DNA of 64,000 nt from the NCBI RefSeq assembly GCF_001425825.1, contig NZ_LMDM01000001.1, forward strand, positions 380,204 through 444,203, in the 5' to 3' direction. The notes beneath the pieces were generated by a model, which was not told where the DNA came from, searched no databases, and worked only from the letters and a program-made list of their open reading frames with translations. Positions 1 to 64,000 of the stretch are shown piece by piece (positions within the stretch are counted from its first letter, which is position 1; each line of letters begins with the position of its first letter). Source of the DNA: Rhizobacter sp. Root1238 (lineage in GTDB: Bacteria > Pseudomonadota > Gammaproteobacteria > Burkholderiales > Burkholderiaceae_C). The position numbers and the translations under genes were made by a program.

Positions 1-1
1 C

Positions 2-832
2 GAGTTCTCCGAGGTCGCGCAGGACATCATCGACGTTGGCAGCTCCGCCGGCGGTGCCCGTGCCAAGGCCGTGATCGGCTGGAATGCCGAGAGCAACAGC
101 ATCGTGTCGGGGCAGTTCGAGTTGCCGGCCGGGTACGAGCACTGGCTGCTGAAGTTCGATGGGGTCGGCGACGACGGCCAGCTCGGCGCCGCGGCGGGCT
201 TCGGGCGCATCGAGTACGCCCACTACCTGATGGCCATCGCGTGCGGCATCGAGATGAGCGAATGCCGTCTGCTGGAAGAAGGCGGGCGGGCGCACTTCAT
301 GACCCGCCGCTTCGACCGCGTGGGCAACCGCAAGCTGCATGTGCATTCACTGTGCGGCCTGCAGCACCTGGACTTCAACACGCCCTACGTGCACGGCTAC
401 GAGCAGTTCTTCCGCACGATCCTGTCGATGAACCTCGGCGCCGCGGCGATGGAGCAGGCGTGGCTGCGATGCGTCTTCAATGTGATGGCGAGGAACTGCG
501 ACGATCACACGAAGAACCTCGCGTTCCTGATGGACGAGTCCGGCGCGTGGTCGCTGGCACCCGCCTACGACCTTTGCTTTGCGCACAACCCGGCACCGGG
601 CAAATGGACGCGCCAGCACCAGATGCTGGTCGCGGGCAAAGGAGAAGGCATCACGCGTGCAGACCTCGTGCAGGTGGGCGACCAGTTCGGGATCCGGCAG
701 CCCGCTCACCACATCGACCGGCTGGCGGATGTCTTCGCGCGCTGGCCGGCCTGCGCGCAGCAAGCCGGCGTGCCGCTGACCGAAGCGACACGCATCGCCG
801 GCCTGCAGCAACTCCTCAAGACCGGCTCGTGA
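2..832 (+). CDS. HipA-family serine/threonine kinase toxin, 5' end outside window
   Basis: The open frame enters from the left edge, so only about 276 C-terminal residues are seen; the first ATG in frame (71) is internal. The segment SSAGGARAKAV at the edge is the glycine-rich HipA signature, and NCDDHTKN followed by LAPAYDL matches the catalytic Asp/Asn loop and metal-binding Asp of HipA kinases. In known systems HipA phosphorylates a protein target such as GltX and is neutralised by the HTH protein HipB, encoded just upstream; that position is outside the window. The 3' end overlaps the convergent ABC ATPase gene by 17 bp. The family call is firm. Whether this is a growth-arresting toxin or another HipA-domain kinase cannot be told. 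Confidence 0.88.
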   Translation, partial: EFSEVAQDIIDVGSSAGGARAKAVIGWNAESNSIVSGQFELPAGYEHWLLKFDGVGDDGQLGAAAGFGRIEYAHYLMAIACGIEMSECRLLEEGGRAHFMTRRFDRVGNRKLHVHSLCGLQHLDFNTPYVHGYEQFFRTILSMNLGAAAMEQAWLRCVFNVMARNCDDHTKNLAFLMDESGAWSLAPAYDLCFAHNPAPGKWTRQHQMLVAGKGEGITRADLVQVGDQFGIRQPAHHIDRLADVFARWPACAQQAGVPLTEATRIAGLQQLLKTGS

Positions 833-1619
833 CCTCGGCCATGCCGGCCGCCTTGATGCTCTCGGCCCGGATGTCCTCCGTCAGCCGGGCCTTCAATTCC
901 GAAAAACGCGGCGTCGTCTTCACCGTGTAGTGCCTCGGGTATGGCAGGTCGATCGCGAGTTCGGTCTTGATGCGGCCCGGCCGTGCGCTGAACACCGCGC
1001 AGCGGTTGCCCATGAAGATCGCCTCGTCGATGTCGTGCGTGACGAACAGCACCGTCTTGCGGTGCTGCTCCCAGATCGACAGCAGCAACTCCTGCATCAG
1101 CGCGCGCGTCTGGTGGTCGAGCGCGCCGAACGGTTCGTCGAGCAGCAGGATCTTCGGGTCGTTGGCCAGCGCCCGTGCCAGCGCGACGCGCTGCTGCATG
1201 CCGCCCGACAGCTGCTTCGGGTAGTGCGATTCGAAGCCGGCGAGCCCGACCTCGGCGATGAAGCGCTGCGCGATCTCGCGCTGCTGCGCGTCGGGCAGGC
1301 CCTTCTCGCGCAGCCCGAAGCAGATGTTCTGCCGCACCGTCAGCCACGGGAACAGCGTGTAGCTCTGGAACACCATGCCGCGGTCGGCGCCCGGGCCGCG
1401 CACCGGCGCACCGTCGAGCAGCACCTGGCCGGTGCTCGGCTCATCCAGCCCGGCCACGATGCGCAGCAGCGTCGACTTGCCGCAGCCCGACGGCCCCAGC
1501 ACGGTGATGAAGTCGTTGTCGGCAACCTCCAGGTCGGTCGGCTGCAAGGCGAGCGTCGGGCTGCCGCCATGCAGGCCGGCGAAGCTGCGGCCCACGCCGC
1601 GGATCGACAGCCGGCTCAC
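816..1619 (-). CDS. ABC transporter ATP-binding protein, nitrate/sulfonate/taurine type (SsuB/TauB-like)
   Basis: 267-residue cytoplasmic ATPase that would power import of a small solute with the two genes upstream of it. Walker A GPSGCGKS, signature LSGGMQQR, Walker B ILLLDEPFGALD and the switch motif VTHDIDEA are all intact. The GTG start chosen overlaps the permease stop (GTGA), which fits translational coupling; no internal ATG lies before Walker A. Last gene of the three-gene leftward unit (binding protein, permease, ATPase). The substrate is not shown by sequence; the hut genes next door make histidine or a derivative such as urocanate possible, but that is inference. Confidence 0.9.
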   Translation of the reverse strand: MSRLSIRGVGRSFAGLHGGSPTLALQPTDLEVADNDFITVLGPSGCGKSTLLRIVAGLDEPSTGQVLLDGAPVRGPGADRGMVFQSYTLFPWLTVRQNICFGLREKGLPDAQQREIAQRFIAEVGLAGFESHYPKQLSGGMQQRVALARALANDPKILLLDEPFGALDHQTRALMQELLLSIWEQHRKTVLFVTHDIDEAIFMGNRCAVFSARPGRIKTELAIDLPYPRHYTVKTTPRFSELKARLTEDIRAESIKAAGMAEVTSRS

Positions 1620-2389
1620 AGCGAGGCCCACCGGAACAGGCGGCGGTTCAGGCGCTTGAACCCCAGGTCGGACACCAGCCCGATCACGCCGATGGTGATG
1701 ATGCCGAAGATGATCTGGTCGGTGGCCAGCAGTGCCTGGCTGTCGGTGATCATGTGGCCGATGCCGCTCGATGCGCCGATCAGCTCGGCGACGATCACGT
1801 AGGTCCAGGCCCAGCCGAGCACCAGGCGCAGCGTCTCGGCCACCTGCGGCGCGGCGGCCGGGATCAGCACGCGGCGCACGATGCCCCAGTCGCGCGCGCC
1901 CAGCGTGTAGGCCGCCTCCACCAGGTCGCGCCGGGTGTTGCCCACGCTCACCGCGATCATCAGCACCAGCTGGAAAAACGAGCCGAGGAAGATCACCGCG
2001 AGCTTCTGCGCCTCGCCGATGCCGGCCCACAGGATCAGCAGCGGGATGAAGGCCGACGCCGGCAGGTAGCGCGCGAACGACACGAAGGGCTCGAAGAACG
2101 CCTCGACCGGCTTGTACGCGCCCATCGCGACGCCCAGCGGCAATGCGAGCAGCGCGGCCGCGACGAAGCCGCCGATCACGCGCCACATCGTCATGCCGAT
2201 GTCGTGCGCGAAGCCCTGCTGCGCGAGCAGGTCCCAGCCCGAGCGGACCATGGTGAGCGGGTCGGCCAGGAAGGTCTTCGAGACGAAGCCGCCGAGCGTG
2301 GCGAACGCCCAGCCGGCGAAGAACAGCACGAAGAACGCGACCCCGAGCGCGATGCGCTGCCCGGGTTCGACCTGCTGCAGCGGCTTCAC
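1616..2389 (-). CDS. ABC transporter permease, SsuC/TauC-like
   Basis: 257-residue inner-membrane permease of the BPD_transp_1 family. Several hydrophobic helices are visible, starting with one near residues 11-30, and the cytoplasmic EAA loop reads EAAYTLGARDWGIVRRVLIPAA. GTG start overlaps the stop of the binding-protein gene and its own stop overlaps the ATPase start, so all three are one transcription unit. Length is normal for the family, which works as a homodimer. A start further upstream in the same frame would run through the binding-protein gene and is not credible. Confidence 0.9.
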   Translation of the reverse strand: MKPLQQVEPGQRIALGVAFFVLFFAGWAFATLGGFVSKTFLADPLTMVRSGWDLLAQQGFAHDIGMTMWRVIGGFVAAALLALPLGVAMGAYKPVEAFFEPFVSFARYLPASAFIPLLILWAGIGEAQKLAVIFLGSFFQLVLMIAVSVGNTRRDLVEAAYTLGARDWGIVRRVLIPAAAPQVAETLRLVLGWAWTYVIVAELIGASSGIGHMITDSQALLATDQIIFGIITIGVIGLVSDLGFKRLNRRLFRWASL

Positions 2390-3345
2390 TGGATGAAGCG
2401 GGTGTCCGACAGCGCCTTCAGGTCGGGGATCTGCTTGATGCTGCCGATCTCCAGCAGCAGCTCGGCCGCCTCCTTGCTGAACGGCTGCAGCACGCTGGTG
2501 AAGAAGCGCTGGTTCGCCGCGCGGTCCTGCCAGCGCAGGTAGGCCTGCGACTTCTCGAAGGCCTCGCCGCTCTGCTTCACGTCGGCGCCCATGATCTCGA
2601 ACGACTTCTTCGGCTCGTTGCGGATCATCTCCAGCGCGTCGAAGTAGCTGTCGGCCAGCGCCTTCGCGGCCTTCGGGTTCTCCGCCAGGAACTTCGGCGT
2701 GCAGCCGAAGGTGTCCATCACCATCGGGTAGTCCAGTGTGGTCGCGATGATCTTGCCGGCCTCGGGCTTCGCGCGCACCGTCGACAGGTAGGGCTCGTAG
2801 GTCATCGCGGCATCCAGGTCGCCGGCGTTCGCGACGAAGGCATTCGCGGCCGCCTGCGGTTCGAGCGTGACGACCTTCACGTCCTTCACCGACAGGCCGT
2901 TCTTCTTCAGCATCCACGCCAGCCCGAAGTACGGCGCGGTGCCCGGTGCCGAGGCGGCCACCGTCTTGCCCTTCAGGTCGGAGATCTTCGCGATGTGGTT
3001 GCGCACCACCATGCCGTCGGCGCCGAAGCTCTTGTCGAGCTGGAAGATCTGCGTCGTGGCGACGCCGTTGGCGTTCCACACCACCCAGGTCTCGACGGTG
3101 GTGGCCGCGCATTGCACGTCACCCGACGCGATCGCGAGGTGGCGGTCTTTCTGCGGGATCTTCTTGATCGACACGTCGAGGCCGTGCTTCTTGTAGATGC
3201 CGGCCTCCTTCGCGAGCGTCAGCGGCGCGAAGCCGGTCCAGCCGGAGATCGCGATCGCGACCGGCGTCTCCTGCGCCATCGCCGGCAGCGCCGACCACAT
3301 CATCGATCCGATCATCAGACCGGCCAGGGCACGCACTGGATTCAT
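2386..3345 (-). CDS. ABC transporter substrate-binding protein, NMT1/TauA-like
   Basis: 319 residues with a Sec signal peptide (cleavage expected after ALPAMA, about residue 24). The mature N-terminus contains the SGWTGFAPLTLAKEAGIYKKHG pattern typical of NMT1/SsuA/TauA periplasmic proteins, which bind sulfonates, nitrate, pyrimidine precursors and other solutes. First gene of the transporter unit, divergent from hutG with a 99-bp shared intergenic region that holds a HutC-like palindrome, so co-regulation with histidine breakdown is plausible. ATG start is preceded by AGGAG on the minus strand. Confidence 0.9.
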   Translation of the reverse strand: MNPVRALAGLMIGSMMWSALPAMAQETPVAIAISGWTGFAPLTLAKEAGIYKKHGLDVSIKKIPQKDRHLAIASGDVQCAATTVETWVVWNANGVATTQIFQLDKSFGADGMVVRNHIAKISDLKGKTVAASAPGTAPYFGLAWMLKKNGLSVKDVKVVTLEPQAAANAFVANAGDLDAAMTYEPYLSTVRAKPEAGKIIATTLDYPMVMDTFGCTPKFLAENPKAAKALADSYFDALEMIRNEPKKSFEIMGADVKQSGEAFEKSQAYLRWQDRAANQRFFTSVLQPFSKEAAELLLEIGSIKQIPDLKALSDTRFIQ

Positions 3346-3422
3346 CAGGACTCCTGCGGGAAGGGGAAAGCCGACGGGCCTGATGCAAGCCCCGTGCCGG
3401 GCAGTCTACACTCGGCCTTCCG

Positions 3423-3438
3423 GTTGTCTAGGCCACTT
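3423..3438. promoter_or_regulatory. Probable hut operator before hutG
   Basis: GTTGTCTAGGCCACTT matches 14 of 16 bases of the perfect palindrome found upstream of hutU (GTGGTCTAGACCACTT). It lies 6 bp before the hutG ATG, where a bound repressor would block translation initiation or transcription. GTCTAGAC-type cores are typical of GntR/HutC-family sites. It could also act on the divergent transporter genes. Regulator assignment is inference. Confidence 0.55.
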
Positions 3439-3444
3439 CCACCC

Positions 3445-4263
3445 ATGGAAACCAGCACGCACGCACCGACGCATGCACTCTCGCGGGGCAGCATTCCGCT
3501 GCTCGTCTCGTTCCCGCACGCCGGCACCGGCATCCCGCCGGACATCGAGGCGCGCATGACCCCCGAGGCGCTGCTGCGCGCCGACACCGACTGGCACCTG
3601 CCGCTGCTCTACGACTTCGTCGCGAAGATGGGTGCGAGCACGCTGGTGCCGCAGATGTCGCGCTACGTGATCGACCTGAACCGCCCGCCGGAAGACACCA
3701 ATCTGTACCCCGGGCAGGACACCACCGGCCTGGTGCCGCAGGACACCTTCCACAAGCAGCCGCTGTACCTTGCTGGGCAGGCGCCCGACGCGGCCGAGGT
3801 CGACGCGCGGCGCGAGCGCTTCTGGCGCCCGTACCACGTGGCCTTGCGCGGCGAGCTGGAGCGCCTGCGCGACCTGCACGGCGTGGCCGTGCTGTGGGAC
3901 GCACACTCGATCTCGAGCGTGTTGCCGCGCTTCTTCGACGGCAAGCTGCCCGACCTGAACCTCGGCACCGACCAGGGGCGCGCATGCGCACCGCGCGTGC
4001 AGGCGACGGTCGAGGCGGTGCTCGGCGGCCAGCGCGACTACACGCAGGTGAGCAACGGCCGCTTCAAGGGCGGCTACATCACGCGCCACTATGGCGAACC
4101 GGCGCGCGGCATCCACGCGCTGCAGATGGAGATGTGCCACTGCACCTACATGGACGAGCCGGCGCCGTTCGGCTTCCGGCCCGATCTCGCGGCCCGCGTG
4201 CGGCCGCTGCTACAGCGGATGCTGCAGGCCGCGCTCGATGCCGCGATGGAAGCACGCACGTAG
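3445..4263 (+). CDS. hutG: N-formylglutamate amidohydrolase (N-formylglutamate deformylase)
   Basis: 272-residue cytoplasmic enzyme hydrolysing N-formyl-L-glutamate to glutamate and formate, the last step of the five-step histidine pathway. [10 protein letters not shown] near the start, DLNRPPED and LWDAHSISS are characteristic of the FGase family. The ATG at 3445 is chosen because the upstream extension of the frame crosses the operator and the divergent gene. It is read rightward, convergent with hutI, and the two 3' ends overlap by 54 bp. This type of HutG goes with HutF, which is also present. Confidence 0.95.
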
Positions 4264-5433
4264 CGGGCTCGCGCCGATCGCGTAGCTCAGCGCGGCCGGG
4301 TGGTCGACGTCCCACAGGCACAGGTCGGCCTGCCTGCCGATCTCGATGCAGCCGTGCGTGGCCGCCAGGCCGAGCGCCTGGGCCGCATGGCGGGTGACGC
4401 CGAGAAGCGCCTCGGCCGGCGTCATGCGGAACAGCGTGCAGGCCATGTTCATCATCAGCGGCAGGTGGGTGCCGGGGCTGGTGCCCGGGTTGCAGTCGGT
4501 CGCGACGGCCATCGGCACGCGGTGCCGGCGGAACAGCGCGATCGGCGGCACCACGGTGTCGCGCAGGAAGTAGTACGCGCCCGGCAGCATCACCGCCACC
4601 GTGCCGGCGCGCGCCATCGCGATGACGCCGGCTTCGTCGACATGCTCCAGGTGGTCGGCCGACAGCGCGCCGAAGTCGGCGGCAAGTGCGGCGCCGTGCT
4701 GGTTCGACAGCTGCTCCGCATGCAGCTTGACCGGCAGCCGGTGGCGCTGCGCCGCGTCGAACACGCGTTGCGTCTGGGCCGGCGTGAAGCCGATCGTGTC
4801 GCAGAACGCGTCGACCGCATCGGCCAGGCCGGCCCGTGCGATGTCCGGCAGCAGGTGTTCGACGATCTCGTCGATGTAAGCGTCGGCGCGGCCGTCGAAC
4901 TCCGGCGGCAGTGCGTGTGCGGCCAGCAAGGTGGTGCGCACGTCGATCGGGAAGCGCTCGCCGAGCCGGCGGGCCACCTGCAGGCACTTGCGTTCGGCAT
5001 CGAGCGACAAGCCGTAGCCCGACTTGATCTCGACCGTCGTCACGCCGTGGCGCATCAGCTCGCGCAGCCGGCGGGCGGACGCGTCGAACAAGGCCTCGGG
5101 CGTCGCGTCGCGGGTCTGCCGCACGGTCGAGCGGATGCCGCCGCCGGCCCGCGCGATCTCTTCATAGCTGGCGCCCTGCAGCCGCAGTTCGAACTCGCGC
5201 GCGCGGTCGCCGGCGTAGACCAGGTGGGTGTGGCAATCGACCAGGCCGGGCGTCAGCAGCGCGCCGCCGGCATCGTGCTCGGTGCGCGGCTGCAGGCCGG
5301 CCGGCAGCGCGGACATCGGCCCGACGCGCTCGATGCGGCCGCCGGTGACCGCGACGAAGCCCGGCGCCGACGGCGTGCAGGCCTCGTCCAGCCCGTCGAC
5401 GATGCGCGCGTTCGTCAGCAGCAGGTCGGTCAT
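4210..5433 (-). CDS. hutI: Imidazolonepropionase
   Basis: 407-residue amidohydrolase-fold metalloenzyme that opens 4-imidazolone-5-propionate to N-formimino-L-glutamate. Metal-binding motif [11 protein letters not shown] lies near residue 67, with KLHAEQLS and TDCNPGTSP further on, all in the expected order. Its ATG overlaps the hutF stop (ATGA), and it is the last gene of hutU-hutD-hutF-hutI. Length is normal for HutI. Confidence 0.96.
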
Positions 5434-6803
5434 CGGTGCTCCAGCAGGTGGGTGCGCGCGGCGACGAAGGCCTCGGCGGCGCGCCCGGCGCCTGCATGCT
5501 GCCCGTCGTGCACACGGCGCTGCCCGGCCACCCAGACGTCGCGCACGCCGCGGGCGCCGTGCGTCGAGAACACATGGCGCGCGAGGCGTTGCGACGCGGC
5601 GAGGCCAGCGTCATCGAACGCGGCCAGGTGAACGAAATCGGCCTGCTGGCCGACGCGCAGCCCGGCGATCGAGCGCCCGCTGGCGCGCGCGCCGCCGGCC
5701 ACCGCCGACAGCCACATCGCGTCGGCGACCTGCGGGTGCGCGGCGCTCGCGAGCACGTTGCGGCGCAGCTTCGTCAGCCGCTGGCCGTACTCGAGCAGCC
5801 GCAGTTCCTCGGCGGCGTCGACGCACGCATGGCTGTCGGAGCCGATGCCCCAGTACCCGCCGTCGGCGATGAAGGCCTCGGCATCGAACACGCCGTCACC
5901 GAGGTTGGCCTCGGTGCTCGGGCACAGGCCGGCGACCGCGCCGCTGCGGGCGAGCGCGCGGCGTTCGGCCGCATCGAGGTGCGTCGCATGCACCAGGCAC
6001 CAGCGCGCGTCGACCGCGGCATGGTCCAGCAGCCACTGCACCGGCCGCTGGCCGCTCCAGGCCAGGCAGTCGTCGACCTCGCGCTGCTGCTCGGCCACGT
6101 GGATGTGCACCGGCGCGCTGGCATCGGCGCCGTGCAGCCCGCCGAGCAGGTCGCGCAGCGCCTCGGGCGGCACCGCGCGCAGCGAATGCGGCGCCGCGCC
6201 GACGCGCACGCCGTCGTGGCGCAGCCGGCCGATCAGCGACAGCAGACCGTCGACGCTGTTCAGGAAACGGCGCTGCCCGGCCAGCGCCGGCTGGCGGCCG
6301 AACCCGCTCGCCTGGTACAGCACCGGCAGCATCGTCAGGCCGATGCCGGCGTCGCGCGCAGCGGCCACCAAGCGCAGCGACATCTCGGCCGCATCGGCAT
6401 GCACGCGGCCGTCGGGCTGGTGGTGCACGTAGTGGAACTCGCAGACGGCGGTGTAGCCGGCCTGCAGCATCTCGATGTAGAGCTGCGTCGCGATCGCCTG
6501 CAGCGCGTCGGGCGTCAGCGCCTGCGCGAAGCCATACATCAGCGTGCGCCAGCTCCAGAAGCTGTCCTGCTCGGCGCTGCGGTGCTCGGTGAGCCCGGCG
6601 AATGCGCGCTGGAACGCGTGCGAATGCAGGTTCGGCAGGCCGGGCAGCAGCACGCCGGCCACGCGTTCGGTGCCGGCGGGCAGCGGCAGGCCGGCTTCGA
6701 CGCAGGTCAGCGTGCCGGCGTCGTCCCATTGCAGCAGCACGTCGTCGGCCCAGCCCTGCGGCAGCAGCGCGTGGGAGGCGAACAGCGATCCTGCCGGGCT
6801 CAT
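5430..6803 (-). CDS. hutF: Formimidoylglutamate deiminase
   Basis: 457-residue amidohydrolase converting N-formimino-L-glutamate to N-formyl-L-glutamate and ammonia. [13 protein letters not shown] gives the first metal ligands, [14 protein letters not shown] and [13 protein letters not shown] the later ones. The presence of HutF defines the five-step route (HutF plus HutG) rather than direct formiminoglutamase. Start ATG overlaps the hutD stop (ATGA); the stop overlaps hutI. Confidence 0.95.
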
Positions 6804-7374
6804 GCGAGGGGCTCCAGCCGCACCAGCAGCGCGCAGGGCGCGTCGCCGGTGCAGTCGAGCGACAGCGCGGGCATGCCGTCGCGCCACAGCCAGGCCTGCA
6901 GCGGACCGAGTCCGCGCGCACCGTCGGACCAGCGGCCGAGGCTCGCGAGCAGCAGCCCGGCCGCGGCCGGCTCGGTGCGCGTGGCGCCGTGCAGCGCGCG
7001 CACGTCGGCACGCCAGCGGCCGCGGCGCGCCATCACGTTGAAGTCGCGGCACGGGCCGTCGAGCAGCGTGGCGTTCAGCGCGTCGTCGCCGGAGAAATGG
7101 AAGGGCTCATGCGCGCGGTCGAGCCGCTCGTCGAGCCGACGGTCGGGCGACTGCAAGTGCATGCCGGCACCGCGCAGCAGCACGATGCAGCGGTCGATGC
7201 CCGGAAAGGCCGAGAACGGCGCGTCGCGCTCGACCTCGGCGACGCTGAGGCGCCAGTCGAAATTGGCCGAGGCGTCGCGCGGCTGCACCGCCAGCTCACG
7301 CGTCAGCCCGGCACCGTTGCGCCAGGCCATGGCGGGCAGCGACTGCAGGTCCAGCGTTTCGCTGCGCCCGCTCA

Positions 7375-7375
<1 letters not shown>
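6800..7375 (-). CDS. hutD: HutD family protein
   Basis: 191-residue cupin-fold protein of the HutD/Ves family, conserved in hut operons. In Pseudomonas HutD is proposed to limit hut expression, possibly by binding formylglutamate; that is family knowledge, not visible here. MAWRNGAGLTREL near the N-terminus and WRLSVAEVERDAPFSAFPG are the usual family motifs. Start overlaps the hutU stop and the stop overlaps hutF, so expression is tightly coupled. Confidence 0.9.
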
Positions 7376-9108
<1,733 letters not shown>

Positions 9109-9131
9109 CGGCGGCCTTCGAGGGGTTCTGG

Positions 9132-9151
9132 AAAGTGGTCTAGACCACTTT
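9132..9151. promoter_or_regulatory. 20-bp perfect palindrome upstream of hutU, probable hut operator
   Basis: AAAGTGGTCTAGACCACTTT is a perfect inverted repeat 23 bp upstream of the hutU ATG. The near-identical site before hutG supports a dedicated regulator, most likely a HutC/GntR-type urocanate-responsive repressor, whose gene is not in the window. No second copy is seen near the LysR gene. Confidence 0.75.
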
Positions 9152-9206
9152 GCGCAGGATGCCGGGACTTGCACGGGCCGTCAAGCCCCGGGGTCCGGTC
9201 CGCCGA

Positions 9207-10142
9207 TCAGTCGGTGGCCGACTGCGCCGCCTCCACCAGCCGCGCGCGCAGCCACTGGTGCGCGCTGGCCCGGTCGTGCCGCATGTGCCACAGCGCCTCG
9301 ACGTGGATGCCCGCCAGCTGCAGCGGGATCGGGCGCTGCACCAGCCGGTCCTGGTAGCCGGTGGCGGCGATGAAGGTGCGCGGCAGCACGGTCAGCAGGT
9401 CGCTGCTGGCGACCACCCGGCCGGCGGTGAAGAACTGGTTGACCGTCAGCACGATGCGCCGCGTGCGGTGCAGTTGCGTCAGCGCCTGGTCGACCAGCCC
9501 GTGCGGCCGGCCGGAGAAGCTGACCAGCAGGTGGTGCGCCTCGCAGAAGCGGTCCAGCGTCAGTTCGCCGTCGGCGAGCGGGTTGCCGCGTCGCATCACG
9601 CAGACGTATTCGCTGTCATACAGGCGCTCATGGTGGATCGGGCTGGTGCTGCCCTGGGCGACGAGGTTGGCGACCGCGTCCGGGAAGTAACCGACCGCGA
9701 AGTCGACCTCGCCGCGTTCCAGCAGCGGCCGCGGGTCGCGGGTGGTCAGCGGGATCACCCGCAGGTTCGCGAGCGCCTGGCCCTGTTCGATCTGCTGAAC
9801 GAGGGAGGGCATCAGCATCGCCGCGGTCGCATCCGCCATCGCGAGTCGGAAGTTCGCCACATCCTTCTGGGGGTCGTAGTCGCCCGGCGCGAAGGCCTGG
9901 CGCAACGCCGCCAGAGCGGCCTGGACTTCCGGCCACAGCTGTTCGGCGCGCGGCGTCGGCTTCACCCCGAACGACGTGCGAGTGAGCAGTTCCTCACCGA
10001 CAGAGTCTTTCAGGCGCTTGAGGGCGTTGCTGACCGCCGGCTGCGTCAGCGCCAGCCGCTCGGCTGCGCGGGTCAGGTTGCCTTCGGCCATCACCGCGTC
10101 AAACACGCGCAGCAGGTTCAAGTCAAGTGTGCGGAAATTCAT
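9207..10142 (-). CDS. LysR-family transcriptional regulator
   Basis: 311-residue regulator: N-terminal winged HTH (residues about 6-65, LDLNLLRVFDAVMAEGNLT, then TRAAERLALTQPAVSNALKR) and a LysR substrate-binding domain from about residue 90. The MNFRTLDLN ATG is preferred; the open frame extends upstream 23 codons but without a better start. It lies between the hut operon and three small genes read divergently. By the usual LysR layout its targets are more likely the divergent small genes than hutU. Ligand unknown. Confidence 0.9.
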   Translation of the reverse strand: MNFRTLDLNLLRVFDAVMAEGNLTRAAERLALTQPAVSNALKRLKDSVGEELLTRTSFGVKPTPRAEQLWPEVQAALAALRQAFAPGDYDPQKDVANFRLAMADATAAMLMPSLVQQIEQGQALANLRVIPLTTRDPRPLLERGEVDFAVGYFPDAVANLVAQGSTSPIHHERLYDSEYVCVMRRGNPLADGELTLDRFCEAHHLLVSFSGRPHGLVDQALTQLHRTRRIVLTVNQFFTAGRVVASSDLLTVLPRTFIAATGYQDRLVQRPIPLQLAGIHVEALWHMRHDRASAHQWLRARLVEAAQSATD

Positions 10143-10165
10143 GTTTCGTACTCCTCGACACCGGG

Positions 10166-10189
10166 ATATCACTGGCGTGTATATCACTG
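10166..10189. promoter_or_regulatory. Direct repeat ATATCACTG x2 in the LysR/small-gene intergenic region
   Basis: ATATCACTG occurs at 10166-10174 and 10181-10189, 15 bp apart, and the second copy is inside GTGTATATCAC, which has the partly symmetric T-N11-A look of LysR binding sites. It lies in the 142-bp gap between divergent genes, so it is a candidate LysR site or promoter element. Weak evidence from a short repeat. Confidence 0.35.
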
Positions 10190-10284
10190 ATTCACAGCTT
10201 TCAGTAGTCAACCCATGGGGTAAACCCTAGGATTGCGGCATGCGAGGTCGAAAACGATTTCGCGAGTCTTGAAAGGACCTCTCC

Positions 10285-10518
10285 ATGAACCCCGTGATCA
10301 GCCTGAATCTCCCGCAAGTGCCGACCGGCGCCGCCGCGTCCGGTTCGGCATCGCAAGACCTGTGGGGCCGTCTCGGCCGCCGTGTCTGGGCCTCGTTGGA
10401 GGCCGCCGGCCAGACCCGCGCCCGTCCCGAACTGCTGGCGCTGGCCAGCCGCTACGAAGCGTCGCAGCCTGAACTCGCAGCCCAGCTGCGCTCCATGGCT
10501 TCCGTTCGCCAGCGCTGA
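10285..10518 (+). CDS. Small conserved-motif protein A of a three-gene tandem (unknown function)
   Basis: 77 residues, no signal peptide or membrane helix. A good ribosome site AAAGGA sits 7 bp before the ATG. The C-terminal part (LLALASRYEASQPELAAQL) shares a pattern with the two genes that follow: A-x-x-Y-x4-P-x2-A-A-x-L then an Ala-rich end. The N-terminal part (WGRLGRRVWASLEAAG) is basic/aromatic and specific to this member. Divergent from the LysR gene. Function not recognised; DUF1127-like small regulators were considered but the motifs do not match well. Confidence 0.7.
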   Translation: MNPVISLNLPQVPTGAAASGSASQDLWGRLGRRVWASLEAAGQTRARPELLALASRYEASQPELAAQLRSMASVRQR

Positions 10519-10580
10519 TACCAGCACGCACCGACCTCCCCCGAATTCGCCACAAGCGACCCCAACCCGAAGGAAACACG

Positions 10581-10838
10581 ATGACCACGACGACGATGGA
10601 CCTGCAAGTCCCCCAACAACGTACCGCCCCGCGCCTGGCCGCGCCGTTCGCTGCTGCTTTCGCCACGCTGCTGAACGCCCTGAAGCCCGCCGAGCGCGTG
10701 AACGTCGAAGAGAACCAGGCCGCCCGTGAGGCCGCCGACGTGCGAGCGATGGCTCGCCAGTACCTGAAGACCGACCCCGGCTTCGCTGCGGACCTGTTCG
10801 CAGCCGCCGACCGGCACGAAGAGCTGTTCGGCAACTGA
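10581..10838 (+). CDS. Small conserved-motif protein B of a three-gene tandem (unknown function)
   Basis: 85 residues, preceded by AAGGAAA. Middle region PFAAAFATLLNAL is hydrophobic and may be an amphipathic helix; the C-terminal region ARQYLKTDPGFAADLFAAADR is the version of the shared motif closest to protein C. Predicted soluble. 62 bp after gene A and 43 bp before gene C, same strand, so probably co-transcribed. No assigned family that can be recognised by eye. Confidence 0.7.
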   Translation: MTTTTMDLQVPQQRTAPRLAAPFAAAFATLLNALKPAERVNVEENQAAREAADVRAMARQYLKTDPGFAADLFAAADRHEELFGN

Positions 10839-10881
10839 ACCGGTGCCGCTGCCACGGGCGGCGGCACACAGAGAGACCACC

Positions 10882-11118
10882 ATGAACCAGTCGACTTTCT
10901 TCGCTGACTCGCAAGCCTCGACGGCTTTCGTCCAGCGCATCTCGGACGCTTATGCGTTCGCCACCGCCGCGCTCGCCAGCCTGCTGAGCCCGGCCGCCGA
11001 AAGCCCGGCCGAAGCCGCGAGCCGCCTGCGCTCGCTGGCCGACGCCTACAGCGACGGCCAACCGAGCTACGCCGCCGACCTGCGCGCGGCTGCCGACCGG
11101 GCCGACGCCCAGGTCTGA
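10882..11118 (+). CDS. Small conserved-motif protein C of a three-gene tandem (unknown function)
   Basis: 78 residues from the ATG preceded by GAGAGA; an in-frame ATG 13 codons earlier lacks a ribosome site. Contains FAQ-like Ala-rich helix segment (YAFATAALASLLSPAAE) then LRSLADAYSDGQPSYAADL and RAAADRADAQV, the same motif as in proteins A and B. Followed at once by a strong terminator, which closes the three-gene unit. Confidence 0.7.
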   Translation: MNQSTFFADSQASTAFVQRISDAYAFATAALASLLSPAAESPAEAASRLRSLADAYSDGQPSYAADLRAAADRADAQV

Positions 11119-11138
11119 GCGTTCGACGCTCCAACGAG

Positions 11139-11164
11139 AAGGCCCGCATCCGCGGGCCTTTTTT
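11139..11164. terminator. Intrinsic terminator after the small-gene tandem, likely bidirectional with pckG
   Basis: Stem AAGGCCCGC (11139-11147) pairs with GCGGGCCTT (11152-11160), followed by a T run to 11164. It lies between the end of small gene C and the end of the convergent pckG; the A residues before the stem give a shorter T run in the other direction. Confidence 0.88.
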
Positions 11165-11185
11165 CATGGGTGATCGCGGGTCGCG

Positions 11186-13051
11186 TCAGCCGGCCAGCCG
11201 TGCCTCGATGCGCGCCTTCGTCGCGGTCAGTTCCGCCGGCAGGTGCCAGGCGAGCTGCTTGAACAGCTCGTCGTGCAGCGCCAGCTCGGCCTGCCACGCG
11301 CCGGCATCGACGCCGGTCACCTGGTCGTACTGCGCCGCGCTGAAATCGAGGCCGGTCCAGTTCAGGTCCTGGTAGCTCGGCGTGACGCCGAACACGTTCT
11401 CGCGGCCCGCGGCCCGGCCTTCGACGCGATCGAGCATCCACTTCAGCACGCGCATGTTCTCGCCGTAGCCGGGCCAGACGAACTTGCCGTCGTCGCCCTT
11501 GCGGAACCAGTTCACGCAGAAGATCTTCGGCAGCGTGGCGCCCTTGGCTTGCAGCTTCGCACCCAGCGACAGCCAGTGCTGGAAGTAGTCGCTCATGTTG
11601 TAGCCGATGAACGGCAGCATCGCGAACGGGTCGCGGCGCACCACGCCCTGCTGGCCGGCGGCGGCGGCGGTGGTTTCGCTGCCCATGGTGGCGGCCATGT
11701 AGACGCCTTCGGTCCAGTCGCGCGCTTCGGTGACCAGCGGCACGGTCGTCGAGCGGCGGCCGCCGACGATGATCGCGTCGATCGGCACGCCCGCCGGGTC
11801 GTCCCAGGCCGGGTCGAGCGCCGGGTTGTTGGTGGCCGGCACCGTGAAGCGCGCATTCGGGTGCGCCGCCTTCGCGCCGGTCTCCTTCGCGATCGCCGGG
11901 GTCCAGCGCTGGCCCTGCCAGTCGGTCAGCTGGGCCGGCGGCACGTCGGTCATGCCTTCCCACCAGACGTCGCCGTCGTCGGTGAGCGCGACGTTCGTGA
12001 AGATCACGTCGCGCTTCAGGCTGGCCATGCAGTTGAAGTTGGTCTTCTCGTTGGTGCCGGGTGCGACGCCGAAGTAGCCCGCTTCCGGGTTGATCGCGTA
12101 CAGGCGCCCGTCGGCGGCCGGCTTGATCCACGCGATGTCGTCGCCGATCGTCGTGACCTTCCAGCCCGGCAGGCCGCCCGGTGGGATCAGCATCGCGAAG
12201 TTGGTCTTGCCGCAGGCGCTCGGGAAGGCCGCCGCCACGTGGTGTTTCTTGCCTTCGGGGCTTTCGACGCCGAGGATCAGCATGTGCTCGGCCAGCCAGC
12301 CTTCGTCGCGGCCCATCGTGCTGGCGATGCGCAGCGCGAAGCACTTCTTGCCCAGCAGCGCGTTGCCGCCGTAGCCGGAACCGTAGCTCCAGATCTCGCG
12401 CGTCTCGGGGTAGTGGACGATGTACTTGGTGGTGTTGCACGGCCACGCGACATCCTTCTGGCCCGCTTCCAGCGGCGCGCCGACGGTGTGCATGCACGGC
12501 ACGAAGTCGCCATCGGTGCCCAGCACGTCGAGCACGGCCCGGCCCATGCGCGTCATGATCTTCATGTTGACCGCGACGTACGGGCTGTCGGACAGCTCGA
12601 CGCCGATGTGCGCGATCGGCGAACCGAGCGGCCCCATGCTGAACGGCACGACGTACATCGTGCGGCCCTTCATCGCGCCGCGGAACAGGGCACGGTCGCC
12701 TGTCTGCAGCAGCGCCCGCATCTCGGCCGGGTCCATCCAGTTGTTGGTCGGGCCGGCGTCTTCCTTCTTCGCGCTGCAGATGAAGGTACGGTCTTCGACG
12801 CGCGCCACGTCGCTCGGGCTGCTGCAGGCGAGGTAGCTGTTCGGCCGCAGCTCGGGATTCAGCTTCTTGAAAGTGCCGGCGGCGACGAGCTGGGCACAGA
12901 GCCTGTCGTATTCGGCGGTGCTGCCGTCGCACCAGTGCACGTCGCGGGCTTCGGTCAGCGCCGCCATCTCGGCCACCCATTCCATCAGCCGGGTGTGTTT
13001 GACGTAGGCGGGCGCATTCAGGCGCAAACCCTCCATCGCGGGTCGGTTCAT
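11186..13051 (-). CDS. pckG: Phosphoenolpyruvate carboxykinase (GTP)
   Basis: 621-residue cytoplasmic enzyme converting oxaloacetate and GTP to phosphoenolpyruvate, CO2 and GDP; gateway to gluconeogenesis from amino acids and organic acids. [14 protein letters not shown] is the kinase P-loop with the reactive Cys of GTP-type enzymes, and IGDDIAW gives metal-binding Asp residues. GGAG lies 6 bp before the chosen ATG (MNRPAMEG); the frame could begin at a TTG four codons earlier, which is less likely. Full family length, single gene facing the small-gene tandem. Confidence 0.96.
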
Positions 13052-13375
13052 CGTGGACTCCAATCATCAAAGTTGCGGGATCGGGCGAACCTCCGGGCTC
13101 GCCCCATGCCGCAAACGCGGTCTGCCATCGCCATCGCCAGGAACAGGCGGTTTCATGCCGGATCGGCAATCGGCGTGCCGCCGCCGGGCAAGGCATTGTC
13201 GTTCGACTGTAATCGCGCCGTAACCACCAGGGCCCGGGGGGCCATGCAATTTGGGAATACGGACATGCAAAGCAGTCGTGACTTTTTCGGCGGTTCTGCG
13301 CGGCGGCTGGCCGGGCGGTGCGGCACTCGATCCGGCCGCCCCTGGCCGTTTCTGCGGCCGCTTTAAGATCGTCGG
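13052..13375. other. Intergenic region upstream of pckG and the next gene
   Basis: 324 bp between two divergent genes. A hairpin-forming repeat GGGCGA...TCGCCC lies about 30 bp before pckG. No convincing small gene or RNA was seen; promoters for both genes must lie here, but no clear -35/-10 pair could be chosen by eye. Confidence 0.5.
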
Positions 13376-14185
13376 ATGATGCGACGACGCCTACTCCTTT
13401 CCCTCGCAGCCGCCAGCAGTCTGGCTGTCCCGTTCACCGCCCGTGCGGCCCAGCGCAAGTCGCTGGCGGACCCGCTGCTGATGGGCGTCGAGCAGTCGCT
13501 GCTCGACTCCGGCCTCGGCCAGGCTTTCCAGAAGGGATTCGGCCGCGACACCGGCGTTGCGGTGCAGGTGTCGGGTGGCCAGAGCGCCGCGCTGATCCAG
13601 GCGCTGGAGCGCGGCGAGATCGACATGGCGATGACCAACGCGCCCGAACTCGAGATGCAGCTCGAGAAGCAGGGCCTGGCGCACGACCGCCACCGCGTCG
13701 CGCTCGGCGACTACGTGCTGATCGGCCCGGTCGAGGGCAAGGGCAAGAAGGCCAAGGACCCGGCCGGCGTGCTGGGTGGCAAGGACATCGGCGCTGCGCT
13801 GATGGGCATCGCGAATGCGCAGGCGCGATTCCTGGGCAACAACAACGGCAGCGGTGCGGCACTCGCGGAACTGCCGCTGTGGCGCGCGTCGAAGGTCGCA
13901 CCGGCCGCACCGTGGTACATGACTGCTGACCCGAAGAGTTCGATCATCGCGCAGGCCGCGGCGCAGAACGCCTACGCGGTGGTGGAGCGCGGCGTCTGGC
14001 TGAGCCACCCGACGAAGCCGCTTGCGATCGTCGTTGAAGGCGACCCGCTGCTGGCGACCGAGGTGCACGTGATGCGCGCGTTCCGCGTCAACCACCCGGC
14101 GGCCAAGTTGTTCACGCAGTGGATCTCCGGCCCGCAAGGCCGCCGCGTCGCGGCGAGCGTGCGCGGCTGGCGCTCGGCGACCTGA
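13376..14185 (+). CDS. Orphan periplasmic solute-binding protein, tungstate/molybdate (TupA)-like PBP domain
   Basis: 269 residues with an N-terminal signal (basic MMRRR, hydrophobic core, ARA-A cleavage near residue 24). SGGQSAALIQALERGEIDMAMTNAPE and FLGNNNGSG followed by PWYMTADP resemble TupA-like proteins that bind oxyanions for ABC import. No permease or ATPase is next to it, so it may serve a distant transporter or be a sensor. A MOSC-domain protein linked to molybdenum chemistry follows 12 bp later, which fits an oxyanion theme but does not prove it. Start may be either of two consecutive ATGs. Confidence 0.75.
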   Translation: MMRRRLLLSLAAASSLAVPFTARAAQRKSLADPLLMGVEQSLLDSGLGQAFQKGFGRDTGVAVQVSGGQSAALIQALERGEIDMAMTNAPELEMQLEKQGLAHDRHRVALGDYVLIGPVEGKGKKAKDPAGVLGGKDIGAALMGIANAQARFLGNNNGSGAALAELPLWRASKVAPAAPWYMTADPKSSIIAQAAAQNAYAVVERGVWLSHPTKPLAIVVEGDPLLATEVHVMRAFRVNHPAAKLFTQWISGPQGRRVAASVRGWRSAT

Positions 14186-14197
14186 GCCCCGGTGTCG

Positions 14198-14767
14198 ATG
14201 CGGCTGGTCAGCGTCAACGTCGCCCGCGCGAGCGAGTGGTCGATCAACGGCCGGCCGGTGCTGACGGCGATCGGCAAGCAGCCGGTCGACGGCCCGGTCG
14301 CGGCGCAGCCGATGGGGCTCGATGGCGACGAGCAGGCCGACCTCAGCGTGCACGGTGGCCTGGGCAAGGCGGTCTACGCCTACCCGAGCGAGCACTACCC
14401 GTTCTGGCAGACGGTGCGCGCGCAGGCCCAGGTGGCCGGCTGGGACGAGCCACTGCGACCCGGCTCGATCGGCGAGAACCTGACGCTCGCGGGGATGCTG
14501 GAAAACCAGGCCTGGATCGGCGACGTGCTGCGCTTTCCCGACTGCGAGCTTGCGGTCAGCGAGCCGCGCTTCCCGTGCTTCAAGTTCAATGCGGCGATGG
14601 GCTTCAACCAGGCCGTCAAGATGATGGCGTCGAGCGCCTGGTGCGGCTTCTACCTGTCGGTGCGCTCGCCGGGCACGCTGCGCGCCGGGCAGGCCTTCGA
14701 GCTGGTGCCGGGGCCGCGCGAGGTCGGCATTCCGGAGCTGTTCCGCGCCCGCATGAAGAAGGGCTGA
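14198..14767 (+). CDS. MOSC domain protein, YiiM-like
   Basis: 189 residues. MOSC domains descend from the molybdenum-cofactor sulfurase C-terminus and YiiM-type proteins help reduce N-hydroxylated substrates with the molybdenum cofactor. Visible motifs: QADLSVHGGLGKAVYAYP, GSIGENLT and EPRFPCFKF with the conserved Cys. An in-frame GTG two codons upstream (14192) is an alternative start. Immediately follows the TupA-like gene on the same strand and could be co-transcribed. Confidence 0.88.
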   Translation: MRLVSVNVARASEWSINGRPVLTAIGKQPVDGPVAAQPMGLDGDEQADLSVHGGLGKAVYAYPSEHYPFWQTVRAQAQVAGWDEPLRPGSIGENLTLAGMLENQAWIGDVLRFPDCELAVSEPRFPCFKFNAAMGFNQAVKMMASSAWCGFYLSVRSPGTLRAGQAFELVPGPREVGIPELFRARMKKG

Positions 14768-14779
14768 GGCCCGGGCGGC

Positions 14780-15832
14780 TCAGCCCTTCGGCGCCGACCA
14801 GCGGAACATCGGCGACGCGAGCAGCACGACCGCCGCCATCCGCGTCACGTGAAACGCCGTCACCACCGGCACGCCCAGCTCCAGCACCTTGGCCGTCAGG
14901 CACATCTCGGCGATGCCGCCGGGCGAGGTGCCGAGCAGCACGGTGGCCGGGTGCAGCCCGCTGAGCTGCGCGACGCCGAGCGCAAAGCCGGCCGACAGCG
15001 CGATCATCGCCAGCGTGCCGACGCCCACGCTGAGCAGCCAGCGCGGCGCGGTGTGCAGGAAGGCCGGCGTGAAGCGCGTGCCGAGCGCGACGCCGATGAA
15101 GAGCTGGCCGAGGTTGGTCATCCACTTCGGCAGCGCCGACAGCTCGACGCCGGTGGCGGTGAGCCCGAACGCGACGAACAGCGGGCCCAGCACCCACGGG
15201 TTCGAGACGCCGCGCCAGCGCAGGAAGGCGCCGCCGGCGGCCGTCATCGCGATCAACTGCAGCAGCCCGTGCCACTCGACGCGTTGCGGGCCGGGCAGCG
15301 TCGGGTCGAGCCCGTGCAGGCCGGCGAACTGGAAGCCGAACGGGATCGTCAGCACGACCAGCAGGATGCGCAGCGAATGCGCGCTCGCGACCAGGTCCAT
15401 GCGCCCGCCGAAGCGCTCGGCCAGCACCGCCATCTCCGACGCGCCGCCGATGGCACTCGCGAAGAACAGCGTCGGCCGGTCGAGCGCCATGGCGGCGTTG
15501 GCGCGCGCCAGGTAGGCGCCGAAGCCGGCGCCGAGCAGCAGCGCCCACGCGATGCCGGCGAGGATCACCGCCCAGTGGCTCGCGACGATGCCGACCACCT
15601 GCGGCGTGAAGTACAGCCCGAGCACCGTGCCGATGGCCCACTGGCCGGCATTGCGCAGCGGCGTGGCGGCCGCGAACGGCAGACCGGCCATGCAGCCGAT
15701 GGCTGTCGCGATCAGCGGGCCGATCATCCACGGCAGCGGGGTGCGCAGCAGCAGGCACAAGCCGGCGGCCGCGGCGCCGGCGAGCAAGGTCAGGGCAAGG
15801 CGGGCCGGGCGCCGCGCGAGGAATTCAGGCAC
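14780..15832 (-). CDS. AbrB-family integral membrane protein
   Basis: 350 residues, about ten hydrophobic helices, arranged as an internal duplication: PLPWMIGPLIATAIGCMAG in the first half corresponds to VSNPWVLGPLFVAFGL in the second, and GTVLGLYFTP to GVALGTRFTP. This matches the AbrB/YbgL membrane family, sometimes named putative ammonia monooxygenase; true function is unknown. Repeated SAIGGASEMAVLAE and GTSPGGIAEMCLTA segments suggest two symmetrical re-entrant loops. Convergent with the MOSC gene, with a 12-bp gap. Confidence 0.85.
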   Translation of the reverse strand: MPEFLARRPARLALTLLAGAAAAGLCLLLRTPLPWMIGPLIATAIGCMAGLPFAAATPLRNAGQWAIGTVLGLYFTPQVVGIVASHWAVILAGIAWALLLGAGFGAYLARANAAMALDRPTLFFASAIGGASEMAVLAERFGGRMDLVASAHSLRILLVVLTIPFGFQFAGLHGLDPTLPGPQRVEWHGLLQLIAMTAAGGAFLRWRGVSNPWVLGPLFVAFGLTATGVELSALPKWMTNLGQLFIGVALGTRFTPAFLHTAPRWLLSVGVGTLAMIALSAGFALGVAQLSGLHPATVLLGTSPGGIAEMCLTAKVLELGVPVVTAFHVTRMAAVVLLASPMFRWSAPKG

Positions 15833-15868
15833 CCGGCGATGCTAGCCGCGGGGCCTGTCAGCGCGCTT

Positions 15869-16876
15869 TCAGAAGCCCTCGAGCACCACCTTGCCCCGGG
15901 CTTTTCCGCTTTCGATGAACGCATGCGCGCGCTTCAGGTTGGCGGCGTTGATGCTGCCGAAGTGCTCGCCGAGCGTGCTGCGCAGCCGGCCGGCGTCGAT
16001 CAGCCGGGCCACCTCGTCGAGCAGCTCGTGCTGCTTGTGCATGTCGGCGGTCTGCATCATCGGCCGGGTGAACATCAGCTCCCAGTGCAGCGACAGGCTC
16101 TTGCGCTTCATCGGCATCACGTCGAGCGGCTCCTTGAAGTCGTCGATCAGTGCCAGCTTGCCTTGCGGCGCGAGCGCCTCGACGATCTGCTGGAAATAGG
16201 TGGGTGTGTGCGTCAGCCCCGCGACCGCGGTGACCTGCGGCACGCCGGCCGCCTGCAGTTGCGGCAACAGCGGCTGGTGGTGGTCGATCACATGGTGCGC
16301 GCCCAGTTCGTGCAGCCAGGCCTGCGTTTCGGGGCGCGAGGCGGTGCCGATCACCGTCAGCTTCGTCAGCCGGCGCGCGAGCTGCGTCAGGATCGAGCCG
16401 ACGCCGCCGGCCGCCCCGATGATCAGCAGCGCGCCTTCGGTGTCGGCCGTCGTGCCGAGGCGGTCGAACAGCAGCTCCCAGGCGGTGATCGCGGTCAGCG
16501 GCAGCGCGGCGGCCTGGGCGGCCGGGATCGACGTCGGCGCGTGGCCGACGATGCGCTCGTCGACCAGTTGCAACTCGGCATTGCTGCCCGAGCGCGTGAT
16601 GTCGCCGGCGTACCAGACGCGGTCGCCCGGCTTGAACAGCGTGACCTGCTCGCCGACCGCTTCGACGGTGCCGACGGCATCCCAGCCGATGACCTTTGCC
16701 TGCCCGTCGGCGGGCGTGCTGCCGGCGCGGATCTTCACGTCGACCGGGTTCACCGAGATGGCCTCCACGCGCACCAGCAGGTCGCGGCCGGCGGCGACCG
16801 GCTCGGGCAGCGTCACGTCGAGCAGCGACTCGGCATCGGTGATCGGCAGGGGGCGGCGGTAGGCAACGGCTTTCAT
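15869..16876 (-). CDS. Zinc-independent alcohol dehydrogenase/quinone oxidoreductase family protein
   Basis: 335-residue medium-chain dehydrogenase/reductase. GroES-like N-terminus with SVNPVDVKIRAG, then a nucleotide-binding Rossmann part with IIGAAGGVGSILTQLARR. The Cys residues of the structural zinc lobe are absent, which places it with the zinc-independent (ZADH1/quinone reductase-like) branch. NADPH-dependent reduction of quinones or enones is the usual activity; the substrate is unknown. ATG at 16876 is the start of MKAVAYRRP; an upstream in-frame extension is AT-rich and unlikely to be translated. Confidence 0.88.
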   Translation of the reverse strand: MKAVAYRRPLPITDAESLLDVTLPEPVAAGRDLLVRVEAISVNPVDVKIRAGSTPADGQAKVIGWDAVGTVEAVGEQVTLFKPGDRVWYAGDITRSGSNAELQLVDERIVGHAPTSIPAAQAAALPLTAITAWELLFDRLGTTADTEGALLIIGAAGGVGSILTQLARRLTKLTVIGTASRPETQAWLHELGAHHVIDHHQPLLPQLQAAGVPQVTAVAGLTHTPTYFQQIVEALAPQGKLALIDDFKEPLDVMPMKRKSLSLHWELMFTRPMMQTADMHKQHELLDEVARLIDAGRLRSTLGEHFGSINAANLKRAHAFIESGKARGKVVLEGF

Positions 16877-17043
16877 CGAGCGGCTCCGGAAGGTAGTGGT
16901 GCGGTCCGGGCACTGTAGGCAAGTCGATGAGAATTGATAATCCATATCCGCTCACTATCACCTTCAAACAAAATTTGAAGGATGCCGTGACGGCGATCGA
17001 GGCAACGACAATACGGTGCTGAACCGTTTCCAGAAAGCCGCCG

Positions 17044-17886
17044 ATGCTCGCCTACCGCCACGCCTTCCACGCCGGCAACCATGCCGATGTGCTCAAGCAC
17101 ACCGTGCTCGGCATGGTGCTGCGCTACATGAACCAGAAGGACAAGCCGTACCGCCTGGTCGACACCCATGCCGGCGCCGGCGGTTATTCGCTCGAAGGCC
17201 AGTACGCGACCAAGAAGGGCGAGTTCGAGCAAGGGATCGCACGGCTCTGGGCCCGCGACGACCTGCCCGGCCCGGTGGCCGACTACGTGGCCGCGGTGCG
17301 CCAGTTCAACCCCGACGGCAAGCTGCGCCAGTACCCCGGCTCGCCCGCCTTTGCGCAGATGCTGCTGCGCGCCCAGGACCAGCTGCGGCTGTTCGAGCTG
17401 CACAACACCGACCACCGCATCCTCGAGTCCTTCCTCGGCGCCACGAAGAACGTCGAGATCTTCAATGCCGACGGCTTCGACGGGCTGAAGGGCCAGGTGC
17501 CGCCGTCGAGCCGGCGCGCCGCCATCCTGATGGACCCGAGCTACGAAGGCCACGGCGACTACGGCCGCGTGATCGCCTCGCTGCGCGAGGCGCTGCTGCG
17601 CTTCGCCGAGGGCGTCTACATGGTCTGGTACCCGCAGGTGCAGAAGCTCGAAGCCGCGCAGCTGCCGCGCCGCCTCGAAGGCCTGGCGCCCAAGGGCTGG
17701 CTGCATGTGCGCCTGACGGTGCAGGTGCCCGATGCGCAGGGCTTCGGCCTGGCCGGCAGCGGCGTGTTCATCCTGAACCCGCCGTACACGCTGCACGACG
17801 AGCTGCTCGCGGTGCTGCCCTACCTGGTCGACGTGCTGGGACAGTACGACGACGCGAACTACCTGCTCGAGCAGAAAGCCGCCTGA
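17044..17886 (+). CDS. rlmJ: 23S rRNA (adenine(2030)-N6)-methyltransferase
   Basis: 280 residues, the size of E. coli RlmJ, which methylates A2030 in 23S rRNA using S-adenosylmethionine. Starts with LAYRHAFHAGNHADVLKH, a highly conserved N-terminus; VDTHAGAGGYSL is the cofactor loop and MDPSYE is the catalytic motif (DPPYE in E. coli; Ser replaces the second Pro). C-terminal GSGVFILNPPYTLH is also conserved. Monocistronic; a short GC hairpin without T tract follows its stop at 17891-17906. Confidence 0.94.
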   Translation: MLAYRHAFHAGNHADVLKHTVLGMVLRYMNQKDKPYRLVDTHAGAGGYSLEGQYATKKGEFEQGIARLWARDDLPGPVADYVAAVRQFNPDGKLRQYPGSPAFAQMLLRAQDQLRLFELHNTDHRILESFLGATKNVEIFNADGFDGLKGQVPPSSRRAAILMDPSYEGHGDYGRVIASLREALLRFAEGVYMVWYPQVQKLEAAQLPRRLEGLAPKGWLHVRLTVQVPDAQGFGLAGSGVFILNPPYTLHDELLAVLPYLVDVLGQYDDANYLLEQKAA

Positions 17887-17915
17887 ACCGCGCGGCCGCA
17901 GCCGCGTAAGTTAGG

Positions 17916-17931
17916 TTGCAAGCGGTTTCAG
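17916..17931. promoter_or_regulatory. LacI-type operator-like site 1 upstream of the GH3 gene
   Basis: TTGCAAGCGGTTTCAG resembles a LacI-family operator (TTGCAAGCG-CTTTCA type) and repeats the site at 18121 with one difference. It lies in the 323-bp gap between rlmJ and the GH3 gene, in which no gene is seen. Both copies are followed by CCG. The regulator gene is not in the window. Confidence 0.5.
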
Positions 17932-18120
17932 CCGAGTTTCACGAAACGCTCGGTAGATTCCCTGACGCCCGCCGTTTTGCTGCAGTGCCGTAGCTGCACC
18001 GCCGCAATCCGCGCCAGGGCGCGCTGCAGCTTGTGTCGCGCGATGTCATGTGCGGTTTTCCACAGTCTTCCACGGGGTGTCCCGGGCTTGTCATCGCCTT
18101 AACGATTGGTAAACGTCTTC

Positions 18121-18136
18121 TTGCAAGCGCTTTCAG
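18121..18136. promoter_or_regulatory. LacI-type operator-like site 2 upstream of the GH3 gene
   Basis: TTGCAAGCGCTTTCAG, with the central AAGCGCTT fully palindromic as in LacI-family sites with a central CG step. It is 74 bp before the GH3 ATG and 205 bp after site 1, a spacing that could allow DNA looping between the two. Repression relieved by a sugar is the family expectation. Confidence 0.6.
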
Positions 18137-18209
18137 CCGTGGCTATGCTCGCGCCGCGTTCGCACGGTCCGCCGATGCGGTCGACATACCCACAAGAGGA
18201 GACAAAGCC

Positions 18210-21200
18210 ATGATTCGTTCTTCCCGCGCTGCCCTGCACGGGCTCGCCTGGGCCGTCGCGCTCACGCTGGGCGCCTGCGGCGGCGGCGATTCCGACAGCC
18301 CGCCACCGCCCTCGCCTCCCGTGAGCACCGACATCCCGACCACACCGCTGCAGGACTGGCCCGCGATCAAGAGCGCGGTGGCCCGCGATGCCGGCATCGA
18401 GTCGCAGGTCGACGCGCTGCTGGCCAAGATGAGCCTGGCCGAGAAGGTCGGCCAGATGACGCAGGTCGAGATCCAGGGCGTGACGCCGGACGACATCAAG
18501 ACCTACCACCTCGGCTCGGTGCTGAACGGTGGCGGCTCGTTCCCCGGCCAGCACAAGGATGCGGCGGTGGGCGACTGGCTGGCGCTGGCCGACACGCTGT
18601 GGGCCGCGTCGATGGACCCGGCCAACCCGAACCCGATCCCGCTGATCTGGGGCACGGACGCGGTGCACGGCCACAACAACGTGAAGGGCGCGACGCTGTT
18701 CCCGCACAACATCGGCCTGGGCGCGACGCGCGACCCGGAACTGCTGCGCCGCATCGGCGAGGTCACCGCGCGCGAAGTGGCGCACACCGGCATCGACTGG
18801 GCCTTCGGCCCGACGCTCGCCGTCGTCCGCGACGACCGCTGGGGCCGCACCTACGAAGGCTATTCGGAAGACCCGCTGGTCGTGCAGTCGTACGGCGGCG
18901 AGGTCATCAAGGGCCTGCAGGGCGCGCTCGCGAAGGACGCGAAGGCCAGCGAGAAGGTGGTCGCGACCGCGAAGCACTTCCTGGGCGACGGCGGCACCAC
19001 CGACGGCAAGGACCAGGGCGTCACCGCGGTCACCGAGGCCGACCTGATCAACATCCACGGCCGCGGCTACTACACCGCGCTGCAGGCGGGTGCCCAATCA
19101 GTGATGGCGTCGTTCAGCAGCTGGAAGGACGCATCGAAGGGCGACACCGCGCGCGCCGACAAGATGCACGGCCACAAGTATTTGCTGACCGACGTGCTGA
19201 AGACCAAGATGGGATTCGACGGCTTCGTCGTCTCGGACTGGAACGGCCTCGGCCAGGTCAACACGACCAACAGCGATTCGACGATCGCGTGCACCAACGC
19301 GAATTGCCCGCAGGCCATCAACGCCGGCATCGACATGGTGATGGTGCCGTACGTCGACGACTGGAAGGCCTTCATCGCCAACACGATCGCCAGCGTGCAG
19401 AGCGGCGAGATCCCGCAGGCGCGCATCGACGACGCGGTGCGCCGCATCCTGCGCGTCAAGCTGCGCGCCGGGTTGTTCAACAAGCCGAAGCCGTCGGCGC
19501 GCAATGCGAGCAGCGAGGTCGGCACCGCCGAGAACCGCGCGGTTGCCCGCGAGGCGGTGCGCAAATCGCTGGTGCTGTTGAAGAACAACGGTGCCACGCT
19601 GCCGTTGGCACGCAGCGCCAAGGTGCTGGTGGCCGGCAAGAGCGCCGACAGCCTGTCGAACCAGAGCGGCGGCTGGTCGCTGACCTGGCAGGGCACCGAC
19701 AACGTGAATGCCGATTTCGGCGGCGGCACCACGCTGTGGGCGGCGATCCAGAAGATCGCACCGAACGCGGTGATCGACACCAGCGCCACCGGCGCGCTGG
19801 GCAGCGCGGACTACGACGCGGCCATCGTCGTGATCGGCGAGACGCCGTATGCAGAAGGCGTCGGCGACATCGGCAAGAACAAGACGCTGGAGCACGCGAA
19901 GCTGCATCCGGAAGATGTCGCGCTGATCGACGCGCTGAAGGCCAAGGGCGTCAAGAAGATCGTCACCGTGCTGTACTCGGGCCGCCCGCTGTACGCGAGC
20001 CGCGAGATCAACCGCTCGGATGCGTTCGTCGCCGCGTGGCTGCCGGGCACCGAGGGCGACGGCCTGGCCGACGTTCTGTTCAAGAAGGACGACGGCAGCG
20101 TCAATGCCGACTTCAGCGGCAAGCTCTCGTACTCGTGGCCGAAGGCGGCCTGCCAGGTCGCGTTGAACAAGGGCGATGCCGGCTACGACCCGCTGTATGC
20201 GTTCGGCTACGGCCTGACCTACGCCGCACCCGGCACCGATCAGGGCGCGTACGACGAGACCACCGTGGCGCAGGGTTGCGGCGTGCCGGCCGGTGGCGGC
20301 GGCACCACCGACCAGACGTTGGCGGTGTTCGACGGCGCGAACCAGAGCGGCTTCTCGATGCGCATCGGCGCGCCGTCGAGCTGGGCGGTGCTGGTGGGCT
20401 TGTCGACCGCGACGAGCACGTCGACGCCGCAGGGCGAGATCACCGCGGTGCCGGTCGACGACAAGGACGGCAAGCAGTGGGCGGCGATCAAGGCGAAGTG
20501 GAACGGCGCCGCCGGCCAGCTCTACATGCAGAGCACCAACGACGCCGACAAGCAGGACCTGCAGTCGTACCTGAACTCGCAAGGCTCGCTGGTGTTCGAT
20601 GCGCGCGTCGCCGTGGCGCCGACCGCGGCGGTCAAGATGCGGGTGGACTGCGGCTACCCGTGCATGGGCGAGATCGATGCGACCAACACCTTCGGCGCGC
20701 TGCCGGCCAACACCTGGACGGAGCTGGCGGTGCCGCTGCACTGCTTTGCCGACCAGGGCACCGACTTCACCGCGGTGAACACGCCGTTCCTGCTGTACAG
20801 CAGCGGGGGGCAGTTCGAGGTGTCGGTGGCGAACATCCGCTGGGATCCGAAGAACACCGGCAACGTGCCGTGTGCTGGCGGGCCGGCGGTGAACGTGATC
20901 GCGGTGACGGCCGACAAGGACCTGTACGTCAACGGCATCAGCGATGCGGCGGCGCTGGCGGCGCCGGGTGCGTGGTCGACCGGTGGCACGGGCAGCGTGA
21001 CGCTGACGAACGACGTGGTCGATGGCGCCGACAAGGTCATCGATGTGGCGTTCAACGGCGTGACCGATGGTGGCGGCAATGGCGGCATCTACCTGTCGGT
21101 GCCGGACAACACGTTGATCGATGCGTCGGCGATCGCGGCGACCGGCGGCGTGCAGTTCGAGATCCGGGTGCTCGACTACGGCAACAGCACGCAGGACTTC

Positions 21201-21449
21201 TGGACCAAGATGGTGTGCGATCGCAAGAGCGACACCTGCCGCACCGGCGACCTGAAGGACGAGGTCGGCCACCCGGCGCTGAACACCTGGCAGACGGTGA
21301 AGATCCCGTTCAGCTCGCCGGACTACACGGCGAACGGGTTCGACGCGTCGAAGCTGACGTCGCCGCTGGAGATGCTGCCGGCGTGGGACGACCAGAAGGG
21401 AACCATCCATTTCCAGATCCGCAACCTGCGGATCGTGAAGAACCTCTGA
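18210..21449 (+). CDS. Glycoside hydrolase family 3 exo-beta-glucosidase lipoprotein with two C-terminal binding-like domains
   Basis: 1079 residues. Signal peptide ends in a lipobox (LGAC, Cys about residue 24), followed by a Ser/Pro linker, so the enzyme is likely anchored to a membrane. Residues about 60-680 are the GH3 catalytic part: KVGQMTQVE, WGTDAVHGHNN, KHFLGDGGT and GFVVSDWNG with the nucleophile Asp at about 343, then the second GH3 domain with AYGVGDIG-like loops. A Gly-rich linker near 692 leads to an ExoP-type galactose-binding-like domain (about 703-885) and then another beta-sandwich-like domain to the end. ATG at 18210 is chosen for its AGAGGAGA ribosome site and signal peptide. 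Likely releases glucose from beta-1,3 or beta-1,4 glucans. Confidence 0.93.
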   Translation: MIRSSRAALHGLAWAVALTLGACGGGDSDSPPPPSPPVSTDIPTTPLQDWPAIKSAVARDAGIESQVDALLAKMSLAEKVGQMTQVEIQGVTPDDIKTYHLGSVLNGGGSFPGQHKDAAVGDWLALADTLWAASMDPANPNPIPLIWGTDAVHGHNNVKGATLFPHNIGLGATRDPELLRRIGEVTAREVAHTGIDWAFGPTLAVVRDDRWGRTYEGYSEDPLVVQSYGGEVIKGLQGALAKDAKASEKVVATAKHFLGDGGTTDGKDQGVTAVTEADLINIHGRGYYTALQAGAQSVMASFSSWKDASKGDTARADKMHGHKYLLTDVLKTKMGFDGFVVSDWNGLGQVNTTNSDSTIACTNANCPQAINAGIDMVMVPYVDDWKAFIANTIASVQSGEIPQARIDDAVRRILRVKLRAGLFNKPKPSARNASSEVGTAENRAVAREAVRKSLVLLKNNGATLPLARSAKVLVAGKSADSLSNQSGGWSLTWQGTDNVNADFGGGTTLWAAIQKIAPNAVIDTSATGALGSADYDAAIVVIGETPYAEGVGDIGKNKTLEHAKLHPEDVALIDALKAKGVKKIVTVLYSGRPLYASREINRSDAFVAAWLPGTEGDGLADVLFKKDDGSVNADFSGKLSYSWPKAACQVALNKGDAGYDPLYAFGYGLTYAAPGTDQGAYDETTVAQGCGVPAGGGGTTDQTLAVFDGANQSGFSMRIGAPSSWAVLVGLSTATSTSTPQGEITAVPVDDKDGKQWAAIKAKWNGAAGQLYMQSTNDADKQDLQSYLNSQGSLVFDARVAVAPTAAVKMRVDCGYPCMGEIDATNTFGALPANTWTELAVPLHCFADQGTDFTAVNTPFLLYSSGGQFEVSVANIRWDPKNTGNVPCAGGPAVNVIAVTADKDLYVNGISDAAALAAPGAWSTGGTGSVTLTNDVVDGADKVIDVAFNGVTDGGGNGGIYLSVPDNTLIDASAIAATGGVQFEIRVLDYGNSTQDFWTKMVCDRKSDTCRTGDLKDEVGHPALNTWQTVKIPFSSPDYTANGFDASKLTSPLEMLPAWDDQKGTIHFQIRNLRIVKNL

Positions 21450-21506
21450 GCGAGGTTCTCGATTGCGGCGGTCGCGCGGGCCTGGCGGTCAGCGCGTGAC
21501 CCTTGA

Positions 21507-21538
21507 GGGGCGCAACGCGAGTTGCGCCCCGTTTTTTT
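21507..21538 (+). terminator. Intrinsic terminator downstream of the GH3 gene
   Basis: Ten-base stem GGGGCGCAAC (21507-21516) and GTTGCGCCCC (21521-21530) with a GCGA loop, followed by G and seven T residues. It is 57 bp after the GH3 stop. The rest of the gap to glsB (21539-21742) shows no gene. Confidence 0.92.
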
Positions 21539-21742
21539 GTTCCTGTTCTGCGTTTGTCTTGCGACAAAGGCGCCGTGCCCCAGCCGCTCAGGGCGAACGG
21601 GCGTGGGTTGTTCTCAGGAGGTGCGAGCGGCGCCCACGACCACTGCATGGGCCGCGTCACGCCTGCCAAGCCGGCGGTCGTGCCCGGACAGGCGGCGCGT
21701 TGCCTCGCCGGTCGCGCAGGTGTGGCTGAACCGCGAACGCGG

Positions 21743-21994
21743 TCAGCTGCTGCGGGCCTTGAGCTTGCTGACGACGAACAGCAGCACGATGGCGCCGATG
21801 ACCGAGGCGATCCATCCGGCCGGTTGCCCGACCGAATACCAGCCTATCGCCTGGCCGACGAAGCCCGCGATCATCGAGCCGGCGATGCCTAGCAGGCAGG
21901 TCAGGATCCAGCCCATTTTCTGCTCGCCTGGCAGCAGAAAGCGCGCGATCGCGCCGACGATCAACCCGACGAGGATGGTGCTGATGATGCCCAT
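21743..21994 (-). CDS. GlsB/YeaQ/YmgE family stress-response membrane protein
   Basis: 83 residues, three hydrophobic helices with the family's Gly-rich pattern: GLIVGAIARFLLPG, then GIAGSMIAGFVGQAIGW and a last helix ending in KLKARSS. Members are small inner-membrane proteins linked to envelope or acid stress; mechanism unknown. Start is the MGIISTIL ATG; upstream in-frame starts would overlap unlikely sequence. Confidence 0.9.
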   Translation of the reverse strand: MGIISTILVGLIVGAIARFLLPGEQKMGWILTCLLGIAGSMIAGFVGQAIGWYSVGQPAGWIASVIGAIVLLFVVSKLKARSS

Positions 21995-22333
21995 GGTGTT
22001 GGCTCTCTCGTGTGATGGATGTTGAAGATCCTGCCAGACCGAGCATGCCACAAGCACGCGAACGGACGGGCGTGTGTTGATGGCTGCCGCGCTTCGCTCG
22101 GCAGCCGAAACTTGGCTACGGCGCCGGGCCTGCCGATGTGTGGCGTCTGATGCGAGGCCCGCAACCGGTGCCTGAGCGGCAGCTTCGAGGTGGTGAGATC
22201 AGGACCGAGGACGTCTCTAGGGTCGCGTCAGCCTCGGCCAGGAACGGACGCTGGCGAAGGTCGACTTTCGGGTAGGCTGTGGCCATCATGGATTGGCTAA
22301 AGGGTTGACCTGGCGAAGAGCAGGATCGACCTC
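21995..22333. other. Gene-poor region upstream of glsB and the cassette
   Basis: About 340 bp with no credible gene. It contains an 8-bp hairpin GGCTGCCG / CGGCAGCC (22082-22106) with no T tract. Base composition drops in GC from here toward 23.9 kb, marking the start of the foreign-looking patch. It probably includes the glsB promoter and the degraded remains of older cassette DNA. Confidence 0.4.
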
Positions 22334-22389
22334 CGTGACATTGCTTCAAGCCGACGCCTGATGGCGCCGCTCAAATCAAACGTTGAACG
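22334..22389 (+). other. Degenerate integron attC-like recombination site (left)
   Basis: The segment carries TTCAAGCCGAC (22345-22355) and, after a short GCCTGATGGC centre, GCCGCTCAAATCAAACG, the same order as the two arms of classic attC sites (TTCAAGCCGAC ... GCGGCTTAATTCAAGCG). It ends with GTTGAAC (22383-22389), which fits the GTTRRRY core. The outer left box (GTGACAT) is poor. The next gene's ATG is 2 bp after the core, normal for cassettes. Confidence 0.6.
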
Positions 22390-22391
22390 GC

Positions 22392-22727
22392 ATGAGTACC
22401 AATCACCAAGACGACCTGCTCGCTGAGCTGGTCAAGATCTTCCCGGAATTTCGGGCCGTCTGGGAAGAGGAGAACGAGGATGAAGAGTTTCGCTCTTCGA
22501 GCCTTCATAGCGTTTACATGAGCTTCCTTCCCTTCGTGGCAGTCGCGCACCCTACGCAGAAGCAATGGCAGCTCCTTGCCGACCACCTCAGTGAGGCCGT
22601 AGCTTCCGGCGCAGATCGAGAGAACGCAGCAGACACTTGCTTTCTCGAGCACCTTCACCAAGTACGGCTCAACAAGATTCTTCGGCCCTTGTTGAGCAAG
22701 GCTGCACTGGCGTATGTGCGCGTCTAA
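22392..22727 (+). CDS. Integron cassette-type hypothetical protein (DUF7674-like)
   Basis: 111 residues, acidic N-terminal half (EEENEDEE around residue 30), no signal peptide or membrane helix. The pattern LLAELVKIFPEFRAVW and NAADTCFLEHL resembles a small family of uncharacterised proteins sometimes filed as DUF7674; that match is from memory and is tentative. The ATG at 22392 follows the attC core directly and the TAA stop lies inside the next attC core (GTCTAAC), which is how integron cassettes are built. Codon use is less GC-rich than in flanking genes, a sign of transfer. Confidence 0.72.
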   Translation: MSTNHQDDLLAELVKIFPEFRAVWEEENEDEEFRSSSLHSVYMSFLPFVAVAHPTQKQWQLLADHLSEAVASGADRENAADTCFLEHLHQVRLNKILRPLLSKAALAYVRV

Positions 22728-22760
22728 CCATTCGTTCCAGCGGACCACCTCAGGCGTTCG
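22722..22760 (+). other. Degraded integron attC-like site (right)
   Basis: GTCTAAC (22722-22728) is a perfect RYYYAAC core box and is followed by CATTCGTTCCAGCGGAC, close to the attC arm AATTCGTTCAAGCCGAC. The right half is shortened: CTCAGGCGTTCGCG (22750-22763) resembles the usual CTCAAGCGTTAGRC end with its core damaged. Together with the left site it frames a single cassette of about 370 bp. Confidence 0.6.
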
Positions 22761-22804
22761 CGGAAGTCAACCGCTGAGCACCTCGACTCCTCGAAGGACT
22801 GTGT

Positions 22805-22969
22805 GCCGACTTCTCCAATGCAGACCTCACGGGCGCGACGTTCGAGCTCGCCGCGATAGAGTCCATCAAGGCAACGGGTGCCGTGCGAGAGGGAGTCAAA
22901 GTCAAGGGCGCGACGTTCTACGGCTGCGAACTGGGCGATGATGACGAGCTGCCATCCTGGGAGTGGTAG
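22805..22969 (+). pseudogene. Pentapeptide-repeat protein remnant (C-terminal part)
   Basis: Reading the + strand from 22805 gives 54 residues ending in DELPSWEW and a TAG stop. ADFSNADLTGATF near the start and VKGATFYGCEL later are pentapeptide repeats (A-D/N-L/F-x-x). There is no start codon with a ribosome site; an in-frame stop at 22775 lies just upstream. It is best read as the tail of a decayed pentapeptide-repeat gene, perhaps from a second cassette. The gap from here to 23089 has nothing else that can be named. Confidence 0.55.
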
Positions 22970-23089
22970 TGGGGTGCCGCGCAAGTTCGCATAGGGCTGA
23001 AACCCAAGGCCTCAGTTCGGCCACTTCCTGACGGTCACGAGTGACTGGTGCGGGACGAGTCAAGGGTTCCGACTAAAGTGATCGCTACG

Positions 23090-23581
23090 ATGAGTGTTCG
23101 AGCATCTTCTGTGCAACCCACGCGTACTTTCCATCCGAGCCGCGGATTGGCGATCAGTTTTTTGATCGGAGCGTGTCTTCTTTTCTGGTTCGGCTGGAAG
23201 TTTCTCATGCACCCACTCCTTGGCTGGATGTTCGTTCTTTTCGGTGGGGCCTTTTTCGTGCTGGCCTGCAGAATGATGACGCCAGGCCTCACATACTTGC
23301 GCCTGGACAGTGAAGGGTTTGAATTGAAGTCGGGCCGTGTCCGGCGAAAGACGAAGTGGCAAGACGTCAAGTCCTTCCGGCGCGCGTCATTGGGCACTGC
23401 AGGATCTGTCATCGCCATTGAGTACCACCCGACCTACACCAAGGAAAGCAAGGCACGCTCGTTCGCAAAGGTCGTCGTCGGAATCGAGGATTTCATTCCG
23501 AATGCCTACAACGTCACCCTGGAGACTCTGGAGAAAGAGCTCCGTGCATGGCTTGCCTACTATGGGAAGTCTGGCCACTGA
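23090..23581 (+). CDS. Small membrane protein with two helices and a PH-like cytoplasmic domain
   Basis: 163 residues. Hydrophobic helices at about 21-39 and 42-60 form a hairpin, then YLRLDSEGFELKSGRVRRKTKWQ (shown as parts: YLRLDSEGFEL, KTKWQDVKSFR) opens a beta-rich domain typical of bacterial PH-like/YcxB-type proteins. Function unknown; this type is often found in single-gene accessory loci. The ATG at 23090 is preferred over a GTG at 23048. Lower GC than neighbours and located next to the cassette remnants, so probably acquired. Confidence 0.65.
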   Translation: MSVRASSVQPTRTFHPSRGLAISFLIGACLLFWFGWKFLMHPLLGWMFVLFGGAFFVLACRMMTPGLTYLRLDSEGFELKSGRVRRKTKWQDVKSFRRASLGTAGSVIAIEYHPTYTKESKARSFAKVVVGIEDFIPNAYNVTLETLEKELRAWLAYYGKSGH

Positions 23582-23874
23582 TCAAACCTCGCGGAGCTGT
23601 GGTTCGAGCCGAGTCGACGTCAAGCACGTTCCTTCTGGTCGGAAGTCGCCAACATCCAACTCGAGCGCCCGGTTGCGGGTGACGAAATGGACGCCCTGAA
23701 GATCCGCTCAGGGTCGTCTGGCGAGACCATGAACGTGCGCCCAGCCAGCATGCGCAGCCATGAAGGCAAGCGTCGACCTCTCAATTTTTGCGCGTCGCCT
23801 GAGCGCCGGGCCGATGTTCGTAGTGGGGTGGTTGGCGGCAAACGGTTCGTGAGCAGGCAAGAGTCCTCTCAGCA
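23582..23874. other. Non-coding stretch between the PH-like gene and the LysR gene
   Basis: 293 bp without a credible gene; a short ATG frame at 23687 lacks a ribosome site and recognisable sequence. The decamer ATCAAACCTC occurs at both ends (23581 and 23874), possibly by chance. Likely decayed accessory DNA. Confidence 0.4.
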
Positions 23875-24825
23875 TCAAACCTCATGCCGAGAGCGATCCC
23901 CCGCGGAGGCCATGTCGGTGAGCAGCTCCCATTCGCCGCGGAGGCTTTTGAGAGCGTAGTCGGCAAAGTGGCGCACTCGCGGGGCCAGATGCAATGCATG
24001 CGGGTACACGACATGCAGCGGTGCGCTGGGGATGCTGTATCGCCCCAGCACGCGCACCAACGTTCCCTCCCTCAGTTCCGAGCCCACATCCCATATCGAC
24101 TTCAGAAAGATCCCGCCGCCGGCGAGCGCGAGCGCTTTGGCCGCGTTGCCGTCATTGCACAGGAAGGTCGCGTTCACCTCGGCCGAGACCGGTCTGCCTT
24201 CGTGCTGGAAGAGCCAGTGCCGCGTGCTTCGCTTGCCGTAGAGGATGCAGTTGTGCGCTGAGAGCGCAGCGGGCGTGTCGGGAGAACCGAAGCGCCGCAA
24301 GTAGTCCGGTGCGGCGCACAGGACGAGCTCACTGTCGGCGATGTGGCGTGCCGTCATCGTCGAGTCGTCGAGCACTCCGAAGCGCAGCGCCAGATCAATG
24401 CCCTGCTCCACGAGATCCACGACGTCGTCGCTCAAGACGAGCTCGATTCGCAACGCCGGATGCATGGCTTGGAACTGCGCCGCCAGCGCTGCGAGATAGC
24501 GCGTGCCCAGCATGCGCGTCGCCGTCACCCGCAGGTGTCCGTTGATGTCGGTGCGGCTGTGCTGCATCACCGACTCGGCCTGCTGCACCTCCGCAAGGAT
24601 GCGCACGCAATGCAGGTGGAAGAGTTCGCCTTCCTGCGTCATTGATTGCCGCCGCGTGGTCCGGTTGAGCAGGCGAACGCCCATGCGCGCCTCAAGGCTG
24701 GCCAAGCGCTTGCTCACCACTGCCAGAGACAGGCCCAGCTCGTTCGCGGCCCCAGTGAGACTGCCGGCACTGGCGACCTTGTCGAAGATCGTCAGCTCGA
24801 CCAGGTTGTCGATCATTGTTTCCAT
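23875..24825 (-). CDS. LysR-family transcriptional regulator, divergent from the metallo-beta-lactamase gene
   Basis: 316 residues. N-terminal HTH (about residues 6-64) with LVELTIFDKVASAGSLTGAAN, then the substrate-binding domain (about 90-300) with HPALRIELVLSDDVVDLVEQGIDLALR, typical of the CrgA/AaeR-like LysR branch that often controls an adjacent enzyme gene. Start is METMID (24825) or the internal MIDN (24816). It is divergent from the MBL-fold gene with an 88-bp gap containing an inverted repeat, a classic LysR/target pair. Confidence 0.92.
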   Translation of the reverse strand: METMIDNLVELTIFDKVASAGSLTGAANELGLSLAVVSKRLASLEARMGVRLLNRTTRRQSMTQEGELFHLHCVRILAEVQQAESVMQHSRTDINGHLRVTATRMLGTRYLAALAAQFQAMHPALRIELVLSDDVVDLVEQGIDLALRFGVLDDSTMTARHIADSELVLCAAPDYLRRFGSPDTPAALSAHNCILYGKRSTRHWLFQHEGRPVSAEVNATFLCNDGNAAKALALAGGGIFLKSIWDVGSELREGTLVRVLGRYSIPSAPLHVVYPHALHLAPRVRHFADYALKSLRGEWELLTDMASAGDRSRHEV

Positions 24826-24829
24826 ATCG

Positions 24830-24845
24830 GTGATTTTGAAATCAC
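24830..24845. promoter_or_regulatory. Inverted repeat in the LysR/MBL intergenic region, probable LysR site
   Basis: GTGATTT-TG-AAATCAC is a 7-bp inverted repeat 4 bp upstream of the LysR ATG. It has the T-N11-A form of LysR boxes and is well placed for autoregulation and activation of the divergent gene. Confidence 0.6.
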
Positions 24846-24913
24846 GATCTCAATCGTTATCAATCTTATGGAGATAACTATAGTGCCTTTCACCACTTAA
24901 CAGAGCCTCCACG

Positions 24914-25894
24914 ATGAAACGCACATTCCTTGAGGCCTTCCTGGCCGCCGCTGTCGTCACCAGCTTGGTCGCCCCGGTCGCATCCGCGGCCGAGGCGCCC
25001 GCGACCAAGGCAAGCCGCTATCAAGCCGGCTATCACCACTTCAAGCTCGGCGACTTCGAGGTCGCGGCGCTCTCCGACGGCACGCTGCCGATTCCGACGC
25101 TGAAGCTGCTGACCAACGCCCAGCCCGGCGAGGTGGTGTCGCGCCTGGCGGACACGTATCAGACGACCGAGGTCGATGCCTCGGTCAACGCCTACCTGAT
25201 CCGGGCGGGCGACCGCCTGATCCTGATGGACGCCGGCACCGGCGAGCTTTACGGTCCGACGTTGAACAAGCTCGAGGCCAGTCTCAAGGCGGTGGGCGCC
25301 ACCCCGGAGCGGATCACCGACATCCTGATCACGCACATCCACACCGACCACACCGGTGGCCTGATGGATGGCAAGCGCATCGTGTTTCCCAACGCCACGG
25401 TCCACATCGAGCAGAAGGAGGTCGCGTACTGGCTGAATCCCGAGAATCGCGCCCGGGCGCCGGATGCGGCGAAGAAGTACTTCGACGAGGCTTCATCCAA
25501 GGTGCAACCCTATGTCGATGCCGGAAAGGTGAAGACGTTCTCCGGCGCGACCGAGCTGTTCCCCGGCATCCGTTCCATCCCCGCTCCGGGCCACACACCG
25601 GGCCACACGTTCTACGCGCTCGAGAGCAAGGGCGAGAAGCTGGTGTTCTGGGGCGACCTGGTTCACGTGGCGGAAGTCCAGATGCCCGACCCGGGCGTGA
25701 TGATCGTCTTCGACGTCGATCCCAAGGCCGCCGCAGCAACGCGCAAGAAGGCGTTCGCCGACGCGGTCAAGGGCCGGTACTGGGTCGCGGCCGACCACAT
25801 CTCATTCCCCGGCGTCGGCCATCTGCGTCGCGATGGCACAGGCTACCGGTGGATCCCCATGACCTACGTGAACGACCACTACGAGGCGAAGTGA
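24914..25894 (+). CDS. Exported metallo-beta-lactamase-fold hydrolase
   Basis: 326 residues with a Sec signal peptide (cleavage near ASA-A, about residue 26). Zinc motif HIHTDH at residues 141-146, then APGHTPGH and a GDLVH ligand Asp, and a late His in AADHISFPG. These place it in the periplasmic MBL-fold group that includes lactonases and beta-lactamase-like hydrolases; the substrate cannot be read off. Ribosome site GGAG-like AGAGCC is weak. Controlled probably by the divergent LysR. Convergent with the glp operon. Confidence 0.88.
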   Translation: MKRTFLEAFLAAAVVTSLVAPVASAAEAPATKASRYQAGYHHFKLGDFEVAALSDGTLPIPTLKLLTNAQPGEVVSRLADTYQTTEVDASVNAYLIRAGDRLILMDAGTGELYGPTLNKLEASLKAVGATPERITDILITHIHTDHTGGLMDGKRIVFPNATVHIEQKEVAYWLNPENRARAPDAAKKYFDEASSKVQPYVDAGKVKTFSGATELFPGIRSIPAPGHTPGHTFYALESKGEKLVFWGDLVHVAEVQMPDPGVMIVFDVDPKAAAATRKKAFADAVKGRYWVAADHISFPGVGHLRRDGTGYRWIPMTYVNDHYEAK

Positions 25895-25979
25895 ACCGTG
25901 GCCCAGCGGTTCAGGGCAGCGGATGGCGGCTCAGGGTCGAAAGCAACCAAACGCGCCTTGAACTCGCAGCACGCTCGCC

Positions 25980-26007
25980 GGAGGCACGGAAGAATTCCCG
26001 TGCCTCC
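25980..26007. terminator. Convergent hairpin between the MBL gene and glpV
   Basis: Perfect 10-bp stem GGAGGCACGG / CCGTGCCTCC around an AAGAATTC loop. It lies 9 bp from the glpV stop and 86 bp after the MBL gene stop. There is no T tract on either side, so it may act as a 3'-end stabiliser or weak bidirectional terminator. Confidence 0.5.
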
Positions 26008-26015
26008 AATGCAGG

Positions 26016-27749
<1,734 letters not shown>

Positions 27750-27856
27750 GTCTGTCTCCTCTGGTACTTCCCGGGGTTCACTCGGCACGCCGGCTGGGAA
27801 GAATCACCGGCGGCGTTTTCAAACAGAAAGGGAGCTTCAGCTTTTGCGTCGACTCA

Positions 27857-28165
27857 TCAGCCCTTGCGCATCACGAGCGCCAGCAAGGCCATCGAGACGC
27901 CGAAGCTGATCCAGATCGACGGTTCCTCCGCCAGCCCGAACCAGCCGACCATCTTCTCGCTCAGCGCGACGAAGGCCAGGTTCACGTAAGCCGCGCTCAG
28001 CAGCCCGATGAAGAGCCGGTCGCCGCGCGTCGTCGCCATCGGCAGGAAGCCGCGGCGCAGCGTGGTGGGCGACTTCAGCTCCCACACCGTCATGCCGGCC
28101 AGCATCAGCACGATGCAGACGAAGAACACCGCCACCGGTGTCGTCCATGCCATCCACTCGAACAT
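27857..28165 (-). CDS. DUF2160 small membrane protein of the glycerol transporter operon
   Basis: 102 residues, three hydrophobic helices (about residues 9-28, 52-72, 82-99). DUF2160 genes sit between glpQ and glpV in related operons, where the gene has been called glpU; role in transport is not proven. ATG overlaps the glpQ stop (ATGA). The in-frame extension upstream is the shadow of glpQ. Confidence 0.88.
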   Translation of the reverse strand: MFEWMAWTTPVAVFFVCIVLMLAGMTVWELKSPTTLRRGFLPMATTRGDRLFIGLLSAAYVNLAFVALSEKMVGWFGLAEEPSIWISFGVSMALLALVMRKG

Positions 28166-28969
28166 CACACTCTCCCCATCGCGAAGCCCTTGGCGATGTA
28201 ATGCCGCACGAACCAGATCACGATCGCGCCCGGCACGATGGTCAGCACGCCGGCCGCTGCCAGCACGCCCCAGTCCATGCCCGACGCGCTGACGGTGCGC
28301 GTCATCACCGCGACGATCGGCTTCGCGTTGACGCTGGTCAGCGTGCGCGCCATCAGCAGCTCGACCCAGCTGAACATGAAGCAGAAGAACGCCGCCACGC
28401 CCACGCCGGCCTTGATCAGCGGGATGTAGATCGTCAGGAAGAAGCGCGGGAACGAATAGCCGTCGATGTAGGCCGTCTCGTCGATCTCGCGCGGGATGCC
28501 GCTCATGAAGCCCTCGAGGATCCACACCGCCAGCGGCACGTTGAACAGCAGGTGCGCCAGCGCCACCGCGATGTGCGTGTCCATCAGCCCGAGCGTCGTG
28601 TACAGCTGGAAGAACGGCAGCAGGAACACCGCCGGCGGCGTCATGCGGTTGGTCAGCAGCCAGAAGAACACATGCTTGTCGCCGAGGAAGCTGTAGCGCG
28701 AGAACGCATACGCCGCCGGCAGCGCCACCAGCAGCGAGATCACCGTGTTGATGGCCACGTAGATCATCGAGTTGATGTAGCCCGAGTACCAGGACTCGTC
28801 GGTGAAGATCGTGACGTAGTGGTCGATCGTGAAATGCTGCGGCCACAGGCTGAACGAGGACAGGATCTCCTCGTTCGTCTTGAACGACATGTTCACCATC
28901 CAGTACACCGGCAGGATCGCGAACACCAGGTACAGCAGCAGGAAGACCACCCGCTTCTTGAAACGGCGT

Positions 28970-28977
<8 letters not shown>
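28165..28977 (-). CDS. glpQ: Glycerol ABC transporter permease GlpQ
   Basis: 270-residue inner-membrane permease of the MalG type. N-terminal helix RVVFLLLYLVFAILPVYW, large periplasmic loop, then a six-helix core; the EAA loop reads EIDETAYIDGYSFPRFF followed by IPLIKAG. Pairs with GlpP. Its ATG overlaps the last 8 bp of glpP. The name follows synteny with the glycerol transporter; it is not the phosphodiesterase also called GlpQ. Confidence 0.9.
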
Positions 28978-29856
<879 letters not shown>

Positions 29857-29860
<4 letters not shown>

Positions 29861-30966
29861 GCCGCCACCTCCACGGAAGAATCGATCAAGACATCGTCGC
29901 GGTAATAGCAGGTGTGCGAGCCGACCAGCGACAGCCACACCGCGTCGCCAACGCGCGGGATGCGCTGGTCGGGCGACAGGCGGGCGCGGATCGTCTGCTC
30001 ACTGTCGCCGGACCCGAGGCGCGCACTGAGCAGCCAGTAGGTGCCGATGTCCTGCGCCTGCGTCACGGTGGCCGGCACGGCGCCGGCGGCCTCGGGCGCG
30101 GCCAGCGTCACGTACTCCGGCCGCACGCCGAGCGCGAAGCTGCCCTCGCCATGCAGCGGGTTGTGCGCCAGCGGCAGCACGCGGCCGGCCACGTCGAGAC
30201 CCTGCCCGGCCCAGCGCACCGGCAGGAAGTTCATGCCCGGCGAGCCGATGAAGTGGCCGACGAAGCGGTGCTGCGGCCGCTCGAACAGCGCCGACGCGCT
30301 GCCCACCTGCACCGCGCGTCCGCGCGTCATCACGACCACCTGGTCGGCGAAGGTCAGCGCCTCGACCTGGTCGTGCGTCACGTACACCAGCGTCAGCTTC
30401 AGCTCGTGGTGGATCTGCTTCAGCTTGCGGCGCAGCTGCCACTTCAGGTGCGGGTCGATGACGGTCAGCGGCTCGTCGAACAGCACCGCCGACACGTCCT
30501 CGCGCACCAGCCCGCGGCCCAGCGAGATCTTCTGCTTGGCATCGGCGGTGAGGCCGGCCGCGCGCACATTGAGCTGGCCGCTCATCTCCAGCATCTCGGC
30601 AATCTGGCCGACGCGCTGGCGGATGCGGTCCGGTGCGACACCACGGTTGCGCAACGGGAACGCAAGGTTCTCGGCGACGGTCATCGTGTCGTAGATGACG
30701 GGGAACTGGAACACCTGCGCGATGTTGCGCTGCTGCGGTGACTGCCCGGTGACGTCCTGCCCGCCGAACTTCACGGTGCCCTGCGACGGCGTCACCAGGC
30801 CCGAGATGATGTTCAGCAGCGTCGTCTTGCCGCAGCCCGACGGGCCGAGCAGCGCATAGGCGCCGCCGTCGTCGAAGGTCATCTTCAGCGGCAGCAGCGC
30901 GTAGTCCTCGTCGCGCTGCGGGTTCGGCTTGTAGGCGTGCGCGAGGTCAAGGTCAATGCGTGCCAT
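29857..30966 (-). CDS. glpT: Glycerol ABC transporter ATP-binding protein GlpT, degenerate signature motif
   Basis: 369 residues: ATPase domain (1-235) and a C-terminal TOBE regulatory domain (about 290-365). Walker A GPSGCGKT (41-48), Walker B VLFDEP (161-166) and the switch His (VTHD, His198) are intact, but the signature LSGGQ is replaced by LTADA (139-143). Works with GlpS, whose signature is intact while its switch His is lost, so the pair should form one functional and one degenerate ATP site. Not the glycerol-3-phosphate antiporter also called GlpT. Confidence 0.9.
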
Positions 30967-30967
30967 C

Positions 30968-32038
30968 TCAGGTGCCTTCCCGTTGCGGGGCGACGAGCAG
31001 CTGGCCCGCCGAATCGAACACATGCACTTGCGCCGCGTTCAGGTACAGCGTCACCGATTCGCCGAGCGTGAACTGGTGGACGCCGGTCAGCTGCGCCACC
31101 AGCTCGCCGATCGGCGTGTCGACGTGCACGAAGGTGTCGGAGCCGGAGATCTCGGCCAGCTCGACCTTGCCGCTCAACGCGATGTCGCCGTCGCGCTGGC
31201 GCACGCGCAATGCACTGGCGCGGATGCCGATGGTCAGCGCCGGCGTGCTCGACGCCGGCAGCGGCACCGACAGGTTCACGCCCGCCTGCAGGCTGATGCC
31301 GATGCTCGCGTGCGTGCCCTCGACCAGGTTCATCGGTGGGTCGCTGAACGCGCGCGCGACGCGGATCGACTGCGGGCGGTGGAACACCTCGGCGGTCGGG
31401 CCGTACTGCAGCAGCTCGCCGGCATCCATCACCGCGGTGTAGCCGCCGAGCAGCAGCGCTTCGGTCGGCTCGGTGGTCGCGTAGACGACGGTCGATTCGC
31501 CGGCCGCGAACAGCTGCGACAGCTCGTCGCGCAGTTCCTCGCGCAGCTTGTAGTCCAGGTTCACCAGCGGCTCGTCGAGCAGCATCAGTGGTGCCTTCTT
31601 CGCGAGCGCCCGCGCCAGCGCCACACGCTGCTGCTGGCCGCCCGACAGCTCGGCCGGCAAGCGCTTCAGGAAGGGCTCGATGTGCAGGCGCTTCGCGAGC
31701 TCCTGCACGCGTTCGGCAATCCCTTTTTCGCCGCGCAGCTTCAGCGGCGACGCGATGTTGTCGGCCACCGTCATCGACGGGTAGTTGATGAACTGCTGGT
31801 AGACCATCGACACGTTGCGCTCGCGCACCGGCAGCCCGGTCACGTCGCGGCCATCGGCCAGTACACGGCCCTGCGTCGGCGTGTCCAGCCCCGCCATCAC
31901 GCGCATCAGCGAGGTCTTGCCGGCCTGCGTCGCGCCCAGCAGCACGGTCACCGCGCGCGGGACCAGGGTCAGGTCCAGCGGGTAGAGGTGGGTCTGCGCA
32001 CCGACCTGCTTGCCGATGCGCTCCAGCGTCAATTCCAT
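30968..32038 (-). CDS. glpS: Glycerol ABC transporter ATP-binding protein GlpS, switch histidine replaced
   Basis: 356 residues: ATPase domain plus TOBE-type C-terminus. Signature LSGGQ (131-135) and Walker B LMLLDEP (151-157) are canonical. Walker A is the variant GATQAGKT (35-42), and the switch His is Thr189 (YATTEPTEAL, where GlpT has YVTHDQVEAL). Partner of GlpT. Start ATG overlaps the end of glpD by 10 bp; glpT starts 1 bp after its stop. Confidence 0.9.
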   Translation of the reverse strand: MELTLERIGKQVGAQTHLYPLDLTLVPRAVTVLLGATQAGKTSLMRVMAGLDTPTQGRVLADGRDVTGLPVRERNVSMVYQQFINYPSMTVADNIASPLKLRGEKGIAERVQELAKRLHIEPFLKRLPAELSGGQQQRVALARALAKKAPLMLLDEPLVNLDYKLREELRDELSQLFAAGESTVVYATTEPTEALLLGGYTAVMDAGELLQYGPTAEVFHRPQSIRVARAFSDPPMNLVEGTHASIGISLQAGVNLSVPLPASSTPALTIGIRASALRVRQRDGDIALSGKVELAEISGSDTFVHVDTPIGELVAQLTGVHQFTLGESVTLYLNAAQVHVFDSAGQLLVAPQREGT

Positions 32039-33600
32039 GAGGTCTCCGAAGGTCTCGTCTGCGGCGTCGCGCCGGGCGTGCCGCGCCAGTGTTGCGCGCA
32101 CCAGCGGGCCACCTCTTCGCGCTGGGCCGGTGTCAGGTGCAGGCCGAGCTTGGTGCGCCGCCACAGCACGTCGTCGGGCTCGCGCGCCCATTCGTGGTCG
32201 TGCAGGTAGTTCAGTTCGGCCTCGTGCAGCCCGGGCACCACCTCGGCGCCGGCGCCGTTGGCCAGCAGCTCCTGCACGCGCGAGCCATAGCAGCGCGCGA
32301 GCCGGTGGCGCATCGCCGCCGGCAGCTGCGGGTGGCGCAGCGCGAAGGCCTGCTCGAAGCGCGCGAAGTCGGTGTCGGGCCGCTGCGGGTCGCCGATCCA
32401 CACGCTGAGGTCGCCGCCGGGCAGGAAGGCGCCGGCCGTCCATGCGCCGCGGGTGCTGCCGAGCGGTGCGGCCAGCAGGTCGGCGGCCTCTTCGGCCAGC
32501 TTGCGGAAGGTGGTGATCTTGCCGCCCCACACCGACAGCAGGGGCGCCTTCGAGGTGTCGAGCTCCAGCGAGTAGTCACGCGTGACGGCCGATGGATCGC
32601 CCGACTCGTCGTCGAGCAGCGGCCGCACGCCGGAATACGTCCACACCACGTCGGCCGGCACCACCGGCTTCGCAAAGTAGCGGCTCGCCTGCTCGCACAG
32701 GTAGGCGATCTCGCTGTCGTCGATGCGCGCGTCGCCGATCGCGCCGTGGTGTTCGACGTCGGTGGTGCCGATCAGCGTGAACTCGCCGTCCTGGTACGGG
32801 ATCGCGAAGATGATGCGGCGGTCCGGGTTCTGGAAGATGTAGGCGTGGTCGTGGTCGAACAGCTTGCGCACGACGATGTGGCTGCCCTTCACCAGGCGCA
32901 GCGAGCGGGCGCGCGGCGCATGCGTGCCTTCGGCGAGGAACTGCGCCGCCCACGGCCCGGCGGCGTTCACCAGCGCGCGAGCCGTCAGCGTGTGCGTGCG
33001 GCCGTCGCCGGCCTGCAGCGTGACGCGCCAGGCGTTGTCGCCGCGCTGCGCATCGATGCAGCGCCAGCGCGTCAGCACCGTCGCACCGCGGTCGGCCGCG
33101 TCGCGGGCGTTCAGCACCACCAGCCGCGCGTCGTCGACCCAGCCGTCGGAATAGACGAAGCCGCGCTTGTACTGCGGCTTCAGCGGCGCGCCGGCCGGGT
33201 GCTCGCGCAGCGACACCGTGCGCGAACCGGCCAGCACCTCGCGCTTGGCCAGGTGGTCGTACAGGAACAACCCGGCGCGGATCATCCACACCGGCCGCAT
33301 GCTGGCGTCGTGCGGCATCACGAAGCGCAGCGGCCACATGATGTGCGGGGCGCCCTTCAGCAGCACCTCGCGCTCGGCCAGTGCCTTGCGCACCAGCGAG
33401 AACTCGTAGTACTCCAGGTAGCGCAGGCCGCCATGGATCAGCTTGGTCGACGCCGACGAGGTGTGCTGCGCCAGGTCGTCCTTCTCGCACACCAGCACCC
33501 GCACGCCGCGGCCTGCCAGGTCGCGGGCAATGCCGGCGCCATTGATGCCGCCGCCCACGACGAGCACGTCCACTTCACCCGGCAAAGCTTGGTTCAACAC
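32029..33600 (-). CDS. glpD: Aerobic glycerol-3-phosphate dehydrogenase
   Basis: 523 residues, FAD-dependent membrane-associated enzyme oxidising sn-glycerol-3-phosphate to dihydroxyacetone phosphate and passing electrons to quinone. FAD-binding VLVVGGGINGAGIARDLAGRG at the N-terminus, SSASTKLIHGGLRYLE, and YSGVRPLLDDE are all GlpD hallmarks. Start is GTG at 33600, with AGGAGA 4-5 bp upstream; a TTG three bases later is an alternative. First gene of the leftward glp operon, divergent from glpR. Confidence 0.95.
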   Translation of the reverse strand: MLNQALPGEVDVLVVGGGINGAGIARDLAGRGVRVLVCEKDDLAQHTSSASTKLIHGGLRYLEYYEFSLVRKALAEREVLLKGAPHIMWPLRFVMPHDASMRPVWMIRAGLFLYDHLAKREVLAGSRTVSLREHPAGAPLKPQYKRGFVYSDGWVDDARLVVLNARDAADRGATVLTRWRCIDAQRGDNAWRVTLQAGDGRTHTLTARALVNAAGPWAAQFLAEGTHAPRARSLRLVKGSHIVVRKLFDHDHAYIFQNPDRRIIFAIPYQDGEFTLIGTTDVEHHGAIGDARIDDSEIAYLCEQASRYFAKPVVPADVVWTYSGVRPLLDDESGDPSAVTRDYSLELDTSKAPLLSVWGGKITTFRKLAEEAADLLAAPLGSTRGAWTAGAFLPGGDLSVWIGDPQRPDTDFARFEQAFALRHPQLPAAMRHRLARCYGSRVQELLANGAGAEVVPGLHEAELNYLHDHEWAREPDDVLWRRTKLGLHLTPAQREEVARWCAQHWRGTPGATPQTRPSETSWN

Positions 33601-33689
33601 TCGGTCTCCTGGCCCATCGACGCCTGGCCGACCGCGAAGGCGGTCCGGCGCTGTTGTTCGTGGCGTCGTTCGACGCACTGTTCGCTTAA

Positions 33690-33740
33690 GTTCGTTTCTG
33701 ATCTTCTTTTTTCGTTTTATGCGAAAAACGAAAACGATGC
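33690..33740. promoter_or_regulatory. Probable GlpR operator region between glpD and glpR
   Basis: Contains TTCGTTT, an inverted repeat TTTTTCG (33708-33714) / CGAAAAA (33722-33728) and AACGAAAACG. TTCG/CGAA-rich repeated elements are what DeoR-family GlpR proteins bind. AT-rich in an otherwise GC-rich region and placed 55-105 bp before glpR, so both divergent units could be repressed from here and released by glycerol-3-phosphate. Confidence 0.6.
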
Positions 33741-33795
33741 AACCCAGGAAATCCAGCATCTGCTTTCGTTCGGGCTTTCGGTACCCTCCGCCGCC

Positions 33796-34560
33796 ATGAC
33801 CCCGAACCCGCGCCAATCGCTGCTGCTCGACGAGGTGCGCGCGCGCGGCACGGCGACGGTGGAGGCGCTGTCGGACCAGTTCGGCGTGACGCTGCAGACG
33901 GTGCGGCGCGACGTGAAGCTGCTGTCCGATGCCGGGCTGCTGTCGCGCTTCCACGGCGGCGTGCGGCTGCCGAGTTCGACCACCGAGAACATCGCCTACC
34001 GGCAGCGCCAGCAGCTCAACGAGCAGGCCAAGCAGCGCATCGCGCGCAGCGTGGCGCAGGGCGTGCCCGAGGGCTGCTCGCTGATCCTGAACATCGGCAC
34101 CACCACCGAGGCCATCGCGCGCGAGCTGGTGCGGCACAAGGGGTTGCGCGTGATCACGAACAACCTGAACGTCGCGGCGATCCTGTCGGACAACCCCGAC
34201 TGCGAGGTGATCGTGGCCGGCGGCGTGGTGCGCTCGCGCGACCGCGGCATCGTCGGCGAGGCGACGGTCGATTTCATCAAGCAGTTCAAGGTCGACATCG
34301 GGCTGATCGGCATCTCCGGCATCGAGAGCGACGGCACGCTGCGCGACTTCGACTTCCGCGAGGTCAAGGTGGCGCGCGCGATCATCGAGCAGTCGCGCCA
34401 GGTGTGGGTGGCCGCGGACCACAGCAAGTTCAACCGTCCGGCGATGGTGCAGGTGGCGGGCTTCGCCGAGATCGATGCGCTGTTCACCGACCAGGCGCCG
34501 CCCGAACCTTTCCCTTCCCTGCTGGCCGACGCAGGCGTCCAATGCGAGGTCGCCGCCTGA
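33796..34560 (+). CDS. glpR: DeoR-family regulator of glycerol metabolism, GlpR-like
   Basis: 254 residues. Winged HTH at about residues 5-57 ([20 protein letters not shown], then [18 protein letters not shown]) and the DeoR sensor domain (about 75-235) with [13 protein letters not shown] and [15 protein letters not shown]. Sensor should bind glycerol-3-phosphate. Divergent from glpD and 13 bp before glpK, so it likely controls the whole module and itself. Confidence 0.92.
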
Positions 34561-34573
34561 CCCTTCTTCCGCC

Positions 34574-36076
<1,503 letters not shown>

Positions 36077-36236
36077 GCGAGTGCGCTGCGCGCAGCGTCG
36101 CGTGCCGCCGGCCGCGCCGGCCATCTAAATCAAGCATGGCGCCATCTCGCGACGGCATGCCCATCTGCAATTTCCCTGCACAAAGCGTCTCCAAGCTCTG
36201 CGCCCATCCCCGGTCCCCGGGTCCAAGGAGCAGACG

Positions 36237-36626
36237 ATGACGCAAGCCCAAGCACTGAAAACCCCGACAGCACCCGCCGGCAGGCGGTGGCCCCGATGGA
36301 GGATGTGCTGGACCGGCTTCGTGCTGTGCGTGCTCTACCTGTACCTGTGCGTCACCTGCATCTGGATGGCCGGTGGACTGAGCGCGGCAACGACCGAGTG
36401 GCATCGCACCTGGCTGTGGTATCCGCTCGCGCCGCAGACGTGGGTGCTCGACCATGTCGGGCTCGGCTGGGTGATGGATTGCACCAGCTGGCGCAATGCC
36501 TATCTGGGGGTGGGCGGCGGCACGCTGCCGGTGCTGTTCGCACTGGGCGTCGGCGCCGAGCGGCTGGTACGGCATGTCTGGAGCAAGCGTGAACGCAGCC
36601 CTTCCGACTTCGAGCCGTTGAACTGA
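36237..36626 (+). CDS. Hypothetical small membrane protein
   Basis: 129 residues, two clear hydrophobic segments: about 28-48 (VLCVLYLYLCVTCIWMAGGL) and 88-107 (AYLGVGGGTLPVLFALGVGA), with Trp-rich stretch between (WHRTWLWYPLAPQTWVLD). Start has AAGGAGCAGACG upstream, a fair ribosome site. No known family recognised. The 160-bp gap after glpK shows nothing else. Confidence 0.65.
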   Translation: MTQAQALKTPTAPAGRRWPRWRMCWTGFVLCVLYLYLCVTCIWMAGGLSAATTEWHRTWLWYPLAPQTWVLDHVGLGWVMDCTSWRNAYLGVGGGTLPVLFALGVGAERLVRHVWSKRERSPSDFEPLN

Positions 36627-36669
36627 ACGCGGACCCCCGTGGTGGAGTGAACCTCAACCACGTGCCTTT

Positions 36670-37986
36670 TCAGCGCCAGAGCGCCGACACCAGCCACAGG
36701 TTGGCCACGCTGATCAGAACGAACAGCGTCCACGCGCCGGCCTTCAGCCACGGTCCGTTGGCAAACGATCCCATCAGAGCACGGTCGCTGGTGAAGCGGA
36801 TCAGCGGCCAGATCGCGAACGGCAGCTGGAAGCTCAGCACCACCTGGCTGGCCACCAGCAGCTTGCCGACACCCGCCTCGCCGAGCCACAGCACGCCGCC
36901 CAGCGCGGGCAGCAGCGCGAGGCCGCGCGTGATCAGCCGGCGCTGCCAGCACGGCATCTTCAGGTCGAGGAAGCCTTCCATCAGCACCTGCCCGGCGATG
37001 GTGCCGGTGAAGGTGGAGCTCTGCCCGGCCGCGAGCAGCGCCACGCCGAACAGCACCGACGCGAACACGCCGCCGACCAGCGGGTCGAGGAGGTGGTAGG
37101 CGTCCTGGATCTCGGTGACCTCGGTGTGCCCGCTGCCGTTGAAGGCCGAGGCCGCGAGCGTCAGGATCGCCGCGTTCACCAGCAGCGCGAGCGACAGCGA
37201 CACGATGGTGTCCAGTGTCGACAAGCCGATCGCCTCGCGCCTCGCGGCGTCGCCGCCGGCGACATGGCGTGTCTGCACGATCGACGAATGCAGGTACAGG
37301 TTGTGCGGCATCACGGTGGCACCAAGGATGCCGATCGCGAGGTACAGCGCCTGCGGGTTCTCGATCGCTGACAGCCGCGGCACGAAGCCCTGCGCCACCG
37401 CCCGCCAGTCGGGCCCGACCATTGCAAGCTCGACCGCGTAGCAGACGCCGATCGTGACGATCAGCCCGAGCACGATCGCCTCGACCTGCCGGAAGCCCTT
37501 GCCCTTCAGCCCGAGCACGACCAGCGTGTCGAACGCGGTGATCACGATGCCGGTGACGAGCGACACGCCGAACAGCAGGTGCAGTGCGAGCGCGCTGCCC
37601 AGCACCTCGGCGACGTCGCACGCGACGATCGCGAGTTCGGCCAGGATCCACAGCACGCGGCTGGTTGCCTTCGGGTAGTGGTCGCGGCAGGCGCGTGCGA
37701 GGTCCTTGCGGGCCACCAGGCCGAGGCGCAGGCTCAGCGTCTGCAGCAGCATCGCCGCAAGGCTGGACAGCAGCACGACGCACAGCAGCGCGTAGCCGTA
37801 GCGCGAGCCGGCCTCGATGTCGGTCGCCCAGTTGCCGGGGTCCATGTAGCCGACCGACACCAGCAGGCCCGGGCCAGCCACCCGCAGCAGCTTGCGCCAC
37901 GTCGGGGCCGTGGCGGGGATCGCGATGCTGCCGCGCACTTCGGACGGGCAGAACGGGGCGGTGGCGGTGCGTGGCAACGAAAACAT
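36670..37986 (-). CDS. mntH: Nramp-family divalent metal transporter
   Basis: 438 residues, about 11 membrane helices. MDPGNWATDIEAG in helix 1 (DPGN metal-binding motif) and MPHNLYLHSS in helix 6 (MPH motif) are the Nramp hallmarks, so Mn(II)/Fe(II) uptake with protons is expected. SFANGPWLKAGAW near the end is also typical. ATG at 37986 (MFSLP); an ATG three codons upstream is equally possible. Monocistronic and convergent with the small membrane gene. No obvious manganese riboswitch was seen before it. Confidence 0.93.
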   Translation of the reverse strand: MFSLPRTATAPFCPSEVRGSIAIPATAPTWRKLLRVAGPGLLVSVGYMDPGNWATDIEAGSRYGYALLCVVLLSSLAAMLLQTLSLRLGLVARKDLARACRDHYPKATSRVLWILAELAIVACDVAEVLGSALALHLLFGVSLVTGIVITAFDTLVVLGLKGKGFRQVEAIVLGLIVTIGVCYAVELAMVGPDWRAVAQGFVPRLSAIENPQALYLAIGILGATVMPHNLYLHSSIVQTRHVAGGDAARREAIGLSTLDTIVSLSLALLVNAAILTLAASAFNGSGHTEVTEIQDAYHLLDPLVGGVFASVLFGVALLAAGQSSTFTGTIAGQVLMEGFLDLKMPCWQRRLITRGLALLPALGGVLWLGEAGVGKLLVASQVVLSFQLPFAIWPLIRFTSDRALMGSFANGPWLKAGAWTLFVLISVANLWLVSALWR

Positions 37987-38068
37987 GGGCCGCATTCTGC
38001 CGGGCTGCTGACACGACGTTGTCAGCAGTCGCCGCGCAGCATCGCGGCTCCTGTTCTGGAGACCCGCC

Positions 38069-38452
38069 ATGACCGACACCATCCGCAGCGCCCTCAACTG
38101 GTTCGAGATCCCGGTCACCGACCTCGACCGGGCCCAGGCCTTCTACGAGAAGCTCTTCGCGACGACGCTGCGCCGCGAGCCGATGGGCGACGTGACGCTG
38201 GCCGTATTCGGCTACGACGAGCCCGGCGTCGGCGGCTGCCTGATCGCCGGCGACCGTGTCGCGCCGCCGTCGCAGGGCGGCACCATCGTCTACCTGAACG
38301 CGCAGCCGTCGCTCGATGCGGTGCTCGACCGCGTGCAGGCCGCCGGCGGCGCCATCACCACGCCGAAGGTCACGCTGCCGGGCGACATGGGCTGCTTCGC
38401 CCACATCGCCGACAGCGAAGGCAACCGCATCGGGCTGCACGCACTGGCGTAG
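38069..38452 (+). CDS. VOC (glyoxalase/bleomycin resistance) family protein
   Basis: 127 residues, one VOC module of two beta-alpha-beta-beta-beta units: NWFEIPVTDLDRAQAFYEKLF at the start and DMGCFAHIADSEGNRIGLH at the end. Resembles the PhnB/YdeE-type VOC proteins of unknown substrate. 63 bp before the WYL regulator gene and read the same way, so the regulator may control it. Confidence 0.88.
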   Translation: MTDTIRSALNWFEIPVTDLDRAQAFYEKLFATTLRREPMGDVTLAVFGYDEPGVGGCLIAGDRVAPPSQGGTIVYLNAQPSLDAVLDRVQAAGGAITTPKVTLPGDMGCFAHIADSEGNRIGLHALA

Positions 38453-38474
38453 CATGCGCGCCCAGGAGACGTCG

Positions 38475-38516
38475 ATGAACGCCACCCACCGGCCCCACGA
38501 AGGCCTCCCCCACTGA
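38475..38516 (+). CDS. Possible leader peptide overlapping the WYL regulator start
   Basis: ATG at 38475 follows AGGAG (38464-38468) with 6 bp spacing and encodes MNATHRPHEGLPH, three His in 13 residues, then TGA overlapping the next ATG (TGATG at 38514-38518). The regulator itself has no separate ribosome site, so it may be translated by coupling to this peptide. It could instead be a chance short frame. Confidence 0.35.
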   Translation: MNATHRPHEGLPH

Positions 38517-39226
38517 TGCGCCGCGCCGACCGCTTGTTCCAGCTGGTGCAGCTCGTGCGCGGGCGGCGCCTGACCACCGCCGAGTTCATCGCCGAGCGGC
38601 TCGAGGTGTCGGCGCGCACGGTGTACCGCGATGTCGCCGACCTGCAGCTGCAGGGCGTGCCGATCGAAGGCGAGGCGGGGGTCGGCTACCGCATGCGGGC
38701 CGGCTTCGACCTGCCGCCGCTGATGTTCAGCGGCGAGGAGGCGCAGGCGCTGGTGGCGGCGGTGCGCATCGCCCAGCCGCGCATCGATGCGGCACTGGCG
38801 GCGCGTGCCGATGCCGCGTTGTCGAAGATCCTGTCGGTGCTGCCCAGTGCGGCCCGCGCGGCCGCCGAAAGCCTCGCGCTGTATGCACCCACCTTCGACT
38901 TCGACCCGCAGGCGCGTTCGCACCTGGAGCTGCTGCGGCTGGCCGCCGAATCGCGCCGCCGTGTCGAGCTGCAGTACGTCGACCTGAAAGAGGTCGGCAC
39001 CGAACGCACGGTGCGGCCGCTCGGCTGCTTCTACTGGGGTGCGGTGTGGACGCTGGCCGCGTGGTGCGAGACGCGAGAGAGCTTCCGCAGCTTCCGCGTC
39101 GACCGCATCCGGCAGCTGATCGTCACCGACAGCGCATTCCGCGACGAGCCGGGCAAGACGCTGGCCGACCTGTTCCGCCACAACGAGGCCGCGGCCGAGG
39201 CGCACCGCAACGCGAGCGCGGCCTGA
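38516..39226 (+). CDS. WYL-domain transcriptional regulator (YafY-like)
   Basis: 236 residues. HTH_11 domain at about 1-58 (TTAEFIAERLEVSARTVYRD) and a WYL domain at about 130-215, where the family triad appears as WTL in GAVWTLAAWCETRESFRSFR. WYL domains bind small ligands or nucleic acid; regulators of this type often govern the adjacent VOC gene or DNA damage/defence genes. Its ATG overlaps the stop of a tiny upstream frame. Confidence 0.9.
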   Translation: MRRADRLFQLVQLVRGRRLTTAEFIAERLEVSARTVYRDVADLQLQGVPIEGEAGVGYRMRAGFDLPPLMFSGEEAQALVAAVRIAQPRIDAALAARADAALSKILSVLPSAARAAAESLALYAPTFDFDPQARSHLELLRLAAESRRRVELQYVDLKEVGTERTVRPLGCFYWGAVWTLAAWCETRESFRSFRVDRIRQLIVTDSAFRDEPGKTLADLFRHNEAAAEAHRNASAA

Positions 39227-39289
39227 GCGGGGTCCGCCGGGCACGGCGGGCTCTTAAGATGCCGGGTTCCGCACCCACCCGGCCTCCCC

Positions 39290-39931
39290 ATGATCCAGCT
39301 GTATTACTTTCCCGGCAATGCCAGCATGGCGCCCCACATGCTGCTCGAAGAGCTCGGCATTCCATTCGAGCTCGTGCGCGTCGAACGCGAGAAGGGCGCG
39401 CTGCGCTCGCCCGAGTACCTGAAGCTGAACCCGAACGGGCTGATCCCGGTGCTGGTCGATGGTGAGCTGGTGCTGTACGAGGCCGCGGCAATCTGCCTGC
39501 ACCTGCTCGACGCGCACCCGCAGAGCGGCCTGGCGCCGGCCGTCGGCACGCCGCAGCGGGCGCATTTCTACAAGTGGCTGATGTGGCTGACCAACTCGCT
39601 GCAGCCGGCGCTGATCACGTACTTCTACCCGGACCGCTATGTGCGCGATGCCGACGCGGTGCCGCAGGTGAAGGACTGCGCCGAGGCGCGCGTCGGCGCG
39701 CTGGTCGACCTGCTCGAGGCCGAGCTCGCGTCGCACGGCAAGCCGTGGCTGCTCGGCGATGCATTCAGCGCGATCGACCTGTACGCGCTGATGCTGTGCC
39801 GGTGGACGCGCGGCTTCCACCGGCCGGCGCGCACCTTGCCGGCGCTCGGGGCGCATCTGCAGCGCGTGCTGGCGCGGCCGGCGGTGCAGCGGATGCTGGC
39901 GAGCGAGGGTTTGCAGCCGCCACTGGTCTGA
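39290..39931 (+). CDS. Glutathione S-transferase family protein
   Basis: 213 residues. Thioredoxin-like N-terminal domain (1-78): FPGNASMAPHMLLEELGIPFELV, cis-Pro in NPNGLIPVLVDG, and the glutathione motif LYEAAAICLHL. Helical C-terminal domain from about 88. Likely detoxification or a side reaction with an electrophile; exact class unclear. Convergent with the amidase gene, 6-bp gap. Confidence 0.9.
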   Translation: MIQLYYFPGNASMAPHMLLEELGIPFELVRVEREKGALRSPEYLKLNPNGLIPVLVDGELVLYEAAAICLHLLDAHPQSGLAPAVGTPQRAHFYKWLMWLTNSLQPALITYFYPDRYVRDADAVPQVKDCAEARVGALVDLLEAELASHGKPWLLGDAFSAIDLYALMLCRWTRGFHRPARTLPALGAHLQRVLARPAVQRMLASEGLQPPLV

Positions 39932-39937
39932 GCGGGC

Positions 39938-41329
39938 TCAGGGCGTGGGCCACGCCCGCTGCGCCGGCCGCATCTGCTCCCAGGCCCGCGCCAGCTGCAG
40001 CACGCCCAGGTCGTCGTGCCGCGCGCCGATGATCTGCAGCCCGATCGGCAGGCCGTCGCCGGTGTAGCCGCAGTTGATGCTGGCGGCCGGCTGCTCGCTC
40101 ATGTTGTACGGCAGCGTGAACGCGATGTGCTCGAACGGCCGCGCCGGGTCGTTGGTCGGGCAGGGCAGCTCGGCGGCGAAGGCCGGGATCGGCGCGGTCG
40201 GCGACAGCAGCGCGTCGAACGGACGGCAGGCCGCGACGGCCGCCTCGCGCATCGCGCCCATCTGGCTGTAGCCGTGGAACACCTGCGCGCCGCTCAGCGC
40301 CGCACCGCCGCGCGCCCACTCGACGATGAAGGGCAGCACCTTGGCGCGCCGCGCCTCGGGCAGCGCCGCGATGTCCGTCCACGCACGGCAGCGCCAGAAG
40401 CGGTCCATGCCGTCGATCATCTCGCGCGTCATGAACGGTGCGACCAGCTCGACGATCGCGCCCGCGCTCTCGAAGGCACGCGCCGCGGCCTCGACCGCCG
40501 CCCGCACCTCCGGCTCGACCGGCAGGCCCCAGCCGGCGTCCATCAGCAGGCCGAGCTTCAGGCCGCGCAGCGGGCGGTCGAGCTGCCCCCACGCGATGTC
40601 CTGGTACGGCAGGTTCATCGTGTCGCGCAGGCCGGGATCGGGCTGCGACAGCACGCCCATCATCAGCGCCGCATCGGCGACCGTCCGCGTCATCGGCCCG
40701 GCGACGCGGCCGGCATACGGCGGCTGGATCGGGATGCGGCCGAGGCTCGGCTTCAGCGTGAAGATCCCGCACCAGCCGGCCGGCAGCCGCACCGAGCCGC
40801 CGATGTCGGTGCCGACGTGCAGCGGCCCGTAGCCCGCTGCCGCGCCCGCGGCGGCGCCGGCGCTGCTGCCGCCCGGGTTGCGGCGCAGGTCCCACGGGTT
40901 TCGCGCCAGCGGGTGGAAGCTCGACAGCCCGGACGACAGCATCCCGTAGTCGGGCATCGTCGTCTTGCCGAGGATCACCGCGCCGGCCTCGCGCAGCCGC
41001 GCGGCCGGCGGCGCATCGGCCGCGGCCGGCACCAGCTCGGTGGCGGCGGTGCCCAGCGGCACCGGCGTGCCGCGGGTCGCGATGTTCTCCTTGATCATCG
41101 CCGGCACGCCGTCGAGCGCGCCGAGCGGTGCGTTCGCGAGCCAGCGCGCCTGCGAGGCCTCGGCCTGCGCGAGCGCCGCCGCCGCGTCGAGCGCATAGGT
41201 CGCGCACAGCCGGGGCTCCCAGGCCTCGATGTTCGCGAGCACCGCGCGCGTCACCTCGACCGGCGACAGCGTGCGCGCCGCGTAGGCGGCCAGCAGCTCC
41301 ACGGCACCCAACTGCGCGAGCGCATTCAT
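39938..41329 (-). CDS. Amidase signature family hydrolase
   Basis: 463 residues. Amidase signature with the Ser-cisSer-Lys triad: Lys in MIKEN (about 88), GGSSAGAAAGAAAGYGPL (cis-Ser region) and GTDIGGSVRLPA (nucleophile Ser). Hydrolyses C-N amide bonds of a small substrate. Start overlaps the stop of the peptide-binding protein gene (ATGA), so it is the last gene of the operon and may process the imported substrate. Confidence 0.92.
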   Translation of the reverse strand: MNALAQLGAVELLAAYAARTLSPVEVTRAVLANIEAWEPRLCATYALDAAAALAQAEASQARWLANAPLGALDGVPAMIKENIATRGTPVPLGTAATELVPAAADAPPAARLREAGAVILGKTTMPDYGMLSSGLSSFHPLARNPWDLRRNPGGSSAGAAAGAAAGYGPLHVGTDIGGSVRLPAGWCGIFTLKPSLGRIPIQPPYAGRVAGPMTRTVADAALMMGVLSQPDPGLRDTMNLPYQDIAWGQLDRPLRGLKLGLLMDAGWGLPVEPEVRAAVEAAARAFESAGAIVELVAPFMTREMIDGMDRFWRCRAWTDIAALPEARRAKVLPFIVEWARGGAALSGAQVFHGYSQMGAMREAAVAACRPFDALLSPTAPIPAFAAELPCPTNDPARPFEHIAFTLPYNMSEQPAASINCGYTGDGLPIGLQIIGARHDDLGVLQLARAWEQMRPAQRAWPTP

Positions 41330-42807
41330 TGCCAGCTCACCGCGCCCATGTCGTTCGCGAACACCGGCGAGCTGCTCCACAGCCCCTTCAGCCGCTTGTT
41401 GGCGACTAGGAACTGCGGCAGCTGGAACAGCCAGGCGTTGACCGCGTCACCGGCGAGCCGGCGCTGCGCGTCGCCGAGCAGCTTCAGCCGCTCCTTCGCG
41501 CTGGTGCTGGCGTCGTACTTCGCGACGATCCCGGCGTAGGCCTTGCCGTCGTAGCCGAAGTAGTACGACGGGTCGGCGTACACCGCGAAATCGAGCGGCT
41601 CGACGTGGCTGATGATCGTCAGGTCGAAGCTGCCCTTGAACGGGCCGGCCAGCCACTGCGCCCATTCGACGTTGTCGATCTTCGCGACGATGCCGACCTT
41701 GGCCAGCTGCGCCGCGACGATCTCCCCGCCCTTGCGCGCGTACTGCGGCGGGGGCAGCGACAGCGTCACGTTCAGCGGCGTCGCGACGCCGGCCTCCTTC
41801 AGCAGCGCGCGCGCCTTGTCGGGGTTGTACGGGTTCACGCCGGTCAGGTCGACGTAGCCGGCATCGCTGGGCACCAGGTGGCTGCCGATCGGCGCGCCGT
41901 GGCCTTCCATCGCGCCGGCGATCACCGCCTGCCGGTCGATCGCCATCGCGATCGCGCGGCGCACGCGCACGTCGTCGAAGGGCCTGCGCTTGTTGTTGAT
42001 CGCGACGAGGGTCTTGCCTTCGGTGCCGCCGATCGCGACGGTGAAGCGCGGGTCGTTCTGGAACTGGGCAAGGCTTTGCGCCGCCTGGAAACGCGGGAAC
42101 GCGTCGACGTCGCCAGCCAGCAGCGCGGCCGATTGCGCGGCCGGGTCGTTGATGATGCGGAAGCTCACCTTCTTCAGCTTGATCGCGGCGGCGTTGCGGT
42201 AGCCGTCCCAGCGCGACAGCACCACCGCGGTGCCGCGAGACCAGCTCTCGAAGCGGAACGGGCCGGTGCCCACCGGCTTCGTCGCCGTGCCGGCGGCGCT
42301 CTTCGGGTCGAGGATCACCGCGGTGTTCTCGCCGAGGCGGAACAGCAGGTTGCCATCGGCCTTCGCGAGCACCAGCACCACCGTCTGCGCATCCGGCGTC
42401 TCGATGCGGGTGATGTTGTCGAACACCGTCTTCTTCGCCTTGTTGGTGCTGCCTTCGGCGCGGGCGCGCTCGAAGCTGAACTTGACGTCCGACGCATCGA
42501 AGGCCTCGCCGTCGTGGAAGCGCACGCCCTTCTTGAGCTTGAAGGTGTAGAGCCTGCCGTCGGGGTCGATGCTCCAGCTGTCGGCCAGCAACGGCGTCAC
42601 GCTGCCGTCGACGTTGATCTTCGTCAGGCCCTCGAGCACGTTGTAGTGGACGATCTCGCCGATCGACGCCGCCGCCGAGGTGGTCGGATCGAGCCCGGGC
42701 GGTTCGAGCGTGATGCCGATGACGGCGCTGTCCTTGCGGGACTGGGCGGTGGCGAGCGTCGCGGCGAACAGCAGCAGCGTGGCGGTGGTCTTGAGGGTCG
42801 AGTTCAT
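41326..42807 (-). CDS. Oligopeptide/nickel-type ABC substrate-binding protein (SBP family 5)
   Basis: 493 residues with a signal peptide (ATLATA-Q). IGEIVHYNVLEGLTKI and FHDGEAFDASDVKFSFERA are conserved in DppA/OppA-like proteins. It should bind peptides or amide-containing compounds and hand them to a DppBC-type permease pair, but no such permease gene is present. It sits 38 bp downstream of the toxin gene and overlaps the amidase gene. Confidence 0.93.
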   Translation of the reverse strand: MNSTLKTTATLLLFAATLATAQSRKDSAVIGITLEPPGLDPTTSAAASIGEIVHYNVLEGLTKINVDGSVTPLLADSWSIDPDGRLYTFKLKKGVRFHDGEAFDASDVKFSFERARAEGSTNKAKKTVFDNITRIETPDAQTVVLVLAKADGNLLFRLGENTAVILDPKSAAGTATKPVGTGPFRFESWSRGTAVVLSRWDGYRNAAAIKLKKVSFRIINDPAAQSAALLAGDVDAFPRFQAAQSLAQFQNDPRFTVAIGGTEGKTLVAINNKRRPFDDVRVRRAIAMAIDRQAVIAGAMEGHGAPIGSHLVPSDAGYVDLTGVNPYNPDKARALLKEAGVATPLNVTLSLPPPQYARKGGEIVAAQLAKVGIVAKIDNVEWAQWLAGPFKGSFDLTIISHVEPLDFAVYADPSYYFGYDGKAYAGIVAKYDASTSAKERLKLLGDAQRRLAGDAVNAWLFQLPQFLVANKRLKGLWSSSPVFANDMGAVSWQ

Positions 42808-42845
42808 CGGATCATTCCGTGCGCAAGGATCGGTCTGTCGGTGAG

Positions 42846-43142
42846 TCAGATGCCGGGCGGCTCGCGGCTGGCGTGCCAGAACGCCAGGATATCCACCGTT
42901 TTGTCGGTCACGCGGTAGTAGAGAAAGTACCGGAGTCGGCCCAGCAGCAGGCGACGAAGCTCGGGCGTGCCGATGCTGGCGCAGGGGCTTCCGAGAAAGG
43001 GTTGATGGGCCAGCAGCGCGAGTGCTTCCCCTAAATCTTCACGCACCGCCCCGGGGGCTTTGGTCCGGTTCTCGGCCCACCAAGCCGCAACCTGGCGAAT
43101 CTGCGAACCGGCGCGGGTGGAAATATTGACGCGCAGCGCCAT
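42846..43142 (-). CDS. ParE/RelE-superfamily toxin
   Basis: 98 residues. ISTRAGSQIRQVAAWWAEN is the N-terminal helix of plasmid-stabilisation ParE/RelE toxins, and RLRYFLYYRVTDKTVDILAFWHAS gives the C-terminal beta strand with the basic and aromatic residues. Length normal. Encoded 1 bp after the antitoxin stop. In the family, ParE poisons gyrase and RelE cleaves mRNA; which applies here is not known. Confidence 0.88.
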   Translation of the reverse strand: MALRVNISTRAGSQIRQVAAWWAENRTKAPGAVREDLGEALALLAHQPFLGSPCASIGTPELRRLLLGRLRYFLYYRVTDKTVDILAFWHASREPPGI

Positions 43143-43143
43143 C

Positions 43144-43365
43144 TCAATCGAACTGACGCAGGCTCTCGTTCAACTGCTCGGGCGTGACGAAGTCACCGCG
43201 TTCGATCTCGGCCACTGCCTCCCGCAACTCGCGCTCGTCTTCGGGCGACAAGGTAAAGGGCACCTTCGACTCACGCGACAGCACGGTGACGGTCGAGCCT
43301 TCGACCAGCGGCACGCCGTCAACGACGACCTTTCCGCCGATCACTTTTCCAGTGGTGACTTGCAT
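43144..43365 (-). CDS. Antitoxin partner of the ParE/RelE toxin
   Basis: 73 residues. N-terminal part GKVIGGKVVVDGVPLVEGSTVTVL forms beta strands like AbrB/SpoVT or VapB-type DNA-binding domains, and the acidic C-terminal tail (SPEDERELREAVAEIERGDF) would wrap the toxin. ATG at 43365, 2 bp after the ABC ATPase stop, so the pair sits inside the transporter operon rather than in its own promoter-led unit. Family of the antitoxin is a guess. Confidence 0.75.
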   Translation of the reverse strand: MQVTTGKVIGGKVVVDGVPLVEGSTVTVLSRESKVPFTLSPEDERELREAVAEIERGDFVTPEQLNESLRQFD

Positions 43366-43367
43366 GC

Positions 43368-44159
43368 TCAGATGGTACTCGCAGCCGACACCAGCGCACG
43401 CGTGTACGGGTGCTGCGGCGCGCGGAACACCTCGTCCGATGCGCCGCGTTCGACGACCTCGCCGTCGCGCATCACCAGCACCTGCGCGCACAGGTGGTCG
43501 ACCACCGCGAGGTCGTGGCTGATCAGCAGGTAGGTCATGCCGAAGCGCTGCTGCAGGTCGCCCATCAGGTTCAGCACCTGGGCCTGCACCGAGACGTCGA
43601 GCGCGCTGACCGGCTCGTCGGCAACGATCAGCTTCGGCCGCGTCACCAGCGCCCGCGCGATCGCGATGCGCTGGCGCTGGCCGCCGGAGAATTCGTGCGG
43701 ATGGCGGTCGGCGTCCGAGGCGCGCAGCCCGACCGCCTCCAGCGCCTCGGCCACCTGCCCGGCCGCATCGGGCGCGCCGGCGGGCAGCGGCTCGGCGACG
43801 ATGCGGCCGACGCGCTGCCGCGGGTCCAGCGAGCCATACGGATCCTGGAACACCATCTGGAAATCGCGCCGCGCCGCGCGCAGTGCGCCCGGCGCCAGCG
43901 CGTTCAGGTCGCGCCCGTCGAACAGCACCCGCCCGCTGCTCGGCGGCTCCAGCGCCATCGCGATGCGCGCGAGCGTCGACTTGCCCGACCCTGATTCCCC
44001 GACGACGCCCAGGTTGTGCCCGGCCTGCAGCTGCAGGCTGACGCCGCGCAGCGCGTCGACCACCGGCGCCGGCTGCAGCAGCCGCTCGCGCGGCAGCGTG
44101 TAGCGCCGCGTCACCTGCTCCAGCGCGAGCAGCGGAGCGCCGTTGCCAGGCAGGCTCAC
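43368..44159 (-). CDS. Dpp/Opp-type ABC transporter ATP-binding protein (DppF-like)
   Basis: 263 residues. Walker A GESGSGKST, signature FSGGQRQR, Walker B LIVADEPVSALD and the switch His in ISHDLAVV are intact. Normally works as a pair with DppD and two permeases; here DppD, DppB and DppC equivalents are absent. GTG start overlaps the stop of the FAH gene (GTGA). The C-terminal oligo-HPY domain is short (HPYTRALVSAAS), as in stand-alone DppF proteins. Confidence 0.9.
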   Translation of the reverse strand: MSLPGNGAPLLALEQVTRRYTLPRERLLQPAPVVDALRGVSLQLQAGHNLGVVGESGSGKSTLARIAMALEPPSSGRVLFDGRDLNALAPGALRAARRDFQMVFQDPYGSLDPRQRVGRIVAEPLPAGAPDAAGQVAEALEAVGLRASDADRHPHEFSGGQRQRIAIARALVTRPKLIVADEPVSALDVSVQAQVLNLMGDLQQRFGMTYLLISHDLAVVDHLCAQVLVMRDGEVVERGASDEVFRAPQHPYTRALVSAASTI

Positions 44160-45394
44160 GCCAGCAGCTGGCGCGCCGCCAGGCTGCGCATCAGCGCGGT
44201 CAGCCCGAAGCGCCACGGCGCGATCTCGTCGCAGCGGCGCACCCGGTTGACCAGCGCGCCGAAGGCCGGCGACGACACCGTGACCACGTCGCCCACCACG
44301 TGCGTGAAACCCTGGCCCGGGCCCATGCGGTCCTGCGTCGGCGCGAGCATGGTGCCGAGGAACAGCATCAGCCCGTCCGGGTACTGGTGGTGCGGGCCGA
44401 TCGCCTGCGCCGCCAGGTCGAGCGGGTCGCGGCTGATCTTCGCGAGCGTGTCGCGGGCTTCGACGCGGAAACCGTCCGGCCCGATCACGCGCAGCGCGAT
44501 CTCGCAGCGGCGCAGGTCGTCGATCGTGAAGTTCGCATCGAACAGGCGGATGAACGGCGCCATCGCGCACGACGCGTTGTTGTCCTTGGCCTTGCCGAGC
44601 AGCAGCGCGCTGCGGCCTTCGAAATCGCGCAGGTTCACGTCGTTGCCGAGCGTCGCGCCGCGCACCTGCCCGCGGCTGTCGATCGCGAGCACCACCTCGG
44701 GCTCCGGGTTGTTCCACGACGAGCCGGGGTGCAGGCCGACATCGGCGCCGGTGCCGACCGCGGCCATCGGCGGCGCCTTCGTGAACACCTCGGCGTCGGG
44801 GCCGATGCCGACCTCCAGGTACTGCGACCAGGCGCCCTGCGCAATCAGCACCTCCTTGACCTGCGCCGCCTGGGCCGAGCCGGGCACGATGCCGGCGAGG
44901 TTGTTGCCGAGGATGCCGGTCAGCGAGCGGCGGATCGCGTCGGCGCGCGACGCATCGCCGCGCGCCTGCTCCTCGATCACCCGCTCCAGCAGGCTGGCGA
45001 TGAAGGTGACGCCGCTCGCCTTCACCGGCTGCAGGTCGCACGGCGCCATCAGCCAGGCCTGGGTGCCGTCGCGCAGCGATTCGTCGCTGTTGGCGAGCGA
45101 GGCTTCATAGGACGCGATGCGCGGCGCCTGGCCGTTGCGCAGCGCCGACTGCACCGCGAACACCGGGTCGTCGAGCTCCAGCAGCTGGCTGCTGGTGGCG
45201 GCCACCGTCGACAGGTCGTGCAGGTCATCGCCGGCCAGCGTGACCAGCGTCGGCCCGGCGCCGGGCACCCACAGCCGGCCCACCAGCGTGGCGCGCCGGG
45301 CGTCGTGCGGCAGCGACTCGGCCACCTGCAACGGCAGCGGCGGGAACTGGATGCTCCTGGGGGCGCTGGTGGGACTGCTGTTCGGAATGCTCAT
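44156..45394 (-). CDS. Fumarylacetoacetate hydrolase family protein (COG3970-like)
   Basis: 412 residues, longer than the 280-residue short FAH enzymes, with an N-terminal extension before the FAH fold. VGIGPDAEVFTKAPPMAAVG and NNPEPEVVLAIDSRGQVRG carry the metal-binding Glu/Asp residues. FAH-fold enzymes cleave or dehydrate 2-keto acids; in sugar-acid pathways such as L-fuconate, L-rhamnonate or arabinonate catabolism they act on diketo or 2-keto-3-deoxy acids. fucU, 129 bp away and divergent, supports a sugar-acid role. First gene of the leftward operon. Confidence 0.85.
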   Translation of the reverse strand: MSIPNSSPTSAPRSIQFPPLPLQVAESLPHDARRATLVGRLWVPGAGPTLVTLAGDDLHDLSTVAATSSQLLELDDPVFAVQSALRNGQAPRIASYEASLANSDESLRDGTQAWLMAPCDLQPVKASGVTFIASLLERVIEEQARGDASRADAIRRSLTGILGNNLAGIVPGSAQAAQVKEVLIAQGAWSQYLEVGIGPDAEVFTKAPPMAAVGTGADVGLHPGSSWNNPEPEVVLAIDSRGQVRGATLGNDVNLRDFEGRSALLLGKAKDNNASCAMAPFIRLFDANFTIDDLRRCEIALRVIGPDGFRVEARDTLAKISRDPLDLAAQAIGPHHQYPDGLMLFLGTMLAPTQDRMGPGQGFTHVVGDVVTVSSPAFGALVNRVRRCDEIAPWRFGLTALMRSLAARQLLA

Positions 45395-45522
45395 GGAGGC
45401 TCTCGCGGCTGGGTTGACAGGGCAGAAGGGTTTGTCCCGCTGAACGCTGCGGGGCCGGCGCTTACCATGACACTTGGCGTGTCAGGCACCGCTGTCCCAC
45501 AAAGAAAGCGAAGGAAGTCCCG

Positions 45523-45963
45523 ATGCTCAAGACGATATCGCCGTTGCTGACGCCCGATGCATTGCACGCGCTGGCCAGCATGGGCCACGGCGACGACCTG
45601 GCGATTGTGGACGCGAATTTCCCCGCCGCCCAGGTGGCGCAGCAGGCCGGTGCGCGGCTGGTGCAGGTCGCCGGCGCCGATGCCCCGGCCGTGCTGGCGG
45701 CGCTGCTGCCGCTCTTTCCGCTCGACACCTTCGTGCCGCAATGCGCCTGGACGATGCAGGTCGTCGGCGATGCGCGTGCAGTGCCGCCGCCGGTCGCCGA
45801 ATTCCATCAGCTGCTGCGGGCCGCCGGCGAACGCGAGCCGGCCACGCTGGAGCGCTTCGCGTTCTACGAGCAGGCGAAGCGCGCCTTCCTGATCCTGCGC
45901 ACCGGCGAGCAGCGCAAATACGGCAACCTGCTGCTGCGCAAGGGGGTGGTGGCCACCGACTGA
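45523..45963 (+). CDS. fucU: L-fucose mutarotase (RbsD/FucU family)
   Basis: 146 residues, the usual length. FucU interconverts alpha and beta anomers of L-fucose; RbsD-like members act on ribose. MLKTISPLLTPDALHALASMGHGDDL matches FucU start (shown in pieces: LKTISPLLTPDALHAL, MGHGDDLAIVDANFP), and the C-terminus KYGNLLLRKGV is conserved. It precedes the DapA-like and TRAP genes and is divergent from the FAH gene. Confidence 0.92.
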   Translation: MLKTISPLLTPDALHALASMGHGDDLAIVDANFPAAQVAQQAGARLVQVAGADAPAVLAALLPLFPLDTFVPQCAWTMQVVGDARAVPPPVAEFHQLLRAAGEREPATLERFAFYEQAKRAFLILRTGEQRKYGNLLLRKGVVATD

Positions 45964-46044
45964 CGAACCGCCTGCCGATCCGACGTTCGTTTCTGGCGCG
46001 ACGGGAGCCGCGCCGTCATCCGCTCCCATTGACGGGAGAAGATC

Positions 46045-46974
46045 ATGACGATTCCTGCCGCAACCGCCTCCTTCCACGGCATCTGGCCGGCGCTGCTGAC
46101 GCCGCTGAAACCCGACCTCGGCATCGACCTGCACCGCTTCGGGCTGCACGCCCGCGCGCTGGTGCATGCCAAGGGCTGCGGCGGCGTGGTGCCGTTCGGC
46201 ACCACCGGCGAGGGGCCGTCGTTCTCGGTCGACGAGCGCCGCGACGCGGTCGACGCGCTGGTCGGCGAAGGCGTGCCGGCGTCGCAGATCCTGGTGTCCA
46301 CCAGCTGCGCCGCGCTGCCCGACACGCTGGCGCTGACGCGCCATGCGCTGGCGATCGGCGCGCACGGCTGCCTGATGATGCCGCCGTTCTTCCTGAAGGG
46401 CGTCAGCGACCAGGGCGTGATCGACTGCTACCGCCAGGTGATCGACGGCGCGGCCGACGACCGACTGCGGCTTTACCTGTACCACATCCCGCAGGTGAGC
46501 GGCGTCGGGCTCTCGCGCAAGGTGGTCGAGACGCTGAAGCGCCTGTACCCGCAGACCATCGTCGGCATCAAGGACAGCAGCGGCGACACCGCGCACACGC
46601 TGGCGCTGGCCGATGCCTTCAACGAGACGCTGATGGTCACCGCCGGCCACGAGCCCGACCTGCCCGAGCTGGCGCGGCGCGGCAGCACCGGGGCCGTCAG
46701 CGGGCTGGCCAATTTCATGCCGCACGTGGTGCAGCGGCTGGCCGGCCGGCCCGACGCGCCGAACACGCCGCACGACGTGTCGCGGGTGCGGCTGCTGCTC
46801 GCGATGCTCGGCCCGTATGCGCTGACCCCCGCATTGAAGGGCATCATGGCGGCCCTGAGCGGCGAACCCGGCTGGTTGCGGGTGCGGGCGCCGCTGGTGG
46901 CGCTGACGACGGACCAGATGCACACGCTGCAGCATGCGCTGAAGCCGATCGCGCTGGATGTCGACGTGGACTGA
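46045..46974 (+). CDS. DapA-like class I aldolase/dehydratase
   Basis: 309 residues, dihydrodipicolinate-synthase superfamily TIM barrel. GTTGEGPSFS binds the keto-acid carboxylate, Tyr in LYLYHIPQ and Lys in IVGIKDSSGD form the Schiff-base site. Not biosynthetic DapA by context; likely a 2-keto-3-deoxy sugar-acid aldolase or dehydratase fed by the following TRAP transporter. GGGAGA lies before the ATG. 82 bp after fucU. Confidence 0.85.
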   Translation: MTIPAATASFHGIWPALLTPLKPDLGIDLHRFGLHARALVHAKGCGGVVPFGTTGEGPSFSVDERRDAVDALVGEGVPASQILVSTSCAALPDTLALTRHALAIGAHGCLMMPPFFLKGVSDQGVIDCYRQVIDGAADDRLRLYLYHIPQVSGVGLSRKVVETLKRLYPQTIVGIKDSSGDTAHTLALADAFNETLMVTAGHEPDLPELARRGSTGAVSGLANFMPHVVQRLAGRPDAPNTPHDVSRVRLLLAMLGPYALTPALKGIMAALSGEPGWLRVRAPLVALTTDQMHTLQHALKPIALDVDVD

Positions 46975-46999
46975 TCCGAACAAGGAACCTGGAGACTGC

Positions 47000-47998
47000 A
47001 TGACTTTCGATTCACGGCGCCGCCGCCTGGCGGCCGGCCTGGTGTTGTCCGGCCTGGCCTCGCACGGGGCGCTGGCCGCCGGCAAGACGCTGCTGCGCAT
47101 CTCGACCCCGGCGGTGCCGGACGACTGGCACGCGAAGATGTGGACCGTCTTCAAGGACACGCTCGCTCAATCGGCCCCCGGCGAGTTCGAGGTGCAGGTC
47201 AACCTGAACGCGGCGCTGTTCAAGCAGGGCGCCGAGCCGGCCGCGATGGCGCGCGGCAACCTGGAGCTGGCGTCGATCTCGGCCTTCGACATCGCGAAGC
47301 TGCTGCCGGAGTTCTCGATCTTCACCGCCGGCTACATGCTGCGCGACCCGCAGCACCAGCAGAAGGTGTTCAACGGGCCGATCGGCGACGAGATGTTCAA
47401 GCGCGTCTCCGACAAGCTCGGCGTCACCGTGCTCGCCACCGCCTATCTCGGCACGCGCCAGGTCAACCTGCGCGACGTGCGCAAGGTGACGACGCCGGCC
47501 GACCTGAAGGGCGTGAAGCTGCGCATGCCGGGCTCGAAGGAATGGCTGTTCCTCGGCCAGGCGCTCGGCGCGACGCCGACGCCGCTGGCCTTCGGCGAGG
47601 TCTACCTGGGGCTGAAGACCGGCACCATCGACGGCCAGGACAACCCGCTGCCGACGGTGCGCGCCGCCAAGTTCTACGAGGTGACGAAGCAGCTGGTGCT
47701 GACCAGCCACCTGGTCGACGGCCTGTTCATCGCGATCGCCGACACGACCTGGAACGCCGCGAGCCCGGCGCAGCGGCAGAAGCTGAAGGCGGCAGCCCAG
47801 GCGGCAGCCCGCTACAACAACGACCACCGCATCCAGGAAGAAGCGCAGCTGGTCGAGTTCTTCAAGCAGCAGGGGCTGCAGGTGACGACGCCGGACGTGG
47901 CGGCCTTCCGCCTCGCGGTGCAGCAGGCCTATGCCGCGTCGGAGCAGGCGAAGGCGTGGCCGCAGGGGATGCTTGGGCGCATCAACGGAACCTCGTGA
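47000..47998 (+). CDS. dctP: TRAP transporter substrate-binding protein (DctP family)
   Basis: 332 residues with a signal peptide (twin Arg-rich start RRRRLAAGL, cleavage near ALAA-G). LKGVKLRMPGSKEWLFLGQALGA and GEVYLGLKTGTIDGQDNPLP contain the conserved Arg and Asn that hold the organic or sugar acid. First of three overlapping TRAP genes. GGAG 6 bp before the ATG at 47000. The symbol denotes the family, not C4-dicarboxylate specificity. Confidence 0.92.
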   Translation: MTFDSRRRRLAAGLVLSGLASHGALAAGKTLLRISTPAVPDDWHAKMWTVFKDTLAQSAPGEFEVQVNLNAALFKQGAEPAAMARGNLELASISAFDIAKLLPEFSIFTAGYMLRDPQHQQKVFNGPIGDEMFKRVSDKLGVTVLATAYLGTRQVNLRDVRKVTTPADLKGVKLRMPGSKEWLFLGQALGATPTPLAFGEVYLGLKTGTIDGQDNPLPTVRAAKFYEVTKQLVLTSHLVDGLFIAIADTTWNAASPAQRQKLKAAAQAAARYNNDHRIQEEAQLVEFFKQQGLQVTTPDVAAFRLAVQQAYAASEQAKAWPQGMLGRINGTS

Positions 47999-48483
47999 TG
48001 CGGCGCTGGCTGAAACGGGGCGCCGACGCGGTCGGCGGCGGCCTGTTCGTGTTGCTGTTCCTGGTGTTCCTGGTGCAGATCACCGCGCGCTTCGGCTTCA
48101 ACCAGCCGCTGCCGTGGACCGACGAGCTGGCGGTGGTGCTGTACGTCTGGGTGATCCTGTGGTCGACCGCGTTCGTCGTGCCGCAGCGCGAGCACGTCGC
48201 CTTCGACCTGGTCTACAACGCGATGCCGGCCGGCGTGCGGCGCGTGTTCCGTGGCCTCGCGGCGCTGCTGTTCGGCGGCCTCGCGCTGTGGGCGCTGCCG
48301 GCCAGCTGGGACTACATCCGCTTCATGGCGCGCGAGGGCACGCCGGTGCTCGGGCTGCCGTTCATGGCGGTGTTCATGCCGTTCGCGTTCATGCTCGCGT
48401 CGGTGGTGGCGCGCAGTGCGTTCACGCTGTGGCGCCTTGCGCGCGGGCTCGACCACGAATTGAGCGGCGAGGTGAAACCATGA
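47998..48483 (+). CDS. dctQ: TRAP transporter small permease (DctQ family)
   Basis: 161 residues, four helices: about 12-30, 45-62, 82-103 and 121-142. PLPWTDELAVVLYVW and EHVAFDL are typical of DctQ subunits, which bind the large permease. ATG overlaps the dctP stop (TGATG), and its stop overlaps dctM (ATGA). Confidence 0.9.
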   Translation: MRRWLKRGADAVGGGLFVLLFLVFLVQITARFGFNQPLPWTDELAVVLYVWVILWSTAFVVPQREHVAFDLVYNAMPAGVRRVFRGLAALLFGGLALWALPASWDYIRFMAREGTPVLGLPFMAVFMPFAFMLASVVARSAFTLWRLARGLDHELSGEVKP

Positions 48484-49772
48484 CCGCGGCGCTGTGGGCC
48501 TTGGTCGGCGTGCTGGTCGCCGGCTTCGTGCTGCGCGCGCCGATCGGCTTCTCGATGATCGGCAGCGGCATCGCCTACCTGATCGTCAAGCGGCAGGATG
48601 TCGGGCTCGCGGCCGAGCAGGTGCTGAATGGGCTTTACAACAGCTACGTGCTGCTGGCGGTGCCGCTGTTCATCTTCGCGGCCAACCTGATGAACGCCGG
48701 CACCATCAGCGAGCGCATCTTCGACTTCTGCCGCATCCTGGTCGGCCGGTTGCGCGGCGGGCTGGCGCAGGTCGACATCCTGGTCAGCGTGGTGTTCTCG
48801 GGCATGAGCGGCAGCGCGATCGCCGATGCGGCCGGGCCGGGCCTCGTGACGATCCGGCAGATGCTGAAGAAGCCGGAGTACACGCCCGGCTTCGCCGGCG
48901 CGGTGGTGGTGGCGAGCGCAACGCTCGGGCCGATCATCCCGCCGTCGATCCCGATGGTGATCTATGCGCTGGTGTCGGGCAGCTCGGTCGGCGCGCTGTT
49001 CCTGGGCGGCGTGGTGCCGGGCGTGCTGATGGCGCTGCTGATGATGGGCGTGGTGCATTTCATCGCGACGCGGCGCAACATGCCGCGCGAGGACAAGGTG
49101 CCGCTGCGCGAATGGCCGCTCATCTTGTGGCGGGGCGCGCTGCCGCTGTCGCTGCCGGTGCTGCTGCTGACCGGCATCTACACCGGCATCTTCACGCCGA
49201 CCGAAGCCGCCGCGGTGGCGGCCTTGCATGCACTGCTGCTGGCCGGCGTGGTCTACCGGGCGCTGAGCTGGCGCACGCTGTGGGGCGTGGTGATGGAGTC
49301 GACGCGTTCCAGCGCGGTGATCACGATGATCCTGGCCGGCGCCTTCATGATGAACTACGCATTCACCGCCGAGGGCGTGCCGCAGTCGCTGGCGGCCTGG
49401 ATGGCCAGCTTCGAGCTCGGCCGCACCTCGTTCCTGCTGCTGGTGAACCTGCTGTTCCTGGTGCTCGGCTGCTTCATGGACATCTCGGTGCTGCTGCTGG
49501 TGTTCGTGCCGATCCTGCTGCCGATGGTGAAGGCGCTGGGCATCGACCTGGTGCACTTCGGCGTGGTGATCGTGCTGAACATGATGATCGGGCTGATCCA
49601 TCCGCCGTTCGGCATGCTGCTGTTCGTCACCAACGCGCTGACCGGCATCCCGATCCGCGACATGCTGCGCGAGGGCTGGCTGTTCATCGTGATGCTGCTG
49701 GCGCTGCTGCTCGCGATGACGCTGTTTCCGCAGATCGTGCTGTGGCTGCCGCAGTCGATGGGGTACCGATAG
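48480..49772 (+). CDS. dctM: TRAP transporter large permease (DctM family)
   Basis: 430 residues, about twelve hydrophobic helices. GMSGSAIADAAGPGLVTI and ATLGPIIPPSIPMVIYA are the core motifs of DctM, which couples substrate import to a sodium or proton gradient. Last gene of the TRAP operon; convergent with the diguanylate cyclase gene, 4-bp gap. Confidence 0.93.
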   Translation: MTAALWALVGVLVAGFVLRAPIGFSMIGSGIAYLIVKRQDVGLAAEQVLNGLYNSYVLLAVPLFIFAANLMNAGTISERIFDFCRILVGRLRGGLAQVDILVSVVFSGMSGSAIADAAGPGLVTIRQMLKKPEYTPGFAGAVVVASATLGPIIPPSIPMVIYALVSGSSVGALFLGGVVPGVLMALLMMGVVHFIATRRNMPREDKVPLREWPLILWRGALPLSLPVLLLTGIYTGIFTPTEAAAVAALHALLLAGVVYRALSWRTLWGVVMESTRSSAVITMILAGAFMMNYAFTAEGVPQSLAAWMASFELGRTSFLLLVNLLFLVLGCFMDISVLLLVFVPILLPMVKALGIDLVHFGVVIVLNMMIGLIHPPFGMLLFVTNALTGIPIRDMLREGWLFIVMLLALLLAMTLFPQIVLWLPQSMGYR

Positions 49773-49776
49773 CGCG

Positions 49777-51246
49777 CTAGCCCGCCTTGCGCCGATCCAT
49801 CGCCGCGCGGTCGTAGAACGCCTTCTTCGACGCGTACATCGCGTGATCGGCCTCGTTGACCGCGGCCTCGATGCGCCCGCCGGCTTCGCAGGTCGCGATG
49901 CCCAGCGCGAAGCTCAGCGTGGTCGTGCCATGGAACTGGTTGTTCAGCTCCGACAGCGACGCCAGCCGGTCCAGCAGCAGCTGCGCGGCGCGCGCGTCCA
50001 TGCCGGGCAGCAGCAGCGCGAACTCGTCGCCGCCGATGCGCGCGGCGCACATCGGCTTGTCGATCGCCTTCGTCAGCACCTCGCCGGCACGCCGCAGCAG
50101 CGCATCGCCGGCCGCGTGGCCCTGCGTGTCGTTGATGGTCTTCAGCCCGTTCAGGTCGGCGACCACCACCGTCACCGGCCACGGGCCCTTGCGCTCCAGC
50201 CGGTTGATCTCGTCGACGAAGAACGCCCGGTTGCGCAGCTTGGTCAGCGGGTCGTGCTTGCCGAGGAATTCGAGGTAGGCCTCGGCCTGCTTGCGCGCAG
50301 TGATGTCGGTCAGCGAGATCAGCACCAGGTCCCAGTCGGCCTCGTGGCCGGGCAGCACCGAGAACTGCAGGTAGACATGCAGCCGGTCGCCGGCCAGGTT
50401 GTAGTTGACGACCTCGCGCTGGTGCGTGGTCTTGCCGTTCCACAGCTCCTGCAGCTGCTCGCCGAAGTGCGCCGTCATGTCGTCGCGGAACACGTCGCCG
50501 AGCCGGCGGAGCAAGGTGTCGCGGTCGGGCGCGCCGAACATGCGCAGCGTCTGCTGGTTCACGTCGACCACGCGCACTTCCTGCAGGCAGCGGGTCACGA
50601 ACTCCGGGTGCACGTCGGTGAAGACCCGGAAGTCGCTGATGCCCTGCGCGCGCGCCTCGTCGAGCAGGCGCTTCACGCTGCTGAAATCCTCGACCCACAA
50701 CGACACCGGCGAATGCTCGAACAGCCCGCGCGCATACAGCTCGCTCATGCGCAGCGCCTCGGCGGCGGCGCTGCGCTCGGTCACGTCCTCGATCGACAGC
50801 AGCACGCGGTCCCAGCCGGCCTCGTGGCCGGGCAGCACGGTGGCGTTCAGCACGATGTCGAGGCGCCGGCCGTCGAGCGCGTAGTTCACCGTCTGGCTGG
50901 TGAAGCGGGTGTGGCCGTCCCACAGCGCGGCCAGTTCTTCGACGAGTTGCTCGAACATGTCGTCGCGGAAGACCCGCGGCAGGTTCTCGACCAGGTGCGC
51001 CAGGTCGCGTGCGCCGTACAGCTCGAGCGTGCGCCGGTTCACCTGCAGCACGCGCAGGCAGGCCGAGCATTCGGCAACGCGGCGCGGGTCGGCCCGCAGG
51101 TGCGCCCGCAGGTCGGTCACGCCGTCGGTGCGCCAGCGCGCGAACATCGCGTGCAGCGCGCTGTAGTCCTCCAGCCACAGCGAGACCGGCGCGAGCTCGA
51201 ACAGGCTGGCCAGTTCGGCGGGGGGCAGGGTCTCGGTGACGTTCAT
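49777..51246 (-). CDS. Diguanylate cyclase with two repeated PAS domains
   Basis: 489 residues. PAS-1 (about 15-150) and PAS-2 (about 172-310) look duplicated: LFELAPVSLWLEDYSALHAMF versus LFEHSPVSLWVEDFSSVKRLL, each followed by VNRRTLELYGA or VNQQTLRMFGA. The GGDEF domain (about 325-485) has an intact ARIGGDEFALLLPG active site, so c-di-GMP synthesis is expected. The RxxD product-inhibition site is absent (the bases give DKPM). No membrane helix, so it is a soluble sensor enzyme. Not linked to neighbours. Confidence 0.93.
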   Translation of the reverse strand: MNVTETLPPAELASLFELAPVSLWLEDYSALHAMFARWRTDGVTDLRAHLRADPRRVAECSACLRVLQVNRRTLELYGARDLAHLVENLPRVFRDDMFEQLVEELAALWDGHTRFTSQTVNYALDGRRLDIVLNATVLPGHEAGWDRVLLSIEDVTERSAAAEALRMSELYARGLFEHSPVSLWVEDFSSVKRLLDEARAQGISDFRVFTDVHPEFVTRCLQEVRVVDVNQQTLRMFGAPDRDTLLRRLGDVFRDDMTAHFGEQLQELWNGKTTHQREVVNYNLAGDRLHVYLQFSVLPGHEADWDLVLISLTDITARKQAEAYLEFLGKHDPLTKLRNRAFFVDEINRLERKGPWPVTVVVADLNGLKTINDTQGHAAGDALLRRAGEVLTKAIDKPMCAARIGGDEFALLLPGMDARAAQLLLDRLASLSELNNQFHGTTTLSFALGIATCEAGGRIEAAVNEADHAMYASKKAFYDRAAMDRRKAG

Positions 51247-51273
51247 GGCATGCCGTTCATGCGCGAAGGTGCC

Positions 51274-52662
51274 TCAATGCGCGCTCATCCACGCCTCGAT
51301 GGCGTCGGGCTCGACCGGCACCGCCCGGCTGATCAGCTCGCAGCCGCCCGGGATGACGACCGCATCGTCCTCGATGCGGATGCCGATGTTCCAGAACGCC
51401 TCGGGCACGTCGGGCGCCGGCTGCACGTACAGGCCGGGCTCCAGCGTCACGACCATGCCGCATTCGAGCCGGCGCGACGGTGCGCGCACGACCCGCCCGC
51501 CGCGGAAATCCGGCTGGTCGACGGCCGGCTCCTGCAGCGACAGGTACTCGCCGACGTCGTGCACGTCGCGCCCGAGCCAGTGGCCGGTGTCGTGCATGTA
51601 GAAGCGCCGGTAGGCGCCGCTCGCCATCACCGCGTCGACGTCGCCATGGCGGTCGCGCGCCAGCAGCCCGTGGTCGAGCAGGCCCTGGGACAGCACGCGC
51701 ACCGCCGCCTCGTGGGCGTCGCGCTGCCGGCTGCCGGGGCGCGTCGCGGCCACCGCCACCTGCTGCGCGGCCAGCACCACGTCGTACAGCGCCCGCTGCG
51801 GCCCGGTGAAGCGGCCGTCGGCCGGGAAGGTGCGGCTGACGTCGCTCGCGTAGCCGTCCAGCTCGCAGCCGGCATCGACCAGGCACAGCTGGCCGGCGCG
51901 CAGCTCGCTGGGACCGGCCGCGTGGTGCAGCACGCAGGCGTTGCCGCCGGCCGCGACGATGCTGCCGTAGGCCGGCCCGGTCGCGCCCTGGCGGCGGAAC
52001 TCGTGCAGCAGCTCGGCCTCGATCTCGTACTCGCGCACGGCCGCCGCCGGGTCGGCGCGGAAGCGCTGCCCGCAGTAGCGCATCGCCCGCGCATGGGCGC
52101 CGGCCGAGATCGCCGCGGCGCGGCGCATCGTGTCGATCTCGTCGGCGTCCTTGATCAGGCGCATCTCGTCGAGCAGCGGGCCGAGGTCGCGGTGCACCGG
52201 GCCCTCGGCGCCGAGGCCGGCGCGCGTGCGGGCGCGGGCCAGCCAGCCGGGCAGGCGCTGGTCGATCCCGCTCGGCACGGTGAACAGCGTCCAGACGTTG
52301 CGCACCCGGCCCATCAGCTCGGGCAGCAGCTCGTCGAGGCGCTCGATCGGCCAGGCCAGGTCGACGCCGAGCGCCTGCGGCGCGGCCTCCGGCCCGAGCA
52401 TCGGCCCTTCCCACACCGAGCGCTCGGCGTTGGCGGCGTGGCAGAACAGCTCGCTGCAGCCGTCGGCATGCAGCACCAGGCAGCTGTGCGGCTCGTCGAA
52501 GCCGCTCAGGTAGTGGAAGTGGCTGCAGTGGCGGAACGGGTGCTCGTTGTCGCCGTTGCGCATCTGCATTGGCGCGGTCGGCACGATCGCCATGCCGCCA
52601 CCGGCCGCGGCGAGGCGGCGGGCCAGCTCGGCGCGGCGACGGCGGAAGGGTGGGGTGCGCAT
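51274..52662 (-). CDS. pepP: Xaa-Pro aminopeptidase
   Basis: 462 residues, M24 metallopeptidase releasing the N-terminal residue before Pro. N-terminal creatinase-like domain, then the dinuclear metal ligands in order: VDAGCELDGYASDVSRTF (two Asp), HDTGHWLGRDVHDVG (His), LEPGLYV and RIEDDAVVI (two Glu). ATG at 52662 gives MRTPPFRRRR. Followed 26 bp downstream in reading direction by the cyclase gene on the same strand; the membrane protein gene lies upstream. Confidence 0.94.
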   Translation of the reverse strand: MRTPPFRRRRAELARRLAAAGGGMAIVPTAPMQMRNGDNEHPFRHCSHFHYLSGFDEPHSCLVLHADGCSELFCHAANAERSVWEGPMLGPEAAPQALGVDLAWPIERLDELLPELMGRVRNVWTLFTVPSGIDQRLPGWLARARTRAGLGAEGPVHRDLGPLLDEMRLIKDADEIDTMRRAAAISAGAHARAMRYCGQRFRADPAAAVREYEIEAELLHEFRRQGATGPAYGSIVAAGGNACVLHHAAGPSELRAGQLCLVDAGCELDGYASDVSRTFPADGRFTGPQRALYDVVLAAQQVAVAATRPGSRQRDAHEAAVRVLSQGLLDHGLLARDRHGDVDAVMASGAYRRFYMHDTGHWLGRDVHDVGEYLSLQEPAVDQPDFRGGRVVRAPSRRLECGMVVTLEPGLYVQPAPDVPEAFWNIGIRIEDDAVVIPGGCELISRAVPVEPDAIEAWMSAH

Positions 52663-52688
52663 CGGTGGGCGGGCGGTGCGCCGGGGCG

Positions 52689-53663
52689 TCAGGACTCGCT
52701 GTCCGCGCGGGCCTTGGGCGGCTGGGCGGGGTCCGCGGCGGCGGCCGCGGCGCGCTGCTTGCGCAGGCGGCGCAGCTCGCGCAGCATTTCCTTGTCGCCG
52801 GCGGTCGGGATGCGGCCGCCGTCGGGGTCGGGAGCGTCGCCGGGCCGGGTGTCCGGCGCGCCGGGGCGCGTGTCCAGCGGGCCCGGTCGGGTGCTCGCGC
52901 CCTTCTCGTGCCTCTCGCTCCTGCCGCCCCTCTCGCCGGCCGCCGCGTCGCCCCGCTTGTCGTTCTGCTTGTCGAGCAGGGCCTGCTGGCGCCAGCGGAT
53001 CTGGTTGGCCGCGTTCTCGACCGCATCGAGCTGGGTTTCGGCGTCGGTCTTCGGCAGGGCCACGGCGCGCTTGTCGGTCATGCGCATCAGCAGCCGGCAG
53101 ACGCGGTTGTTGTTCAGGTGACGCAGCGTCGGCAGCGTGCCGTCTTCCTCGACCACGCTGACGTCGCGGATGTTCTCGATCGCCACCTGGTGCACCTTGC
53201 CGGCGAAGCCGCGCTGGAACCAGACGTAGCTCGCGCTGACGCTGACGCGCTCCCAGCGCGCCATGTCGAAGGCGACCGCGCCGAGCACGCCGAGGATGCC
53301 GACGAAGATCAGCCAGCCGAACGACAGCGCGGTGCCGAGCCAGATCACCAGGCCGGCGACGATCGGGACGACCACGACTTCGAGCATCGCGCGGTCGGAG
53401 GTGCCGTAGACGTTGCGGTCGTAGCTGGCGAGTTCGAGTTCGCCGCTGGCCAGCGGCTGGAAGGATGCGGTCAGCGCCTTCGCCCCGCGGCCGATCAGGA
53501 TGTGGCCGGCGACCGCGAACGCGACCAGGAAGGGCAGCAGCAGCCAGGTGCTGAACGACGCGAGGCCGCTGGCGCGGGCGGCGGTGGCGGCCATCGAAGG
53601 GCTGAGCGGCGCACAGAGCGCCAGCGGCAGCAGGAGGGAGCGGGGGCGGGGAAACTTGATCAC
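52689..53663 (-). CDS. Membrane protein with PH-like domain and TRPG-repeat tail
   Basis: 324 residues from a GTG start chosen because it gives a signal-like N-terminus (IKFPRPRSLLLPLALCAPL); an ATG 25 codons upstream is possible. Three hydrophobic helices: about 45-64, 97-117 and 119-138, then a beta-rich domain (SASYVWFQRGFAGKVHQVAI, ENIRDVSVVEEDG). The tail (about 220-324) is polar with three TRPG repeats (STRPGPLDTRPGAPDTRPG) and a final basic-acidic coil. Function unknown. Sits upstream of pepP with a 26-bp gap. Confidence 0.7.
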   Translation of the reverse strand: MIKFPRPRSLLLPLALCAPLSPSMAATAARASGLASFSTWLLLPFLVAFAVAGHILIGRGAKALTASFQPLASGELELASYDRNVYGTSDRAMLEVVVVPIVAGLVIWLGTALSFGWLIFVGILGVLGAVAFDMARWERVSVSASYVWFQRGFAGKVHQVAIENIRDVSVVEEDGTLPTLRHLNNNRVCRLLMRMTDKRAVALPKTDAETQLDAVENAANQIRWRQQALLDKQNDKRGDAAAGERGGRSERHEKGASTRPGPLDTRPGAPDTRPGDAPDPDGGRIPTAGDKEMLRELRRLRKQRAAAAAADPAQPPKARADSES

Positions 53664-53819
53664 GGACGCGACGGTAACGCGAAGCGCAGCGCCCGCAAAG
53701 AGGGACGACGAGAAACCGGGCTGCCACAGTACCCGCATGGCGTCCCGGGGCTCGCGTCGCGTGCGCGAATCGACGCGGGGCTGTGGCTAAGATGCCGCAA
53801 TTCTTAACGAGGTGTAGCG

Positions 53820-54800
53820 ATGAAATACCGTCGATTGGGCCGCAGCGGCCTGCAGGTCAGCGAGCTGTCGCTGGGCTCGTGGGTCACGTACCACAACCAG
53901 GTGGACACCGGCTCGGCCGCCGAAATGCTCGCCGCGGCCTTCGACGCCGGCGTCAATTTCTTCGACAACGCCGAAGCCTACGCCGCCGGCCAGAGCGAAG
54001 TCGTGATGGGCGAGGCGTTCCGCCGGCTGAAGTGGCCGCGCCTGAACTACGTCGTGTCGACCAAGTTCTTCTGGGGCCTGGACCGCGAGGGCAACACCGT
54101 CAACCGGCGCGACACGCTGAACCGCAAGTACCTGACGCAGGCGATCGACGGCTCGCTCAAGCGCATGCAGCTGGAGCACATCGACCTGGTGTACTGCCAC
54201 CGGCCCGACCCGCACACGCCGATCGAGGAGACGGTCTGGGCGATGAGCGACATGATCACCCGCGGCAAGGCCTTGTACTGGGGCACCAGCGAGTGGAGCG
54301 CCGCCGAGATCCGCGCCGCCTACGACATCGCCGAGCGCCACCACCTGCACAAGCCGGTGATGGAGCAGCCGCAGTACCACCTGTTCCACCGCCAGCGCGT
54401 CGAGCAGGAGTACGCCCGCTTGTACGACGACATCGGACTGGGCCTGACGACCTGGAGCCCGCTGGCCAGCGGGCTGCTGACCGGCAAGTACCGCAGCGGC
54501 GTGCCGCAGGGCAGCCGTGGCGCGCTCGAAGGCATGGGCTTCCTGTTGAAGGGGCTGACCGATGCCGACAAGAACGCCGCGGTCGCGAAGCTGGAGCCGA
54601 TCGCCCTCGACCTGGGCGGCAACCTGGCGCAGCTGGCGGTGGCCTGGGTCAACCGCAACCCGCGCGTCAGCACGGTGATCCTGGGTGCGTCGAAGCTGTC
54701 GCAGCTGCAGGACAACCTCGGCGCGTTGGCGATCACGCCGAAGCTGACGCCGGAGGTGCTGGCGAAGATCGACGAGATCACGATGCCGTTCGCGGCTTGA
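53820..54800 (+). CDS. Aldo-keto reductase, KCNAB/YghZ-like
   Basis: 326-residue TIM barrel. [21 protein letters not shown] start; catalytic Asp and Tyr in [11 protein letters not shown], Lys in VVSTKFFW and His in [15 protein letters not shown]-binding GKYRSGVP and AKLEPIA region near the end. Resembles potassium-channel beta-subunit-like AKRs such as E. coli YghZ, which reduce methylglyoxal and similar aldehydes. ACGAGGTGTAGCG precedes the ATG. Confidence 0.93.
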
Positions 54801-54810
54801 CTTGTTCGGG

Positions 54811-55380
54811 TCAGGAGCTCTCGGGCTCCTGGCTGGAACCGGTGGCCCCGTCGATCCAGGCCTGGTCGGCGTCCACCCGCTGTCGCGCCTGGTCCCGCTC
54901 GTCGTCGTCCAGGAAGTTTGTGCTGCCAAAACGCGACTTCACCATCGCCAGCGACACGACGCCAGCCTCGATGCCGGCACGGATCCAACGCTGATCGCGG
55001 CGCTCGCCACGCGCGTATTTGGACAAGGCGGCATCGTTGGGATCCAGAAACCACGCTCGCAGCCCGCTGCGTTCCACCTTGATCAGCCGTTGTTCCCAGC
55101 CGGACGGCAAGCTGGCCAGTCCTGGGCGGACACCGTCCAGGTAGTAGCCGGATTTCTGGTGATAGGCCGAGTTTTCGCCGAGCGCAGCGAGCACATCGAA
55201 GATGCGGCGCGGATCGTCCCGCGTGTAGCAGTCGAGGTCGTTGGACAGGGTCATGCCGGCCGGAACATTGAAATGCTCTGCGAGACCGAGGATCGACAGG
55301 CTGCCGATCACGACGAAATCGAGATGCCCCGACAGCCGCCGGGCCTCGTCGAGCAACGCGAACAGCGCGTTCAGGTTCAC
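54811..55380 (-). CDS. Nucleotidyltransferase-like protein (DUF6036-type), likely toxin partner
   Basis: 189 residues from a GTG overlapping the upstream gene's stop (GTGA). VVIGSLSILGLAEHF followed by LSNDLDCY has the spacing of a polymerase-beta NTase core: Gly-Ser near the start and an Asp-x-Asp pair after about 20 residues. This matches DUF6036 and related minimal nucleotidyltransferases found in toxin-antitoxin loci (AbiEii/MenT-like chemistry: adding nucleotides to tRNA or proteins). Convergent with the AKR gene, 10-bp gap. Confidence 0.7.
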   Translation of the reverse strand: MNLNALFALLDEARRLSGHLDFVVIGSLSILGLAEHFNVPAGMTLSNDLDCYTRDDPRRIFDVLAALGENSAYHQKSGYYLDGVRPGLASLPSGWEQRLIKVERSGLRAWFLDPNDAALSKYARGERRDQRWIRAGIEAGVVSLAMVKSRFGSTNFLDDDERDQARQRVDADQAWIDGATGSSQEPESS

Positions 55381-55835
55381 GCGTGCAGCCCCACCCAAGG
55401 CGAGTTCTGGCGAAGTGCCGTGCCCCAGCCATCGGCGTCCGAGATCATCGTCTGCGCCATCTGGCGCACAGGTTGCCGAAGGATCGCTGACCAGCGATCA
55501 ATGTAGTCATCGCTGCACAGCCGTTCACGCCGCCACCGTTCGACGACCTTCACTGCCTCGCCGATCATCGCGTCGCGGGTCTTGGGGTTGGCAGTCACCA
55601 GATCCAGCGCAATGCGCTGATGCCGGATGAGGCGGTCTTTCTCGACCATCGCCTGTTGAAGGCGGATGTGCCGGCGCTCCGCGGCCACGTCGGCTCCGGC
55701 TGCCTGAAAGAACTGAGGCGCGGCGACGATGGCTTCGACCTTGCCGTAACGCTCGATGGCCACTGGGGCCTGCCCGGCCGCCTTCATCACTTCGCCGAAG
55801 TACTGCTTCGCGTGCGTGGAGGAGAACTGCTTCAT
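55377..55835 (-). CDS. Phd/YefM-like antitoxin with long C-terminal domain
   Basis: 152 residues. FSSTHAKQYFGEVMKAAGQAPVAIERYGK is the Phd/YefM DNA-binding fold (given in parts: FSSTHAKQYFGEVM, VAIERYGKVEAIV), normally a 70-90 residue protein; here a further helical part of about 75 residues follows (VTANPKTRDAMIGEAVKVVE), perhaps the toxin-binding part. ATG at 55835 follows AGGTGG with 7 bp spacing; an ATG nine codons upstream is less likely. Overlaps the NTase gene (GTGA). Promoter DNA holds two inverted repeats. Confidence 0.72.
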   Translation of the reverse strand: MKQFSSTHAKQYFGEVMKAAGQAPVAIERYGKVEAIVAAPQFFQAAGADVAAERRHIRLQQAMVEKDRLIRHQRIALDLVTANPKTRDAMIGEAVKVVERWRRERLCSDDYIDRWSAILRQPVRQMAQTMISDADGWGTALRQNSPWVGLHA

Positions 55836-55863
55836 GACATGCCCACCTGAGGATTTGTTCATT

Positions 55864-55888
55864 TTTGATCAAATTAGACAACATGTCT
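55864..55888. promoter_or_regulatory. Inverted repeats before the Phd-like antitoxin gene, likely autoregulatory
   Basis: TTTGATCAAA (55864-55873) and AGACA-ACA-TGTCT (55876-55888) lie 29-53 bp upstream of the antitoxin ATG. Phd-family antitoxins repress their own operons by binding such palindromes. AT-rich compared with the flanks. Confidence 0.55.
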
Positions 55889-56010
55889 TTAAATTCGACA
55901 CCAACCTGGATTCCGCAGGGCGGTACCCGCGGGCACTGCCGATGTCACACACGCAGCGACCAACCGCTGGCTGATACCCTCGGCCTGGATCAGCACAACA
56001 AAGGCGTCGC

Positions 56011-57330
56011 ATGCAACGGATCGTGATCGTCGGTGGGGGCGCCGGGGGCCTGGCCTTGGCCACGCAGCTGGGCAAGTCGCTCGGGCGCAAGGGACTGGCG
56101 GAGATCACGCTGGTCGACGCGGCACGTACGCACGTCTGGAAGCCGCTGCTGCACCAGCTCGCGGCCGGCAGCTTCGACACCCACGCCGAAGAGATCGAGT
56201 TCCTGGCGCAGGCGCGCGGCCACCACTTCAAGTTCCGGCTCGGCCGGCTGTCGGGCGTCGACCGCGCCGCGAAGACGGTGCAGCTCGACGCGAGCTTCGA
56301 CGAGGCCGGCCGCGAGATCACGCCGGCGCAGACGCTGGCCTATGACACGCTGGTGATCGCGGTCGGCAGCCAGACCAACGACTTCGGCACCGCGGGCGCG
56401 GCCGAGCACACCATCAAGCTCGACAGCCCGCCGGCCGCCAAGCGCTTCAACGACCGGCTGATCAACGCCTGCATCCGCGCGCAGAGCGTACCGCGCGCGG
56501 CCGGCAGCGGCCGGCTGACGGTGGCGATCGTCGGCGGCGGCGCCACCGGCGTCGAGCTGGCGGCCGAGCTGCATGCCGCCGCGCGCGTGCTGGCGAACTA
56601 CGGTTTCGACCACATCCACCCCGAGAAAGACCTGCAGATCGTGCTGGTCGAGGCGGCGCCGCGGCTGCTGTCGCAACTGCCCGCGCGCCTGAGCGAAGCG
56701 GCGGTGCGCGAGCTGCGCAAGCTGGCGATCGAGGTGCACACCAACGAGCGCGTGGTCGAGGTGACCGCCGACAGCCTGCGGATGGCCAGCGGCAAGGTGA
56801 TCGGCTCCGACCTGACGGTGTGGGCGGCCGGCGTGAAGGCGGCGGATTTCCTGCGCACGCTGGGGGGTGCGCCGGGCATTGAGCCGCTGGAGACCAACAA
56901 GCTCAACCAGCTGGTGGTCAACGGCAACCTGCAGACCACGCGCGACCCGGCCATCTTCGCGTTCGGCGACTGCGCAGCCTGCCAGCAGCCCGACGGCACC
57001 TGGGTGCCGCCGCGCGCGCAGGCCGCCTACCAGCAGGCGATGTACCTGGTGAAGGCGATCCCGAAGCTGCTGGCCGGCCAGCCGGTGAAGCCGTTCGTGT
57101 TCAGCGACAAGGGCTCGCTGGTGTCGCTGTCGGAGTACTCGTCGGTCGGCAGCCTGATGGGCAGCCTGACGCGCGGCAGCCTGTTCATCGAAGGCCGGCT
57201 CGCGCAGTTCATGTACTGGGCGCTGCACAAGCAGCACCAGATGGCGCTCGGCGGCTTCTGGCGGATGGTGCTGGTGACGCTGTCGGAATTCCTTGATCGC
57301 ACGTATCGTCCGAAGATCAAGCTGCATTGA
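56011..57330 (+). CDS. ndh: Type II NADH:quinone oxidoreductase (NDH-2)
   Basis: 439 residues. FAD-binding IVIVGGGAGGLALATQLG at the N-terminus, NADH-binding VAIVGGGATGVELAAELHAAA around residue 170, and FAFGDCAACQQPDGTWVPPRAQAAYQQA, the quinone-site region of NDH-2. C-terminal membrane-anchoring amphipathic helix FWRMVLVTLSEFLDR. Oxidises NADH without proton pumping. Convergent with the MurU-like gene, 14-bp overlap. Confidence 0.94.
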   Translation: MQRIVIVGGGAGGLALATQLGKSLGRKGLAEITLVDAARTHVWKPLLHQLAAGSFDTHAEEIEFLAQARGHHFKFRLGRLSGVDRAAKTVQLDASFDEAGREITPAQTLAYDTLVIAVGSQTNDFGTAGAAEHTIKLDSPPAAKRFNDRLINACIRAQSVPRAAGSGRLTVAIVGGGATGVELAAELHAAARVLANYGFDHIHPEKDLQIVLVEAAPRLLSQLPARLSEAAVRELRKLAIEVHTNERVVEVTADSLRMASGKVIGSDLTVWAAGVKAADFLRTLGGAPGIEPLETNKLNQLVVNGNLQTTRDPAIFAFGDCAACQQPDGTWVPPRAQAAYQQAMYLVKAIPKLLAGQPVKPFVFSDKGSLVSLSEYSSVGSLMGSLTRGSLFIEGRLAQFMYWALHKQHQMALGGFWRMVLVTLSEFLDRTYRPKIKLH

Positions 57331-58033
57331 GCGCAGCGAGCTGCGCCGGCGTGCCGACGTTTTCCCACGCGCCGCGCCACACCTCGGCGCTGATGCGCCG
57401 CTCGCGCATGCCGGCGAACAGCAGCGGGCCGAGCGCCGCCTTCGTTCCCGCCGCGATGCCGGCGCACAGCGACGCGCGGCACAGCGCGAGGTTGGCGTAG
57501 GTCCAGCGCAGGCCATCCGGCCCCGCAGAGTCGGCCAGTCCGAAGCCCTCGGCGTCGAGCCCGAAATCGCCCTTCGCATGGAAGGCCGGGTTCGGCACCA
57601 GCCACAGGTGCGCCAGCAGCGACCCGGCCGCGAAGCGCTCGCCTTGGGCTGCGTCAAAGCGGAAGCCCGGCGCATGGATGTCGCCCGAGACAACCCAGAA
57701 GCACTCATCGGGATGGTCGACCAACAGCGGCAGCGCCTTCGCGATGCCACCGGCCGTCTCGAGCGCGCCGCCGTGGTCGCGGCCTTCCATCGAGTAGCGG
57801 ATGCGCAGCCCCCAGCGGCTGCCGTCGCCGAGCGCGGCGGGGATCAGGTCTTCCAGCCACGCGGTGTTGATCACCACGTCGTGCACGCCGTCGCGCGCCA
57901 GCGCCTCCAGGTGCCATTCGATCAGCGGCTTGCCGTGCACCGCCAGCAGCGGCTTCGGCAGCGCATCGGTCAGCGGCCGCATGCGTTCGCCGCGGCCGGC
58001 GGCCAGGATGATGGCTTTCATGCCTGGTTTCAT
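57317..58033 (-). CDS. Nucleotidyltransferase, N-acetylmuramate-1-phosphate uridylyltransferase (MurU)-like
   Basis: 238 residues. [22 protein letters not shown] is the NTP-binding signature (given shortened: [20 protein letters not shown]), then WVVSGDIH and [11 protein letters not shown]. MurU recycles muramic acid to UDP-MurNAc in Gram-negative bacteria, bypassing fosfomycin-sensitive MurA. GTG-free: its ATG at 58033 overlaps the speD stop (ATGA). No AmgK kinase gene is beside it, so the symbol is withheld. Confidence 0.8.
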
Positions 58034-58392
58034 TCGACCCCTCGCAGCAGCGATTGGCGTTGCACCCGGGCCGGCTCGAACACCCCGAGCAACGCATCGA
58101 GCAGCGCCTGCGCCCGGGCCGAATTGTCGGCGCCCAGGTTGCAGACGTAGACGTCCAGCGTCACCGCGTCCAGCTCGGGCCAGGTGTGCACCGCCAGGTG
58201 GGACTCGGCCAGCAGCACGACGCCGGTCACGCCGCCCGGTGCCGGGAAGCGGTGGAACAGCTCGCCGACCGGCCGCAGCGCGGCCGCCGCGACGGCCGCG
58301 AGGCAGCACCGGCGCAGCGCGTCGGGGTCGGTCATCGCGGGGTTGCCGGTGGCGCAGCCGCGCAGGTCGGCGGTGAGGTGCAGGCCTTGCAT
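58030..58392 (-). CDS. speD: S-adenosylmethionine decarboxylase proenzyme, SpeD/SpeH type
   Basis: 120 residues, class 1b length. Ser64 in [13 protein letters not shown] (residues 61-73) is the self-cleavage site that becomes the pyruvoyl group; His69 and Cys84 are the processing and catalytic residues at their usual spacing. Supplies aminopropyl groups for spermidine. First gene of the two-gene leftward unit with the MurU-like gene; divergent from tkt, 81-bp gap. Confidence 0.93.
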
Positions 58393-58473
58393 CGGCGGGA
58401 TTATCGGTGGCGCCTAAAATGCCGCGTTTCGCCCCCTCTCCACCCGCCAGACCAACCCCAGGAGCCGCCCGGC

Positions 58474-60531
58474 ATGACTGCCCCCGCCCACGACACCACC
58501 TTGATGGCGAACGCCATCCGCGCCCTGGCGATGGACGCCGTCCAGCAGGCCAATTCAGGTCATCCGGGCGCCCCGATGGGCATGGCCGACATGGCGGTCG
58601 CACTGTGGGGCCGGCACCTGCGCCACAACCCGGCCAACCCGCACTGGGCCAACCGCGACCGCTTCGTGCTGAGCAACGGCCACGCGTCGATGATCCTGTA
58701 CGCGCTGCTGCACCTGACCGGCTACGACCTGCCGATGAGCGAGCTGCGCAACTTCCGCCAGCTGCACAGCAAGACCCCCGGCCACCCCGAAGTGGGCTAC
58801 ACGCCGGGCGTCGAGACCACCACCGGCCCGCTCGGGCAGGGCGTCACCAATGCCGTCGGCATGGCGCTGGCCGAGAAGCTGCTGGCCCACGAATTCAACC
58901 GCGACGGCCACGCGATCGTCGACCACCACACCTACGTGTTCCTCGGCGACGGCTGCCTGATGGAAGGCATCAGCCATGAAGCCGCCGCGCTGGCCGGCGC
59001 CTGGCGCCTGAACAAGCTGATCGCGCTGTACGACGACAACGGCATCTCGATCGACGGCAAGGTCGCGCCGTGGTTCATCGACGACACGCCGAAGCGCTTC
59101 GAGGCCTACGGCTGGAACGTGATCGCTGCCGTCGACGGGCAAGACGTGAACGCGGTCGATGCCGCGATCGCCGCCGCGAAGAAGGCCGACAAGCCGACGC
59201 TGATCTGCTGCAAGACGACCATCGGCAAGGGCTCGCCGAACCGCGGCGGCACCTCGAAGGCGCACGGCGAGGCGCTGGGCGCCGACGAGATCAAGCTGAC
59301 CCGCGAAGCCCTCGGCTGGACCTATGAACCGTTCGTGATCCCCGAGCAAGCCTACGAGGAGTGGGACAGCCGCGCCGACGGCCTGGCCGCCGAGACGCAG
59401 TGGGTCGACGCGTTCGAGGCCTACTCGAAGGCGTTCCCGGAACTGGCGGTCGAGTTCATCCGCCGCACCGCGCACGAGCTGCCGAAGAACTTCGCGCAGA
59501 CGGTGCTCGACACCGCGCTGGCGGCGAACGCCAAGGCCGAGAACGTGGCCAGCCGCAAGGCGAGCCAGATCGCACTCGAATCGTTCACGAAGGCGCTGCC
59601 AGAGCTGCTCGGCGGCAGCGCCGACCTGACCGGCTCGAACCTGACCAACACCAGCAGCACGCCGCCGCTGCGCTTCGAGGCCGACGGCGCGTCGAACGGC
59701 GGGCGCCACATCAACTACGGCGTGCGCGAGTTCGGCATGGCCGCGATCATGAACGGCATCGCGCTGCACGGCGGCTTCATCCCGTACGGCGGCACCTTCC
59801 TGACGTTCAGCGACTACAGCCGCAACGCGATCCGCATGGCCGCGCTGATGAAGATCCGCGTGATCCACGTGTTCACGCACGACAGCATCGGCCTCGGCGA
59901 AGACGGCCCGACCCACCAGTCGGTCGAGCATGCCGCGGCGCTGCGCCTGATCCCCGGGCTGGACGTCTGGCGCCCGGCCGACACCGCCGAAACCGCCGTG
60001 GCCTGGGCCAGCGCGATCGAGAACAGCAACCGCCCGAGCGCGCTGCTGCTGTCGCGCCAGAACCTGCCGTACGCGCCGAAGGCCGAGTTCCAGGCCGGCC
60101 AGCCGCAGGCGGCGGTCGACACCCTCAAGAAGGGCGGCTACGTGCTGGCCGAGCCGAGCGAGGTGGGCCTGAAGAAGAAGGCGCAGGCGGTGATCATCGC
60201 GACCGGCTCGGAAGTGCAGCTCGCGCTGCACGCGCAGCAGCTGCTCGCGAAGCCCGAGAACGGCGCCATCGCGGTGCGCGTCGTCAGCATGCCCAGCACC
60301 TCGGTGTTCGACCGCCAGACCCCCGCCTACAAGACCAGCGTGCTGCCGCAGGGCCTGCCGCGCATCGCGGTCGAGATGGGCGTCAGCGACGGCTGGTGGA
60401 AGTACGGCGTCGCGGCGGTGGTCGGCATCGACACCTATGGCGAATCGGCGCCGGCGCCGGTGCTGTTCAAGCACTTCCACTTCACGCCGGAAAACGTGGC
60501 CGACACCGTGCGTGTCGTGCTCGGCAAGTAA
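58474..60531 (+). CDS. tkt: Transketolase
   Basis: 685 residues, thiamine-diphosphate enzyme of the pentose phosphate/Calvin routes. [29 protein letters not shown] (TPP-binding GDG) and [21 protein letters not shown] are hallmark segments. ATG at 58474 with CAGGAGCC upstream; the open frame extends further but starts inside speD. Followed by a secreted protein gene and gap. Confidence 0.96.
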
Positions 60532-60534
60532 GTG

Positions 60535-62249
<1,715 letters not shown>

Positions 62250-62281
62250 GTGTCGGCTGCCGCAGCGCAGCGCGACCGCGA

Positions 62282-62307
62282 AAGGCCTCCCCCGGGAGGC
62301 CTTTTTT
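62282..62307 (+). terminator. Intrinsic terminator after gap
   Basis: Stem AAGGCCTCCC (62282-62291) pairs with GGGAGGCCTT (62294-62303) and is followed by a T run to 62307. 32 bp after the gap stop. The rest of the 207-bp gap to the protease gene shows nothing else. Confidence 0.92.
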
Positions 62308-62456
62308 CATGGGCCGGCCCGCCGATCCGTTGCATCTGCACGGTCCGTGAAACCGAGTTGTCTCCAAGCGTGTCGGCCGATGTCCGGTTCACCCCTGGAC
62401 ACACGGCCGATGCCTACACTGGCCGTTCCGGGCTGCGAGCCCCTTCAGGCTGTCCC

Positions 62457-64000
62457 ATGACGCGACTCATTTCCTGCTGCATCGCCTCGTTGCTGGCCGT
62501 GGCGTTCGCGCCAGCGGCGTCGGCCGCCGAACAGGCGCCCGCCGTGCACAAGATCCCGGCCGAGATGCAGGCGCGGGTCATCGTCAAGTTCAAGGCCGAT
62601 TCGAGCGCGATGCGGGCGCTGTCGGTTGCCAGCGGCAGCGCGCAGGCCGCGCCGCAGCAGGCGCAGGCGCTGTCGCAGCGGCTCGGCCTCGCGCTCAGCG
62701 ACGGCCATGCGCTGACGGCGCGCAGCCAGGTCGTGAAGGCGAGCGGGCTCAGTTCGGCCGACCTGGCGGCGCGCCTGTCGGCGTTGTCCGATGTCGAATA
62801 CGCCGTGCCGGACGGCCGGCGCCGCGCGTTCGCCGCGCCGAACGATCCGCTGTACGCCGGCGGCGCGAGCGTGTCGCCGACCGCCGGTCAGTGGTACCTG
62901 CGCGCATCGACCGCCAGCCTGGTCTCGGCCATCAACGCCGAGACGGCCTGGGGCATCACCACCGGCAGCAGCAGCGTCGTCGTTGCGGTGCTGGACACCG
63001 GCATCCGCCCCGACCACCCGGAACTCGCCAGCAAGCTGCTGCCCGGCTACGACTTCGTCAGCGACGCCGCCACCGCGAACGACGGCAACGGCCGCGACAG
63101 CGACCCGAGCGATCCCGGCGACTGGATCTCGTCGACCGAGGACGCGAGCGGTGACTTCGCCGGCTGCGGTGTCGAGGGCAGCAGCTGGCACGGCACGCAG
63201 ACGGCCGGGCTGGTCGGCGCGTCGACCAACAACGGCAGCGGCATGGCCAGCATCGGACGCGACGTCAAGGTGCTGCCGGTGCGCGTGCTCGGCAAGTGCG
63301 GCGGCACCGACAGCGACATCATCGCGGCGATGCGCTGGGCCGCCGGTCTCGGGGTGGCCGGGGTGGCGACGAATGCCCACCCGGCCAAGGTGCTGAGCCT
63401 GAGCCTCGGGGGGGAGGGCACCTGCTCGCAGGCCTACAAGGACGCAATGACCGAGCTGACCACCGCCGGTGTCGTCGTCGTGGCCGCGGCCGGCAACGAC
63501 GGCCTCGCGGTCAACGTGCCGGCCAACTGCCCCGGCGTCGTCGGCGTGGCCGGCGTGCGCCACAGCGGCACCAAGGTCGGCTTCTCGAGCCTCGGGCCGG
63601 AGCTGACGATCGCCGCGCCCGCCGGCAACTGCGTCAACACGAGCGGCGCCTGCCTGTACCCGATCCTGACGACCACGAACACCGGCAGCACCACGCCGGT
63701 CGCCAGCGCCTACACCGACAGCGCGAACCCGTCGCTGGGCACCAGCTTCTCGACGCCGCTGGTGGCCGGCACGTTGGGGCTGATGTTCTCCGCCAACCCG
63801 AGCCTGACGCCTGCGCAAGCGATCGGCGTGCTGAAGAGCACCGCGCGTGCGTTCCCGAGCACCGGGGCGGGCGCCGGCGTGGCGGCCTGCAAGGCGCCGT
63901 CGGCGACCGCGCAGAGCGCCGAGTGCTACTGCACGACGACCACCTGCGGCGCCGGCCTGCTGGACGCCGGGGCGGCGGTGACCGCGGTGGCCCAGGTGGT
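62457..64000 (+). CDS. Subtilisin-family (S8) secreted serine protease, 3' end outside window
   Basis: Frame open from ATG 62457 to the right edge: 514 residues seen, no stop. Signal peptide (AVAFAPAASA) then an I9-like propeptide (ARVIVKFKAD ... AEYAVPDGRRR). The catalytic triad is in order: Asp in VLDTGIRPDHPE, His in SSWHGTQTAG, Ser in GTSFSTPLVAG; oxyanion-hole Asn in AAAGNDG. Cys-rich stretch CYCTTTTCGAG near the edge starts a further domain. An extracellular protease by type. Confidence 0.92.
   Translation, partial: MTRLISCCIASLLAVAFAPAASAAEQAPAVHKIPAEMQARVIVKFKADSSAMRALSVASGSAQAAPQQAQALSQRLGLALSDGHALTARSQVVKASGLSSADLAARLSALSDVEYAVPDGRRRAFAAPNDPLYAGGASVSPTAGQWYLRASTASLVSAINAETAWGITTGSSSVVVAVLDTGIRPDHPELASKLLPGYDFVSDAATANDGNGRDSDPSDPGDWISSTEDASGDFAGCGVEGSSWHGTQTAGLVGASTNNGSGMASIGRDVKVLPVRVLGKCGGTDSDIIAAMRWAAGLGVAGVATNAHPAKVLSLSLGGEGTCSQAYKDAMTELTTAGVVVVAAAGNDGLAVNVPANCPGVVGVAGVRHSGTKVGFSSLGPELTIAAPAGNCVNTSGACLYPILTTTNTGSTTPVASAYTDSANPSLGTSFSTPLVAGTLGLMFSANPSLTPAQAIGVLKSTARAFPSTGAGAGVAACKAPSATAQSAECYCTTTTCGAGLLDAGAAVTAVAQV

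Follow-up and report, generated by a model that had tools for sequence, protein, structure and literature searches.

Three small tandem genes in the window, by which we mean the whole 64-kb stretch of DNA analysed, are homologous by sequence comparison and belong to a small-protein family that has not been described and has no entry in the protein libraries we searched. Their usual adjacency to the same LysR-type regulator in related bacteria suggests a conserved, uncharacterised control system. As the best explanation of the data as a whole, to which we assign a probability of roughly 0.45, we propose that the genes form a LysR-controlled operon of helical-hairpin adaptors that works in the manner of VtlR and the DUF1127 proteins. 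Small proteins are poorly annotated. The present family was found in roughly one third of the genomes that we examined from one large GTDB family, and because it is consistently tied to a single regulator and a single promoter, it offers a ready experimental handle.

The three genes lie on the forward strand: A (positions 10285–10518) encodes a basic protein of 77 amino acids (net charge +4), B (10581–10838) a protein of 85 amino acids (–2) and C (10882–11118) a protein of 78 amino acids (–4). The lengths and the overall extent agree with the first-pass annotation. A gene for a LysR-type regulator is divergent from them (9207–10142, reverse strand, start codon at 10142–10140). Its product matched HTH_1 (PF00126, 68.5 bits) and LysR_substrate (PF03466, 85 bits), both above their cut-offs, and is an ordinary LysR protein like those described by BsrA, LeuO and the other NCBIfam LysR models, the best of which, BsrA, it matched with 201.9 bits, far below the cut-off of 480. 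Beyond the LysR gene, genes resembling a histidine-utilisation cluster occupy the reverse strand (4210–9174); we take these to be hutI, a hutF-like gene and, at 7375–9174, the urocanate hydratase gene hutU. On the other side, A–B–C converges with a reverse-strand gene (11186–13063) that, judging from its sequence, presumably encodes a GTP-type phosphoenolpyruvate carboxykinase (PEPCK). The shared terminator previously assigned to the small genes agrees with a terminator-like hairpin that folds 3′ of C, between the convergent genes (11136–11163, forward strand; –21.3 kcal/mol, z = –5.0), although a consensus scanner listed no terminator in this region; the same scanner listed no sigma-70 promoter at the locus. 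An RNA element was also considered and was rejected, since Rfam gave nothing at E values up to 1 within positions 9000–11400.

We compared the three proteins by Smith–Waterman alignment against composition-preserving shuffles, and obtained scores of 82 for B–C (reached by 0 of 5000 shuffles), 51 for A–C (4 of 5000) and 44 for A–B (26 of 5000). The C-terminal motif A-x2-Y-x4-P-x2-A-A-x-L, which the first-pass annotation had described as common to the three proteins, survived a comparison of the same kind: it occurred three times in the six-frame translation of the 64-kb window, once in each gene, versus a mean of 0.025 matches in residue-shuffled windows. Among 98 family copies, the strict motif with its proline turn was present in 53, and a relaxed form (A-x6/7-P-x2-A-x2-L/M) in 89. 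Two other statements of that annotation held in part. The N-termini, which had been said to differ, share a pattern between A (ISLNLPQVP) and B (MDLQVPQQRTAP; ISLQIPQTRTAP in same-genus relatives), and the ribosome site assigned to each gene is weak in the case of C (AGAGAG). Nine pairwise comparisons with the close relatives G005 and G008 gave pN/pS values of 0.06 to 0.44, from few changes, and the reading frames are maintained across genera, which together argue that A, B and C are translated proteins.

Neither Pfam nor NCBIfam matched A, B or C at E ≤ 1, and 32 diverse family members gave only scattered weak matches of single members at E ≤ 0.1, bearing out the initial impression that no known family was involved. 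DUF1127 (PF06568, cut-off 23.3 bits) was rejected as a home for the family: it matched none of the three proteins at E ≤ 1, was absent among the families matched by the 32 members at E ≤ 0.1 and had no match in seven further members at E ≤ 1; PF06568 was present in 1 of 25 relatives. Searches of PHROGs yielded nothing below E = 0.07 and two matches above this value for B. In PADLOC, A and C had no match at E ≤ 0.1, and membership in an anti-phage defence system was rejected, the sole match being a weak one of B to a 2TM effector (E = 0.0032, 15.2 bits). A search for plasmid-borne relatives with one composite family sequence gave no match. A search for relatives of solved structure had the designed-looking chain UNC_079 as its best match (E = 0.032). 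Foldseek found nothing in the PDB at E ≤ 0.001, and neither Pfam nor Foldseek recognised a DNA-binding fold in the family. Literature searches, which covered open-access papers, returned nothing about this locus.

The first-pass annotation had suggested a profile search combined with a check of co-occurrence with LysR. Within the host's GTDB family, a 16-row profile (E ≤ 1e-3) matched the soluble family in 126 of 399 genomes, which represent 55 of 141 genera, and LysR orthologs (E ≤ 1e-80) were found in 255 of these genomes. Both were present in 101 genomes, the soluble family only in 25, LysR only in 154 and neither in 119 (Fisher test, P = 3.6e-6, kinship ignored). Across the order, a 32-row profile (E ≤ 1e-4) detected the family in 7 of 399 genomes, and five of the seven do not belong to the GTDB family, so that beyond this family the soluble proteins would appear to be rare or too diverged. 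LysR orthologs occurred in 36 of the 399 genomes of the order; 24 of these genomes lie outside the GTDB family, in four other families. Single-sequence searches of 60 relatives (E ≤ 0.01) detected A in 11, B in 15 and C in 11, although the weakest of these matches may be due to chance. All ten same-genus relatives had a B-type gene, and only G005 and G008 among them additionally carried A and C.

We then considered the gene neighbourhood in stretches fetched around chosen matches, which comprised the best and a varied selection rather than a random sample. With the duplicates L076 and L081 excluded there were 78 stretches, and 77 loci remained because L052 had no copy at 1e-4. The placement of the small genes beside a LysR gene proved usual among them: a LysR ortholog (51–100% identity) stood head-to-head with the family in 62 of the 77 chosen loci and in another orientation in none, and the retrieved stretch contained no LysR gene in the other 15 (in L061, the contig ends). 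A PEPCK match (>60% identity) was found in 50 of the 77 loci and was absent from the stretch in 27, and hutU was found in 12, some stretches being too short to reveal either gene; the two neighbours may reflect mere proximity. In four loci of one genus (g121; L075, L093, L096 and L104), there was no LysR gene, the small gene lay directly beside hutU and two promoter palindromes were seen. Four genomes (G275, G400, G379 and G372) carried unlinked family copies with the LysR ortholog elsewhere in the genome. Each of the 77 loci had one to four family copies, and three is not the rule; at L049 (6514–7818, G015), four tandem copies were observed, one of which (MNSPVQTLKIHVP...) has a strongly diverged C-terminus.

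The region between the LysR gene and A holds a candidate LysR site, TATATCACTGATTCACAGCTTTCAGTAG (10180–10207), which contains ACTGA-N10-TCAGT and whose position is conserved in 14 aligned intergenic regions, and a shared promoter element, GGGTAAACCCTAGGAT (10218–10233, forward strand), composed of a palindrome and a –10-like hexamer. The latter is the only match to GGGNWWNCCCTANNNT in the window, and 100 shuffles gave none. The GGGTWAACCCTANNAT element, agreeing in at least 11 of its 14 positions, was found upstream in 66 of the 77 loci versus 0.75 of 77 after shuffling. The palindrome was retained in 14 of the 15 LysR-less loci, and LysR is thus not needed for this element. The sequence ATTCA, in contrast, preceded the palindrome in 49 of 61 LysR-linked loci versus 3 of 14 LysR-less loci; this count excludes two loci whose palindromes were weak. 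Together with the head-to-head arrangement, this difference favours the earlier proposal that the LysR regulator switches A–B–C, and we consider such control likely in view of gene order and sites. Two separate palindromes occurred in 7 of the 15 LysR-less loci, from three genera, versus none of the 62 LysR-linked loci. These patterns suggest two inputs at the promoter, LysR and a separate reader of the palindrome.

A looser palindrome pattern was not enriched in the host's own genome (3 matches versus 5 for a reversed control), and a stricter pattern gave 43 matches in 36 chosen genomes versus 1 for its reversal. Among 29 strict-palindrome loci viewed, 15 held a family member or represented the LysR slot of the family, and 14 had other genes or no genes behind the palindrome. 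One of the 15, L193 in G321, is an unlinked gene of the A type to which the palindrome alone had led. At L212 (G201:C16:82401), the palindrome precedes an open reading frame (ORF) of 58 amino acids that the family profile did not recognise (E = 0.26); this could be another small protein sharing the regulon. At L195 and L214 (G372:C1:71326), the palindrome is flanked by a LysR gene of another kind, unrelated to that of the family, and by an ORF of 495 amino acids divergent from it, and other LysR promoters may therefore use it as well.

We viewed the slot in 20 of the 154 GTDB-family genomes in which LysR occurs without a soluble-profile match. A divergent ORF with a common C-terminus (W/A-x-D-x-R-x-x-A-x-L-like) was present in all 20, a hairpin of two transmembrane (TM) segments in 17 of the 20 slot proteins (the exceptions being L172, L177 and L180), and PEPCK in 13 of the 20 loci. 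Three members of this TM type were searched against Pfam and NCBIfam and received no family name (best E = 0.0063). In L173, a TM-type protein of 235 amino acids, the C-terminal motif seemingly appears twice (DARVMADLKAA and EDPRMLADLRAA). An hhalign comparison of the soluble and TM types scored 19.8, against a maximum of 16.2 in 100 column shuffles, and the C-terminus alone scored 18.3 against 12.6, although the probability given by hhalign for the relation was only 4 to 8 per cent. The two types are linked by a natural sequence, L247, which comes from a different family within the order. It matched both profiles, the soluble one with 23.4 bits (11.4 for the best of 500 shuffles) and the TM one with 24.1 bits (7.7). 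Other candidate bridges failed on the soluble profile (L249 and L172) or the TM profile (L256 and L237), and L251 was marginal (13.5 versus 13.2 bits). Common descent of the C-terminal module in the two types is likely on the basis of these alignments. Outside the GTDB family, we viewed 20 loci with the LysR ortholog; the divergent ORF matched one of the profiles in 14 (E ≤ 1e-3 in a tiny search space), and no family-like divergent ORF was found at this threshold in L231, L233, L234, L235, L243 and L248.

Within the soluble family, we built a quick tree of 98 copies from 80 alignment columns, with A, B and C labels assigned by motif, partly from letters inside the alignment. These labels required 3 changes on the tree, the least possible being 2 and the average of shuffles 26.4. 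The A copies, including gene A of the window, formed one side of a branch with an SH-aLRT support of 90, and the B branch had a support of 97; 46 of the 95 inner branches were weak. The tree thus favours A, B and C being ancient lineages of paralogues that different genera have in common, and this recurrence makes separate roles for the three probable. All 11 A-type copies are basic (+3 to +6), and C- and B-type copies average near +1. AlphaFold models made from shallow input were of modest overall confidence, with mean pLDDT values of 61.7 for B (helices at residues 20–33, 42–62 and 66–83) and 75.8 for C (4–35, 42–56 and 61–76, the last two near 90). Both models end in a C-terminal helical hairpin, with pLDDT values there of about 80 in B and 90 in C, and the constant part of the family is best explained as this predicted hairpin, LxxLAxxYxxxxPxFAADLRAAAxR. 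The pairwise shuffles, the profile matches and the model of C all favour the original description of a duplicated and diverged set of small helical proteins. The age of the three lineages, the TM proteins in the same slot and the second promoter element go beyond that description.

Other explanations of these data were weighed. The resemblance of A, B and C might be nothing but convergence on a low-complexity alanine-rich helix, since all three are alanine-rich and the A–B score is moderate and was reached by some shuffles; this idea is scarcely credible and was already disfavoured, as composition-preserving shuffles still fall short, the motif far exceeds its expected frequency and the profile matches in many genomes are tied to one gene slot. 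Small tandem genes and the single weak PADLOC match of B could point to a toxin–antitoxin or phage-defence unit. We regard this as very improbable, given that the chromosomal gene order is maintained in many genera, that no PHROGs match fell below E = 0.07 and that the composite member found no plasmid match; pairing with a LysR regulator is, moreover, unusual for such units.

The remaining two alternatives take up the promoter and the TM proteins. The small proteins could take part in a feedback loop by binding their own LysR regulator or the GGGTWAACCC palindrome, which would fit the persistence of the palindrome with the small genes where a nearby LysR is missing, its doubling in some of these loci and in none of the LysR-linked ones, and the discovery of a family member in G321 from it. 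However, the family has no recognised DNA-binding fold, B and C are acidic and the strict palindrome also precedes unrelated genes, and we consider such a loop distinctly unlikely. An envelope function seems more improbable still: the family would have branched off, in soluble form, from hairpin proteins of the membrane whose task is to sense or stabilise it, as the two-TM proteins in the same slot, the alignment of their C-terminus to the hairpin with a score that none of 100 column shuffles reached and the double match of L247 would allow. Against it, A, B and C contain no two-TM segment, the hhalign probability is low and the bridge rests mainly on L247, the other candidates failing one of the two profiles.

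In the adaptor explanation that we prefer, the divergent LysR regulator would control the A–B–C operon from a site upstream of the palindromic promoter element, and a second factor would probably read that element. A, B and C would bind partner proteins, perhaps each other, and would adjust central carbon or nitrogen metabolism. We put forward the adaptor function tentatively, and the metabolic target is doubtful. The head-to-head pairing, the association of ATTCA with LysR, the PEPCK and hutU neighbours, the predicted hairpins and the recurring lineages speak for this explanation; the LysR-bearing genomes in which the soluble family was not found at the threshold used, the retention of the palindrome without LysR and the modest overall confidence of the models count against it. 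A wider reading, which we hold to be rather unlikely, is that of a Burkholderiales-wide and separately arisen counterpart of the VtlR–DUF1127 system, in which the slot divergent from an orthologous LysR gene would always hold a fast-evolving protein ending in the helical-hairpin module. This protein would be soluble in some genera, as one to four paralogues such as A–B–C that may form a hetero-complex, and membrane-anchored in others. Its promoter would have one site for LysR and a palindrome for a second regulator, and the set could pass to other control once LysR was lost.

VtlR, a LysR-family regulator of Brucella and Agrobacterium, is reported to activate three small proteins and an sRNA (PMC7486931, PMC12595884), and small DUF1127 proteins of A. 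tumefaciens are reported to bind PhoR and to influence how carbon and nitrogen are used (PMC12501420). That system resembles the present one in combining a LysR regulator with a set of three small proteins, and is itself tied to carbon use and protein–protein interaction. For A–B–C, the gene order and sites would fit control of several small proteins by a LysR regulator. DUF1127 proteins (YjiS, PF06568) are likewise short and helical, with several per genome in some species. The arrangement differs, however: vtlR of A. tumefaciens sits between trxB and the abcR genes (PMC7486931), whereas A–B–C is a putative tandem operon divergent from its LysR gene and next to PEPCK. The likeness is one of layout, the A–B–C family not being DUF1127 by profile. 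If A–B–C does work like VtlR and DUF1127, one and the same regulatory layout would have taken in two unrelated families of small proteins.
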